44,531 nucleotides of DNA from Candidatus Brocadia sp. (GTDB lineage: Bacteria; Planctomycetota; Brocadiia; Brocadiales; Brocadiaceae). The position numbers and the translations under genes are program-made. Shown piece after piece: positions 1 through 44,531 of the stretch (position 1 is its first letter; each line of letters begins with the position of its first letter). Below the pieces are notes generated by a model. It saw only the letters and a list, made by a program, of their open reading frames with translations, was not told where the DNA came from and did not search any database. The DNA is taken from NCBI GenBank assembly GCA_011525665.1, contig WYAU01000025.1:1-44531 (forward strand), read 5' to 3'.

Positions 1-2566
1 GTTTCAATTCCTTATAGGTTCAATGAAAGATGAACCAGTTGTATCGGTAAATTCCAATATTAACTGGTTTCAATTCCTTATAGGTTCAATGAAAGGAAGG
101 AAATTGCCCTTGTTGCGGCGAAAAGCTGGTAGTTTCAATTCCTTATAGGTTCAATGAAAGATTGTAATTCACAAATACCTTGTCGTTCCTATTCACGTTT
201 CAATTCCTTATAGGTTCAATGAAAGAATTTCTGAATTATTGTACCCGCCGGGGCGTCTCTACGTTTCAATTCCTTATAGGTTCAATGAAAGTCGAGATTC
301 CCTTGACATATACCTACCCCATGTCAGTTTCAATTCCTTATAGGTTCAATGAAAGCGTATATCCCTCGCAAGGATCAGGTCGCGGTCGGCCGTTTCAATT
401 CCTTATAGGTTCAATGAAAGCTTAAAACTGGAGAGGAAGGACTTCATATATTCGAAGTTTCAATTCCTTATAGGTTCAATGAAAGTCGGCAGGCCATTAA
501 TGCGATACCTCTTCCTCGCCGTTTCAATTCCTTATAGGTTCAATGAAAGGCTGCGCCGTTGGCCGGGCTACCCCCTGCGAATATGTTTCAATTCCTTATA
601 GGTTCAATGAAAGTACAGGTCTACCGCCTTCGGCGAAATTACGTTCGAGTTTCAATTCCTTATAGGTTCAATGAAAGGCGGATGCGGAATTGGTCAGGAA
701 GGTATATGAGAGTAGTTTCAATTCCTTATAGGTTCAATGAAAGCCGTCGGCACATACATGACTTCGTAGGTGGTTGATGGTTTCAATTCCTTATAGGTTC
801 AATGAAAGGCCGATAACCTCTTTTAAAGCCGCCAGGAATACATCCGTTTCAATTCCTTATAGGTTCAATGAAAGGGGGCGGGGTAACCCCGCCCCTACTG
901 TGTGAATTATGTTTCAATTCCTTATAGGTTCAATGAAAGCGGCAAAGATCGTCTTTTTGCTTGTACGATGAGACCGTTTCAATTCCTTATAGGTTCAATG
1001 AAAGCTTGGCATAGCGATAACTGTTATCACCGTATTATTACGTTTCAATTCCTTATAGGTTCAATGAAAGGATCTCGGATGGGGCGGCGCCGCCGATGTG
1101 CCTTGAGTTTCAATTCCTTATAGGTTCAATGAAAGGGTGTTCTCGAATGTTGATGGTTTCTCTGTCGCAAGTTTCAATTCCTTATAGGTTCAATGAAAGA
1201 CCAGCCCCGCAGTCCTCAGTGGTGGTTCTACCACAGTTTCAATTCCTTATAGGTTCAATGAAAGGCTGGGCCTGGGCTTTATGGAAATCCAGGGTGGCCA
1301 GTTTCAATTCCTTATAGGTTCAATGAAAGGAGACGGCTAAAAGATCATAATTTGCGAGATAGTTAGTTTCAATTCCTTATAGGTTCAATGAAAGGCAAAT
1401 TCAATTGCGTCCTGATCAGGCTTAAGCGGGTTTCAATTCCTTATAGGTTCAATGAAAGTTGTGAAGCTCATTAACAGGTCGTAGGGTGGTTAACGGGTTT
1501 CAATTCCTTATAGGTTCAATGAAAGTATCTAACGAAGCAACAAAGAAAAACCATTAAGCTTGTTTCAATTCCTTATAGGTTCAATGAAAGTACTTGTGGC
1601 GGTTTTTTGAAAAGTAGGTGTATAAAGTTTCAATTCCTTATAGGTTCAATGAAAGGCTATTCCTTCGGGCATCGGCTTCAAGGACTGGTCAGTTTCAATT
1701 CCTTATAGGTTCAATGAAAGTATTCCGAGTATTGGAATAAAATATCGACGTATGGCGTTTCAATTCCTTATAGGTTCAATGAAAGTGTTTTTGGTTTCGG
1801 CTTGTCATGCCGGAGATGTTAGTTTCAATTCCTTATAGGTTCAATGAAAGTAGCGAAAAGCCAGAAGTGTTTTATCAAACAATACGCGTTTCAATTCCTT
1901 ATAGGTTCAATGAAAGGGAGGCTCGATAAAGTCTGGAGACTGGATAGAGTCGTTTCAATTCCTTATAGGTTCAATGAAAGTGCGGCGAATGATTAATAAA
2001 TTATGTGGGTTTATTGTTTCAATTCCTTATAGGTTCAATGAAAGATTATTCAATTATTTCTTTACTTTAGTGTTAGTGTTGTTTCAATTCCTTATAGGTT
2101 CAATGAAAGGTCTTTCCTTCTGGAGCCCGAAACACCTTTAATACCGTTTCAATTCCTTATAGGTTCAATGAAAGCGAACAGGAACGCATCAGGGAAGAAG
2201 CACAAGCAAGTTTCAATTCCTTATAGGTTCAATGAAAGGAAGAATGAATAGAGAACTGGAGGCTCGATAAAGTCGTTTCAATTCCTTATAGGTTCAATGA
2301 AAGTCAACTACAAAATTTGGAGGTTATAAAAATGTGCGAGTTTCAATTCCTTATAGGTTCAATGAAAGCCAAAGAGGTTGATGCTGGCAACGGCTACGTC
2401 ATAGGGTTTCAATTCCTTATAGGTTCAATGAAAGTCATATTTATCGAGGCTAAACGGCTTGGTAAATTGTAGTTTCAATTCCTTATAGGTTCAATGAAAG
2501 TGTTGTATGTTGACCTGGTCGCCGATCACGCAGGCAAGTTTCAATTCCTTATAGGTTCAATGAAAG
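1..2566 (-). CRISPR. CRISPR array, 40 repeats, 39 spacers (left end cut by window)
   Basis: Forty copies of a 29-nt repeat (plus strand GTTTCAATTCC...GGTTCAATGAAAG) occur every 64-67 nt from position 1 to 2566. All copies look identical. Spacers are about 35-37 nt. The reverse complement of the repeat ends in ATTGAAAC, the usual 8-nt 5' handle of crRNAs made by Cas6 in type I and III systems, so the array should be transcribed on the minus strand. That places the leader at the right end, beside cas2. No degenerate end repeat is seen at the left, so the array probably continues past the window. The spacers at 1917-1951 and 2239-2274 share 17 nt. The neighbouring cas genes make subtype I-B the likely user. 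Confidence 0.99.
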
Positions 2567-2937
2567 CCGTTTTGTGGCCCCAATAAATACAAAGGTTTAC
2601 GGTCTTTTTTGAGGTCAAAAATGACCTTTCTTTTCGTCGATCGTCAGTTGTGCAAAAAAGCCAATAGGTTGACATGGTGCACGTAATTTGCCTGTCTACA
2701 ATAATATAATCTTCGTTTGCATTTATCAAGGACTTTCATAACGCTCTACAGGGACAATTAATCCCGGAGATCGACAGATTCTTTTCCGTAATTACTTCAC
2801 CCACGAATGGACGTATAATTATTCAAATTTTAAAAGGACACGGAGCACCGTGTCCCTACGTTACGGGAATTGCCCCAGGACGGTGCTTTTTGCTGACCCT
2901 GACAGGGTGCACCCCTCCCCTACGATGCCGTTCGTAA
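2567..2937 (-). promoter_or_regulatory. CRISPR leader region between cas2 and array
   Basis: This 371-nt stretch without a gene separates cas2 from the leader-proximal repeat. It is expected to hold the array promoter and the integration signals, because the repeat orientation puts transcription leftward from here. The half next to the array is AT-rich. The half next to cas2 has palindromes (2836-2855, 2896-2908). I could not pick out one convincing promoter. The 62-aa reading frame crossing the last repeat is not a gene. Confidence 0.7.
2836..2908. repeat. Two palindromes downstream of cas2
   Basis: GGACACGG-AGCA-CCGTGTCC at 2836-2855 has an 8-bp stem. ACCCTGACAGGGT at 2896-2908 is a 13-bp palindrome with one central base. 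Neither is followed by a T-run on the minus strand, so they are weak candidates for a terminator of cas2. The first resembles the dispersed palindromes seen elsewhere in the window. Confidence 0.5.
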
Positions 2938-3204
2938 TTAAAGCATGTTATCCACCGGTCTCTTGTCCGCGCCAACGATCTCTTTATCCAGCCATTTTTC
3001 ATTTCTCGATTTGAATACAATGAGTGAGTCATTTTCTTCCTCATTCATGATTTTTCGTGCCTTTATTTTAAGCTCCTCCAGCCTGGCCTCCGTAATTTCT
3101 CCTTCAAATACTGAATTCTGGATATGATGGAGATAGCTCCTGCATAGCTTCAGCATCTTTCCGCATCTCTTCTGGTCAACGTCGTAGACAACAATAACGT
3201 ACAT
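2938..3204 (-). CDS. cas2: CRISPR-associated endonuclease Cas2
   Basis: This 88-aa protein opens with MYVIVVYDVD, the beta-1 strand of the Cas2 ferredoxin fold with the conserved Asp at residue 8. The length is normal for the family. Cas2 is the dimeric core of the Cas1-Cas2 spacer integrase that inserts new spacers at the leader end. The gene is the last of the cas4-cas1-cas2 group and lies nearest the array, the usual adaptation-module arrangement. It is separated from cas1 by 89 nt filled by a repeat tract, so translational coupling is absent. Reading frames on the opposite strand here are shadows. Confidence 0.97.
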   Translation of the reverse strand: MYVIVVYDVDQKRCGKMLKLCRSYLHHIQNSVFEGEITEARLEELKIKARKIMNEEENDSLIVFKSRNEKWLDKEIVGADKRPVDNML

Positions 3205-3215
3205 AATAGATCCTT

Positions 3216-3283
3216 GGGTTTAAGCCGTTTAAACTGTTCAAGCTGTTCAAGCCGTTCAAACCGAGAAAAATGGTTCAAAACGG
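3216..3283. repeat. GTTCAA-rich degenerate tandem tract between cas1 and cas2
   Basis: The sequence is a run of imperfect 9-11 nt units such as GTTTAAACTG, TTCAAGCTG, TTCAAGCCG and TTCAAACCG. A similar tract recurs at 14578-14752. It fills nearly the whole cas1-cas2 gap and looks like a dispersed low-complexity repeat family. No function is evident. Confidence 0.6.
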
Positions 3284-3293
3284 TTATGAATAA

Positions 3294-4286
3294 TCACCAC
3301 CAGATTTTAAACCCTTCGTACTCCTGTTCATCAATCAGGTGTTTGACGAGTTTGTAACATTCCAACCGGATCAGATACCGGTACGAGACCTGCCGTTCAA
3401 GTTTCTTGTGGGTTATCATCGTTTTGAGTTTTTCGTCATACTCCCGGATGACGGTCTTCCGTCCCTTTTCATTCAAGTAACAGAGGTTTACCTCCGTCAT
3501 AAAATCACTGTCGGTAATCTGCTGACGGTTGAGCAGGGTAAAAATAGTCCTGTCGCTAAAGATCGGCTTGAAAATCTCTGCCAGATCAAGACTGAGGGAA
3601 AACCTCCGCCCTCCCGGCTCGTGGAGATAAGAAATAAGCGGACTAAGCTGGGTATGATATATTTCACCGAGGCATGTCGTATAGACCATCGAATTGAGAT
3701 AGGAAATCAGGGCGTTGATCATGTTGTCGGGCGGCTGTTTCACCCTGCGCTCAAACTCTATCTCCTGATCGATAATTGCAGGCCATGCCTTGTAATAGGT
3801 ATTCCGGATATTCCCCTCAATGCCCATCAACTCCTCCACCGCACCGATTGTTTCAATCTGGGATCTGAAGGCTTCGATGGCATCAATATACTCATCCAAT
3901 GGCTTGCCTCTGTTGTTATAGTACCTGAGGTTCTTGAGGATATTAAAACTTGCCGATTCAACAAACGCCCGTGCCAGGACAATTCTCTTCTGACGGCTCG
4001 TATAATGGTTCACCTGTTTTACCAGGAGTTGTCCGGAATTCAAGTATTCCCGCGGATAATAGCTGCCGGAATAAAAACCGTAGTAGTTGAATACATGCAC
4101 CGGTATGCCCTTCTGCGCCAGGTAATTGAAGAGTTTTGTGTTGAAGTCGATCTCGCCGAAGGCATAAAGGGCTTCTGTATTTTCGATGGGTATAACGGAC
4201 CGGGTACCGTCTTCCTTTTCAAAGAAGATGGTGTTCTCCTGGCGTTTCAGGCGTCCGTTGTTAAAGATATAATAGTTCTGTTTCAT
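3294..4286 (-). CDS. cas1: CRISPR-associated integrase Cas1
   Basis: This is a 330-aa Cas1 counted from MKQNYYIF at 4286. A start 10 codons upstream (4316) is possible, but those codons come from the CATCCTGTCTATCCCTG-type repeat, so I prefer the inner start. The C-terminal helical domain has GIEGNIRNTYY, with the metal-binding Glu, followed by SYLHEPGGRRFSLSLDLAEI with the conserved His and acidic residues. Cas1 is the catalytic subunit of the spacer integrase and works with Cas2 and, in this subtype, with Cas4 for PAM selection. A 338-aa frame on the opposite strand is an antisense shadow. Confidence 0.97.
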   Translation of the reverse strand: MKQNYYIFNNGRLKRQENTIFFEKEDGTRSVIPIENTEALYAFGEIDFNTKLFNYLAQKGIPVHVFNYYGFYSGSYYPREYLNSGQLLVKQVNHYTSRQKRIVLARAFVESASFNILKNLRYYNNRGKPLDEYIDAIEAFRSQIETIGAVEELMGIEGNIRNTYYKAWPAIIDQEIEFERRVKQPPDNMINALISYLNSMVYTTCLGEIYHTQLSPLISYLHEPGGRRFSLSLDLAEIFKPIFSDRTIFTLLNRQQITDSDFMTEVNLCYLNEKGRKTVIREYDEKLKTMITHKKLERQVSYRYLIRLECYKLVKHLIDEQEYEGFKIWW

Positions 4287-4289
4287 GGA

Positions 4290-4500
4290 TTGAACAGGGA
4301 TAGACAGAACGAACAAGATTCTGCTGGCACATCAACATCTAACGGTAATATATAAGAACAGGGATGCACAGGATAGACAGGATAAAAAAGGTAATTATAA
4401 AAAAAGATTAAATATCCCGTTCATCCTGTCTATCCCTGCTAATTTTTCAGAGAGTCTTTCCATGGCTTTATCCTGTTGCTCCTGTGAATCCCTGTTTTAA
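4290..4500. repeat. Inverted CAGGATAGACAGG / CCTGTCTATCCCTG repeats between cas4 and cas1
   Basis: The gap holds several imperfect copies of a short motif in both orientations, for example CAGGATAGACAGGAT near 4370 and ATCCTGTCTATCCCTG near 4422. The same family appears at about 5675-5760, 6555-6600 and 6765-6810. These copies surround the toxin-antitoxin debris between the cas modules and offer homology for recombination. Confidence 0.7.
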
Positions 4501-4501
4501 A

Positions 4502-5014
4502 TTAAACCCAGCACATATCCCCATAACTGCAACTCTTGCACATCTTCATCTTTTGGTGTGATGGCGGCAATTCGGCCTCCACAATTTCTTTGATTTCCTT
4601 TAAAATTGCCTGAATCTTTTCATCATCTCCCGTCTCTAAAAACACGTCCAGGGTCTTTCTCAGTTTTGGATAATTAATCTTGCCCGTTATTCCATCCACG
4701 CCTTTTTGTTTTAGATACCAGAGGTAATACTTCAACTGCCAGATATGGGGTTCCTCAACCTTGTCAGACTTCTTCACCTCATGGATGACCCTGTCCTTGC
4801 CGATGAAGTCTATTTTAATGGTATCGTCAATCTCAATCTCCTTCTTTTCCCGTTCATATGACGTCTCATGGATCAGCTTGCCGAGGTAGACGGCGTCACT
4901 CGTCTGCTCCATCTCAATATTTTTAGAAAAATACCAGAGCTTCTTTTTGCAGAGGAAGTAGTAGTTCATCTGGGTGCCGGTGAAGCGAAGAGATGTTGAC
5001 ATTTGTATGTCCAT
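4502..5014 (-). CDS. cas4: CRISPR-associated exonuclease Cas4
   Basis: A 170-aa Cas4 of the RecB-nuclease family. The four Cys that ligate the Fe-S cluster are visible: Cys22 in FLCKKKLW near the N-terminus and three in CKSCSYGDMC at the C-terminus. The nuclease core shows IDFIGKDRVIHEVKKS, with the metal-binding Asp and the Glu-x-Lys motif. Cas4 trims prespacers and selects the PAM side before Cas1-Cas2 integration. A second possible start (MSTSLRFTG) lies 4 codons inside. The ATG at 5014 abuts a 17-bp palindrome (5016-5032) shared with the divergent antitoxin gene. Confidence 0.95.
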   Translation of the reverse strand: MDIQMSTSLRFTGTQMNYYFLCKKKLWYFSKNIEMEQTSDAVYLGKLIHETSYEREKKEIEIDDTIKIDFIGKDRVIHEVKKSDKVEEPHIWQLKYYLWYLKQKGVDGITGKINYPKLRKTLDVFLETGDDEKIQAILKEIKEIVEAELPPSHQKMKMCKSCSYGDMCWV

Positions 5015-5015
5015 G

Positions 5016-5032
5016 TTATAACATAGTTATAA
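5016..5032. promoter_or_regulatory. 17-bp palindromic operator candidate between cas4 and the antitoxin gene
   Basis: TTATAAC-ATA-GTTATAA is a perfect inverted repeat with 7-bp arms. On the plus strand it overlaps a consensus -10 hexamer, TATAAT at 5028-5033, leading toward the AbrB-type antitoxin at 5116. No good -35 is evident. The position between divergent genes suits autoregulation by the antitoxin, with a possible side effect on cas4. Confidence 0.5.
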
Positions 5033-5115
5033 TTTAAATTTTAGGAATTTCAATCTTATTTAACAGAATATTTTCTTGTCCCTTCCATCCTGTTTGATTA
5101 AACCAGAGGTAGCGT

Positions 5116-5364
5116 ATGTTGCGCAAAATATGTCATATAGGTAATAGCTACGGTATTACAATTCCAAAAGAGATACTGGAAAAACTCCATTTGACTGCCG
5201 GTGCTCAGGTTGATGTAAACGTAGATGAAAAGACCAACAAGATAATCATTAAACCTGCAATTCAAAAGTCTATCCCATCAGAAATGGATGAGGAATTTGC
5301 CTCACAGGTCAAAGACTTCATAGAGCGTTACAAACCAGCCTTGAAAGCATTGGCTGAAAAATGA
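5116..5364 (+). CDS. AbrB/MazE-type antitoxin (partner of truncated Doc)
   Basis: An 82-aa small DNA-binding protein. The N-terminal part, with GNSYGITIPKEILEKLHL, is the swapped-hairpin AbrB/SpoVT motif used by MazE-like and some Doc-associated antitoxins. The C-terminal 35 residues are acidic and would wrap the toxin. The stop overlaps the start of the next frame by 4 nt (ATGA), the usual antitoxin-toxin coupling. It normally neutralises its toxin and represses its own operon. Here the toxin has lost its catalytic end, so the antitoxin is a solitary regulator at most. Confidence 0.85.
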   Translation: MLRKICHIGNSYGITIPKEILEKLHLTAGAQVDVNVDEKTNKIIIKPAIQKSIPSEMDEEFASQVKDFIERYKPALKALAEK

Positions 5365-5603
5365 ACTATTTAACTCCTGAGCAAGTCCTCTTTATTCACT
5401 ATCGTTTATTAGAGGAAACCGGTGGCCGTCAGGGCATTCGAGATCTCGCACTGCTCCAATCGGCATTAGCAAGACTTATGGCTACCTTTGACAACAATGA
5501 CCTTTATCCCGACCTATTTTCCAAAGCTGCAGTATTCATCCGCATCGCCTCGTGCCCTGGAGCCAAATACCCTGAAATCAATCAATGGGAAAACCTCCGA
5601 TAG
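5361..5603 (+). pseudogene. 3'-truncated Doc (Fic-type) toxin
   Basis: Residues 1-57 (from MNYLTPEQVLFIHYRLLEET to DLYPDLFSKAA) match the N-terminal half of Doc toxins. The Fic motif (HPFxDGNKR) that carries the kinase activity should follow but is absent. From nucleotide 5531 the frame runs into the antisense strand of a nucleotidyltransferase fragment, which supplies a meaningless 23-residue tail. The break is exact: downstream DNA is about 93 percent identical to 6420 onward. The gene still overlaps its antitoxin by 4 nt. It is expected to be inactive. Confidence 0.85.
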
Positions 5604-5648
5604 CCGTTCTTTCAGCTTTTTTGCTATTTCATAATCTTTCGACTTCAT
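5531..5648 (-). pseudogene. 5' fragment of a MNT nucleotidyltransferase gene (duplicate of 6420-6546)
   Basis: Read on the minus strand this encodes about 39 residues, MKSKDYEIAKKLKERLSEV and on to FGSRARGDADEY, nearly identical to the N-terminus of the intact gene at 6220-6546. It stops being homologous right after DADEY, just before the SDMD motif that carries the metal-binding aspartates. The catalytic centre is therefore missing. It is the 5' end of a second copy, truncated at the same junction that truncates doc. Confidence 0.85.
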
Positions 5649-5710
5649 ATTAGACACCTGGTTATTTAAAAGATTATTTAAACAAGGATTAACAGAATAG
5701 ACATGATATT
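5531..5710. repeat. Direct duplication, copy A (pairs with 6420-6600)
   Basis: I count 9 mismatches over the first 134 aligned positions against 6420-6553, and similarity continues through the upstream untranslated DNA into the AACAGGGATTAAC-type repeat. The copies are in the same orientation, 889 nt apart, and flank the HEPN gene. Recombination between them would delete the HEPN toxin. Confidence 0.85.
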
Positions 5711-5815
5711 TTTCAGGATATTTTCTTATCCTGTTCATCCTGTCCATCCTTGTTAATGAAAATTCGTGTCTACCCTGCCCTGTGGAATATTTTTTTATTT
5801 CATTTCACAGGGTAC

Positions 5816-6223
5816 TTATCCCTGTCTGCTTTGGTCAATAAATTTTTTGATACCTTCGAAAAATTCTTCCGCAAATTTAACAAATTTAGCAGCATCTTCA
5901 GGGGAAAATGCAACAAATTCCTTATAATCACCTTCTTGCCTGGCATCAAAAACATCGTGAAGTATTTTCGAGTAGTATTTTTCAAATATCCCTGTTTTTA
6001 CAAATTCTTTATCAAATAATGAAATAACGCCAATATGTTTAGAAGTTTTAATATTTATTTTACTTTTGATGAATAGTGCTAAAAGACTATAGAACATCGA
6101 ATAGTATGCCCTATTGATGATTGTGCGTGGACTAAAACCACCCTCTATCATTTTCCTGGCTTCGGTTAAAGTTTCTTCTGCCTGTTTGAGACGATAAGAA
6201 AACAGGACTTCTTCATCTGTCAT
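5816..6223 (-). CDS. HEPN-domain toxin of a MNT-HEPN pair
   Basis: A 135-aa all-helical protein with the HEPN hallmark NRAYYSMFYSLLALF around residues 38-52, preceded by a basic-acidic helix (RLKQAEETLTEARKMIEGG). Many HEPN proteins in such pairs act as RNases, and the partner nucleotidyltransferase silences them by modifying the toxin. The start overlaps the stop of the upstream MNT gene by 4 nt, so the two are translationally coupled. The pair appears intact and lies inside the cas locus, between cas3 and cas4. The pair assignment is confident, the biochemical activity is inferred. Confidence 0.85.
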   Translation of the reverse strand: MTDEEVLFSYRLKQAEETLTEARKMIEGGFSPRTIINRAYYSMFYSLLALFIKSKINIKTSKHIGVISLFDKEFVKTGIFEKYYSKILHDVFDARQEGDYKEFVAFSPEDAAKFVKFAEEFFEGIKKFIDQSRQG

Positions 6224-6546
6224 ATTATTACACCCTCTTCAATAATGTTTTTTACAATAGGTGAGACTTTCAGTGGAGAGTTTTCTATCTCTTCTCGGGT
6301 AAAAATGAGTGGGGAAATATAAATAAAATATTCAAATCCCGTTTCCCATACGACATCACGGATTTTTTCCTTTAAATGTTTGTCAATACGTTCCACCTCT
6401 ATGAAAACGTCCATATCCGAGTATTCATCTGCATCGCCTCGTGCCCTGGAGCCAAATACTCTGAAATCAATCAATGGGACGACCTCCGATAGCCGTTCTT
6501 TCAGCTTTTTTGCCATTTCATAATCTTTTGGCTTCATATCAGACAC
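6220..6546 (-). CDS. MNT-type nucleotidyltransferase antitoxin
   Basis: A 108-aa minimal nucleotidyltransferase. The core motif FGSRARGDADEYSDMDVFIEV gives the GS-x10-DxD signature of the polymerase-beta superfamily. The GTG at 6546 or the in-frame ATG at 6537 (MKPKDYE) could be the start. In known pairs this protein adenylylates the HEPN toxin. It is the first gene of a two-gene operon and overlaps the HEPN gene by 4 nt. Its 5' third is duplicated at 5531-5648. Confidence 0.88.
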   Translation of the reverse strand: MSDMKPKDYEMAKKLKERLSEVVPLIDFRVFGSRARGDADEYSDMDVFIEVERIDKHLKEKIRDVVWETGFEYFIYISPLIFTREEIENSPLKVSPIVKNIIEEGVII

Positions 6547-6600
6547 CTGGTTGTTAAAAAAATGTTTAAACAGGGATTAACGGGATAGGCAGGATATTTT
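6420..6600. repeat. Direct duplication, copy B (pairs with 5531-5710)
   Basis: This is the parental-looking copy, because it lies within an intact gene. It covers the 5' part of the MNT gene and its upstream region, including a TTAACGGGATAGGCAGGAT-type dispersed repeat. Confidence 0.85.
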
Positions 6601-7049
6601 CTGTAACAATTAAGCTTTTTGAAAAACCTTAATAAAACTAGGTTTTACCGTCTGTGTAGCGCGAACTTCAGTTCGCAGGACATCGACATAAATGTCGTGC
6701 TACATGCCCCGACTCGCTCGAGTCAGATGTTTTTCAAAATACTAAATTGTTACTATTCTCTTATCATGTTCATCCTGTCCATCGCTGTTAATAAAAAAAA
6801 CCTTTTCATCCCTATCCACCTGGCCTTTTCCCTTCTATGTAAGAGGGGATTTCGAACCTCCCCTCTATTAAGAGGGGGTGGGGGGTGTGTTTATTTACGC
6901 CTGCTTTGAACCACGCTCTTTATCGTACAGACCCAATCATAATCTTGCTCACTTTTGAAATACTTATTGACTGCATAATCTCATAAATTAAAGGTTCGAT
7001 TTACAAACCCGAGCTAGCAAAGTGGTAATACCTTTAAAACTGCAATGTT
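6601..7049. other. Non-coding repeat-rich gap downstream of cas3
   Basis: No gene is seen here. From left to right it holds a 48-bp palindromic element (6656-6703), a GACTCG-CT-CGAGTC palindrome (6711-6724), a CATCCTGTCCATC-type repeat (about 6765-6810), and a C/G-rich hairpin family member with CCCCTCT-ATTA-AGAGGGG at 6860-6877. The cas3 stop is at 7050 and no clear terminator was found next to it. Confidence 0.7.
6656..6703. repeat. Small palindromic element with two internal hairpins
   Basis: GTAGC (6656-6660) pairs with GCTAC (6699-6703) and encloses two perfect hairpins: GCGAAC-TTCA-GTTCGC (6661-6676) and CGACAT-AA-ATGTCG (6684-6697). The whole folds as a three-way junction. It looks like a non-autonomous, REP/MITE-like unit, but I see no target-site duplication. 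Confidence 0.6.
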
Positions 7050-9296
7050 TTACAAAATATTATCTACGTTAATATCCAACCCTGTCATATTATTATATTT
7101 TGCACGAACAATAGGAAACGGTTTTAACATAGAAATTGCTAACTTTGAACGGCTATAGATTGGGACAGGAACTGTTCTTTCTAACAATTCGATATACTTC
7201 TTCTTCCTTTCATAACCACATGCATTCCGATAAAGCTCTAATAAATTCCCTAACTCTGTATCTGGTATAACTCTTATAGGTAAAACAGACCTTCGGAATA
7301 ATTCCTGGGCTTGCCTTCTGTTTGTAAGGTCAATCATCGGGTCAAGTTGATAAAAAGCCTTATATGGTTCTTCGCTAAAAAGTTTTTTAAGCGTCTCACT
7401 TGCTTCTTTAAATTCTTTATCTACAATACCCCTAACTTTTTTATCATCATAAACAGCTTGTATCATTTCTAATCTGTCAGAATTTGTAAGTGGTTTTGTT
7501 TTATATTTCTTTTTAGTAAGAATTAAATATGTACTATCACAAATATCAGAATTATAGATTTTATCTGTAGACGTCTTCCCACATATATAAAATAAACCTA
7601 TCTCATATTTGTTTTTCCTATTACATCTTCCCATTCTCTGTATAAGGTTTTCAATTGGAGCAAGCTCTGAAAAGATTATAGGAAAATCAATATCCAAAGC
7701 GACTTCAACCATTTGTGTGCTAATCCAAACACCAAAATTATTTTGATCATCCATAATTTGACTATGCTTGTTTATTCTATCATGTAAGGTAAACAAAGAA
7801 TGGAGCAAATTTAGTGGCTTAACACCTTTTTCCTCCAGCTTGTCATAAACATTTTTCGCTTTCTTTATTGTATTGCAAACAACAAGAACTTTCTTATGTC
7901 TTGATTCCGCTTGTTCTATTTCTCGAATAATCTCCAAGCAATCTATTTCCTCATCCTTCATACATACCTGCACAAGGTTACCTTTAGAATCCACAACAGA
8001 CTCGTTTTCGATAAATTTCAAACCGCTTTCAATAATATGCTTTTTGTAAAGAGGCGGCATGGTGGCAGTCATAAGATGAAAGTTTATTCCGAAATCTTTC
8101 AATATCTTGATAACTTCTATTGCAATGGTAAACATATAAGGGTCAAGCAAGTGTAGCTCATCGATTGTAACTTTAGAACCGATTAATGACACTATTATCT
8201 TTTCATACCGGGAAAATCTGAATAGAAAGGTAAGAATTTGATCAATAGTGCTGATGATATAAGGTTTAGCTAGATTCCGAGATAAATTGTAGTCGCTTTC
8301 AGAAAAGGAAATAGAAATACTATCCTCAATATCTCTATCCATATAGATTATTGAGTCTCCATGAAGAATACCTACATTTTCTTTTCCATAAATCTTACAA
8401 GCATCAATATAAAACGCTTCAGCGGAGACTCTTGTAGGAACGAGATAGAATTTACGTCTACCACTCCACCTATGGTCGCTAACGGTTTTACCGCTTCCAG
8501 TAAAGGCAATGGATAGTATATCTCTATCTTTGTTAGCATGTGTTTTGTCTTGAAAGTCCTTGAATACAATATTTTGTCTTTCTAACCCTGTTTTTTCTGA
8601 TATAAAATCTCTTAGCAGATCATCAATCTTTTCTGCATCTAAATCAAAATAGTAATCTTCCGTGAAACCAGCAGAGGCAAGATGGTCAAGTCTGTGCAAA
8701 AAACCTTTCAATAGAATATAAAGCTGTTTGTCACCCTTACCTTCAAAGTTGTAATTCAATTCTTTTTCATAATCTAAATCCGGAATGAAACTTTTTGAAT
8801 AGTTTAAGGAAAGCCTTTTGTCAATAAAGGACAGATAGTTTGTTAGTTTATTTAAATTTGGAATAATGTCGCTCACTATTGCCTTTTGTATATCTCTAAA
8901 TGTACAACTGTCTAAAAGATAATGTGAGTATGAATTATGGTGATAGGCGATAGTCTTATAAATTATGTGCTTGATACTTCTAAAGTCAGGTTTCAGTTCA
9001 AAATAATTTTTCAAAAAAGAGAGTGATAACAAGTTATGATCAATTTCTCCCTCTAATTTTCTTTTTATATTATTTTCAATTCTATCTTGGAATTTTACGT
9101 TACTTTTACCAATATCATGAAAGATTACACAAATATCGAGTAAATCAAAAAATACGAACCTATACTCATCAGGCACAACTTTTAAAATATCATCCCCAAT
9201 ACAGTTTTTTATTGACATGCCTACATTTAGTAAAGAATTAGTATGTTCTAAAAGTGTTTGCCTTGGGTCTGATTTTGCTAAGATGTCACCATCCAT
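7050..9296 (-). CDS. cas3: CRISPR-associated helicase-nuclease Cas3 (HD plus DEAD)
   Basis: A 748-aa Cas3. The N-terminal HD nuclease has His18, the HDIGK motif at 60-64 and His119-His120. The SF2 helicase follows: Walker A TGSGKT (266-271), motif II DELH (379-382), motif III MTATMP (409-414) and motif VI QRMGRCNR (553-560). It unwinds and degrades target DNA after Cascade binding. The stretch between Walker A and YLVPTR is shorter than in many relatives, but all motifs are present. The start overlaps the end of cas5 by 19 nt. It is the last gene of the interference operon. Confidence 0.97.
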   Translation of the reverse strand: MDGDILAKSDPRQTLLEHTNSLLNVGMSIKNCIGDDILKVVPDEYRFVFFDLLDICVIFHDIGKSNVKFQDRIENNIKRKLEGEIDHNLLSLSFLKNYFELKPDFRSIKHIIYKTIAYHHNSYSHYLLDSCTFRDIQKAIVSDIIPNLNKLTNYLSFIDKRLSLNYSKSFIPDLDYEKELNYNFEGKGDKQLYILLKGFLHRLDHLASAGFTEDYYFDLDAEKIDDLLRDFISEKTGLERQNIVFKDFQDKTHANKDRDILSIAFTGSGKTVSDHRWSGRRKFYLVPTRVSAEAFYIDACKIYGKENVGILHGDSIIYMDRDIEDSISISFSESDYNLSRNLAKPYIISTIDQILTFLFRFSRYEKIIVSLIGSKVTIDELHLLDPYMFTIAIEVIKILKDFGINFHLMTATMPPLYKKHIIESGLKFIENESVVDSKGNLVQVCMKDEEIDCLEIIREIEQAESRHKKVLVVCNTIKKAKNVYDKLEEKGVKPLNLLHSLFTLHDRINKHSQIMDDQNNFGVWISTQMVEVALDIDFPIIFSELAPIENLIQRMGRCNRKNKYEIGLFYICGKTSTDKIYNSDICDSTYLILTKKKYKTKPLTNSDRLEMIQAVYDDKKVRGIVDKEFKEASETLKKLFSEEPYKAFYQLDPMIDLTNRRQAQELFRRSVLPIRVIPDTELGNLLELYRNACGYERKKKYIELLERTVPVPIYSRSKLAISMLKPFPIVRAKYNNMTGLDINVDNIL

Positions 9297-9973
9297 CTGA
9301 AAAACTCCCTTTCATCATTATTTTCATACATACAAAACTCACCTGCTATGAATTTTGATTTATCAGATACATAGAGATAATCGCCATATTCAAATTCTCT
9401 CTTATCTAACGTCTTATATTTCTTTGGCAACCTATAAAAATATCCGATCTCTGAATCCTCTCTATAGGGAATGAAGGTATTCTCCAATAAAACATCGTTT
9501 TTTATCGCATCTTCAAGAGAAACCCTTATGGTCTTAATCTCGACAAGTTCTGTATTCCTCACAAACGCTGAATCCTCTTTGCGTCCTAGAGACAAATAAT
9601 TTTTAGGTTCTATGAGTACATTAAGAATTTCTTCGGAGTTATTTGACTTAATAAAAACATTAAGAGAGACATCAACGAGCACTTGAAACTTTGCGGGAGA
9701 CGGTTCATGAGTTCCAGAGAGGTGATATTTCTCTGGTTCTTTAACCAGCCTCTGATAGTCAACTACGAAACCCTTCGATTTGCCTGTAATAGCTACGTCA
9801 ATCCATTCATTAAACTTTTTATCCATCGCATGGACCAACATCCCTGCAATTGTTGTTGGAGGAGGTAATGGCAGAGAAGTTATAAACCCGCTCATAACCA
9901 GCGGCTCTCTGTAGCAGGCAAAAGGTTGATATATTTCTGCCCGGATCGCCTTTTCTATATTGATAATTTCCAT
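9278..9973 (-). CDS. cas5: Cascade subunit Cas5 (Cas5t type)
   Basis: A 231-aa RAMP-fold protein. The N-terminal region with FACYREPLVMSGFITSLPLP and PPPTTIAGMLVHAM (about residues 18-50) is the conserved Cas5 segment, which binds the 5' handle of the crRNA. A C-terminal strand-rich domain is present, as in Cas5 of subtype I-B. It overlaps cas7 upstream and cas3 downstream by 19 nt each, which implies tight co-translation of the complex. Confidence 0.92.
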   Translation of the reverse strand: MEIINIEKAIRAEIYQPFACYREPLVMSGFITSLPLPPPTTIAGMLVHAMDKKFNEWIDVAITGKSKGFVVDYQRLVKEPEKYHLSGTHEPSPAKFQVLVDVSLNVFIKSNNSEEILNVLIEPKNYLSLGRKEDSAFVRNTELVEIKTIRVSLEDAIKNDVLLENTFIPYREDSEIGYFYRLPKKYKTLDKREFEYGDYLYVSDKSKFIAGEFCMYENNDEREFFRWMVTS

Positions 9974-11355
9974 TGTTTTTTATCAGCCTCCCATTTGAGC
10001 GAGTTTGCATTTTTTACTTTATCTATGATTTCATTTATTGCAGCAATGGGACGTTTTATTTTATTAGTTGAATTACTCCCTTCATTAGTTATAGCTTGTT
10101 TACAAACAATATCCTTATCCTTATCAACAAAAAACTCATCTTCATCTATGCCAATTGTGCAAAAACCAAGGTCTTCAAGTTTGTAATCACTAATCACATT
10201 TGCAAGCGCTTGCATATTCAGATTACCGTTCTTTAATAACTTCATCCTATCCCAAAAGAAAGGTTTTGCTGAGTTAAAAATACCACCCGCAACCGCCAAA
10301 GGCCGTAAAAGAGGGTTTTGATGCTTAATATCTCTACTAAGTTGTTTAAGTGCTCCTAAAATGTCTTCTATCATTTTTTTACGAGTCGGTTCATCTTTAT
10401 ATTCAAACTTATCCATATCGAGTTTTTTACTACTCCCATCTTTGTACTCAATCCTTCCAATCCGGTTTAGTTCTAAAGTAATTGTATAAGAATAATAATC
10501 GCCATGAACTTCTTCAGTCGCAAATGCTTGTGTTGTTGGAATTTTTTCTACTTCCATTTGTTTTATTGATTGACATTTTGGAGTAACCTGTGGATAAGTT
10601 TCTTCCAAAATAGCGCGATTAAGTTTTTTAATATTATTCTTCTCTTCATTGTTTAAGTCAGACAAATTTTTATTCCGGTAACCTTTTGTTTCGCTATCTA
10701 ATTTCGTTATGTCTTTAGAGAACTTAACATTTGGCTTTTTAGTTTTCAATTTATCGTAGAAATCAGGAACTTTTAAAAGTTCGTTAAGCCAGTCAATTGT
10801 GTTATTGGACGCATTTAAAGAAATGCTGTAATTATCAGTAGAAATTGTATTACAAAGTGTTTCAACTGTTAATGGTGGTTCAAATTCACTATCACAAAAG
10901 TCTGAAGAGTTATTTTTTTCAAAATATTTTCTGCCAAAACTTAAGTCAAAAAGACCTCTGTTTGTTATCAGACTTGTTGTATTTTTATATGGATTAATTG
11001 CTATCAAAGGTATTACTCTTAAAGGTGCTTTTCTATCTATCTGTTTGTCAGGCAGTAAATACCCAAAGACATCTGTTTCGAAATTTTTTTCTTCAGTTTC
11101 TTTCGGTATTGTGTTTTGTGATTTTACAATTAACGGCGTCATCGTCCAGTTAAATGGCTCTCCCTTCAATATTCTTTTTAATTCATAAGTAAAAGTTGAA
11201 ACCGAGGCAAAAGGTTTAATGGCATTATCAAAATAAATTTTCTTAATTGGGGTATATGTTCCATAACCCTGATCATTTGAAAGCGCTACGGGACTTTTAG
11301 TTAATACTGTTAAAGTAAGGCCGGTTACTATTAGTTCCTTTCTCTCATTACTCAT
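9955..11355 (-). CDS. cas7: Cascade backbone Cas7 (Cst2/DevR family)
   Basis: A 466-aa protein with the Cas7/DevR features: an N-terminal strand LTLTVLTKSPVALSND, ASVSTFTYELKRIL, and later FATEEVHGDYYSYT then a glycine-bearing segment PLAVAGGIFNSAKPFFWDR. Multiple copies coat the crRNA in Cascade. The position between cas8 and cas5 fits. At 466 aa it is longer than the roughly 300-350 aa I expect for this family. The extra length appears to be a Lys/Asn-rich middle region (about residues 140-260). It overlaps cas8 by 8 nt. Confidence 0.88.
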   Translation of the reverse strand: MSNERKELIVTGLTLTVLTKSPVALSNDQGYGTYTPIKKIYFDNAIKPFASVSTFTYELKRILKGEPFNWTMTPLIVKSQNTIPKETEEKNFETDVFGYLLPDKQIDRKAPLRVIPLIAINPYKNTTSLITNRGLFDLSFGRKYFEKNNSSDFCDSEFEPPLTVETLCNTISTDNYSISLNASNNTIDWLNELLKVPDFYDKLKTKKPNVKFSKDITKLDSETKGYRNKNLSDLNNEEKNNIKKLNRAILEETYPQVTPKCQSIKQMEVEKIPTTQAFATEEVHGDYYSYTITLELNRIGRIEYKDGSSKKLDMDKFEYKDEPTRKKMIEDILGALKQLSRDIKHQNPLLRPLAVAGGIFNSAKPFFWDRMKLLKNGNLNMQALANVISDYKLEDLGFCTIGIDEDEFFVDKDKDIVCKQAITNEGSNSTNKIKRPIAAINEIIDKVKNANSLKWEADKKQWKLSI

Positions 11356-12616
11356 TTTCTCCTCCTATACCTTTATATAATGTTTCAACAAACTTGCCTG
11401 CTGCATAATTCATTGTATTTTCATCATACCGCAAAAGCACATCCGAGATTTTATCAGGTAGTGAGACGGTATTAGTTATGCACAAATGCAGTATGAATTT
11501 AAGTAATTCTTCTCTGTCATCACTGCGCAAATAACCGAGGATTTTGTAGCAGATGCCTGGTATTTTTTCTTGATCAATTTTCTGTTTAAGCTCCCAGGCA
11601 GATTTTTCGAATTCCTTTTCTACTTCTTTGGCACTCATAATCATCACCTCCTTTAAGAAATTGACATATATTTTTAAGTTGTTTCGTAAATCTTCGTCTG
11701 CTCTATTTCCCACGATATTTCCTAATAATATCTTTCTTACTAAATTATAATTTCCGTTCAGTAGATAAATGTCAATCTGCCGTTTCAATTCATTTGGTTT
11801 TTCCGTGTTATATTTGAACCAGTACACAATATCTTTTACCTTGAGATACTTGAGCAGATTTTCTGGAGTTAATAAAGCAAAATTCTGGATTTCACTCTTT
11901 TGACCGTAACCAATACTTAGATACTTTATACCTGTAAAACCGAATCTTGCTATATCAGTCAAAACCATGCTATCAGTTTGCTCGCGAAATGATACTATAT
12001 CATCCAACCTTTTAAGAGTTACCAAATCAGGAACATAGACAACATTCTTTTTTATCTTGCAAACATTTAACAATGTTAGTAATTCGCATACATAACACAT
12101 ATAAAGATTTGATCTCGTATTTGGGAAAAAACCACTAAATCCGCTTCCTCCTCCCATAGCTCCTAAAAGTGGATACCTCGTATTGGTAATTTCCCTCTTT
12201 CTGCTTTCACCTCTTTTTTTTATAATCTCCATTGGTTCTGCAAAGTATGTGAAACAAAAACTGCAAGTTTCCCCTTGAATATTATTTTCAAGGGTATCGA
12301 AAAACTTGCCAACAAGCCATTCATAGTTATCTTTAAATTCTTTATCAGTAACAGAGTTTTGGCTAAATAATGTATTATTTGTTATGAACTTCCCGACTAC
12401 AGAAGAACGCTTTTTACCCTTTTTTGATTTTAACTCATTTTTTGCATCATCTACCTTAGCAATGAAAGCGGAAATTAGCTTAGACTTATCAAGGTTAGTA
12501 ATTTTGATATAATTGGTGGTCAGACTGCAATGGGTATCTCCTAAAAGTTCAAAAAGCCTGATTATCCCCAAATCCACAAAAATATTTCCAGTTCTTTTGA
12601 TTGTATACTGCGTCAT
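11348..12616 (-). CDS. cas8: Cascade large subunit Cas8 (Cst1, CXXC-CXXC type)
   Basis: A 422-aa protein with two CXXC motifs, CSFC (118-121) and CYVC (174-177), the signature of the Cst1-type large subunit of subtype I-B. The N-terminus RTGNIFVDLGI resembles the conserved TGNPFVDxG opening of that family. The large subunit recognises the PAM and recruits Cas3. A G-rich patch (LLGAMGGGSGFSGFF) lies between the Cys pairs. It overlaps cas6 by 4 nt and cas7 by 8 nt. Confidence 0.88.
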   Translation of the reverse strand: MTQYTIKRTGNIFVDLGIIRLFELLGDTHCSLTTNYIKITNLDKSKLISAFIAKVDDAKNELKSKKGKKRSSVVGKFITNNTLFSQNSVTDKEFKDNYEWLVGKFFDTLENNIQGETCSFCFTYFAEPMEIIKKRGESRKREITNTRYPLLGAMGGGSGFSGFFPNTRSNLYMCYVCELLTLLNVCKIKKNVVYVPDLVTLKRLDDIVSFREQTDSMVLTDIARFGFTGIKYLSIGYGQKSEIQNFALLTPENLLKYLKVKDIVYWFKYNTEKPNELKRQIDIYLLNGNYNLVRKILLGNIVGNRADEDLRNNLKIYVNFLKEVMIMSAKEVEKEFEKSAWELKQKIDQEKIPGICYKILGYLRSDDREELLKFILHLCITNTVSLPDKISDVLLRYDENTMNYAAGKFVETLYKGIGGENE

Positions 12617-13317
12617 TTCATCACCCTCAACATTCCAAAGCCTTGACTTCGTCTAACACCCAAGCCAACTGCATGAATTAGCTGTAATACCTCGCTATTG
12701 CCCGACAACGCAAATATACCTTCAAACCCTTGCATATTCCCACCATAATGCTTGACCACCTGCCGTTTTATACTTATAGGATTAAAAACTACATTGGTAT
12801 TGATTTCCAAAAGCTCGTTAACCATTGCTTCAACGCATGTGTTAAAGGCACCAGAAAACTCAGGATTACCAGGAATAAAATACCAATTCTTGTTTCCAAC
12901 GGCGTTAATCAATACTGTGGACATGGTCTTAAATACAGTGGTATCGTCTTTTATTTCAGGTTCTGGTAAAAGTGTTGCTTTTTGCCGTTTAAGTTGATTG
13001 CCTCCGAAAAATGGAAAAATTTTCATTTTGTTATCCACTAAACCATTATAGATATAAGTTCCAATTTCATAGGAATTGGTGGAAAAATTGAATACCAATG
13101 TCTTGCCTACCTTAAATTCATCGCCATTTTTAAGAAAACCATCCGGGGAGTATGCAGAAAAAGTATATGGTTTTACCTTTTGGTCTTCCTCATAAAACTT
13201 CTTGTATAAATCTTTATTGGCAATTTCCATCGCCTTTTTTATTAAAGAGATGAATCCACTTCTGTAATCTAACGGAATAGTATCGCCTGATAGCTCATAG
13301 GTCACAGCAAATCTCAT
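12613..13317 (-). CDS. cas6: crRNA-processing endoribonuclease Cas6
   Basis: A 234-aa RAMP protein that ends with GLGVRRSQGFGMLRVMK, the C-terminal glycine-rich loop of Cas6. It should cut the pre-crRNA within the repeat to leave the ATTGAAAC handle. The start has a strong Shine-Dalgarno (AAAGGAG, 8 nt upstream). It is the first gene of the interference operon and overlaps cas8 by 4 nt. A second, only distantly similar Cas6 lies at 42433-43515. Confidence 0.95.
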   Translation of the reverse strand: MRFAVTYELSGDTIPLDYRSGFISLIKKAMEIANKDLYKKFYEEDQKVKPYTFSAYSPDGFLKNGDEFKVGKTLVFNFSTNSYEIGTYIYNGLVDNKMKIFPFFGGNQLKRQKATLLPEPEIKDDTTVFKTMSTVLINAVGNKNWYFIPGNPEFSGAFNTCVEAMVNELLEINTNVVFNPISIKRQVVKHYGGNMQGFEGIFALSGNSEVLQLIHAVGLGVRRSQGFGMLRVMK

Positions 13318-13346
13318 ATTGAATTTCTCCTTTCAATTAGATCCAC

Positions 13347-13379
13347 TCACGGATTCCTTGTCCAATTGAATAATGGCAT
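13347..13379 (-). other. 10-codon ORF with strong Shine-Dalgarno upstream of cas6
   Basis: ATG at 13379 encodes MPLFNWTRNP before a TGA, with AAAGGAGAG ideally spaced upstream. Reading through the TGA gives VDLI, so TRNP-x-VDLI resembles the Cas8 opening TGNIFVDLG. It may be the relic of a second cas8 5' end. A CreT-like mini-ORF is an alternative, much less certain. A weak promoter-like pair TTGGAC-18-TCTAAT overlaps it. Confidence 0.35.
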
Positions 13380-13401
13380 AAAGACTCTCCTTTAATTTGT
13401 C

Positions 13402-14076
13402 TTATACTAAGATATCTATAATTTCTTTATCCTCAGATTCCTTCAGAACCTGAAGTATTTTCTTTCGCCATGTCATCGGCATGGTATTAAAAACTTCCTT
13501 GATTTTATTCGACTCGCCTTTCTCAATGAGTGTATTTAAAACAATTATTGCCTCGTTCCTTTCTTTTAGAGATTTTTCCTCTGTCTTTCTTCGTTGAGAG
13601 ATTATAAGTTTATGCAAACCAAAGGCAGCCGGATGGGGAACTCTTATTCTAATATTATCTGATTTAAGGGTTATGGTATTTTGCACAAGGAAATCAAGAA
13701 ATCTCAATGGCTGAGCGTTAACTCCGAGATGAGGAAGCGAATAAGGTTTATCGGTTCCTCTTCCTTTTTCAGGAACAAGGAAATCTATCATAATCTCCGG
13801 ATGTTCAATCCTCATATATCCGAAATTATTGAAGGTAACTATAAAACCTTCTGGCTTTAGTATCTCTATAACATCTATTTTCTTTTTGGACTTTATTGGA
13901 AGCGGGACAAGGAAGTCAATATCCTTAGTTCTTATAGATGGGTTATATTTTTCTTCGACAAAATAATCTTTGTAGAAATACATACACCAACTGCCTACAA
14001 GGATAATTTCATCCAATATCCCTGCATTCTGAAAATGTTTTAGAACTTTAAGTAAGAGTGCGTATCTCTTTTGCAT
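13402..14076 (-). CDS. Nucleotidyltransferase (AbiEii-like toxin candidate)
   Basis: A 224-aa protein with LVGSWCMYFYKDYF and then RTKDIDFLVPLP: the Gly-Ser and DxD pair of nucleotidyltransferases (about residues 27-56). A third acidic strand, IMIDFLVPEKG, follows near residue 97. The second half is helical with charged residues. Many proteins of this type are the toxin of two-gene systems (type IV AbiE-like), but I cannot name the exact family. It overlaps the upstream small gene by 29 nt and ends 84 nt before cas6 in the same direction. Confidence 0.7.
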   Translation of the reverse strand: MQKRYALLLKVLKHFQNAGILDEIILVGSWCMYFYKDYFVEEKYNPSIRTKDIDFLVPLPIKSKKKIDVIEILKPEGFIVTFNNFGYMRIEHPEIMIDFLVPEKGRGTDKPYSLPHLGVNAQPLRFLDFLVQNTITLKSDNIRIRVPHPAAFGLHKLIISQRRKTEEKSLKERNEAIIVLNTLIEKGESNKIKEVFNTMPMTWRKKILQVLKESEDKEIIDILV

Positions 14077-14374
14077 TCAAAGCCTTTTTCAAAAAGGTTA
14101 ACTGCTTTTTTATCTGTGAAAGCAATTTTCTGTATTTGGCTCTCATTTTTTTTACTTCTTCATATTTTTTAATTTCTTCTTTAGAAATTTTGCCTTTATA
14201 AGTGAATTTAACCTTTCCTTTCTCTCTCATCATAAGATAATAATAAATGTGGCCTTTTATTTTCTTTTTAACAATAACCCCCGGAGGAATGGCATTAAGG
14301 GCTTTGATATAAGCAACCTCCTGCCTGATAGCATTTTCAAGTTCTTCCTCCAGAACACCCTTTATGACCTTCAT
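14048..14374 (-). CDS. Small partner of the nucleotidyltransferase (DUF6788-like)
   Basis: A 108-aa protein from MKVIKGVLEEEL at 14374, with GGAG 9 nt upstream. A further 18 upstream codons are open but derive from a CTGCCTGTGC-type repeat. GHIYYYLMMREKGKVKFTYKGKIS forms beta-strands followed by a long basic coiled helix, resembling DUF6788-type proteins, often found next to nucleotidyltransferases. It probably serves as the antitoxin or cofactor. The operon has its own promoter and operator (14439-14531). Confidence 0.6.
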   Translation of the reverse strand: MKVIKGVLEEELENAIRQEVAYIKALNAIPPGVIVKKKIKGHIYYYLMMREKGKVKFTYKGKISKEEIKKYEEVKKMRAKYRKLLSQIKKQLTFLKKALNAKEIRTLT

Positions 14375-14388
14375 ATACAATCTCCTGC

Positions 14389-14437
14389 CTGCCTGTGCGT
14401 TACCTGCCTGTGCCACGGCAGACAGCACGCAGACAGG
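14389..14437. repeat. CTGCCTGTGC-type imperfect inverted repeat
   Basis: Units such as CCTGCCTGTGCG, CCTGCCTGTGCC and GGCAGACAGCACGCAGACAGG fold back on each other. The element lies in the 5' untranslated region just upstream of the small gene at 14374. Confidence 0.5.
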
Positions 14438-14438
14438 T

Positions 14439-14531
14439 TACCATACAAATTGTTAATTATGGTATCTTGTAAGGTAACACGTGTCAAGGCAATTACCATA
14501 CATTGGATGTATATCAATGCGCTATATGGTA
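14439..14531 (-). promoter_or_regulatory. Promoter with paired TACCATA/TATGGTA operators
   Basis: On the minus strand TTGACA (14482-14487) and TACCAT (14459-14464) are separated by 17 nt, a good sigma-70 promoter that leads to the gene at 14374. Four half-sites form two inverted pairs: TACCATA 14439-14445 with TATGGTA 14458-14464, and TACCATA 14494-14500 with TATGGTA 14525-14531. The -10 lies inside a half-site, so binding would block transcription. This is typical of toxin-antitoxin autoregulation. Confidence 0.65.
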
Positions 14532-14577
14532 ACTCATTTACTCTTGATCCCGTATCCCCCTGTCCAACAATAATATT

Positions 14578-14752
14578 GTTCAAACTGTAAAACCTGTTCA
14601 AACTGTTTAAGCCAAAGAAATGATACAAACCATTCAAGCAGATGAAATATAATGGCATGGTTAACCTCCGGTAAAAATAATGGTTCAGTCCGATGAAACT
14701 GTTCAAAGCGGAAAAATTGTTTAAACCGCTTAATCTGTTTGAACGTTTATTA
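14578..14752. repeat. Second GTTCAA-rich degenerate tract
   Basis: Imperfect units such as GTTCAAACTG, CTGTTTAAGCC, GATGAAACTGTTCAAAGCGG and TTTAAACCGCTTAATCTG recur across this gene-free stretch, as in 3216-3283. The two tracts flank the CRISPR-Cas locus and its cas1-cas2 gap. The region up to 14924 holds nothing else that I recognise. Confidence 0.55.
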
Positions 14753-14924
14753 TGGGGCTATTTTATGTGATACCCTCTTTTTCCAGGGGCTGTCGCTCCT
14801 GGCTATGTTCTTTCTGCCTTTCAGGCATAAAATAAATATTTTACTATGTTTATACATAAGGGCACAAATAATGACGCATAATTATCCTTTCTGTTACATT
14901 AAAATAACTGAAAGGAGGGGTGTT

Positions 14925-15153
14925 GTGCGCACGCGTGAAATAAAAGACTCCGATATCATGCGAATTGCGATTCAGCAGGAATCCGTGCGATCTGAGGAGT
15001 CGCGTTATGACCATCGGCCGCACGGAGTATTGCTTGTATGTTCCGGTTTCAGTTGCTATAAAGGCGCTGACATTTTTGGAGGAAGCCCCCCGAACCATTC
15101 ACTGCAGGGTTCGCAACTCGGAACAAAGTGGCTTTGCCGGACATGAAGAAGGA
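14925..15153 (+). pseudogene. Frameshifted transposase N-terminus (HTH domain, IS630-like)
   Basis: From GTG 14925, with AAAGGAGGGG directly upstream, the frame reads RTREIKDSDIMRIAIQQESV and on to HGVLLVCSGFSCYKGADIFG, a helix-turn-helix of IS630-like transposases. The match then continues in the +1 frame as EAPRTIHCRVRNSEQSGFAGHEEG. The switch is at a run of C residues near 15088, so one extra C explains it. Homology ends at about 15153 and the catalytic part is absent. Confidence 0.7.
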
Positions 15154-15359
15154 TTTCGACTCCTCTCTTACCTTTTTTGTAAACAATCCATACCAAAACA
15201 ATTATCAGTTTTACAGAAAAGGTAACTTGCACATTGCTAAAATACGAAGCCGGCAAGATTGAACCAGCCTTGAGGGGAAATGCCTCAAAACCCAGGGAAG
15301 TATTGATTCCCCATGACTAAATTTGCCTAACGGTTGGTTGCTGAATGTGCATTTACCGG
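15154..15359. other. Intergenic, two small hairpins downstream of the LamG-like gene
   Basis: TTGAGG-GGAAATG-CCTCAA at 15270-15288 and GGGAA-CTATTGA-type-TTCCC at 15295-15311 are adjacent small stems lying 3' of the minus-strand gene at 15360. They may slow or end transcription, but there is no T-run. Nothing else is recognised. Confidence 0.35.
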
Positions 15360-16049
15360 CTATTTCATTTCCTGCATCACCAGGTCGTCAAAATATGTGT
15401 ATGAATCTGCCTTTGTCCAGAGTCCCACACTCCCGCTGTCGAATGTGTCATCTGATACCTCGAATACCCTGGTATTATTAAAAAAACACTGAATCTTGTC
15501 CGCCTTACAAACAACTTTCAGCAGGTGCCATTCGTTCGACGGCACCTTTATGTTTTTACCGGCAATCTGCCTTCGGCTCCCATTGATTACCGAATATAAC
15601 CGTACATTATTTTCCAGGGCATTGGCCCTGATGACATAGTAGTTATTGTTATCTTTGTATCTGAAGACCAGCCCCCCGGCCTGATCGGTCTTCCCGCTTA
15701 TTGCCCGGAATTTTACAAATGCCGCAAAATCTTTATACGACACGCCGTCCAGTATCAAGAGAGGGAAGCGATTGTCCGTATCGTCCAGCTTGGTCTGCAC
15801 AACTACATTATCGGCCGAGGGCGCATGTTCTATCTTCTTGACTACCCAGCGTCCTTGTTCCCCTTTTCCCGTAAGAGCGCTTTGAAATCCCATGGGGACC
15901 TCATCTACCTTGTTGTCATCAAAATAATATTCCTTCCTTTCCCCTAAGATTTCCGATGTGGTAATTTTTTGCCCCTGCTGTGCATGTGCATAACCGGAAA
16001 TTGAAGCGTTCATTACACAAACGATACCTGCAAAGAATAATTTTTTCAT
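15360..16049 (-). CDS. Secreted LamG/concanavalin-like domain protein
   Basis: A 229-aa protein with a Sec signal peptide (MKKLFFAGIVCVMNASISGYAHA). The mature part is a beta-sandwich of the DUF1080/LamG type: FVKFRAISGKTDQAGGLVFRY, NNYYVIRANALENNVRLYS, NEWHLLKVVCKADKIQCFFN and the closing GSVGLWTKADSYTYFDDLVM. Such domains bind or accompany carbohydrates in the periplasm or outside the cell. No catalytic residues can be assigned. It stands alone between debris-filled gaps. Confidence 0.75.
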   Translation of the reverse strand: MKKLFFAGIVCVMNASISGYAHAQQGQKITTSEILGERKEYYFDDNKVDEVPMGFQSALTGKGEQGRWVVKKIEHAPSADNVVVQTKLDDTDNRFPLLILDGVSYKDFAAFVKFRAISGKTDQAGGLVFRYKDNNNYYVIRANALENNVRLYSVINGSRRQIAGKNIKVPSNEWHLLKVVCKADKIQCFFNNTRVFEVSDDTFDSGSVGLWTKADSYTYFDDLVMQEMK

Positions 16050-16084
16050 AAAGGCAACCTCGCGAGAAAAATGTTAAATTAAAC

Positions 16085-16107
16085 ACGGGCAAACAAAGTT
16101 TGTCCGT
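16085..16107. repeat. Dispersed palindrome ACGGGCAAAC-AAA-GTTTGTCCGT
   Basis: This 23-bp inverted repeat has one mismatch in a 10-bp stem. A perfect 24-bp relative is at 43549-43572. It lies upstream of the LamG-like gene. Confidence 0.7.
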
Positions 16108-17093
16108 ACCGTACCACCTCAAAACCCGCTTAAATAAAGTGAAAATTCCGTATACTCTATAAATCAGACCTGCTGCAACTCCCCCCCCTCTCGCCCTGCC
16201 CACCGTTTACGGGAGGACTATGGGGATATGTGAAATCCGAATTATTTAACTCAATTCCAGAAACCCTCCTTCCCCTCTCTCAGTTATTTACTATTACCGG
16301 TCAATCGCAATGTGATTACCGGGGAAACAAAATGATCCCCGCAGAACCCCTCGCTGAGGACAGCGATGGCACAGAAGTCTCCTTCGTTGAGTCAACCGGC
16401 GCATCGTCATCGTGTCCCGTATCACATTTACGGGACATCTCCAACGCACAGTTCTTTCTCGTTCCCGGATTTTACCCATTTTTTCGCCGACTGCTGGCGG
16501 AGTCTTTGTATAGGGAGACTCCCAGACAAGGGATGTGGACGTCGCAGACCACCCGCAGTCAGAATAAAAGCATAATAACAAACCACTCATAATTACAAAT
16601 AAATTTTTGCTTTAAAAATTCTTTTTTTGGGACGAGACGCTCTTTTTGCGGTGCAGGGATGCCTCGCTGCCGCTGTCTTTAATCTGTTGACAAAGCCACT
16701 GCAGCCTTTCTTCGTGTTCTTTTGGAAAAGGCAGGACGTATACGGCACTCCTGGGGGGTATCTTGCGCAATCTGATGTGTTAACAGCAGCCATGTATGCA
16801 TGAAATCAGCCAAAACATGTTATATTTGTTACAAAATGTTATTATAATTACACATAACAAACTTGGATATCAAAAGAATTTTTGAACAATTATGGTCTCT
16901 TATCTGATGCTAATCCATTATTTTGCTTGACTTAAGCACTCAAATGGTTTTAAATATGGACAAAATTGTACTTTCCGTAGATACCATAAAACCAAAAAAC
17001 TATTCGCATCACTAATTATCATGAAAACTCCTCTGCTCTGAAGACTATTTGCCTCATTCTTTGAAATTATTACACAAACATGTATAAATAGAC
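16108..17093. other. 1-kb gap before the TonB receptor gene
   Basis: No intact gene is recognised. A hairpin TCCCGTA-TCACATT-TACGGGA lies at 16415-16435. On the minus strand a frame at 16612-16770 (TTG start, 52 aa, with AVYVLPFPKEHEERLQWL) has protein-like composition and may be the tail of a lost gene. The last 290 nt are AT-rich and should hold the promoter of the downstream operon, though no clear hexamers stand out. Confidence 0.5.
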
Positions 17094-19166
17094 ATGTTAC
17101 TTTCTAGCCTCAGAAAGAAAACAAGTTTCTTTTTTCAAGGAAATGAAAAATTTCGGAGATTTTTCATTGGAAATTTCTTCCTTCTTTGTTTCTCCTCTTC
17201 TCTGTGCCGGGCAGAATCGGAATTGTCCCTGGAACCATTGCCTGTAAGCGAAGAAATGATTCTTTTTCAGGAAATTCCCTCCGTTTACAGCGCCTCCAAA
17301 TATGAGCAAAAGTTGACAGAAGCCCCTTCCTCGGTAACTATTATAACGGCAGATGAGATCAAAAAATATGGTTATCTCAATTTTGCAGAGATTCTGCGGA
17401 GCGTGCGAGGATTCCATATTACCTATGACAGAAACTATCATTATCTCGGTGTAAGGGGTTTTGGGTTGCCGGGAGATTACAATACGCGTATCCTGCTCCT
17501 TATCGATGGACACCGCATCAATGACGCAATTTATGAACAGGCGCCAATCGGGACGGATTTTCCCATCGATATTGACCTCATTGAACGCATCGAGATCATC
17601 CGCGGCCCGGGTTCTTCCCTCTATGGCACGAATGCTTTCTTCGCGGTTATCAATGTAATTACCCGGCAGGGAAGGGGATTTAAGGGCGTTGAGGTGTCGG
17701 GAACAGCGGGCAGTTTTGAGACATACAAGACCCGCGTGAGTTACGGGGAAAAATTTCCCAATGGCCTGGAGATGTTATTGTCTGGCTCTTATTACAGCAG
17801 CGAAGGAGATGATCGTCTGTTCTTTCGGGAATTCGACAACCCGGAAAATAACAATGGCATTGCCGAAGATCTTGATAATGACCGGTTTAAAAACTTTTTC
17901 AGCAGCCTTTCCTTTCATGACTGGACTTTGCAATTCAATTATCATCAGAGGGAAAAAGTTGTTCCGACCGCTCCCTATGATACGAGATTTAACGAGCGTT
18001 TTTTTACTTCTGACGAGCGGGGGTGGGTGGATCTGAAGTACGAACGCCTGTTTGATGAACAGTGGAATTTTCTGGCCCGGTTCAATTATAATTTTTACGA
18101 CTACAATGACGATTATTACGCAAACGGATTGCCTGAAACTGTGAAAACTTCCGATGACGTTGACAGTCAATGGCTGCAGGGAGAGCTTCAGTTAACCAAA
18201 ACTCTTCTCGAAAAGCACAAAGGCACCGTCGGTTTTGATTATCGATACAGTATACAACAGGACCAGCGGACATTCAATCATGTACGGGAGGAGAGATTTC
18301 CGGGCATTAAACGTGAAATTCTCGATGACAAGCACGACACTCAGTATTGGGCGGTTTATTTTCAGGATGAATACGCCATTACCGACTATTTGACTTTAAA
18401 TGCCGGTGTTCGTTTTGATTATTTTTACACCTTCGGGACCTCCGTCAGCCCGCGTACTGCTTTGATTTACAGCCCTTTTACGAAGACAACATTCAAGTTC
18501 GTTTATGGCCGTGCCTTCCGTGCGCCAAACGCCTATGAACTTTATTACAGCGACGGCACTTCGCAAATGTCCAGTTCTCATCTCGACCCCGAGACCATCG
18601 ATACGTACGAGATCATTTACGAACAGTACTTTGGAAAACACTTTCGCGGAACACTTGTCGGTTTTTACAACTCAATTGACGACCTCATCGCCTTAAGAAC
18701 CGACCCGGAAAACGGGCTTCTCGTATTTGATAACATCGATAGGGTTCGTGCGAAGGGCATTGAAACCGAGATGGAAGCGAAATGGGACAGCGGATTTGAG
18801 GGCAGGGCCAGCTACACGATTCAGGAAACCGAGGATGAGATGACCGGAGAAATACTGGTAAATTCTCCGAAACATTTGGCCAAGTTCAATGTTATTATTC
18901 CCCTGATCGGGAGAAAACTCTTTTTCGGCGGAGAGGAACAATATACCAGCAGGAGAAAAACGCTTTCACGCAGAAGTGCGGAAGACTTTTTTGTCACGAA
19001 CGTGACATTGTACGGCAGGAATATTTTTAAAACGTTGGAAGTTTCTGGAGGAATCTTTAACTTGTTTAATAAGGAATACGAAGACCCCGGAGGAGAAGAG
19101 CACCCCCTGGACGTCATAGAACAGGACGGCAGGATATTTCGAATTAAGGTTACGTATGCTTTTTAA
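17094..19166 (+). CDS. TonB-dependent outer-membrane receptor
   Basis: A 690-aa receptor. After an N-terminal signal segment (FFIGNFFLLCFSSSLCRAE), the plug domain begins around residue 60 with SVYSASKYEQKLTEAPSSVT and contains LGVRGFGLPGDYNTRILLLI and RIEIIRGPGSSLYGTNAFFA, the plug hallmarks. A 22-stranded barrel follows with a terminal aromatic strand (RIKVTYAF). The substrate is unknown; no cobalamin or iron box was seen upstream. The periplasmic binding protein and GGDEF-EAL genes follow closely, suggesting ligand uptake or sensing linked to c-di-GMP. Confidence 0.93.
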   Translation: MLLSSLRKKTSFFFQGNEKFRRFFIGNFFLLCFSSSLCRAESELSLEPLPVSEEMILFQEIPSVYSASKYEQKLTEAPSSVTIITADEIKKYGYLNFAEILRSVRGFHITYDRNYHYLGVRGFGLPGDYNTRILLLIDGHRINDAIYEQAPIGTDFPIDIDLIERIEIIRGPGSSLYGTNAFFAVINVITRQGRGFKGVEVSGTAGSFETYKTRVSYGEKFPNGLEMLLSGSYYSSEGDDRLFFREFDNPENNNGIAEDLDNDRFKNFFSSLSFHDWTLQFNYHQREKVVPTAPYDTRFNERFFTSDERGWVDLKYERLFDEQWNFLARFNYNFYDYNDDYYANGLPETVKTSDDVDSQWLQGELQLTKTLLEKHKGTVGFDYRYSIQQDQRTFNHVREERFPGIKREILDDKHDTQYWAVYFQDEYAITDYLTLNAGVRFDYFYTFGTSVSPRTALIYSPFTKTTFKFVYGRAFRAPNAYELYYSDGTSQMSSSHLDPETIDTYEIIYEQYFGKHFRGTLVGFYNSIDDLIALRTDPENGLLVFDNIDRVRAKGIETEMEAKWDSGFEGRASYTIQETEDEMTGEILVNSPKHLAKFNVIIPLIGRKLFFGGEEQYTSRRKTLSRRSAEDFFVTNVTLYGRNIFKTLEVSGGIFNLFNKEYEDPGGEEHPLDVIEQDGRIFRIKVTYAF

Positions 19167-19186
19167 TTTACCCGGTAAAATTCGAT

Positions 19187-20137
19187 ATGTACGGGTGCAA
19201 AACACGCGCTATGCTCAAGGCAGTTCTTTCCGCAGTCTTCGTTTTCTGCGTAAACATTCATGAAATCCCGGCAAATGAGCTGCAAATTACTGTGCTTGTC
19301 AGCCACAATGAATCTCCGTACACGGAAGTGCTCGCGGGTTTTCAGGAGCATATTGTGGAACAAAAAATACCGTCAAAATGCACTGCCTATGCGCTGGAAG
19401 GCGGGAAAGTGCGGATATCGCACATTTTTGAGGAAATCAAAAGAAGTCACCCGGCGGTGATATTTACCATTGGAACATTCCCAACGGTTGAAGCTCTTAA
19501 GGTGTTTCACGATATTCCCGTTGTCGCTACCTTTATTCTCGACGAGGATACGATAAAGCGCTCCCGGAACGCTACCGGCGTAATACTTGACTTCCCGTTA
19601 GAAAAACAGTTTTTCTGGTTAAAGCAATTTCTCCCAAAGGCGAGAAAAATCGGCGTCATCTACAACCCGCTGGAAAATCAGGAAAAGATCCGGTGCGCGG
19701 AGGAAATCGCAAGAAAAATGGGGCTTGAACTTTATCCTGTAAAGGTGCATACGCCAAAAGATATTCCCCGGGCGCTTAAAACCCTTGCAAATGAGGCGGA
19801 TGTTTTGTGGGGAATGCATGACGCTCTCATATTTAATTCGCTGACCGCCAGGCACATCCTGCTTTTTTCCTTTCGAAACCGTATACCTTTTTGTGGTCTT
19901 TCTTCCGCATGGGTAAAGGCAGGGGCGCTTTATGCCCTGGAATATGATTTTCATGATATCGGGATGCAATGCGGAGAGATGGTCGTGAAAATAACAGGGG
20001 GCGCACAGGCGAAGTCCGTGCCTCCGTCGTTTCCCCGAAAGCTGCTTTACACCGTGAATCTGAGAACAGCCCGGCATATGAAGGTAGATATTAAGGAAGA
20101 ATACATCCGTACTGCATGTAAAATTTTTGATGAATGA
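19187..20137 (+). CDS. Periplasmic ABC-type substrate-binding protein (PF04392-like)
   Basis: A 316-aa protein with a signal peptide (MLKAVLSAVFVFCVNIHEIPA; an alternative start is Met9). The fold is the type I periplasmic binding protein of the ABC_sub_bind family: HPAVIFTIGTFPTVEALK, DIPVVATFILD, LPKARKIGVIYNP and RNRIPFCGLSSAWVKAGALY. No permease or ATPase partner is nearby. Instead it sits 20 nt after the TonB receptor and 3 nt before a membrane GGDEF-EAL protein, so it may sense a ligand and signal through that neighbour. Confidence 0.85.
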   Translation: MYGCKTRAMLKAVLSAVFVFCVNIHEIPANELQITVLVSHNESPYTEVLAGFQEHIVEQKIPSKCTAYALEGGKVRISHIFEEIKRSHPAVIFTIGTFPTVEALKVFHDIPVVATFILDEDTIKRSRNATGVILDFPLEKQFFWLKQFLPKARKIGVIYNPLENQEKIRCAEEIARKMGLELYPVKVHTPKDIPRALKTLANEADVLWGMHDALIFNSLTARHILLFSFRNRIPFCGLSSAWVKAGALYALEYDFHDIGMQCGEMVVKITGGAQAKSVPPSFPRKLLYTVNLRTARHMKVDIKEEYIRTACKIFDE

Positions 20138-20140
20138 ATT

Positions 20141-22309
20141 ATGCCAGTCTCACGAGCAAAGCGACGAATAAGCATCGCAACCAAGTTCAATCTTTTGACC
20201 ATTCTCATCATCCTGATGACCTCGGCAGGGATCAGCTTTTTTCTCATGCACAATGTAATTTCCTACAGGTACAATAGTCTTCTGAGGCACGGCCTGATTG
20301 TTGCAGGTATGGCGTCTCAAACGAGCGAATACTGCATCTATACGGGGGACAGAGAAACGATGATGCAGATCGTCGAGAGCCTGGAAGTGGACGACGACGT
20401 CGCTTATGTATGCCTTTTGAACAAAGAAAAGAACCAACTCATGCGCAAAAGTTTTAAATCCGGGCTAAAAATTCCTCCGGTTTCGGTGGTGAATTCCGGG
20501 GATCACGGTTCGCCCGGAAAAATACTTTATGAAGAATTTGTCAATACCGAAGACGGGAATCGGTACATTGAAGTCATCGCCCCGGTTGTCAGCTTTGCCG
20601 CACAGAAGCCAAATGACGGAGTGGAAAACAATACGAAGGACGCACACCCGGAGATTCTGGGGTACGTTCAGCTTGGCTTGTCTCTTGAAAATCTTTATAA
20701 GAGCATAAATCAATTCAAGGTGTCGGCCTTCCTTTTTACCTCCCTCTTTATCTTTATCGGGATTGCTTTTACCCTGTTTCTTACAAAAAGAATTACCGCC
20801 CCTCTCAAGAAGCTGAGTTTGGCAACGAAAAAAATTTCTGAAGGCGTATTCGAACAGCAGATTAGTGTGCGCACAAATGATGAAATTTCAGACTTTGCAA
20901 GCGCTTTCAGCCGTATGATTGAACATCTACGGGTATATCGCGACCAGCTGAAACACACGGCATTTCACGATTCATTAACAAACCTGCCCAACAGGAATCT
21001 TTTTATGGAGCGTTTGGAGCGATTAATTGAACATGCCAAGAGGGATACACAGTGCGCGTTTTCTGTATTGTTTATCGATCTTGATCGTTTCAAGGTTATC
21101 AATGACAGCCTGGGACACCTGGTGGGCGATAAACTCCTGATCTTCATCGCGCAGAAACTGGAAAAGTGCCTGCGGAAATCAGATACCGTCGCCCGTTTCG
21201 GAGGCGATGAGTTTGCGATCCTCCTCGATAACGTAGACGACGACTTTAACGCAAAATTCGTGGCAGAGAGAATCCTCGAAACCCTGAAGGAGCCTTTCAG
21301 TCTTGACGGACACAGGATTGTCGCCTCGGCAAGCATTGGCATTGTCTTACAGGGCGAATTTTACAGCCGGCCGGAGGATATCCTGCGCGACGCAGACATA
21401 ACGATGTATCGGGCGAAGATGCTCGGTAAGGCGCGGTATGCAATATTTAACGCGGAGATGCATGCCAGGGCGGTGAATTTTTTACAACTGGAGGCCGATC
21501 TCCGCCACGCAATTGAACGTTCAGAGCTGATAATTTACTATCAGCCCATTGTATCGCTGGAGCGTGATGAGATCATTGGTCTGGAATCGCTCATTCGCTG
21601 GCAGCATCCTCAACGCGGTTTAATTCTGCCCGATGATTTTATCCCGCTCGCAGAGGAAACCAGCATGATCGACAAAATCGGGCACTGGGTAATACAAAAC
21701 GCATGCGCCCAGAACAAGGCGTGGCATGACATGGGATTTTCCAATATAACGATTACCGTTAATGTATCGGTATTACAGTTCCGGCACAAAGAACTCCCGG
21801 AACAAATTGGAGCCATAATAAAAAACACCGGCCTGCCCGCCGACGCCTTTGAACTGGAAATTACCGAAAGCACCGTTATCGAGAACAAAGGGCTCGTCCT
21901 CGAAATATTCAAAGAGCTGAATAAAATGAAAATCCATCTCATGATGGATGATTTTGGCAACGGTTTTTCCTCTATCCACAACCTGAAAGACCTTCCGTTC
22001 AGCACCCTGAAAATCGATCGCTCTTTGATTCTGGATATTGCCGTCAATCCGGATGCTTCTGCGATCGTCAAATCCATTATAGACATGGCGCACTCTCTTA
22101 AAATAAAGGTAATTGCAGAGGGCGTGGAAACGCAAGAGCAAATGGAACTGTTGCGGTTATACCGGTGTGATTACATACAGGGCTACCTGTTATACTGCCC
22201 GATGAAGGCCGAGGAAATTACACACGTATTGAGACAGAAAAATAAACCCGTATCGGGCGCGAAACACAACGACGCCTGCGGGATTCTTCCCTTCACGGGA
22301 GAAAATTAG
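20141..22309 (+). CDS. Membrane-bound GGDEF-EAL protein (c-di-GMP synthesis and breakdown)
   Basis: A 722-aa protein. Two membrane helices (about 16-38 and 192-214) bracket a periplasmic sensor of about 150 residues. A HAMP segment (RITAPLKKLSLATKKISEG) follows, then GGDEF with the intact motif RFGGDEFAILLD (near 360), then EAL with GLESLIRW (first motif Glu kept), NVSVLQF, ELEITES, DDFGNGFSS, LKIDRS and EGVETQEQ. Both catalytic centres look usable, so net activity cannot be told. The periplasmic sensor could contact the preceding binding protein. A c-di-GMP riboswitch occurs 13 kb away. Confidence 0.92.
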   Translation: MPVSRAKRRISIATKFNLLTILIILMTSAGISFFLMHNVISYRYNSLLRHGLIVAGMASQTSEYCIYTGDRETMMQIVESLEVDDDVAYVCLLNKEKNQLMRKSFKSGLKIPPVSVVNSGDHGSPGKILYEEFVNTEDGNRYIEVIAPVVSFAAQKPNDGVENNTKDAHPEILGYVQLGLSLENLYKSINQFKVSAFLFTSLFIFIGIAFTLFLTKRITAPLKKLSLATKKISEGVFEQQISVRTNDEISDFASAFSRMIEHLRVYRDQLKHTAFHDSLTNLPNRNLFMERLERLIEHAKRDTQCAFSVLFIDLDRFKVINDSLGHLVGDKLLIFIAQKLEKCLRKSDTVARFGGDEFAILLDNVDDDFNAKFVAERILETLKEPFSLDGHRIVASASIGIVLQGEFYSRPEDILRDADITMYRAKMLGKARYAIFNAEMHARAVNFLQLEADLRHAIERSELIIYYQPIVSLERDEIIGLESLIRWQHPQRGLILPDDFIPLAEETSMIDKIGHWVIQNACAQNKAWHDMGFSNITITVNVSVLQFRHKELPEQIGAIIKNTGLPADAFELEITESTVIENKGLVLEIFKELNKMKIHLMMDDFGNGFSSIHNLKDLPFSTLKIDRSLILDIAVNPDASAIVKSIIDMAHSLKIKVIAEGVETQEQMELLRLYRCDYIQGYLLYCPMKAEEITHVLRQKNKPVSGAKHNDACGILPFTGEN

Positions 22310-22315
22310 CGCATT

Positions 22316-22420
22316 ATGCAATCACTGCATGGAAAATGGCTTTATTTTACAGAGGAAAACCGTGAAATAATTGCCGGACCGTTCACGGTGAAAAAATATT
22401 GCGGGGTGGAGGTGAAATGA
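22316..22420 (+). CDS. 34-aa small ORF between the GGDEF-EAL and C39 genes
   Basis: ATG at 22316 follows the upstream stop by 6 nt and the TGA at 22418-22420 lies 1 nt before the next ATG (22422). The peptide MQSLHGKWLYFTEENREIIA plus GPFTVKKYCGVEVK is rich in aromatic and charged residues and is not recognised. The GGAGGTG ribosome-binding site of the next gene lies in its last codons. An ACCGTGAA/TTCACGGT stem (22359-22389) lies inside it. It could be a real small protein or a translational-coupling leader. Confidence 0.4.
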   Translation: MQSLHGKWLYFTEENREIIAGPFTVKKYCGVEVK

Positions 22421-22421
22421 A

Positions 22422-23525
22422 ATGCGATATAAAAACGTGTTCAGTATCGTCGTGCTTTGTGTGGTCTTTTGTTGTGGTAATCCGGCGAACGGCACAGAAG
22501 AAACGGAGCCTTTGCCAAAGGCGCACCGTATCTCCGGTGTGCCGTACCACAGGCAAATGACAGGCCTTTCCTGCGGTCCCGCTTCCCTTGAAATTCTCTA
22601 CGATTTTTGGGGCGAGGATATCGATCAAAAGGCCATTGCCGATGTCGTTCGGTTGTCTTCCATCGGCACCTATACCTGGGATATGGTGCGCGCCGGTTTT
22701 TTCAGTCATCTGAGCAGTGCCCAGGGGAGATTCTATCCCCGCAACGCGCCAAAAGCGGGCTATCCGGAAAGGCCGCTGGGTTATGCCTCTTTCGAGCATT
22801 CTTCCGATACTTTCTGGTGGCCGGACGTTAAAGAACTCATTGCTCACGATATTCCGGTTGTTTTATTCATGAAATATGCGCCCGATGATGAGAGCGCTCA
22901 CTACCGGGTGCTTGTGGGGTACGACGAAGAAAAGGGGGTCGTTTATTTTCTCGACCCATGGGGCAGGGACCTCACGAGGGTGGCAAATCCCGATCATACG
23001 ATCACGTGGAGCATGGCTGACTTCGAAAATGCCTGGAACCTTACCGGATATGGAACCTCACGCCCTTACTGGGGAGCAGTAATGGTGCCCTGGACTCTTG
23101 CCATCCGCACAAACGGTGAAACGACCTCCGGCTCCGTGCTCGAAGTGACGGCAGAAATAACGTATCCCTGTTCACAGCCGTTCGATTGTTCAGCCTATTG
23201 CGCCTTCAATACCAGTGCGGAAATCATTCTGCCCCCAAATATGTGCTTACTGGAGGGCACATCCAGAAGCGATATCGGATATTTTTCGGCCGGTGAAAGT
23301 GTTACCGTTACCTGGAAGGCAAAACTCCTTACGGATGGAACCGGTTCTTCACTTACCGTAAAGGCGACAGGGCTGGTTTCGGGCGCTGTGCCCGAAGTCC
23401 GCAGGAGAGATGAGGATAATGAAAAAAATGATATGGCGGATAACGGCAGCAAGGACGATAAGAATTTTTATCCCGCCTATGCGTACACGGACGAAATCGG
23501 CGTTGAGAAAAGAATAGACTTCTAA
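22422..23525 (+). CDS. Secreted C39-like cysteine peptidase domain protein
   Basis: A 367-aa exported protein (signal segment MRYKNVFSIVVLCVVFCCG). Residues about 35-215 are a C39_2-like papain fold: GLSCGPASLEILYDFWG carries the Cys, and AHYRVLVGYDEEKGVVYFLDPWGRD carries the His and Asp. The C-terminal 130 residues are a beta-rich domain (SGSVLEVTAEITYPCSQPF), perhaps Ig-like. Such proteins cleave peptides or crosslinks outside the cytoplasm. The gene continues the plus-strand operon from the GGDEF-EAL gene and could be its regulated output. Confidence 0.8.
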   Translation: MRYKNVFSIVVLCVVFCCGNPANGTEETEPLPKAHRISGVPYHRQMTGLSCGPASLEILYDFWGEDIDQKAIADVVRLSSIGTYTWDMVRAGFFSHLSSAQGRFYPRNAPKAGYPERPLGYASFEHSSDTFWWPDVKELIAHDIPVVLFMKYAPDDESAHYRVLVGYDEEKGVVYFLDPWGRDLTRVANPDHTITWSMADFENAWNLTGYGTSRPYWGAVMVPWTLAIRTNGETTSGSVLEVTAEITYPCSQPFDCSAYCAFNTSAEIILPPNMCLLEGTSRSDIGYFSAGESVTVTWKAKLLTDGTGSSLTVKATGLVSGAVPEVRRRDEDNEKNDMADNGSKDDKNFYPAYAYTDEIGVEKRIDF

Positions 23526-23531
23526 ATCATT

Positions 23532-24332
23532 TTATAAATTTTCTGCGGTTAGCCGGCCAAGAAGCCCCCTTCGCAGGACGCTGCGGTAAATATAGAGGAA
23601 AAACAGACAGGAAGCAAACAGGTAGACACAGGCGATGCTGAGGCCTGCGGCGAGACTTATAACCGAAAATTTACCGGAAAAGAGGGCGCCTCTCATTCCT
23701 TCGAATACATACGAGGGGGGAAGAATTGCCGAGACGGGCCGGAGAACTTTGGGAAGAGCGGAAACGGGATAAAAGATCCCGGTAAACGGGTCTAAGACAA
23801 AAGGAATTATCCAGGCGATCCACTCTGCCGGAGGGCCAAACCGCAAAACAAGCGCTGTAGCGAAAATTCCCAGCGCCAGCCCGAAGACAAGAATGATCGC
23901 AAGAAAGGGCACGAGCAAAACGCCAAATTGAAAAATATTATAGAGAAACATCACCCACGCGATAAGAAGCATCACGCTTAAGCCCGCTGCGCCCGTGGCC
24001 AGGCTTGAAACTACCAAACCTGACAGGTATTCGCGGATACGCAGAGGCGAAGCAAAAAGATTGAGCAGGTTGCATGACCACATATCTTCAAAAAAAGACA
24101 ACATCAAACCCTGCTGTATGCGGATAAGAAAATTCCATAAGACGACAGCGCCCAAAACGGTGGTAGTGAAACTAAAGACCGAATGACCGATAGTATCCAA
24201 ATACCGAGAAATAAACCCCCACAGGATCGTATCGATGCTTATCCACATGAAAATATTTACCAGACGGGTCTTGTTGTTTCGTATAAGAAATATTTGCCTT
24301 AAAAAGATTGCATATATTCTTATGAAATCCAT
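23532..24332 (-). CDS. ABC-2 type exporter permease
   Basis: A 266-aa integral membrane protein with about six hydrophobic helices and the ABC-2 family segment ending FTGIFYPVSALPKVLRPVSAILPPSYVFEG, as in NodJ/DrrB-type permeases. It pairs with the ATPase gene 21 nt upstream. The substrate is not deducible. The gene faces the C39 gene tail to tail with only 6 nt between stops. Confidence 0.88.
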   Translation of the reverse strand: MDFIRIYAIFLRQIFLIRNNKTRLVNIFMWISIDTILWGFISRYLDTIGHSVFSFTTTVLGAVVLWNFLIRIQQGLMLSFFEDMWSCNLLNLFASPLRIREYLSGLVVSSLATGAAGLSVMLLIAWVMFLYNIFQFGVLLVPFLAIILVFGLALGIFATALVLRFGPPAEWIAWIIPFVLDPFTGIFYPVSALPKVLRPVSAILPPSYVFEGMRGALFSGKFSVISLAAGLSIACVYLFASCLFFLYIYRSVLRRGLLGRLTAENL

Positions 24333-24353
24333 AAACGGTAAGGGGTGAATTCC

Positions 24354-25082
24354 TTAAAAGAAACCCGGTTCTTTAGCGACGGTAATAAAAAGTTCTTCGA
24401 GGTTTTTCTTCTCATATTCGACCGGCAGCTTTCTGGGATCCCCTTCAAGCAAAATTTTCCCGCGGGAGAGAAAAAGAACCCGGTCACACACGGCTTCGAC
24501 TTCATGCATATTATGGGAAGTCCAGAGCACTCCTGCGCTGCTTGACACAACATAGTCCCTGATTTTTTGCCGGATTATGTGAGCCGTATTCGGGTCGAGC
24601 GAGGCCGTCGGTTCGTCAAGGAGGAGAAGCTGCGGGGAATTAATCAGCGCCTTTGCAAGGTGCAGGCGCGTCTGTTCCCCCGCAGAAAGAACACCCGATT
24701 TTATATGGGCAAGTTCTTCAAGATTAAACTCCTTCAGGAGAAAATTTATTCTGTTCTTCAGCTTTTTTACTCCATAGAGGAGTCCGAATATATATAGGTT
24801 TTGCCAGACCGTAAGATTTCCTGGCAATTGGGCATATCCGGCGGAAAAGCTGACTTTTTTCATGATGCTTTTCCTGTGCTGCTTCAGATCTTTCCCTAAA
24901 ATAGAAATAAATCCGGCATCGGATTCAAGCACACCGAGTATTATATGAATAGTGGTCGTCTTGCCGGCTCCGTTCGGCCCCAGGAGGCCGACAATCTCAC
25001 CCTTCTTTACAGAAAACGAGAGGCAGGAAATGCCCTTTGTCCTGTCAAACTTTTTCATGAGATTTTCTATTTCAAGAATCAA
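24354..25082 (-). CDS. ABC-2 type exporter ATPase
   Basis: A 242-aa ATPase with Walker A GPNGAGKTTT, signature LSAGEQTRLHLAKAL (a variant of LSGGQ), Walker B LLLLDEPTASLD and the switch His in LWTSHNMHEV. It is of the DrrA/NodI class and forms an exporter with the following permease. It is transcribed divergently from groEL across a 558-nt intergenic region with palindromes. Confidence 0.93.
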   Translation of the reverse strand: MILEIENLMKKFDRTKGISCLSFSVKKGEIVGLLGPNGAGKTTTIHIILGVLESDAGFISILGKDLKQHRKSIMKKVSFSAGYAQLPGNLTVWQNLYIFGLLYGVKKLKNRINFLLKEFNLEELAHIKSGVLSAGEQTRLHLAKALINSPQLLLLDEPTASLDPNTAHIIRQKIRDYVVSSSAGVLWTSHNMHEVEAVCDRVLFLSRGKILLEGDPRKLPVEYEKKNLEELFITVAKEPGFF

Positions 25083-25372
25083 CTCACCCCCCCTGCTGTT
25101 TCTGTGAAATGAAAATGTACGGGCGCAGACGAATCTCTTCCCTTTCCTGTCTTAATTCGTCAACATGCGGCGGAAGTATAGCATAATCAATTACCTTTGG
25201 CAAGAATCGTTTAAATGGCTTAATCTCGTTTTCCCGGTATGCTATAATAATACCATCCCTTCGGGGTTACATAATCGATATTGTGTTCACGCGTAGTGAT
25301 TGTGAGCGAAAGTACGCTGAAAAGTTACGCTAGGGATGCAAAATATCATCGTATCCGCGAACCATAGCGCCT

Positions 25373-25428
25373 GTCAAATTGACACACAATTCGCAGGTGT
25401 TTCACCACAGCCTCTGTCATAATGACAT
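25373..25428. promoter_or_regulatory. Paired 13-bp palindromes, operator candidates
   Basis: TGTCAA-A-TTGACA (25373-25385) and TGTCAT-A-ATGACA (25416-25428) are both perfect and follow one pattern, TGTCAW-A-WTGACA. Their centres are 43 bp apart, close to four helical turns. This looks like a dimeric repressor or activator bound twice. The regulated gene could be groEL or the ABC exporter. Confidence 0.55.
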
Positions 25429-25560
25429 ATCCGCGGGGAAAAGGGTTTTCCTGTTTTGTATTTTCCATACATGTGTATTCCCTCGAATTGATACACAAGA
25501 AGTTAGGATTGGATGAATTAATGTATGCGGGGGTGAGAGGGTCCCGGCATATCGGCATCT

Positions 25561-25584
25561 GTTTTGCTTATGGTTTAGCAAAAC
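25561..25584. promoter_or_regulatory. Inverted repeat in the groEL leader
   Basis: GTTTTGCT-TATGGTTT-AGCAAAAC has a perfect 8-bp stem with an 8-nt loop, 57 nt before the groEL start. It may be a repressor site replacing CIRCE, or an mRNA hairpin. Confidence 0.45.
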
Positions 25585-25640
25585 GTAACGTACAACAGTC
25601 TTTAATTAACGGGCAGGAAAATTTGGAGGATTACGGAGAT

Positions 25641-27278
25641 ATGGCGGCAAAAAAAATTATATTTGATCATGAGGCATTGGAAACCGTAAAGCTTGGCGTG
25701 AAACAGCTGGCGGATGCAGTAAAGATTACCCTGGGGCCGAGGGGACGCAATGTTGTTATCCAAAAAAGCTTTGGTTCGCCAACCATTACAAAGGACGGCG
25801 TGACTGTGGCGAAGGAAATAGAGCTTTCAGACCATATGCAGAATATCGGCGCACAAATGGTAAAATCCGTTGCGTCGAAGACCAGCGACGTTGCAGGTGA
25901 CGGCACAACCACCGCCACCGTGCTTGCGGAGGCTATATTTGTCGAAGGACTGAAGAACGTAACGGCCGGCGCGAATGCAATGGCGCTCAAACGCGGCGTC
26001 GATAAGGCCGTCGAAGCGGTCGTAAAAAAATTAAAGGAAATGAGCATTCCAACAAAAGGGCGAACGGAGATTGAGCAGGTCGCCACGGTTGCCTCGAATT
26101 ACGATTCGGAAATCGGGAAAATTATTGCCGATGCCATGGAAAAGGTTGGAAAGGATGGGGTTATTACGGTAGAAGAAGGCAAGAGCCTGCAAACCGATGC
26201 GAAATGGATCGAGGGTCTGCAGTTTGATAAGGGCTATTTATCGCCGTATTTTGTCACGAATCCGAACACGATGCAATGTGTTCTGGAAGATCCGTATATT
26301 TTAATTCATGAGAAAAAAATCACCACGGCCAAAGCGTTGGTGCCTGTACTGGAAAAGGTTTCTCAAACGGGAAAACCGCTTTTGATCATCGCAGAAGAGA
26401 TAGAAGGAGAGGCGCTGACGCTCCTGGTTGTAAATAAACTGCGCGGGGCGCTGAAATGCTCAGCCGTAAAGGCGCCGGGGTTCGGAGATAAACGAAAGGC
26501 CATGCTGGAAGACATTGCCATCCTCACCGGCGGCCAGGCGGTCTTCGAAGACCTTGGCATCAATATGGAGTCAATCCAGCTCAAGGATCTCGGCCGGGCG
26601 AAAAAGATCGAGATAGACAAGGAAAATACGATCATCATTGAAGGGGCAGGGGACAGCAAAAAAATAAAGTCCCGTATAGAGCAGATCAAAAAGGAGATTT
26701 CCCTTACCACGTCGGATTATGACCGTGAAAAACTCCAGGAAAGGCTGGCAAAGATGGCCGGCGGTGTCGTGCAAATTAACGTGGGCGCTGCAACCGAAAG
26801 CGAGATGAAGGAAAAGAAGGCGCGTGTGGAAGACGCCCTCCATGCAACCCGTGCGGCCGTTGAAGAGGGCATCCTTCCGGGGGGCGGTGTGTCGCTTTTG
26901 CGGTGTCTCCCCTCTCTGGATGCGCTTAAGCTTGCCGGGGATGAAGCCGTCGGCGTTGATATCGTTCGCAGGGCACTGCGGGCGCCCTTAAGGCAAATTG
27001 CCACAAATGCCGGTGTAAACGCCGCCATCGTTGTGCAAAAGGTGGAAACCGCAAAGGGAAATGAAGGTTATGATGCCGGCGCAGACCGCTATTGCGATAT
27101 GGTCGCCGAAGGTATCATCGATCCAACAAAAGTCGTCCGGACTGCGCTGCAAAATGCCGCCAGCATATCCACGTTGCTTCTGACGACCGATGCCATAGTG
27201 GGCAAAATACCGGAAAAGAAAAAGATGCCCCCCATGCCGCCGGGCGGCGGGTATGGTGGATACGGAGACATGTATTAA
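25641..27278 (+). CDS. groEL: Chaperonin GroEL (Hsp60)
   Basis: A 545-aa GroEL starting [17 protein letters not shown], with GGA-rich ribosome-binding sequence upstream. Hallmarks include [36 protein letters not shown] for ATP binding, and [17 protein letters not shown] near the C-terminus. The tail is a Gly/Pro/Tyr-rich [17 protein letters not shown] in place of GGM repeats. It folds proteins in a double-ring with GroES. No groES is found beside it, so the co-chaperonin must be encoded elsewhere. hsp20 and lon follow on the same strand after a terminator. Confidence 0.98.
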
Positions 27279-27383
27279 ACGATGAATCACGAAAATTTCC
27301 GGGCTTTTCAGGCGCATCGCGGCAATTTCCTGCCGTGATTCCCCTGACCGAACGGGAATGTGAAGCGGATGTTCCGTTTTTTT

Positions 27384-27414
27384 GAAAAACCCCGCCCCCT
27401 GTGCGGGGTTTTTT
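27384..27414 (+). terminator. Intrinsic terminator after groEL
   Basis: AAAACCCCGC-CCCTGT-type loop-GCGGGGTTTT forms a 10-bp stem followed by T residues (27409-27414). It ends groEL transcription, so hsp20 needs its own promoter. Confidence 0.85.
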
Positions 27415-27547
27415 CATTGACTGCCCTGAAGCACGCCTCTTGCGCGGCAGTAAAAGCCTCATACTTTTAAACCTCTTGCGCCCGGAAACAAAAATTGTTA
27501 TAGTGATTTTGCTTTTGTACAGAAATAAGGAGGTGAACACCTTTACG

Positions 27548-28003
27548 ATGACGGCACATTATAACGATATTCATTACAAGGTCAACGCGAAAGAAAACAA
27601 ATGGGAAAAACTGTTTGCAGAATCTTTTGCCCTGAACAAAAACATTCCTGCCAATTCGTCGACACCATGGCAGCCCCCTACGGACGTCTATGAAACCCCG
27701 GATGAAATAGTGGTAAAAATGTCATTGCCTGGCGCAAAATCCGAGGAAATCCGCGTCTCTTTTTTTGAGGAAGTGCTTACTATCAGAGGATTTGCAACGG
27801 ACGCATCGGCGCACGAAAAGATCTGTTTTTACCAGGTAGAAATTCGTTATGGATATTTTGAACGGAGTATATTCATTCCCAAACCCGTTGATATGGACCA
27901 TATACAAGCCACGTATAAGGATGGCTTTCTCCAGGTCGTTTTACCTAAGGCAAAGCAGCATCCGGCGAAGAAGTTTTCAGTAAAAATTAACCTTCACCCT
28001 TAA
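27548..28003 (+). CDS. Hsp20/alpha-crystallin small heat-shock protein
   Basis: A 151-aa protein from MTAHYNDIHY at 27548, downstream of AAGGAGGTG. The frame is open further upstream, but that DNA is terminator and leader. The alpha-crystallin domain spans about residues 45-145: DVYETPDEIVVKMSLPGAK, VLTIRGFA, FERSIFIPKPVD and the GFLQVVLPKA strand. It is an ATP-independent holdase. It lies 17 nt before lon and is probably co-transcribed with it. Confidence 0.93.
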   Translation: MTAHYNDIHYKVNAKENKWEKLFAESFALNKNIPANSSTPWQPPTDVYETPDEIVVKMSLPGAKSEEIRVSFFEEVLTIRGFATDASAHEKICFYQVEIRYGYFERSIFIPKPVDMDHIQATYKDGFLQVVLPKAKQHPAKKFSVKINLHP

Positions 28004-28019
28004 AATGACGTGAGAAATT

Positions 28020-30461
28020 ATGACGGACAACAAGGATAAAGAACCACCTGAAGATAAAGATGTGGCGCATCGGGAGATACTTCCGGAGATTGAAAGCAGA
28101 GAAAACAAACTGCAGGTACCAGTGGAAATGCCTGTCCTGCCGGTCAGGGATACGGTGGTTTTCCCCGGCATGGTGGCTGCCTTAAGTGTCGTTACCGAAA
28201 GAGATATTAAACTTTTGAACCATGTTTTGGCTGCAAACCGTTTTCTGGCGCTTGTGGCGCAAAAGGATAAAGACCTCAGGGTCGTAAAACCTTCGGATTT
28301 ATATAGTCATGCCACGGCTGCCGTTGTGCTCCAGATGCTCCGCATGCCCGATAACTCGGCAAAGATGCTTGTGCAGGGCGTTAGCAGGATCAGGATCGAT
28401 GAATACATCCAGACGGAACCGTATTATAAGGCAAAGGTTGCTGCTGTCGAAGATATCGTTGAGAATGACAGGGAAACCGAGGCCCTGGCGAGAAACGCGG
28501 CGGACCAGTTTGTCCGCATGATATCCCTGGCTCCGTCCCTTCCGGAAGAGTTAAAAATAGCGATTGTCAACATTGATAGTCCAAGCCGTTTGGCGGATAT
28601 GATCGCATCCCACCTGAACATCGGCGTGGCGGAGAAGCAACAGGTGCTCGAGGCGGTTAATGTAAAGGCGCGATTACAAAAGGTAACCGCATTTATCACC
28701 AGCGAAATGGAAGTGCTGGAGATGGCCACAAAGATACAGTCGCAGGTAAAAAGTGAGATGGAGAAGGGACAAAAGGAATATTACCTGAGACAGCAGTTGA
28801 AGGCGATTCAGGAGGAACTGGGTGAGGGCGACGAACGGGCACTGGAAGTAAAAGAACTGACCAAAAAGATCGACGAGGCGAAAATGCCCCCCGAGGCAAA
28901 GAAAGAGGCCGAGCGGGAGTTGAGCCGGCTTGCGAAAATGCCCTCCGCCTCAGCGGAATACACCGTTTCCCGGACGTATCTCGACCTGCTGGTGACTCTT
29001 CCCTGGTCGGTTACCACAACGGATAACCTGGACATTCGGGTGGCGCGCAATGTACTGGATGAAGACCACTACGACCTGGAAAAGGTCAAAGAGAGGATTC
29101 TGGAATACCTGGCGGTTCGAAAATTAAAGCAGGACATGAAGGGCCCCATTTTATGTTTTGTCGGGCCACCCGGCACCGGAAAGACTTCGGTGGGGATGTC
29201 GATTGCCCGCGCCATTGGCCGGAAATTCGTGCGCATGTCGCTTGGCGGTGTGCGGGACGAGGCCGAAATCAGAGGGCATCGGCGCACATACATCGGCGCC
29301 TTGCCCGGTCGCATCATCCAGGGCTTACGAAAGGCCGGTTCCAATAACCCGGTATTCATGCTTGACGAGATTGATAAACTGGGCGCCGATTTTCGGGGAG
29401 ACCCTTCAGCGGCATTGCTGGAGGTGCTGGATCCGGAACAAAACTATGCATTTGCAGACCATTATCTGGACGTGCCGTTCGACCTTTCCAGGGTCATGTT
29501 CATCACCACCGCGAATCTCCTCGATCCCATTCCACCGGCGCTTAAGGACCGCATGGAGGTGCTGGAGCTTCCCGGATACACGGCCGATGAAAAGGTATTC
29601 ATTGCAAAACAGTTTACGATACCCAAGCAACTAAAGGAACACGGACTCACAAAAGAACAAATCACCCTGGAGGATGATGCTGTCAGGGCAATCATCAGCG
29701 ACTACACGCGTGAGGCCGGCATACGCAATCTCGAGCGGGAAATTGCCCATATTTGCCGGAAGGTGGCAAAAGAAATTGCATCCGGCGAAAAAAAATCTGT
29801 GACCGTAACGGCAGATCAGCTGCATAATTTGTTAGGCCCTATCAAATTTTTCTCCGAAGCCGCGGAACGCACCTCCGAAGCCGGAGTGGCGACGGGTCTT
29901 GCCTGGACACAGGCCGGCGGAGATATCCTTTTTATAGAGGCCACCTCCATGCCGGGCACGGGAAAACTCTTGTTGACAGGACAATTGGGTGAGGTCATGA
30001 AGGAATCTGCCCAGGCGGCCATGAGCTATATTCGTGCCAAACTGACGAAACTGGGAATTACCTTCAAGGATTTTCATAAATACGATTTTCACATCCACAT
30101 CCCCGCAGGCGCCATTCCCAAGGACGGCCCCTCTGCCGGCGTAACAATGGCTATGGCGCTGATCTCGCTCCTGAAAGAGACGCCAATTCTTTCCAACGTG
30201 GCCATGACGGGAGAGATCACCCTGCGCGGACGCGTTTTGCCCGTTGGCGGTATAAAAGAGAAAGTGCTTGCGGCCAAACGGGCAGGGATCACCACCGTTA
30301 TCTTGCCGAAACGCAATGAAAAAGACCTGGTCGACGTGCCTGAAAATGCCAAGAAAGAAATGAACTTCGTATTTGTAGAAAAGGTAGACGAAATGCTGCC
30401 CATTGTCTTTGGAACAAAAGAGCCAGCAGTGAAAAAGAAAAGGATTTTTAGCAAGGTTTAG
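28020..30461 (+). CDS. lon: ATP-dependent protease Lon
   Basis: An 813-aa LonA. The N-terminal substrate domain begins at PVLPVRDTVVFPGMV (38-52). Walker A GPPGTGKT is at 382-389 and Walker B FMLDEID near 446-452. The protease domain has the dyad Ser705 (PKDGPSAG) and Lys748 (GGIKEK). Lon degrades misfolded and regulatory proteins, including antitoxins, which is relevant given the toxin-antitoxin load of this window. It follows hsp20 by 17 nt. Confidence 0.98.
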   Translation: MTDNKDKEPPEDKDVAHREILPEIESRENKLQVPVEMPVLPVRDTVVFPGMVAALSVVTERDIKLLNHVLAANRFLALVAQKDKDLRVVKPSDLYSHATAAVVLQMLRMPDNSAKMLVQGVSRIRIDEYIQTEPYYKAKVAAVEDIVENDRETEALARNAADQFVRMISLAPSLPEELKIAIVNIDSPSRLADMIASHLNIGVAEKQQVLEAVNVKARLQKVTAFITSEMEVLEMATKIQSQVKSEMEKGQKEYYLRQQLKAIQEELGEGDERALEVKELTKKIDEAKMPPEAKKEAERELSRLAKMPSASAEYTVSRTYLDLLVTLPWSVTTTDNLDIRVARNVLDEDHYDLEKVKERILEYLAVRKLKQDMKGPILCFVGPPGTGKTSVGMSIARAIGRKFVRMSLGGVRDEAEIRGHRRTYIGALPGRIIQGLRKAGSNNPVFMLDEIDKLGADFRGDPSAALLEVLDPEQNYAFADHYLDVPFDLSRVMFITTANLLDPIPPALKDRMEVLELPGYTADEKVFIAKQFTIPKQLKEHGLTKEQITLEDDAVRAIISDYTREAGIRNLEREIAHICRKVAKEIASGEKKSVTVTADQLHNLLGPIKFFSEAAERTSEAGVATGLAWTQAGGDILFIEATSMPGTGKLLLTGQLGEVMKESAQAAMSYIRAKLTKLGITFKDFHKYDFHIHIPAGAIPKDGPSAGVTMAMALISLLKETPILSNVAMTGEITLRGRVLPVGGIKEKVLAAKRAGITTVILPKRNEKDLVDVPENAKKEMNFVFVEKVDEMLPIVFGTKEPAVKKKRIFSKV

Positions 30462-30519
30462 CGTAATAGTTCAAACCACCAAGACGCCAAAGTAAATATG
30501 CAATTAAGGTAGTTCATAT

Positions 30520-30642
30520 ATGGATAGAGCAATTAAAAAACAGGCAAAGAAATATTGCCGTTCTGCAGATGAAAAGACTGTGAGAATTCTCAACGGATGC
30601 CTTGAAATTATCGCTAAAGAACCTTTTATCATACAAACATGA
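30520..30642 (+). other. 40-codon ORF of uncertain status
   Basis: ATG at 30520 to TGA at 30640-30642 encodes a basic peptide beginning MDRAIKKQAKKYCRSADEKT. AAGG lies about 10 nt upstream. I do not recognise it; it could be a gene remnant in the lon-argC gap. Confidence 0.25.
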
Positions 30643-30711
30643 CGAAATAAATGACGACTTCAAAACAACTTGAGTTTTTAATCTTTTGGATTCGGATTGG
30701 GAGACACAACG

Positions 30712-31758
30712 GTGTTAAAAGTAGGAATCATTGGCGCAACGGCCTATACCAGCCTTGAGCTCATAAAAATCCTCCTGCGCCATCCGGAGGTAAAGATCGC
30801 CTATCTCGGTGTACGTCGTACTGACCGGCCAAAGATTTCAGACATATTTCCCGCATTAAAGAATCTGCTCGATTTGCGAGGTGAAACTATCGAACAGAAA
30901 GAAGTCCCTGAAAATATCGACCTCGCCTTTATTACGCTACCGCCAACCATCTCCATGCAATATGTCCCCCTCTTTATCCAAAAGGGCATTCGGGTTATCG
31001 ATTTCAGCGCCGATTACCGTTTCCGTGACAAATCACTGTACGAAAGATGGTATAAGACACAGCATACCGACAGTAAGGGAATAGAAACAGCGGTGTATGG
31101 CCTTCCCGAACTTTTCAGGGAGGAAATCAAAAAGACCAATCTGGTAGGCAACCCGGGTTGTTATACCACGGCTACGATATTGGCCCTGGCCCCGTTACTT
31201 CTGAAAGGGCATGCCTTCCCGGACGATATTATCGTGGATGCCAAGTCGGGCGTATCCGGACGCGGGCGCGAACCCAAAGAGGATACCCACTATTGTGAAT
31301 GCAATGAAAACATAGAGGCCTACAGTGTCGGGGGGCATCGCCACAGCCCGGAGATCGAACATATCCTGTCCATCAGGACGAACCAGAAGGTCTCTATCCA
31401 ATTTGTCCCTCACCTCGTTCCCATGAATCGTGGTATCCTCTGTACCATCTATGCCAAGCCAAAACAGGGAAAGACTGCAGGGGAGAATAGCAATCCTCCC
31501 CTCAGTGACAATGAGGTACAAAAACTCTACAAAGAATTTTACGGCACAGAACCCTTTATTCGCCTGAAAGAAGGCCATGAAACGCCCAGGACAAAGGACG
31601 TAATCTACACCAACTTTTGCGATATTGCCACAAAGGTCACCGAAAACCGCATCGTTGTCCTCTCCGCCATCGACAACCTCATCAAAGGCGCCTCCGGCCA
31701 GGCAGTTCAGAATATGAACGTCATGTACGGATTTGATGAGAAGATGGGGTTGTTATAA
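30712..31758 (+). CDS. argC: N-acetyl-gamma-glutamyl-phosphate reductase
   Basis: A 348-aa protein from GTG 30712 (VLKVGIIGATAYTSLEL), with GGGAGA about 10 nt upstream; a TTG 5 codons earlier is less likely. The Rossmann motif is GIIGATAYTSLE. The catalytic Cys is in VGNPGCYTTA, and the conserved GGHRHSPEI carries the His. It makes the third step of arginine synthesis. No other arg genes are adjacent. Confidence 0.95.
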   Translation: MLKVGIIGATAYTSLELIKILLRHPEVKIAYLGVRRTDRPKISDIFPALKNLLDLRGETIEQKEVPENIDLAFITLPPTISMQYVPLFIQKGIRVIDFSADYRFRDKSLYERWYKTQHTDSKGIETAVYGLPELFREEIKKTNLVGNPGCYTTATILALAPLLLKGHAFPDDIIVDAKSGVSGRGREPKEDTHYCECNENIEAYSVGGHRHSPEIEHILSIRTNQKVSIQFVPHLVPMNRGILCTIYAKPKQGKTAGENSNPPLSDNEVQKLYKEFYGTEPFIRLKEGHETPRTKDVIYTNFCDIATKVTENRIVVLSAIDNLIKGASGQAVQNMNVMYGFDEKMGLL

Positions 31759-31828
31759 TCTAATCATCTTTATTTTACCTTCTTAATTTAGTGAGTAACT
31801 CTTTCAGATACACCCAACGAAAAAGGGA

Positions 31829-32348
31829 TTGAAAGTAGACGCCACACTTGATGAGAGTGAATATGAAATAGGAAAGAAAGTTACAGAAAAACACAGAATT
31901 TCCCGAACACACACAGCTCCATCGCAAGAGATACAACGATTAAAGATTTTATTGTCATATTATGAGAATCCAACTATATCAGAAGTAGCTCGGAAAGTCG
32001 TAGCTGTTCGTGACACCGTATACAAGTGCATTGACTAGGCACTGGAAATGGGAGTTGAAAGCGCCTTGAAGGATTTATACCACAGACCCAAAGAGCCAAC
32101 ACTGGAAGCAAAGGCATTGTTTGTGAACATAGCATGTAGCAAACCAAAAGACTTTGGAATGGCTGCAGAGCTACGGACTCAAGAAGCGCTTGCAGGCTAT
32201 GCTCGCCAACATGCTGCGAAAGCTGGATATCTTTCACTAAATCTGGCAGGAAAAGCCATGATAAATCGAATACTGAAAAATCAGATATTGCATCTCCACA
32301 AGGTTAAGTACTCTTGAGAAGCGTGACCAGGCGGTTGAATCAAATTGA
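31829..32348 (+). pseudogene. Degraded IS630-family transposase
   Basis: The frame beginning near 31829 shows a helix-turn-helix (ISEVARKVVAVRDTVYKCID), an in-frame TAG at 32036-32038, then ALEMGVESALKDLYHRPKEP and KPKDFGMAAELRTQEALAG. After HKVKY a 1-nt shift is needed to continue LEKRDQAVESN. The DDE catalytic half is lost. It marks the left border of the glycan island. Confidence 0.8.
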
Positions 32349-32421
32349 TGCTTTCAAAATTGGATATTCAAGAGAAAAGTGGAAGATGAGAACATTTTAT
32401 GCTGGGTGGAGGTCCAATCAT

Positions 32422-33165
32422 ATGGCAGACCGAATGGATAACGAATTTGTTGTTTTAAGTGCAGCGCGAAGCGGGTCAACCTGGTTAATTGATACCCTCA
32501 ACAACTTAGATGACGCAACAGCATATGGAGAACTGTTTGTTTCTAAAGAGAGAGAGTTTATAGGGGGGGCGAAAGACTACCCAGAGTTTATTAAAGTGGA
32601 AGCGAAAAGAAACTCAATACGACCATTTTCGGTCTTTTCATATTTGAACGATTTGTATCGTAAAACTGGTGTTGTTGGCTTCAAATTACTTTATGGTGAT
32701 TTGCGAACTTATCCTGAGATATTGGCTTATTTACTTTGGCATCGTATCAAAGTAATCCATCTTGTGCGACACAATTACGTTGATGTAGTTATCTCATTGA
32801 AAATTGCTGAAGCGCGAGGCTTCTGGCATGCGTCCGATCAGCAGAAGCTGAAAGCAGTTAAGGTACACATTGATCCATATGAACTTTTACAAAGAGCAAG
32901 AAAGCTTCGAAAAAATATAAAGATGATAAGATACCTTCTGCATTGGTGCCAGCTGCCTTGTATCGAGATTATCTACGAAGATTTGCTAATTAATCCAGCA
33001 AGTTTTGAATTAATTTGGGACTTCCTGTCTATAAATCCTAAGCGGGCAGTCCCCCACTCACGCATAGTTAAAACCGGGAAATCTGAGCATCGTGATATGC
33101 TTAAAAACTATGATGAGGTAAAGAAAGTATTGGCGAACTCAGAGTTTTCTGACTTGTTTAAATAG
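32422..33165 (+). CDS. Sulfotransferase family protein
   Basis: A 247-aa protein from ATG 32422, with GGAGG 9 nt upstream. The frame is open 36 codons further, but that part overlaps IS debris. Residues 13-22, SAARSGSTWL, form the 5'-phosphosulfate-binding loop for PAPS. A second motif, KVIHLVRHNYVDVVISL, gives the 3'-phosphate-binding Arg/Ser region. CIEIIYEDLLINP is typical of Stf0-like enzymes. It probably sulfates a surface glycan or lipid. The neighbouring epimerase and SGNH hydrolase suggest a polysaccharide context. Confidence 0.85.
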   Translation: MADRMDNEFVVLSAARSGSTWLIDTLNNLDDATAYGELFVSKEREFIGGAKDYPEFIKVEAKRNSIRPFSVFSYLNDLYRKTGVVGFKLLYGDLRTYPEILAYLLWHRIKVIHLVRHNYVDVVISLKIAEARGFWHASDQQKLKAVKVHIDPYELLQRARKLRKNIKMIRYLLHWCQLPCIEIIYEDLLINPASFELIWDFLSINPKRAVPHSRIVKTGKSEHRDMLKNYDEVKKVLANSEFSDLFK

Positions 33166-33234
33166 CACAAGTCAATACTACTTTCGTTTTTTCGTAGACA
33201 GATTCATTTTATTTTATCCGGTATCAGAGGATTT

Positions 33235-34293
33235 TCAATATTGGCGGAAGTTCTCAAAGTGGTTGCATAGTATATCGACGATCCGTTCTCCAACGCCATA
33301 TGATCCATAGATTGGTGGAAACACCTTTCCTTTTTGGGCCAACTGCATTTCCACCGCCTGAAGAATGTCGTTTCTCGCAAAGCCTGAGACTACATTTGCA
33401 TTGTTGAGAATCGTTTCATGTCGCTCGGTGTTCTCACGCAGCGTTACGCAGGGTACATTGAATAAATACGCCTCCTCCTGCACACAACCGCTATCCGTCA
33501 AAATAATCTCGGCATGTTTCTCGTATGAAAGTGATTTTAGCGGTGGTACGGGTTTGATAACTTGTACCAGATCGAGAAGTGTGGAAGAAATATTAAATCG
33601 CTTCATTGCATCATATGTACGAGGGTGCATCGGAAAAATAATGTGGCTAAACTTTGTTTCAAGCAGGTTAAGCGTTTCAAACACAGAGATCATCAAAGCT
33701 TTGCTATCGGTGAATTCCTTGCGATGTAAAGTTACATATGCGTAATTGTTTATGTTTGGTTTGAACAGTTGCTTATCAAAATCGACGAGCAAGTCTACGG
33801 TAGTGTTCCCAACAAGGAAAACCCTACCTCGTAGATCGGGAATACCATCAAGGTATGCCGCTTGGTAATCAGTATAGGCAAACAAGTAGTGTGCAGCAGC
33901 GTCCACCATGATGCGGTTGCGCTCTTCGTACATTGCTTTGTCGAACGAGCGCAGGCCAGCCTCAATATGGGCAAGACCCACGTCAGAATAGACGGCGGCA
34001 ATTGCGGCAACGAGAGCGGCTGCCGTATCACCATTAGCTAAGAGGAGATCAATATTCTGGGTTCGCACGAGTTCGCGCACCCAATCAATTGCCTTGCCAA
34101 TGTCATACTTTCCTTCGAGTACCCGGTCTGGGTAGTATCCCATCTGCTCGAAGATTGCGCCTTGCATTGCATAATCGTGATGTTGATTCGTGTGAATAAC
34201 CTCAAACTCAACGTTACGCTTTCTAAGCGCTTTGACCACCGCGTAATTTTTGATAATCTCTGGCCTTGTTCCTAAGACAATTGCTACTTTCAT
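33235..34293 (-). CDS. wecB: UDP-N-acetylglucosamine 2-epimerase
   Basis: A 352-aa enzyme with the family motifs GTRPEIIKNYAVVKAL, HIEAGLRSFDKAMYEERNR, YVTLHRKEFTD, PMHPRTYD, LTDSGCVQEEA and CVTLRENTERHETI. It makes UDP-ManNAc for surface polysaccharide. Its start overlaps the upstream SGNH gene by 4 nt, so the two form an operon. The enzyme is not flanked by a full polysaccharide locus, only by the sulfotransferase and SGNH genes. Confidence 0.92.
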   Translation of the reverse strand: MKVAIVLGTRPEIIKNYAVVKALRKRNVEFEVIHTNQHHDYAMQGAIFEQMGYYPDRVLEGKYDIGKAIDWVRELVRTQNIDLLLANGDTAAALVAAIAAVYSDVGLAHIEAGLRSFDKAMYEERNRIMVDAAAHYLFAYTDYQAAYLDGIPDLRGRVFLVGNTTVDLLVDFDKQLFKPNINNYAYVTLHRKEFTDSKALMISVFETLNLLETKFSHIIFPMHPRTYDAMKRFNISSTLLDLVQVIKPVPPLKSLSYEKHAEIILTDSGCVQEEAYLFNVPCVTLRENTERHETILNNANVVSGFARNDILQAVEMQLAQKGKVFPPIYGSYGVGERIVDILCNHFENFRQY

Positions 34294-34853
34294 AGCTTCT
34301 GAATAGCTGTGCTGAACGCCTCAGCTACAAGTAAATTGCCTTTTTCGTTAAAATGAACAGGATCCTCGTAGCAATCTCGACTTAATCCCTCCATTTTGAC
34401 TAGATATGCCTGCGGAAACTCGGAGACTACTTTCTCAATCACATGATTTAATCTTTCGCGTCTTTCGATCGTGGCTTTATTGAAGAAGATGTGTCCGTCA
34501 GGGTAAATGGGAGGAATTTCACCGCAAAAAACAGCGCGGTAATGTTTTACAGAGAACATTCGTAGAATCTGTCTGTAATATTCTTCGAACAGGTCACAGT
34601 CCTTGTTTTCACCACAATCGTTAGTTCCGATAAGTAGACAAGCCTGAAACGTATCGTAGATAGTATCTATTTCCCGGTTAAGCATGAACCACAGATCGCG
34701 GGCAGTATAACCGTTCGTGCTTCGATTGATTGTTCGCCACTTGTAAGGCGTTTTCGTGCTTAGTATTTGTGCGAGGTAGAGTGGATAACAACCGTACGTC
34801 CTTGCACCGAAGGTCTGGCTATCCCCAACACAAAGAATGTTTTGGTAATTCAT
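34290..34853 (-). CDS. SGNH/GDSL-family hydrolase
   Basis: A 187-aa protein from ATG 34853 (MNYQNILCVGDSQTFG), 6 nt after AGAGGA. The open frame extends to 34970, but those codons lie over an IS4 remnant on the other strand. Block I is GDSQTFG (Ser12), block III LIGTNDCGENKD, and block V DPVHFNEKG with Asp and His. Such enzymes remove acetyl or acyl groups from glycans. It has a 4-nt overlap with the epimerase. A c-di-GMP riboswitch lies upstream on the same strand. Confidence 0.85.
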   Translation of the reverse strand: MNYQNILCVGDSQTFGARTYGCYPLYLAQILSTKTPYKWRTINRSTNGYTARDLWFMLNREIDTIYDTFQACLLIGTNDCGENKDCDLFEEYYRQILRMFSVKHYRAVFCGEIPPIYPDGHIFFNKATIERRERLNHVIEKVVSEFPQAYLVKMEGLSRDCYEDPVHFNEKGNLLVAEAFSTAIQKL

Positions 34854-34902
34854 TGCCATTCCTCTGTTAAAAAACTTTTGTAAAAATATTTTCTGGTTAC
34901 CC

Positions 34903-35093
34903 GTTTGAACTGTTTTTAAGGCACTCAAACAGAACCTCAAGACAAAGACATTTGTGGGAATCAGTGCCAACGCGGTGAAAATTCAAATTTGGACAGCACT
35001 CATTGCCATGGTGATCCTGAAGTATTTCCAACTGAGGTTAAAGTTCTCATGATCTCTTTCCAATTTGGTGGCTTTTTGCGAAAAACTTGTCTA
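34903..35093 (+). pseudogene. IS4-family transposase C-terminal remnant
   Basis: The plus strand reads FKALKQNLKTKTFVGISANA then VKIQIWTALIAMVILKYFQL, the C-terminal part of IS4-type transposases. A TGA at 35050-35052 replaces the usual Trp before SLSNLVA. The rest of the element is missing. It separates the riboswitch cassette from the SGNH-epimerase operon. Confidence 0.75.
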
Positions 35094-35160
35094 AAATGCC
35101 AATAAATTCAGAGTCTATTCTTGTACCTCTCGGCTAATTTGGAGAGCAATGATAATCAAT

Positions 35161-35215
35161 AAATAAAAAAACCTTACTGCAAAAACGTTTTTTGCGAACA
35201 TTTTCGGCAGTAAGG
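35161..35215 (-). terminator. Riboswitch-linked intrinsic terminator
   Basis: On the minus strand CCTTACTGC (complement of 35207-35215) pairs with GCAGTAAGG (complement of 35172-35180), followed by TTTTTTTATTT. The 5' arm lies inside the aptamer's 3' end (GATAGCCTTACTGCC), so ligand binding and terminator formation compete. An inner stem GCAAAA/TTTTGC lies within the loop. Confidence 0.85.
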
Positions 35216-35304
35216 CTATCTTTCTGCTGCTGGTGCTTCTTCGTGCGTACTCAGAGACCCTTTTACTTTGCGTCACCTGATTACTCAGGGTTTACCTTTC
35301 TCGA
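35205..35304 (-). ncRNA. c-di-GMP-I (GEMM) riboswitch aptamer
   Basis: Minus-strand sequence has the GEMM-I core in order: GGTAAACC, a stem with a GNRA loop (CCTGA-GTAA-TCAGG), TGACGCAAAG, GGGTCT, a variable second stem, then GATAGCC and the closing TTACTGCC. GGTAA can pair with TTACT to form the closing helix. The residue aligned to Vc2 G20, which selects c-di-GMP over 3',3'-cGAMP, appears to be G. A promoter begins 12 nt upstream and a terminator overlaps the 3' end. The downstream coding genes are the SGNH hydrolase and epimerase, after an IS4 remnant. Confidence 0.85.
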
Positions 35305-35315
35305 ATGGCTAGGTT

Positions 35316-35343
35316 ATTTTACCTTCGTGGAATTTTATGTCAA
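35316..35343 (-). promoter_or_regulatory. Sigma-70 promoter of the riboswitch
   Basis: TTGACA (complement of 35338-35343), 16-nt spacer, TAAAAT (complement of 35316-35321). Transcription would start near 35309, just before the aptamer. Confidence 0.75.
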
Positions 35344-35518
35344 ACAAAAAATATAAAAAATCGTAAACAATGAATTTGCATAGTTTTAACCTGTGAAACA
35401 AAAATTTAATATTCTGAAATACTATTGATATCTCATCAAGCAATAAGTAACATTTTTGTACGTTTTTTGCTACTGTCTTGCTAACCAATTGTAATACATA
35501 TCAAGAACTTTTATCCAA

Positions 35519-35913
35519 TTGAGTCATAGTATTATAAAGCAAACAAGGAAGGAACCATTAAGGTATTTACAAAACAAAAAGGAGTTCCTTGCCCATATCC
35601 CAATCGAAGATAACAACTATACGGATATCAAACCCGTACGAGAGGCGTTTGGCACGGCATATCTGGCAGTATTAGAGGCAATAAATGAGGCGTTGTTGGC
35701 TTAAGTAAAAAAAGAACTACCCAGATCAGTGGATGGATACAGGAGCATTACAGAAGCATTTTGCTGTTCATATATGGAAAGCTCATGAGAGATTTTGAAA
35801 GTCTTTATGATACTTTGCACATTGCAGGATATTATAAGGGACTTCTCTATAATGCGAATATTGTGAAAGAAGTCCTGAAAGCAACAAAGGAATTTATTGA
35901 TAAATTTAAATGA
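35519..35913 (+). pseudogene. Disrupted DUF5618-like gene
   Basis: The first segment RYLQNKKEFLAHIPIEDNNY and DIKPVREAFGTAYLAVLEAI matches DUF5618-type small helical proteins. A TAA at 35702-35704 interrupts it. The next part continues KKELPRSVDGYRS, then needs a frame change to give RDFESLYDTLHIAGYYKGLL and ends KEFIDKFK at 35913. One nonsense and at least one frameshift indicate decay. Function of the family is unknown. Confidence 0.7.
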
Positions 35914-35920
35914 TAAAAGG

Positions 35921-38563
35921 TTAAAGGTTCTGTGCTGTTATTGACAATTCTCTGTTCAAACATTCCACCCTTTCCTTCGCCTGTTCTATTCTGACCGAAA
36001 CCAACCCGCGGATAGAGCCAAACAATTTTGTTGATTGCTGCTCATCGATGATACGCGTATAGGCATCTATCGCCCTTTTGTAATATTCACCCTGCTCATG
36101 CCCGTAGAGCATGGCCAATTCTTCATAAAGATTGCCGATACGGTACTGGGCATTAACCGGCATTATTCCTTCAAACTTTTCGATAATCTCCAGAAATTTT
36201 GTGAGTGCCTTTTCATAATAGATTTTTACCCCCTCGTCGTCTCCGATATCATAAAGCGCCAGACCCACATAATGATATGCCTCCGCCATTGCATATGAAT
36301 GTTCCTGCGCATCTTTCCTGTATCCATCCTTAAGTTCCTCCAGCATATTTTTATATCTTTTTTCCATTACCTCGACAAGGCTGATGCTCAGCGGAATATC
36401 GGCATCCTCCAGTTCGTTGTGGCTTTCTATGGTTACGTGAGGGAGAAGCAATTTCGACAAACTCTCCAAACCCAACCCCTCTACGCGATAGAGTTCGCCC
36501 ACAGAATCAAATTTCTTATGCGCCCTCTTATACCTGAGAATGCCATCCGTTTCATTTCGCGTAATTCCGCATTCCCTGTTCAGGAAAAGGGAAAGCTCCT
36601 CATCGCCTGCAGTGTTCAGCTTCTTGTATAACCTTAATAATTTGCTGAGGATGGCCAGTTTGTAGGAAGGACTTTTTCCATGCAAGACGCTTCTCCGGAA
36701 GAAGATGAGCCACGGTTCCCTGCACGAGGATTTCAGGTACCATTCATTGCTATAAAAAACTTCCAGTGCGATCCCCAGTTTGTATTTTTCCAGATATTCC
36801 GATTCCGTGTAATCGAGTTCCTGATATATTTTGTCAACCAGGTCAAAATACTCGTTAAGGATATCTTTCATCTGAATGGAATTCACCTTGCGGTAGAGAT
36901 TCAATTGCGGGCTGTAGTGTAATGCCTTTCTATAACAGGCAAGGGCTGCCTCATAGCGCCGGTCATGACAATGCTTGTCTCCGAGGTACTCATAAAATCT
37001 TTTAATCATAAGTTTGGATTTCAGCCAAACATCGTCTTTCCGGCCCAAGCGGCATACATTTTTAAAATGTTCAATGAGGGCTTCGGGTGTTTGGACTTTT
37101 TTATTCGCAAGATCGTCCAGTCCCTCGATGTATTCATACAGGGCGTCACACTTCTGCAGGAAATCCCCGTTGGTATTGCACCTTCGCGCCTGCTGTATGC
37201 TTTCCCTTGCGTTGTGAAACATGCCATACTCCGCGTAGGCCATTCCCAGGTGGATGAGCAAATCCCCATCCACCCCCGTACAGGTTTCTGTCCGTTCTTT
37301 GTATTGCCGCAAGTATTTGCTGATCGCCGTTGTGTAGATAACAGGAACGATCTCAAGGTTATTATCGGTAACGCGAATTACATGCACCATTACCTCCCCT
37401 GTTTCAGGCGCTGATTTTACTCCCGGAACTTCTCGTCCGTCCGGGAATCGAATCCAGGGCGTTTTTTTGATGACACTGGCCGTAAAGACCATATCTGCGC
37501 CATGAGCCAGGTCTTTTGAACTCAGGACTTTATCCCATGGTTTCTCCCCCGCTTTTTCTGTGCCTGGCCTCACAATCCTGAAGTTTCTCAAAATGTCTAT
37601 TTCATTTTTTTTGAAGAGATTCCAATTGATCAGTTTCCGCAGCAACTTTTCATCCTGTGCCACCTCGGCTGGTAAAATCCTCAGGGTCATTTCACCTCCC
37701 AATTTTTCCACGATAATTGCGCTTAATATCGCCTGGGGGATTCCGCCTACTCCGGTGATCAGGTCAATGTCGTTTCTTACAACCGCAAGGGTAGGCGTAA
37801 GATCATCATCCTTGACAAGAAGTATTTGAGCGCCCAGCCCTTTAACGGTTTTGATAAGCTTCTCGTGCCGTGGCCTTTCGAGGATGACAATTTTCAGCGC
37901 CCTGATTTCATCGCAAATATTCTGAGAAGAGATATCCCTGCCCTTCATTTTCAGCGTATGGACAGCCATAAGATGCAGATTCTTCGTAACGCCGTGTGTC
38001 ACATTAACCCCGGCCCCTTTATATTTATTTCCCACGACCGTTTTTGCCCCGTACATGTCGGGAGAATTGAATAATCCGCCTCTTTCACTGTATCCGACGG
38101 CAAAAATTGCTCCCCCCCCGCATTCCTGATTGACAATACACCGGTCATTTTCAAATGCGCTGGGCACAATGTCTGCCTCGTCCGCATCCCCTGCGGCAGT
38201 GCCGAATGTTTCTCCTATATAGAGCATGGGCATATATTTCCGTTCACCCTCGGCGTTGACCACGTAGGCGTTCCACCAGTTAAAGCTGTTATAAATGTGC
38301 CTGAGCCGCCAGACGACCATATCCCGAACACGAAAGATATTAAAGCCCTCGCTGTTTGTGCTGAAATAACGCAAAGACCTTGCAGCAACTACCCCGACAG
38401 GATGTCTCAATTCATTTCTGTTTGCCAATTGAAGGCCTTCCCCCGAAACCTTTAAATTGTACACTTCGGGAATATATGCCTCAATAATATAAGGATCGTC
38501 TGTTTTTTTGAAATCAAAACTCGTGTCTTTTATAAAGGTGGTATTTTTTCTCTCTTCGTTCAT
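35921..38563 (-). CDS. GlpX-like pseudoenzyme fused to TPR and helix-hairpin-helix regions
   Basis: An 880-aa protein. Residues about 75-415 align with class II fructose-1,6-bisphosphatase (GlpX): MPMLYIGETFGTAAGDADEA (111-130), SPDMYGAKTVVG, LERPRHEKLI and DLITGVGGIPQAILSA. The catalytic DPIEGT motif is replaced near 131-140 (DIVPSAFEND), and the conserved Glu of GGxPEG is Gln277. The rest is helical: TPR-like repeats at about 425-650, a helix-hairpin-helix-like VGELYRVEGLGLESLSKLL (about 688-706) and more TPR-like helices to the end. A scaffold or sensor that uses the sugar-phosphate fold is likely. I know of no standard name. Confidence 0.75.
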   Translation of the reverse strand: MNEERKNTTFIKDTSFDFKKTDDPYIIEAYIPEVYNLKVSGEGLQLANRNELRHPVGVVAARSLRYFSTNSEGFNIFRVRDMVVWRLRHIYNSFNWWNAYVVNAEGERKYMPMLYIGETFGTAAGDADEADIVPSAFENDRCIVNQECGGGAIFAVGYSERGGLFNSPDMYGAKTVVGNKYKGAGVNVTHGVTKNLHLMAVHTLKMKGRDISSQNICDEIRALKIVILERPRHEKLIKTVKGLGAQILLVKDDDLTPTLAVVRNDIDLITGVGGIPQAILSAIIVEKLGGEMTLRILPAEVAQDEKLLRKLINWNLFKKNEIDILRNFRIVRPGTEKAGEKPWDKVLSSKDLAHGADMVFTASVIKKTPWIRFPDGREVPGVKSAPETGEVMVHVIRVTDNNLEIVPVIYTTAISKYLRQYKERTETCTGVDGDLLIHLGMAYAEYGMFHNARESIQQARRCNTNGDFLQKCDALYEYIEGLDDLANKKVQTPEALIEHFKNVCRLGRKDDVWLKSKLMIKRFYEYLGDKHCHDRRYEAALACYRKALHYSPQLNLYRKVNSIQMKDILNEYFDLVDKIYQELDYTESEYLEKYKLGIALEVFYSNEWYLKSSCREPWLIFFRRSVLHGKSPSYKLAILSKLLRLYKKLNTAGDEELSLFLNRECGITRNETDGILRYKRAHKKFDSVGELYRVEGLGLESLSKLLLPHVTIESHNELEDADIPLSISLVEVMEKRYKNMLEELKDGYRKDAQEHSYAMAEAYHYVGLALYDIGDDEGVKIYYEKALTKFLEIIEKFEGIMPVNAQYRIGNLYEELAMLYGHEQGEYYKRAIDAYTRIIDEQQSTKLFGSIRGLVSVRIEQAKERVECLNRELSITAQNL

Positions 38564-38786
38564 GAATGTTTCATCAACATTAATCCGTTAAGAAACAGTG
38601 GCACCTTTCCCCGGCGCCGGACACATTCTCCCGCCATGCCGAAGGCCCTGCAATGGTATCGCGGATGCCCCCCCTCCGCACATCAGAAGAACGATTGTTT
38701 CTTTGCCCGATTCGCAAAAAAGTATCCGCCACCAAAAAAGTCTAGCATATACAACAGAGAAATGCAAGTAACAGAAACGCCTGACT
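38564..38786 (-). other. GC-rich leader upstream of the GlpX-like gene
   Basis: No gene is supported. The minus-strand sequence is strongly self-complementary: GCGGA-N9-TCCGC near 38663-38681 and the perfect palindrome CCGGCGCCGG near 38609-38618. It may form a structured 5' untranslated region. I could not match it to a known riboswitch. Confidence 0.35.
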
Positions 38787-39452
38787 TTAACGTAACGGAT
38801 GAACACTGCCGTCAAAGGGATGCCCAACGAATGCGGATAAATCTTCTTTCGTATCAATATCCGTTAGCGTCCTTAGCATCGCGCAGGATAGTTTATTCGT
38901 CTGCACCCTTTCCATCGTCTGGACAAACACACGGTTTGTGCTCCAGGAGATATCCGCGAACAAATCAGGTGCGGGTTTTGACATGCCCAGGAGGTAATAA
39001 CCGCCATCACGACAGGGCCCGATAACGATGTCTTTTTCCCGTAATAATTCAAACGCATGTTCAATCAGGGGGGCGTCTATTCCCGGACAGTCCGTTCCGA
39101 TGACGATGGCGTTACAGGGTAAAATTCTGAATACGTGCTGGAAGGCATTGTGCATTCTTTCGCCCAGGTTAGCACCTTCCTGCGGTATATAATGTGCGCC
39201 GCCTCCCGGGGTGCAGCCGGTAAGGGGATCTACCCATGCCCTGATTTCCTTCTTTTTATCGGCCGGGGTAAAAAAGATATGCACATCATATGCGCTTTGA
39301 TTTTTCGGAAAGACATTTTTGATGACATTTTCCGCCAGTACTTTATACAGGAGGCACGCCTTTTCATGCCCCATGTCCTTTGCAAGACGGGTCTTTACTT
39401 TCCCGGGTTCGGGATATTTCAGGAAGACAATTAATACATTATCCATTTTCAC
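38787..39452 (-). CDS. DUF2064/TIGR04282 family glycosyltransferase-like protein
   Basis: A 221-aa GT-A fold protein: LIVFLKYPEPGKVKTRLAKD at the N-terminus (nucleotide-binding), GANLGERMHNAF, IVIGTDCPGID (DxD-like metal site) and IGPCRDGGYYLLGM. Family members are sugar-nucleotide transferases or CofC-like enzymes of unsettled role. It stands between the GlpX-like gene and tyrS on the same strand, but with gaps of over 100 nt on both sides. Confidence 0.85.
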   Translation of the reverse strand: MKMDNVLIVFLKYPEPGKVKTRLAKDMGHEKACLLYKVLAENVIKNVFPKNQSAYDVHIFFTPADKKKEIRAWVDPLTGCTPGGGAHYIPQEGANLGERMHNAFQHVFRILPCNAIVIGTDCPGIDAPLIEHAFELLREKDIVIGPCRDGGYYLLGMSKPAPDLFADISWSTNRVFVQTMERVQTNKLSCAMLRTLTDIDTKEDLSAFVGHPFDGSVHPLR

Positions 39453-39564
39453 CGCCGAGAACGGGGAGTATGCAGAGAATCAGGAAACGGAGTGACAATT
39501 CACCGCATGCAGGTTTTACTTCTTTATCCATCCCCGCGTCTGCTGCGCCTTTGGGGGTAAATAA

Positions 39565-40785
39565 TTACCCGTTTTTTACTATTATTCGCGCAAACCGGCG
39601 TTTTCCCACCTTGAGGATCATACGGGGTTGTATCTCGACATTTCCGGTGGGGCAATCAACGATTTCGCCATTTACGCTTACCCCCCCCTGTTGAACCAGC
39701 CGGCGCGCCTCGCTGCTGGTTGTTGCAAAACCGCACAAAACGACGAGCCGGGCGATCCATATCTTGCCATCGGTTAGTTCACTCGCCGGTATTTCGATCT
39801 CAGGGATTGCATCCGGGAGTTCGCGCTCTTTGAAGACGCGGTCAAACTCCGTAGCGGCCGACTCTGCGGCTTGGCCATCATAATAACGGTGAACAATTGC
39901 CTTAGCCAGGGCAACCTTTGCCGCGCGCGGATGTGTACGGGCATCAAGGAATTTATCGATCTCCCCCATGCCCAGGTCCGTCGCGAGTTCAAAGTACTTG
40001 CGCATCAAATTATCCGGAATTGACATAACCTTGCCGAACATCTCCGCGGGGGACTCGGTTACGCCAATATAATTTCCCAGGCTTTTGCTCATCTTTTTAT
40101 TCCCATCGGTCCCTTCGAGGAGGGGCGTGGTTAAAGCGACCTGCGGTTCCATACCGGCATCCCTCTGCAGGTCCCTTCCCACTAGCAGGCTGAATAATTG
40201 ATCCGTGCCCCCCAGTTCCACGTCACTCCTTACCATAATGGAGTCATAGCCCTGCATAAGGGGATAGATGAACTCATGGACACTGATGGGAATACCGGCA
40301 TGATAGCGCTTCGTAAAATCGTCGCGTTCCATCATTCTGGCAACGGTCATCTTTGCAGCGAGGCGGATGACGTCGTGAAAGGTCATCTTTTTAAACCAAT
40401 CGCTGTTATACACAACTTCAGCCTTCTGCAGGTCAAGAATCTTCCCCGCCTGGGAAAGGTATGTTTTGGCATTTTCCATTACCTTTTCATAGGTAATCAT
40501 GGGGCGCGTTTTGTTGACTCCCGAAGGATCTCCTACCGTAGCGGTATAATCCCCGATGATGAGGATGGCGGTATGTCCGAGCGATTGAAACGCGCGCAGC
40601 TTGTGGATGGGTATGGCATTCCCGATATGGATGTCGGGGGCCGTTGGATCGAGCCCTAATTTTACACGGAGTGGTTTATTCTCCCTGTATGATCTTTTCA
40701 GTTTTTTCAGCAACTCTTCTTTTGTAACAATATCGATTGCCCCGCGCAGGACGACCTCTAATTGTTCTTCTGCATCTTTAAACAT
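39565..40785 (-). CDS. tyrS: Tyrosyl-tRNA synthetase
   Basis: A 406-aa class I synthetase. HIGN at 53-56 replaces HIGH, and KMSKS is exact at 231-235. LGGTDQLFSLLVGRDLQ is the conserved core, and the C-terminal 65 residues are an S4 RNA-binding domain (RLVQQGGVSVNGEIVD). The length suits the TyrZ-like branch. A GGAGG sits just before ATG 40785. Confidence 0.96.
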   Translation of the reverse strand: MFKDAEEQLEVVLRGAIDIVTKEELLKKLKRSYRENKPLRVKLGLDPTAPDIHIGNAIPIHKLRAFQSLGHTAILIIGDYTATVGDPSGVNKTRPMITYEKVMENAKTYLSQAGKILDLQKAEVVYNSDWFKKMTFHDVIRLAAKMTVARMMERDDFTKRYHAGIPISVHEFIYPLMQGYDSIMVRSDVELGGTDQLFSLLVGRDLQRDAGMEPQVALTTPLLEGTDGNKKMSKSLGNYIGVTESPAEMFGKVMSIPDNLMRKYFELATDLGMGEIDKFLDARTHPRAAKVALAKAIVHRYYDGQAAESAATEFDRVFKERELPDAIPEIEIPASELTDGKIWIARLVVLCGFATTSSEARRLVQQGGVSVNGEIVDCPTGNVEIQPRMILKVGKRRFARIIVKNG

Positions 40786-40977
40786 AGCGCCTCCAGGAGT
40801 TTATTTATCATAATAATTCACCACGGTTACATACGGAATACCCCTGAATTAAGAATGGTAAGTGAAAAGCCGGACGTTTCGTAAGGGTGGAGGATTTAAA
40901 CTGATGACCCGCAACTTTCACCTCGTATGTTCTGTGATATTCTGAGTCTCCGTGGTAAATTGTTACCCTTTCCCCGG

Positions 40978-41754
40978 CTAGAATACCGGAACCTTTCCTT
41001 CCAGGAAATATTTAAAGTAGAGTAAAAAAACCAGCGTTAAAGAATTATGCAGGATATGGACGATGACTGAGGCAGCAAGGGTCTGCGTCTTTTCATACAA
41101 ATAACCCAGGAGAATTCCCAGGATGAATATCGGGAAAAAGGCATAGATATCCATGTGGACGGCAGCGAAAAGTGACGCGCTCACAACAACGGCATATCGC
41201 CTGCCAAAGGCATTTTTCAGCGCCGGCTGCAAAAACCCGCGGAACACTATCTCCTCGATGACGGGGGCGACAACGATCCCGAAAAATATCAGACAGATGA
41301 GGATGAAGAGTGACCTTTCTTCCAGCACCCACCGAACGACGTCCTGCATTTCCGGGGCCTGTCCGTAATAGCGGGAAACCAGGTTGACGACGAAGCCCGT
41401 GAGTATTATGACGGGAAGCGTAATCAGGTATCGTTGAACACCCCGTTTTACATTGGCAAACAAATCTGCGGCGGACAGTCCGAGGGCGGTAATTGATTGA
41501 TGATAGTGAACGCGGACAATATACAAAACATAGGCGCAGATCACTCCATTAACAAAAAGGGAAAAGAAGAGAATCAGGCTGCGGGGTGCAACATTGCCCG
41601 GCATCGTGAAACCAAACAGGGCGTTGATGAACCGGACGATTACGGGCATCCCGACAAACATGAGAACCACATAGGCAAGGAAAACCTTTATGGCATCTTT
41701 CAGATTCCACCGGCAGTTGAGTTCCGTTTCTGGCTTGATTCGGGCGCTATTCAC
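40978..41754 (-). CDS. CPBP-family membrane endopeptidase
   Basis: A 258-aa protein from GTG 41754, whose codon overlaps the stop of the upstream yjbQ gene. The frame is open to 41961, but that DNA is inside yjbQ. Motifs are EEIVFRGFLQ (EExxxR), FAAVHMD and HILHN, the metal-free glutamic/His active site of CPBP (Rce1-like) proteases, in a six-to-eight-helix membrane protein. Roles in maturation of peptides or membrane proteins are possible; the substrate is unknown. Confidence 0.87.
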   Translation of the reverse strand: MNSARIKPETELNCRWNLKDAIKVFLAYVVLMFVGMPVIVRFINALFGFTMPGNVAPRSLILFFSLFVNGVICAYVLYIVRVHYHQSITALGLSAADLFANVKRGVQRYLITLPVIILTGFVVNLVSRYYGQAPEMQDVVRWVLEERSLFILICLIFFGIVVAPVIEEIVFRGFLQPALKNAFGRRYAVVVSASLFAAVHMDIYAFFPIFILGILLGYLYEKTQTLAASVIVHILHNSLTLVFLLYFKYFLEGKVPVF

Positions 41755-42145
41755 GGCTGATAACTTGTACAAAAACTTCCCTGCGTCGCGGTCCGTCAAA
41801 TTCACAAAAATAAATACCCTGCCATGTACCGAGCGCCAGCTTTCCGCCGGAAATAGGCGCCGATACTGAGGAACCGACGAGCGTGGCCCTGATGTGTGCA
41901 GCGGCATTCCCTTCCCCGTGGGTGTAGTGGCCATTCCAGGGTACCAATCTGTCGAGTTCATTTATTATATCCTTCCGGACGGAAGGATCCGCGTTTTCGT
42001 TGATCGTGACAGCAGCCGTGGTATGGGGGACGTATACACAGCATATTCCCTCCCTCACCCCTTGTTTTTCCAGCACCCTGTTCACGTGCGATGTGATATC
42101 GATAAACTCGGCCCTGGAATGTGTCGTTACCGCTATTTTCTCCAT
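41747..42145 (-). CDS. yjbQ: YjbQ/UPF0047 family protein
   Basis: A 132-aa single-domain protein with the family signature HTTAAVTINENADPSVRKD and HGEGNAAAHIRATLVGSS (metal-binding His residues). It has been described as a side-reaction thiamine-phosphate synthase, with the true role unclear. It ends in an overlap with the CPBP gene, forming a two-gene operon. Confidence 0.93.
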   Translation of the reverse strand: MEKIAVTTHSRAEFIDITSHVNRVLEKQGVREGICCVYVPHTTAAVTINENADPSVRKDIINELDRLVPWNGHYTHGEGNAAAHIRATLVGSSVSAPISGGKLALGTWQGIYFCEFDGPRRREVFVQVISRE

Positions 42146-42432
42146 AATCCCGTTGATTGCGCCGGTATCGTAACGGCGGAGAGATCGTGTGTCAGATATA
42201 ACAAGACATTTTTATTATTCATCTGCTGATACTCTTCTGAATTTTTTTATTTTACCAGTAATATAAAGGTATTCAAGGAAATTTGTCTCCTGCGCGCCCT
42301 CTCCCGGTTTTGTGCTTTCAGGTATGGCGTATTTTCCCGTTGATTTTTTCAGGAGATATATCATATAGTGTGACCTGTCGTATCTTTTAGAGACACCGGT
42401 TTGGCGGGAATCAATCTGATTATGAGTTTTCT

Positions 42433-43515
42433 ATGCTCGAAACATTTCGGCTGGCAAAATTCAGATTTACGGTCGGCGCAAAAGGGCGGATATGCTTCCC
42501 CCCCTATAAAGGATCTGCATTCCGCGGCGGTTTTGGATATGCCTTCAAACGGATCGTCTGTGTAGTGAGAAACAAGGGGTGTGACGGCTGCCTCCTGAAG
42601 CAGAAGTGCATCTATTCGTATATCTTTGAGACACCGCCACCGCAGGATACCAAAATGCTCCGGCTCTATCCGAAGGTGCCTCACCCCTTTGTTATTGAGC
42701 CACCTGATACGGAAAAACAGTCCTTTGAACCCGGCGAAGCATTCTCCTTTCATGTAATCCTCATCGGCCAGGCCATCGATTACCTGCCCTATTTTATCTA
42801 CACCTTTACTGAATTGGGAAAGCAGGGGATCGGGCAGGGACGTGGTAAATATGACCTGATACTGGTGGAGGGTGTCGGTTTCGGAAATGAGGCAGTCCCG
42901 ATTTACCATAATACCACCCAAACCCTCGCAAACAATTATCCCATCATACAAGCCCGCCAATTTGTTCAGGAAAATATGGAAAGCCGCTCTATAGCAAAAT
43001 GCAATAAAACCTTCTCATCTTCGCAAGGTAAAAACAGAGCAGTTTCCTCCCCTTACGAAGGGGAGGACAAAGGTGGGGTCAAAAACTTACCCCAACAGGG
43101 TTGCTCTCAGGAAAATAACCATAATAACACAATAACCATCTCGCTATTAACCCCCCTACGCCTGCGTTTTGACGGTCATATAACCGACAAGATCGAATTC
43201 CACGTCCTCATCAGGAACCTCCTGCGCCGTATCTCTTCCCTATCCTATTTTCATTGTGGCGAAAAATTTGAGGTAGATTTTAAAAGTCTCATAGAAAAGG
43301 CTGGCGCAGTTAAGATGATAAAATCTGATATGCGTTGGTTTGACTGGAAACGCTATTCCACAAGGCAGGAGGAATGGATGTCACTGGGCGGCGTCACGGG
43401 CACGGTTTCACACGAGGGTGATTTATCAGAATTCATGCTATTTCTAAGACTGGGTGAATATGTGCATGCGGGGAAAGGGACGTCGTTTGGGTTGGGAAAA
43501 TATAAAATCCTGTAA
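42433..43515 (+). CDS. Second Cas6-type RAMP endoribonuclease (PF10040-like)
   Basis: A 360-aa protein. The N-terminal RAMP part has KGSAFRGGFGYAFKR and a Cys cluster CDGCLLKQKC (50-59), typical of PF10040 Cas6 proteins. The C-terminal part has LGGVTGTV and the terminal glycine-rich loop GEYVHAGKGTSFGLGKYKIL. Between residues about 186 and 232 is a low-complexity Ser/Asn/Gln segment, part of which is a dispersed hairpin (43046-43066). No cas genes are adjacent here. It may serve another array or a type III system beyond the right edge, or be an orphan. Confidence 0.85.
   Translation: MLETFRLAKFRFTVGAKGRICFPPYKGSAFRGGFGYAFKRIVCVVRNKGCDGCLLKQKCIYSYIFETPPPQDTKMLRLYPKVPHPFVIEPPDTEKQSFEPGEAFSFHVILIGQAIDYLPYFIYTFTELGKQGIGQGRGKYDLILVEGVGFGNEAVPIYHNTTQTLANNYPIIQARQFVQENMESRSIAKCNKTFSSSQGKNRAVSSPYEGEDKGGVKNLPQQGCSQENNHNNTITISLLTPLRLRFDGHITDKIEFHVLIRNLLRRISSLSYFHCGEKFEVDFKSLIEKAGAVKMIKSDMRWFDWKRYSTRQEEWMSLGGVTGTVSHEGDLSEFMLFLRLGEYVHAGKGTSFGLGKYKIL
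43046..43066. repeat. Dispersed hairpin element inside the second cas6
   Basis: CCTCCCCTT-ACG-AAGGGGAGG has a perfect 9-bp stem and is followed by ACAAAGGTGGGGTC. The same style of C/G-rich hairpin appears in the gap at about 6840-6880. Its insertion is in frame and encodes SSPYEGEDKGG. Confidence 0.7.
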
Positions 43516-43548
43516 GCCACAGAGGACACAGAGGCCGCAGAGAAGTGG

Positions 43549-43572
43549 CACGGACAAACAAGTTTGTCCGTG
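43549..43572. repeat. Perfect 24-bp palindrome CACGGACAAAC-AA-GTTTGTCCGTG
   Basis: The arms are 11 bp and the centre is AA. It is 34 nt after the second cas6 and may also act as its transcript end. It is related to 16085-16107. The rest of 43516-43783 shows no gene, only short repeats of the CCACAGAGGACACAGAG kind. Confidence 0.75.
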
Positions 43573-43783
43573 TTTGAACTGAAACACTATGAGTGGTTTG
43601 ATACCTGCCGCTGAAGGGCAGATAGCCAATAGCCAGGGTGAGGCCACTGGACAGGGAGACAACCCATAATCAACCCCATCGGGGTGAAAGGAAAGGTTTC
43701 GATTCTGCATTATTCCGTATCAAAACATTGAGCTTAACCTGTGTATGCCCATGTGTTAGTTATGTGTATAAGGAGGTGTATGA

Positions 43784-43924
43784 ATGAGAACAAATATTGT
43801 GTTGGAAGAAGATATCGTCAGGGAGGCATTTAAATATTCCAGGGCGAAGACAAAAAAAGACCTTATCCATGAAGACACTGATTTTGACCATATCGCAAAG
43901 CCGGTCAAATTAAGGATGTATTGA
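43784..43924 (+). pseudogene. Chimeric VapB-VapC remnant
   Basis: With AAGGAGGTG upstream, the ATG opens MRTNIVLEEDIVREAFKYSR then AKTKKDLIH, the N-terminus of a VapB antitoxin. It goes directly into EDTDFDHIAKPVKLRMY, which is the C-terminus of a VapC PIN toxin. The end of vapB and nearly all of vapC are missing without any frame break. The 46-aa product keeps the DNA-binding N-terminus but no PIN active site. Confidence 0.7.
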
Positions 43925-44075
43925 TTACAAGGGGCAGAATGAATAATGAAAGGGTTTCTTTTCGTGAAACGTGTCACTTGAACATGACCGTTAGCCTGAA
44001 AATATTTTTACCGGACATGGATACTGGGTTACGAATGAGTCGTGAGTGATTCTCTTGTCTTGCTTGCTTCTAAAA

Positions 44076-44100
44076 AGGCTTGTCCTGAGCCTGTCGAAGG
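44076..44100. repeat. TTGTCCTGAGCCTGTCGAAGG-type dispersed repeat
   Basis: AGGCTTGTCCTGAGCCTGTC followed by GAAGG is a motif I recognise as recurring between genes in many bacterial genomes. It lies just upstream of the HEPN-MNT remnant. Only one copy is in the window. Confidence 0.4.
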
Positions 44101-44201
44101 AGGTGTGTTTCATGGACACAGAGTACAATCACGAACAACGAACACGTAACCGAACGAAGAAATGGATGTGTGGCACGGACAACGACACTTTGGATGAAGA
44201 A

Positions 44202-44417
44202 ATGGACGAACAGCAGAGAAAAAGCGTTCAATACTGGCTTGAATCTTCAGAGGACGACTGGAAGGTTGCAAACCACCTTTTTGAAAAGGGAACGGCAAAG
44301 GAATGGAGCGATATCGACGTTGCGTTGGTTTCACCTGATTTTACAGGAGACAGATTTGAAGATCGGAGGAGGATTGTACCGCTGAGAAGAAAGATAGATA
44401 GCAGGCTAGTATATTGA
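44202..44417 (+). pseudogene. Chimeric HEPN-MNT remnant
   Basis: From ATG 44202 the first 30 residues, MDEQQRKSVQYWLESSEDDW and KVANHLFEKG, are the start of a HEPN protein. The next residues TAKEWSDIDVALVSPDFTGD and RFEDRRRIVPLRRKIDS are the C-terminal half of an MNT nucleotidyltransferase, from just after its GS motif. The HEPN active region and the MNT Gly-Ser loop are lost and the 3' end is also cut. The 71-aa frame is open but should be non-functional. Confidence 0.7.
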
Positions 44418-44449
44418 CAAATTAATATCGAAACATTATGCTGTGCTTC

Positions 44450-44531
44450 ATGAGACAAACAAAAATTCAACTTACCGAGGAAGAACGAACAACCTTGAAG
44501 TCATTTCGCTCCAAGGGGCAGCACATGACAA
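44450..44531 (+). CDS. IS630-like transposase, N-terminus only (cut by window edge)
   Basis: ATG at 44450 opens MRQTKIQLTEEERTTLKSFR followed by SKGQHMT and runs off the right edge. ITEEER-like openings followed by a basic helix are typical of IS630-family transposases. Whether the gene is intact cannot be seen. Confidence 0.6.
   Translation, partial: MRQTKIQLTEEERTTLKSFRSKGQHMT

Follow-up and report, generated by a model that had tools for sequence, protein, structure and literature searches.

Class II fructose-1,6-bisphosphatases (FBPases) of the GlpX type are homotetramers with 222 symmetry (PMC5892879). The RxR motif of these enzymes binds the 6-phosphate, and the DGD motif binds the furanose hydroxyls (PMC10289334). 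The T84A variant of M. tuberculosis GlpX shows no activity, and its structure was determined with F6P (PMC5892879); the D61A variant of E. coli GlpX has essentially no activity, yet it was crystallised with FBP bound. We examined a gene in which a GlpX-like domain is joined to a long helical tail. It lies in a 44,531-nucleotide stretch of a Candidatus Brocadia contig, and this whole stretch is referred to as the window hereafter.

The gene occupies positions 35921..38563 of the minus strand and encodes 880 amino acids, which confirms the reading frame given in the earlier note on this DNA. The protein consists of a GlpX-like pseudoenzyme domain, a TPR region, a helix-hairpin-helix (HhH) segment and C-terminal helices. 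The homology of the protein to GlpX, also recognized in that note, goes far beyond a chance match: the Pfam model PF03320 (FBPase_glpX) gave 135 bits against a gathering score of 27 (E 2.8e-39), and all of the PDB sequence matches were class II FBPases (best E 5e-24). The full-length AF2 model was of moderate quality (pLDDT 79), with weak parts at residues 76-169, where the pocket lies, and at residues 713-748. When canonical GlpX rows were put into the alignment for a second AF2 model of residues 1-425, the weak 76-169 region was mended, and the values rose to pLDDT 91.3 and pTM 0.92. With this improved model, Foldseek ranked 24 class II FBPase chains ahead of all else. The VIA comparison with E. 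coli GlpX (2r8t), a superposition that the earlier note had proposed, verified that the fold is the same (Z 34.5, rmsd 2.8, 314 residues aligned), while IMPase/SuhB proteins gave Z values of 10-11. The fold covers residues ~44-412 by this comparison (feature at residues 45-412, 37328..38431, minus strand), and is thus not limited to the first 340 residues, as had been supposed.

The C-terminal tail of about 460 residues, for which no second copy was found in the same genome, consists of three parts, all on the minus strand. One is a TPR-like helical region (residues 413-640, 36644..37327), which matched PF07719 (TPR_2) in 3 stretches (31.4 bits against a cut-off of 27, E 1.6e-7) and is helical in the AF2 model. 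It resembles TPR superhelices in a general way only, and its Foldseek TPR matches rank below the GlpX ones. Another is a ComEA-type HhH segment (residues 649-706, 36446..36619), matched by PF12836 (HHH_3; weakly, 0.0034) and by the NCBIfam ComEA model (3.4e-5). The presence of these two regions agrees with the earlier note. The last is a set of C-terminal helices found in the AF2 model (residues 716-880, 35924..36418), which starts with the conserved NELEDADIPLSIS stretch.

The phyletic search suggested in the earlier note clarified that the fusion is not a local oddity and is carried by most anammox bacteria. Orthologs with 50-80% identity were found in 46 of the 61 sampled Brocadiales genomes, in three families. 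According to a hand count of the search table, in which fragments and split copies also counted as occurrences, the fusion occurs in 28 of 33 genomes of the window's family (f1, which holds Brocadia, Jettenia and Loosdrechtia), in 16 of 17 Scalinduaceae genomes (f4, with Scalindua) and in both Anammoxibacteraceae genomes (f5, with Anammoxibacter), the genera being known from named loci on shared contigs; it is absent from all nine genomes of family f2, which is probably Bathyanammoxibiaceae judging from the families of the order, and from the single genome of f3. Since five f1 genomes and one Scalinduaceae genome lack it, the fusion is not essential to anammox. Among 392 genomes sampled across Planctomycetota, no fusion was found outside Brocadiales, the other proteins being ordinary GlpX, and the 13 genomes sampled from the rest of the class to which Brocadiales belongs contained no GlpX at all. 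Long frames in three genomes outside the order were considered as candidate fusions and turned out to be ordinary GlpX in long open frames. In a scan of 84,980 species for close relatives, all 28 matches belonged to anammox lineages or Planctomycetota MAGs. One genome carries three copies of the main fusion form. Several Scalinduaceae genomes also carry a second, diverged GlpX+TPR family of ~1000 amino acids (five loci), with 23-25% identity over its length.

The dN/dS values between Brocadia orthologs were 0.08-0.16 over the whole fusion protein and low in both the GlpX part and the tail; the short HhH segment was the exception, with 0.54 in one ortholog pair. The whole fusion protein is thus under purifying selection. 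In one Brocadia genome, the frame is split into pieces, as a decaying pseudogene or a chance fusion confined to one assembly might be. However, this explanation is refuted by the occurrence in 46 genomes of three families, with open frames in nearly all, and by a dN/dS of about 0.1, and we regard it as having practically no chance of being correct.

For the active site, 40 orthologs, the 5 distant paralogs (23-25% identity) and 12 canonical Planctomycetota GlpX controls were aligned in E. coli numbering, with the residue list taken from PMC5892879 and the residue roles from PMC5892879 and PMC10289334. A clear contrast is seen between the two halves of the site. On the cleavage side, Arg80 (38324..38326, minus strand, as are all positions below) stands at the site of the catalytic and metal-ligand residue Asp33 (Arg in all 40 orthologs and all 5 paralogs), and Lys109 (38237..38239) stands at the Asp61 site (Lys in 39 of the 40 orthologs and all 5 paralogs). 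These two charge reversals are the most telling changes, and they had been missed in the earlier note. The DPIEGT motif, which that note had described as gone, is replaced by SAFEND (residues 135-140, 38144..38161): Asp85 is Ser and Gly89 is Asn in all 40 orthologs, and Thr90 is Asp in the window, while the metal ligand Glu88 survives as E138. The nucleophile Thr90 is missing from every ortholog, and no conserved replacement was found among the 40 at position 140 (Asp 36, Ala 2, Gly 1, His 1). Thus, Thr90 together with Asp33 is found in none of the 40 orthologs and in all 12 canonical proteins, and the set of Asp85, Glu57, Glu88 and Glu213 is incomplete throughout the fusion family, in which Asp85 is lost from all orthologs. 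The canonical controls keep every listed residue, with Asp in place of Glu88 in two of them. In the 5 distant paralogs, the ~1000-residue Scalinduaceae proteins, the changes in the cleavage half are the same as in the orthologs or similar; they too have Arg for D33 and Lys for D61, and they have Gly for Glu213.

On the other side, both the RxR 6-phosphate pocket and the furanose site are largely retained in the fusion. The RPRH sequence (residues 230-233, 37865..37876), which contains the PRH motif already noticed earlier, forms the 6-phosphate pocket (role from PMC10289334); R230 and the His following RxR are kept in 40/40 orthologs and the second Arg (R232) in 39/40. Glu57, Glu88, Tyr119 and Asp188 are also kept in all 40. 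At the furanose-hydroxyl site, DDD (residues 252-254, 37802..37810) stands for DGD. This site reads (D/E)DD in the family, the first residue being D in 26, E in 13 and N in 1 of the 40 orthologs, and D253 and D254 are invariant (D254 in 40/40). Finally, Gln277 (37733..37735) is present at the Glu213 site, as had been stated; it occurs only in the window species, and 39/40 orthologs keep Glu there, so that this residue is private and does not define the fusion. In total, eight residues (R80, E105, E138, Y171, R230, H233, D253 and D254) are invariant in the 45 fusion-type sequences, down to 23% identity. Judging from the counts over 40 orthologs against 12 canonical proteins, the whole family has lost catalytic residues in the cleavage half of the site and has preserved the 6-phosphate half.

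The earlier idea that the GlpX domain is catalytically dead is well supported, as four catalytic or metal residues are lost across the whole family, and the fusion probably lacks phosphatase activity. Sugar-phosphate binding is plausible, since the residues for the 6-phosphate and the furanose hydroxyls persist beside a rebuilt 1-phosphate and metal side. A scaffold role is likewise plausible from the TPR tail. With the cutting residues lost, the grip on the sugar phosphate kept and a protein-binding tail joined, the protein would sense or tether rather than catalyse. Our main reading, to which we assign a probability of roughly 0.55, is therefore a stand-alone, order-specific GlpX pseudoenzyme that probably binds a phosphosugar and is used as a sensor or scaffold.

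Two other explanations of the same site were weighed. One is that the domain is still an enzyme with altered chemistry, e.g., another phosphosugar hydrolase or a transferase that uses E105, E138 and E213 together with the new Arg and Lys. The three acidic ligands, the 6-phosphate pocket and the strong conservation of the pocket fit this explanation; because Glu57 and Glu88 are kept, and Glu213 is kept in all but the window species, some metal binding and altered chemistry may remain. However, position 140 offers no conserved nucleophile, the M1 ligand Asp85 is lost in all orthologs, the charge is reversed at two acidic sites, and Glu213 is lost in the window species itself, which makes such an enzyme distinctly improbable. 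Another is that the GlpX domain is a pure oligomerisation core, which multimerises the TPR tails and whose vestigial pocket binds nothing. Canonical GlpX proteins are homotetramers (PMC5892879), the tail is rich in TPRs and the catalytic residues are gone; but a vestigial pocket should drift, and the eight invariant pocket residues in 45 sequences make a purely structural role unlikely.

For the phosphosugar-binding pseudoenzyme, the following mechanism seems likely. Phosphatase chemistry would have been lost with the nucleophile Thr90 and with the replacement of the metal ligands Asp33 and Asp85 and the catalytic Asp61. Arg80 and Lys109 would stand where the acidic metal-site residues were, and their basic side chains would do the electrostatic work of the metals; the two charge reversals suggest such a takeover. 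FBP, F6P or a similar metabolite would then be bound without cleavage, and partner proteins on the TPR helices of the tail would either receive this bound state or hold it. Binding without turnover has precedents in the D61A and T84A variants of GlpX, whose structures contain ligand. The bound sugar may differ from that of GlpX, because the first Asp of DGD varies. A more specific form of this proposal, which we put forward only tentatively, is a metal-free phosphosugar receptor in which Arg80 and Lys109 substitute for the catalytic metals and which couples the central carbon status to an anammox-specific protein assembly.

The HhH segment raises another explanation, namely a DNA- or RNA-linked regulator under sugar-phosphate control. 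The ComEA-type profile match at residues 648-705 is present, and the earlier note had recognized an HhH segment. However, the hairpin glycines are not conserved in the 40 orthologs, so that the segment does not have the features of a ComEA-type DNA-binding hairpin: position 698 in the second hairpin is Ser in 21 and Gly in 8, and at position 668 in the first hairpin Gly is nearly absent (Ser 21, Thr 6). Insertions of roughly 10-60 residues also occur within the segment, around residue 681, at six loci from several genera of the f1 family. The eroded glycines and the insertions leave nucleic-acid binding unsupported, and a regulator of this kind is very improbable.

The genome setting was also scrutinized. 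A class I FBPase is encoded on another contig of the same genome, in which no other GlpX was found; the fusion as a stand-in for a missing FBPase is ruled out by this class I enzyme. At 29 fusion loci, neither a widely common gene neighbour nor a conserved partner or pathway was found. Operon logic was rejected as a guide to the pathway, as neighbours are shared only between close relatives and not across genera; the protein therefore probably works by itself or in trans. A required link to hydrazine synthesis was rejected as well, since fusion-less genomes with HZS_alpha matches exist; HZS_alpha is a poor marker, because the Pfam model misses several fusion-bearing genomes and matches some outside Brocadiales. 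The nine f2 genomes without the fusion carry FBPase_3 instead. The gluconeogenic enzymes are split within anammox: f2 has FBPase_3 with neither class I FBPase nor the fusion, and f1, f4 and f5 mostly have class I FBPase and the fusion. Riboswitch control of the fusion was dismissed, because the c-di-GMP-I element (RF01051, 51.5 bits against 35; 35203-35306, minus strand), with a promoter-like site just upstream, lies downstream of the gene and is oriented towards the operon that follows. The genes after this element encode a GDSL hydrolase and a WecB-like epimerase (33235-34970), which suggests that c-di-GMP controls a surface-sugar operon there. Elsewhere in the window, a CRISPR Cas6 gene (PF10040) was found at 42433-43515 (plus strand), with no array recognised by a repeat search of 41900-44531, and an Acido-Lenti-1 RNA match at 14783-14828 (plus strand) was barely at the gathering score (37.1 against 37).

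The GlpX-TPR fusion appears to be undescribed. The HMM libraries scanned (Pfam, NCBIfam) hold no model of the GlpX+TPR+HhH architecture, neither these libraries nor the literature searched yielded a TPR protein with a GlpX-like N-terminal domain, and no publication on the fusion was found in that literature, which is weak evidence as subscription papers were mostly outside the search. If a phosphosugar is bound without cleavage, the protein would be the first class II FBPase-family pseudoenzyme described, as far as the searched literature shows. In that case, it would further offer a candidate metabolic sensor, conserved and lineage-specific, in anammox bacteria; these organisms matter for nitrogen loss and are genetically hard to study.

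Among known systems, TPR proteins (PF07719) share with the fusion the helical repeat tail after residue 413. SuhB and the inositol monophosphatases have the same wider phosphatase fold and are a distant match from a different family. In the rrn antitermination complex (6tqn), SuhB exemplifies a phosphatase fold serving as part of a larger protein complex; unlike SuhB, the fusion has a TPR tail, and there is no evidence of a transcription role for it. The closest system is class II FBPase GlpX itself (PF03320; 2r8t, 3d1r, 7txg, 6ayu), with which the fusion shares the fold at residues ~44-412, the RxR pocket, Tyr119, Glu57, Glu88 and Asp188. Unlike GlpX, it has Asp33, Asp61, Asp85, Gly89 and Thr90 replaced family-wide, its GlpX part scores under the NCBIfam equivalog cut-off (TIGR00330, 111.8 bits against 259.3), and it bears the long C-terminal tail.
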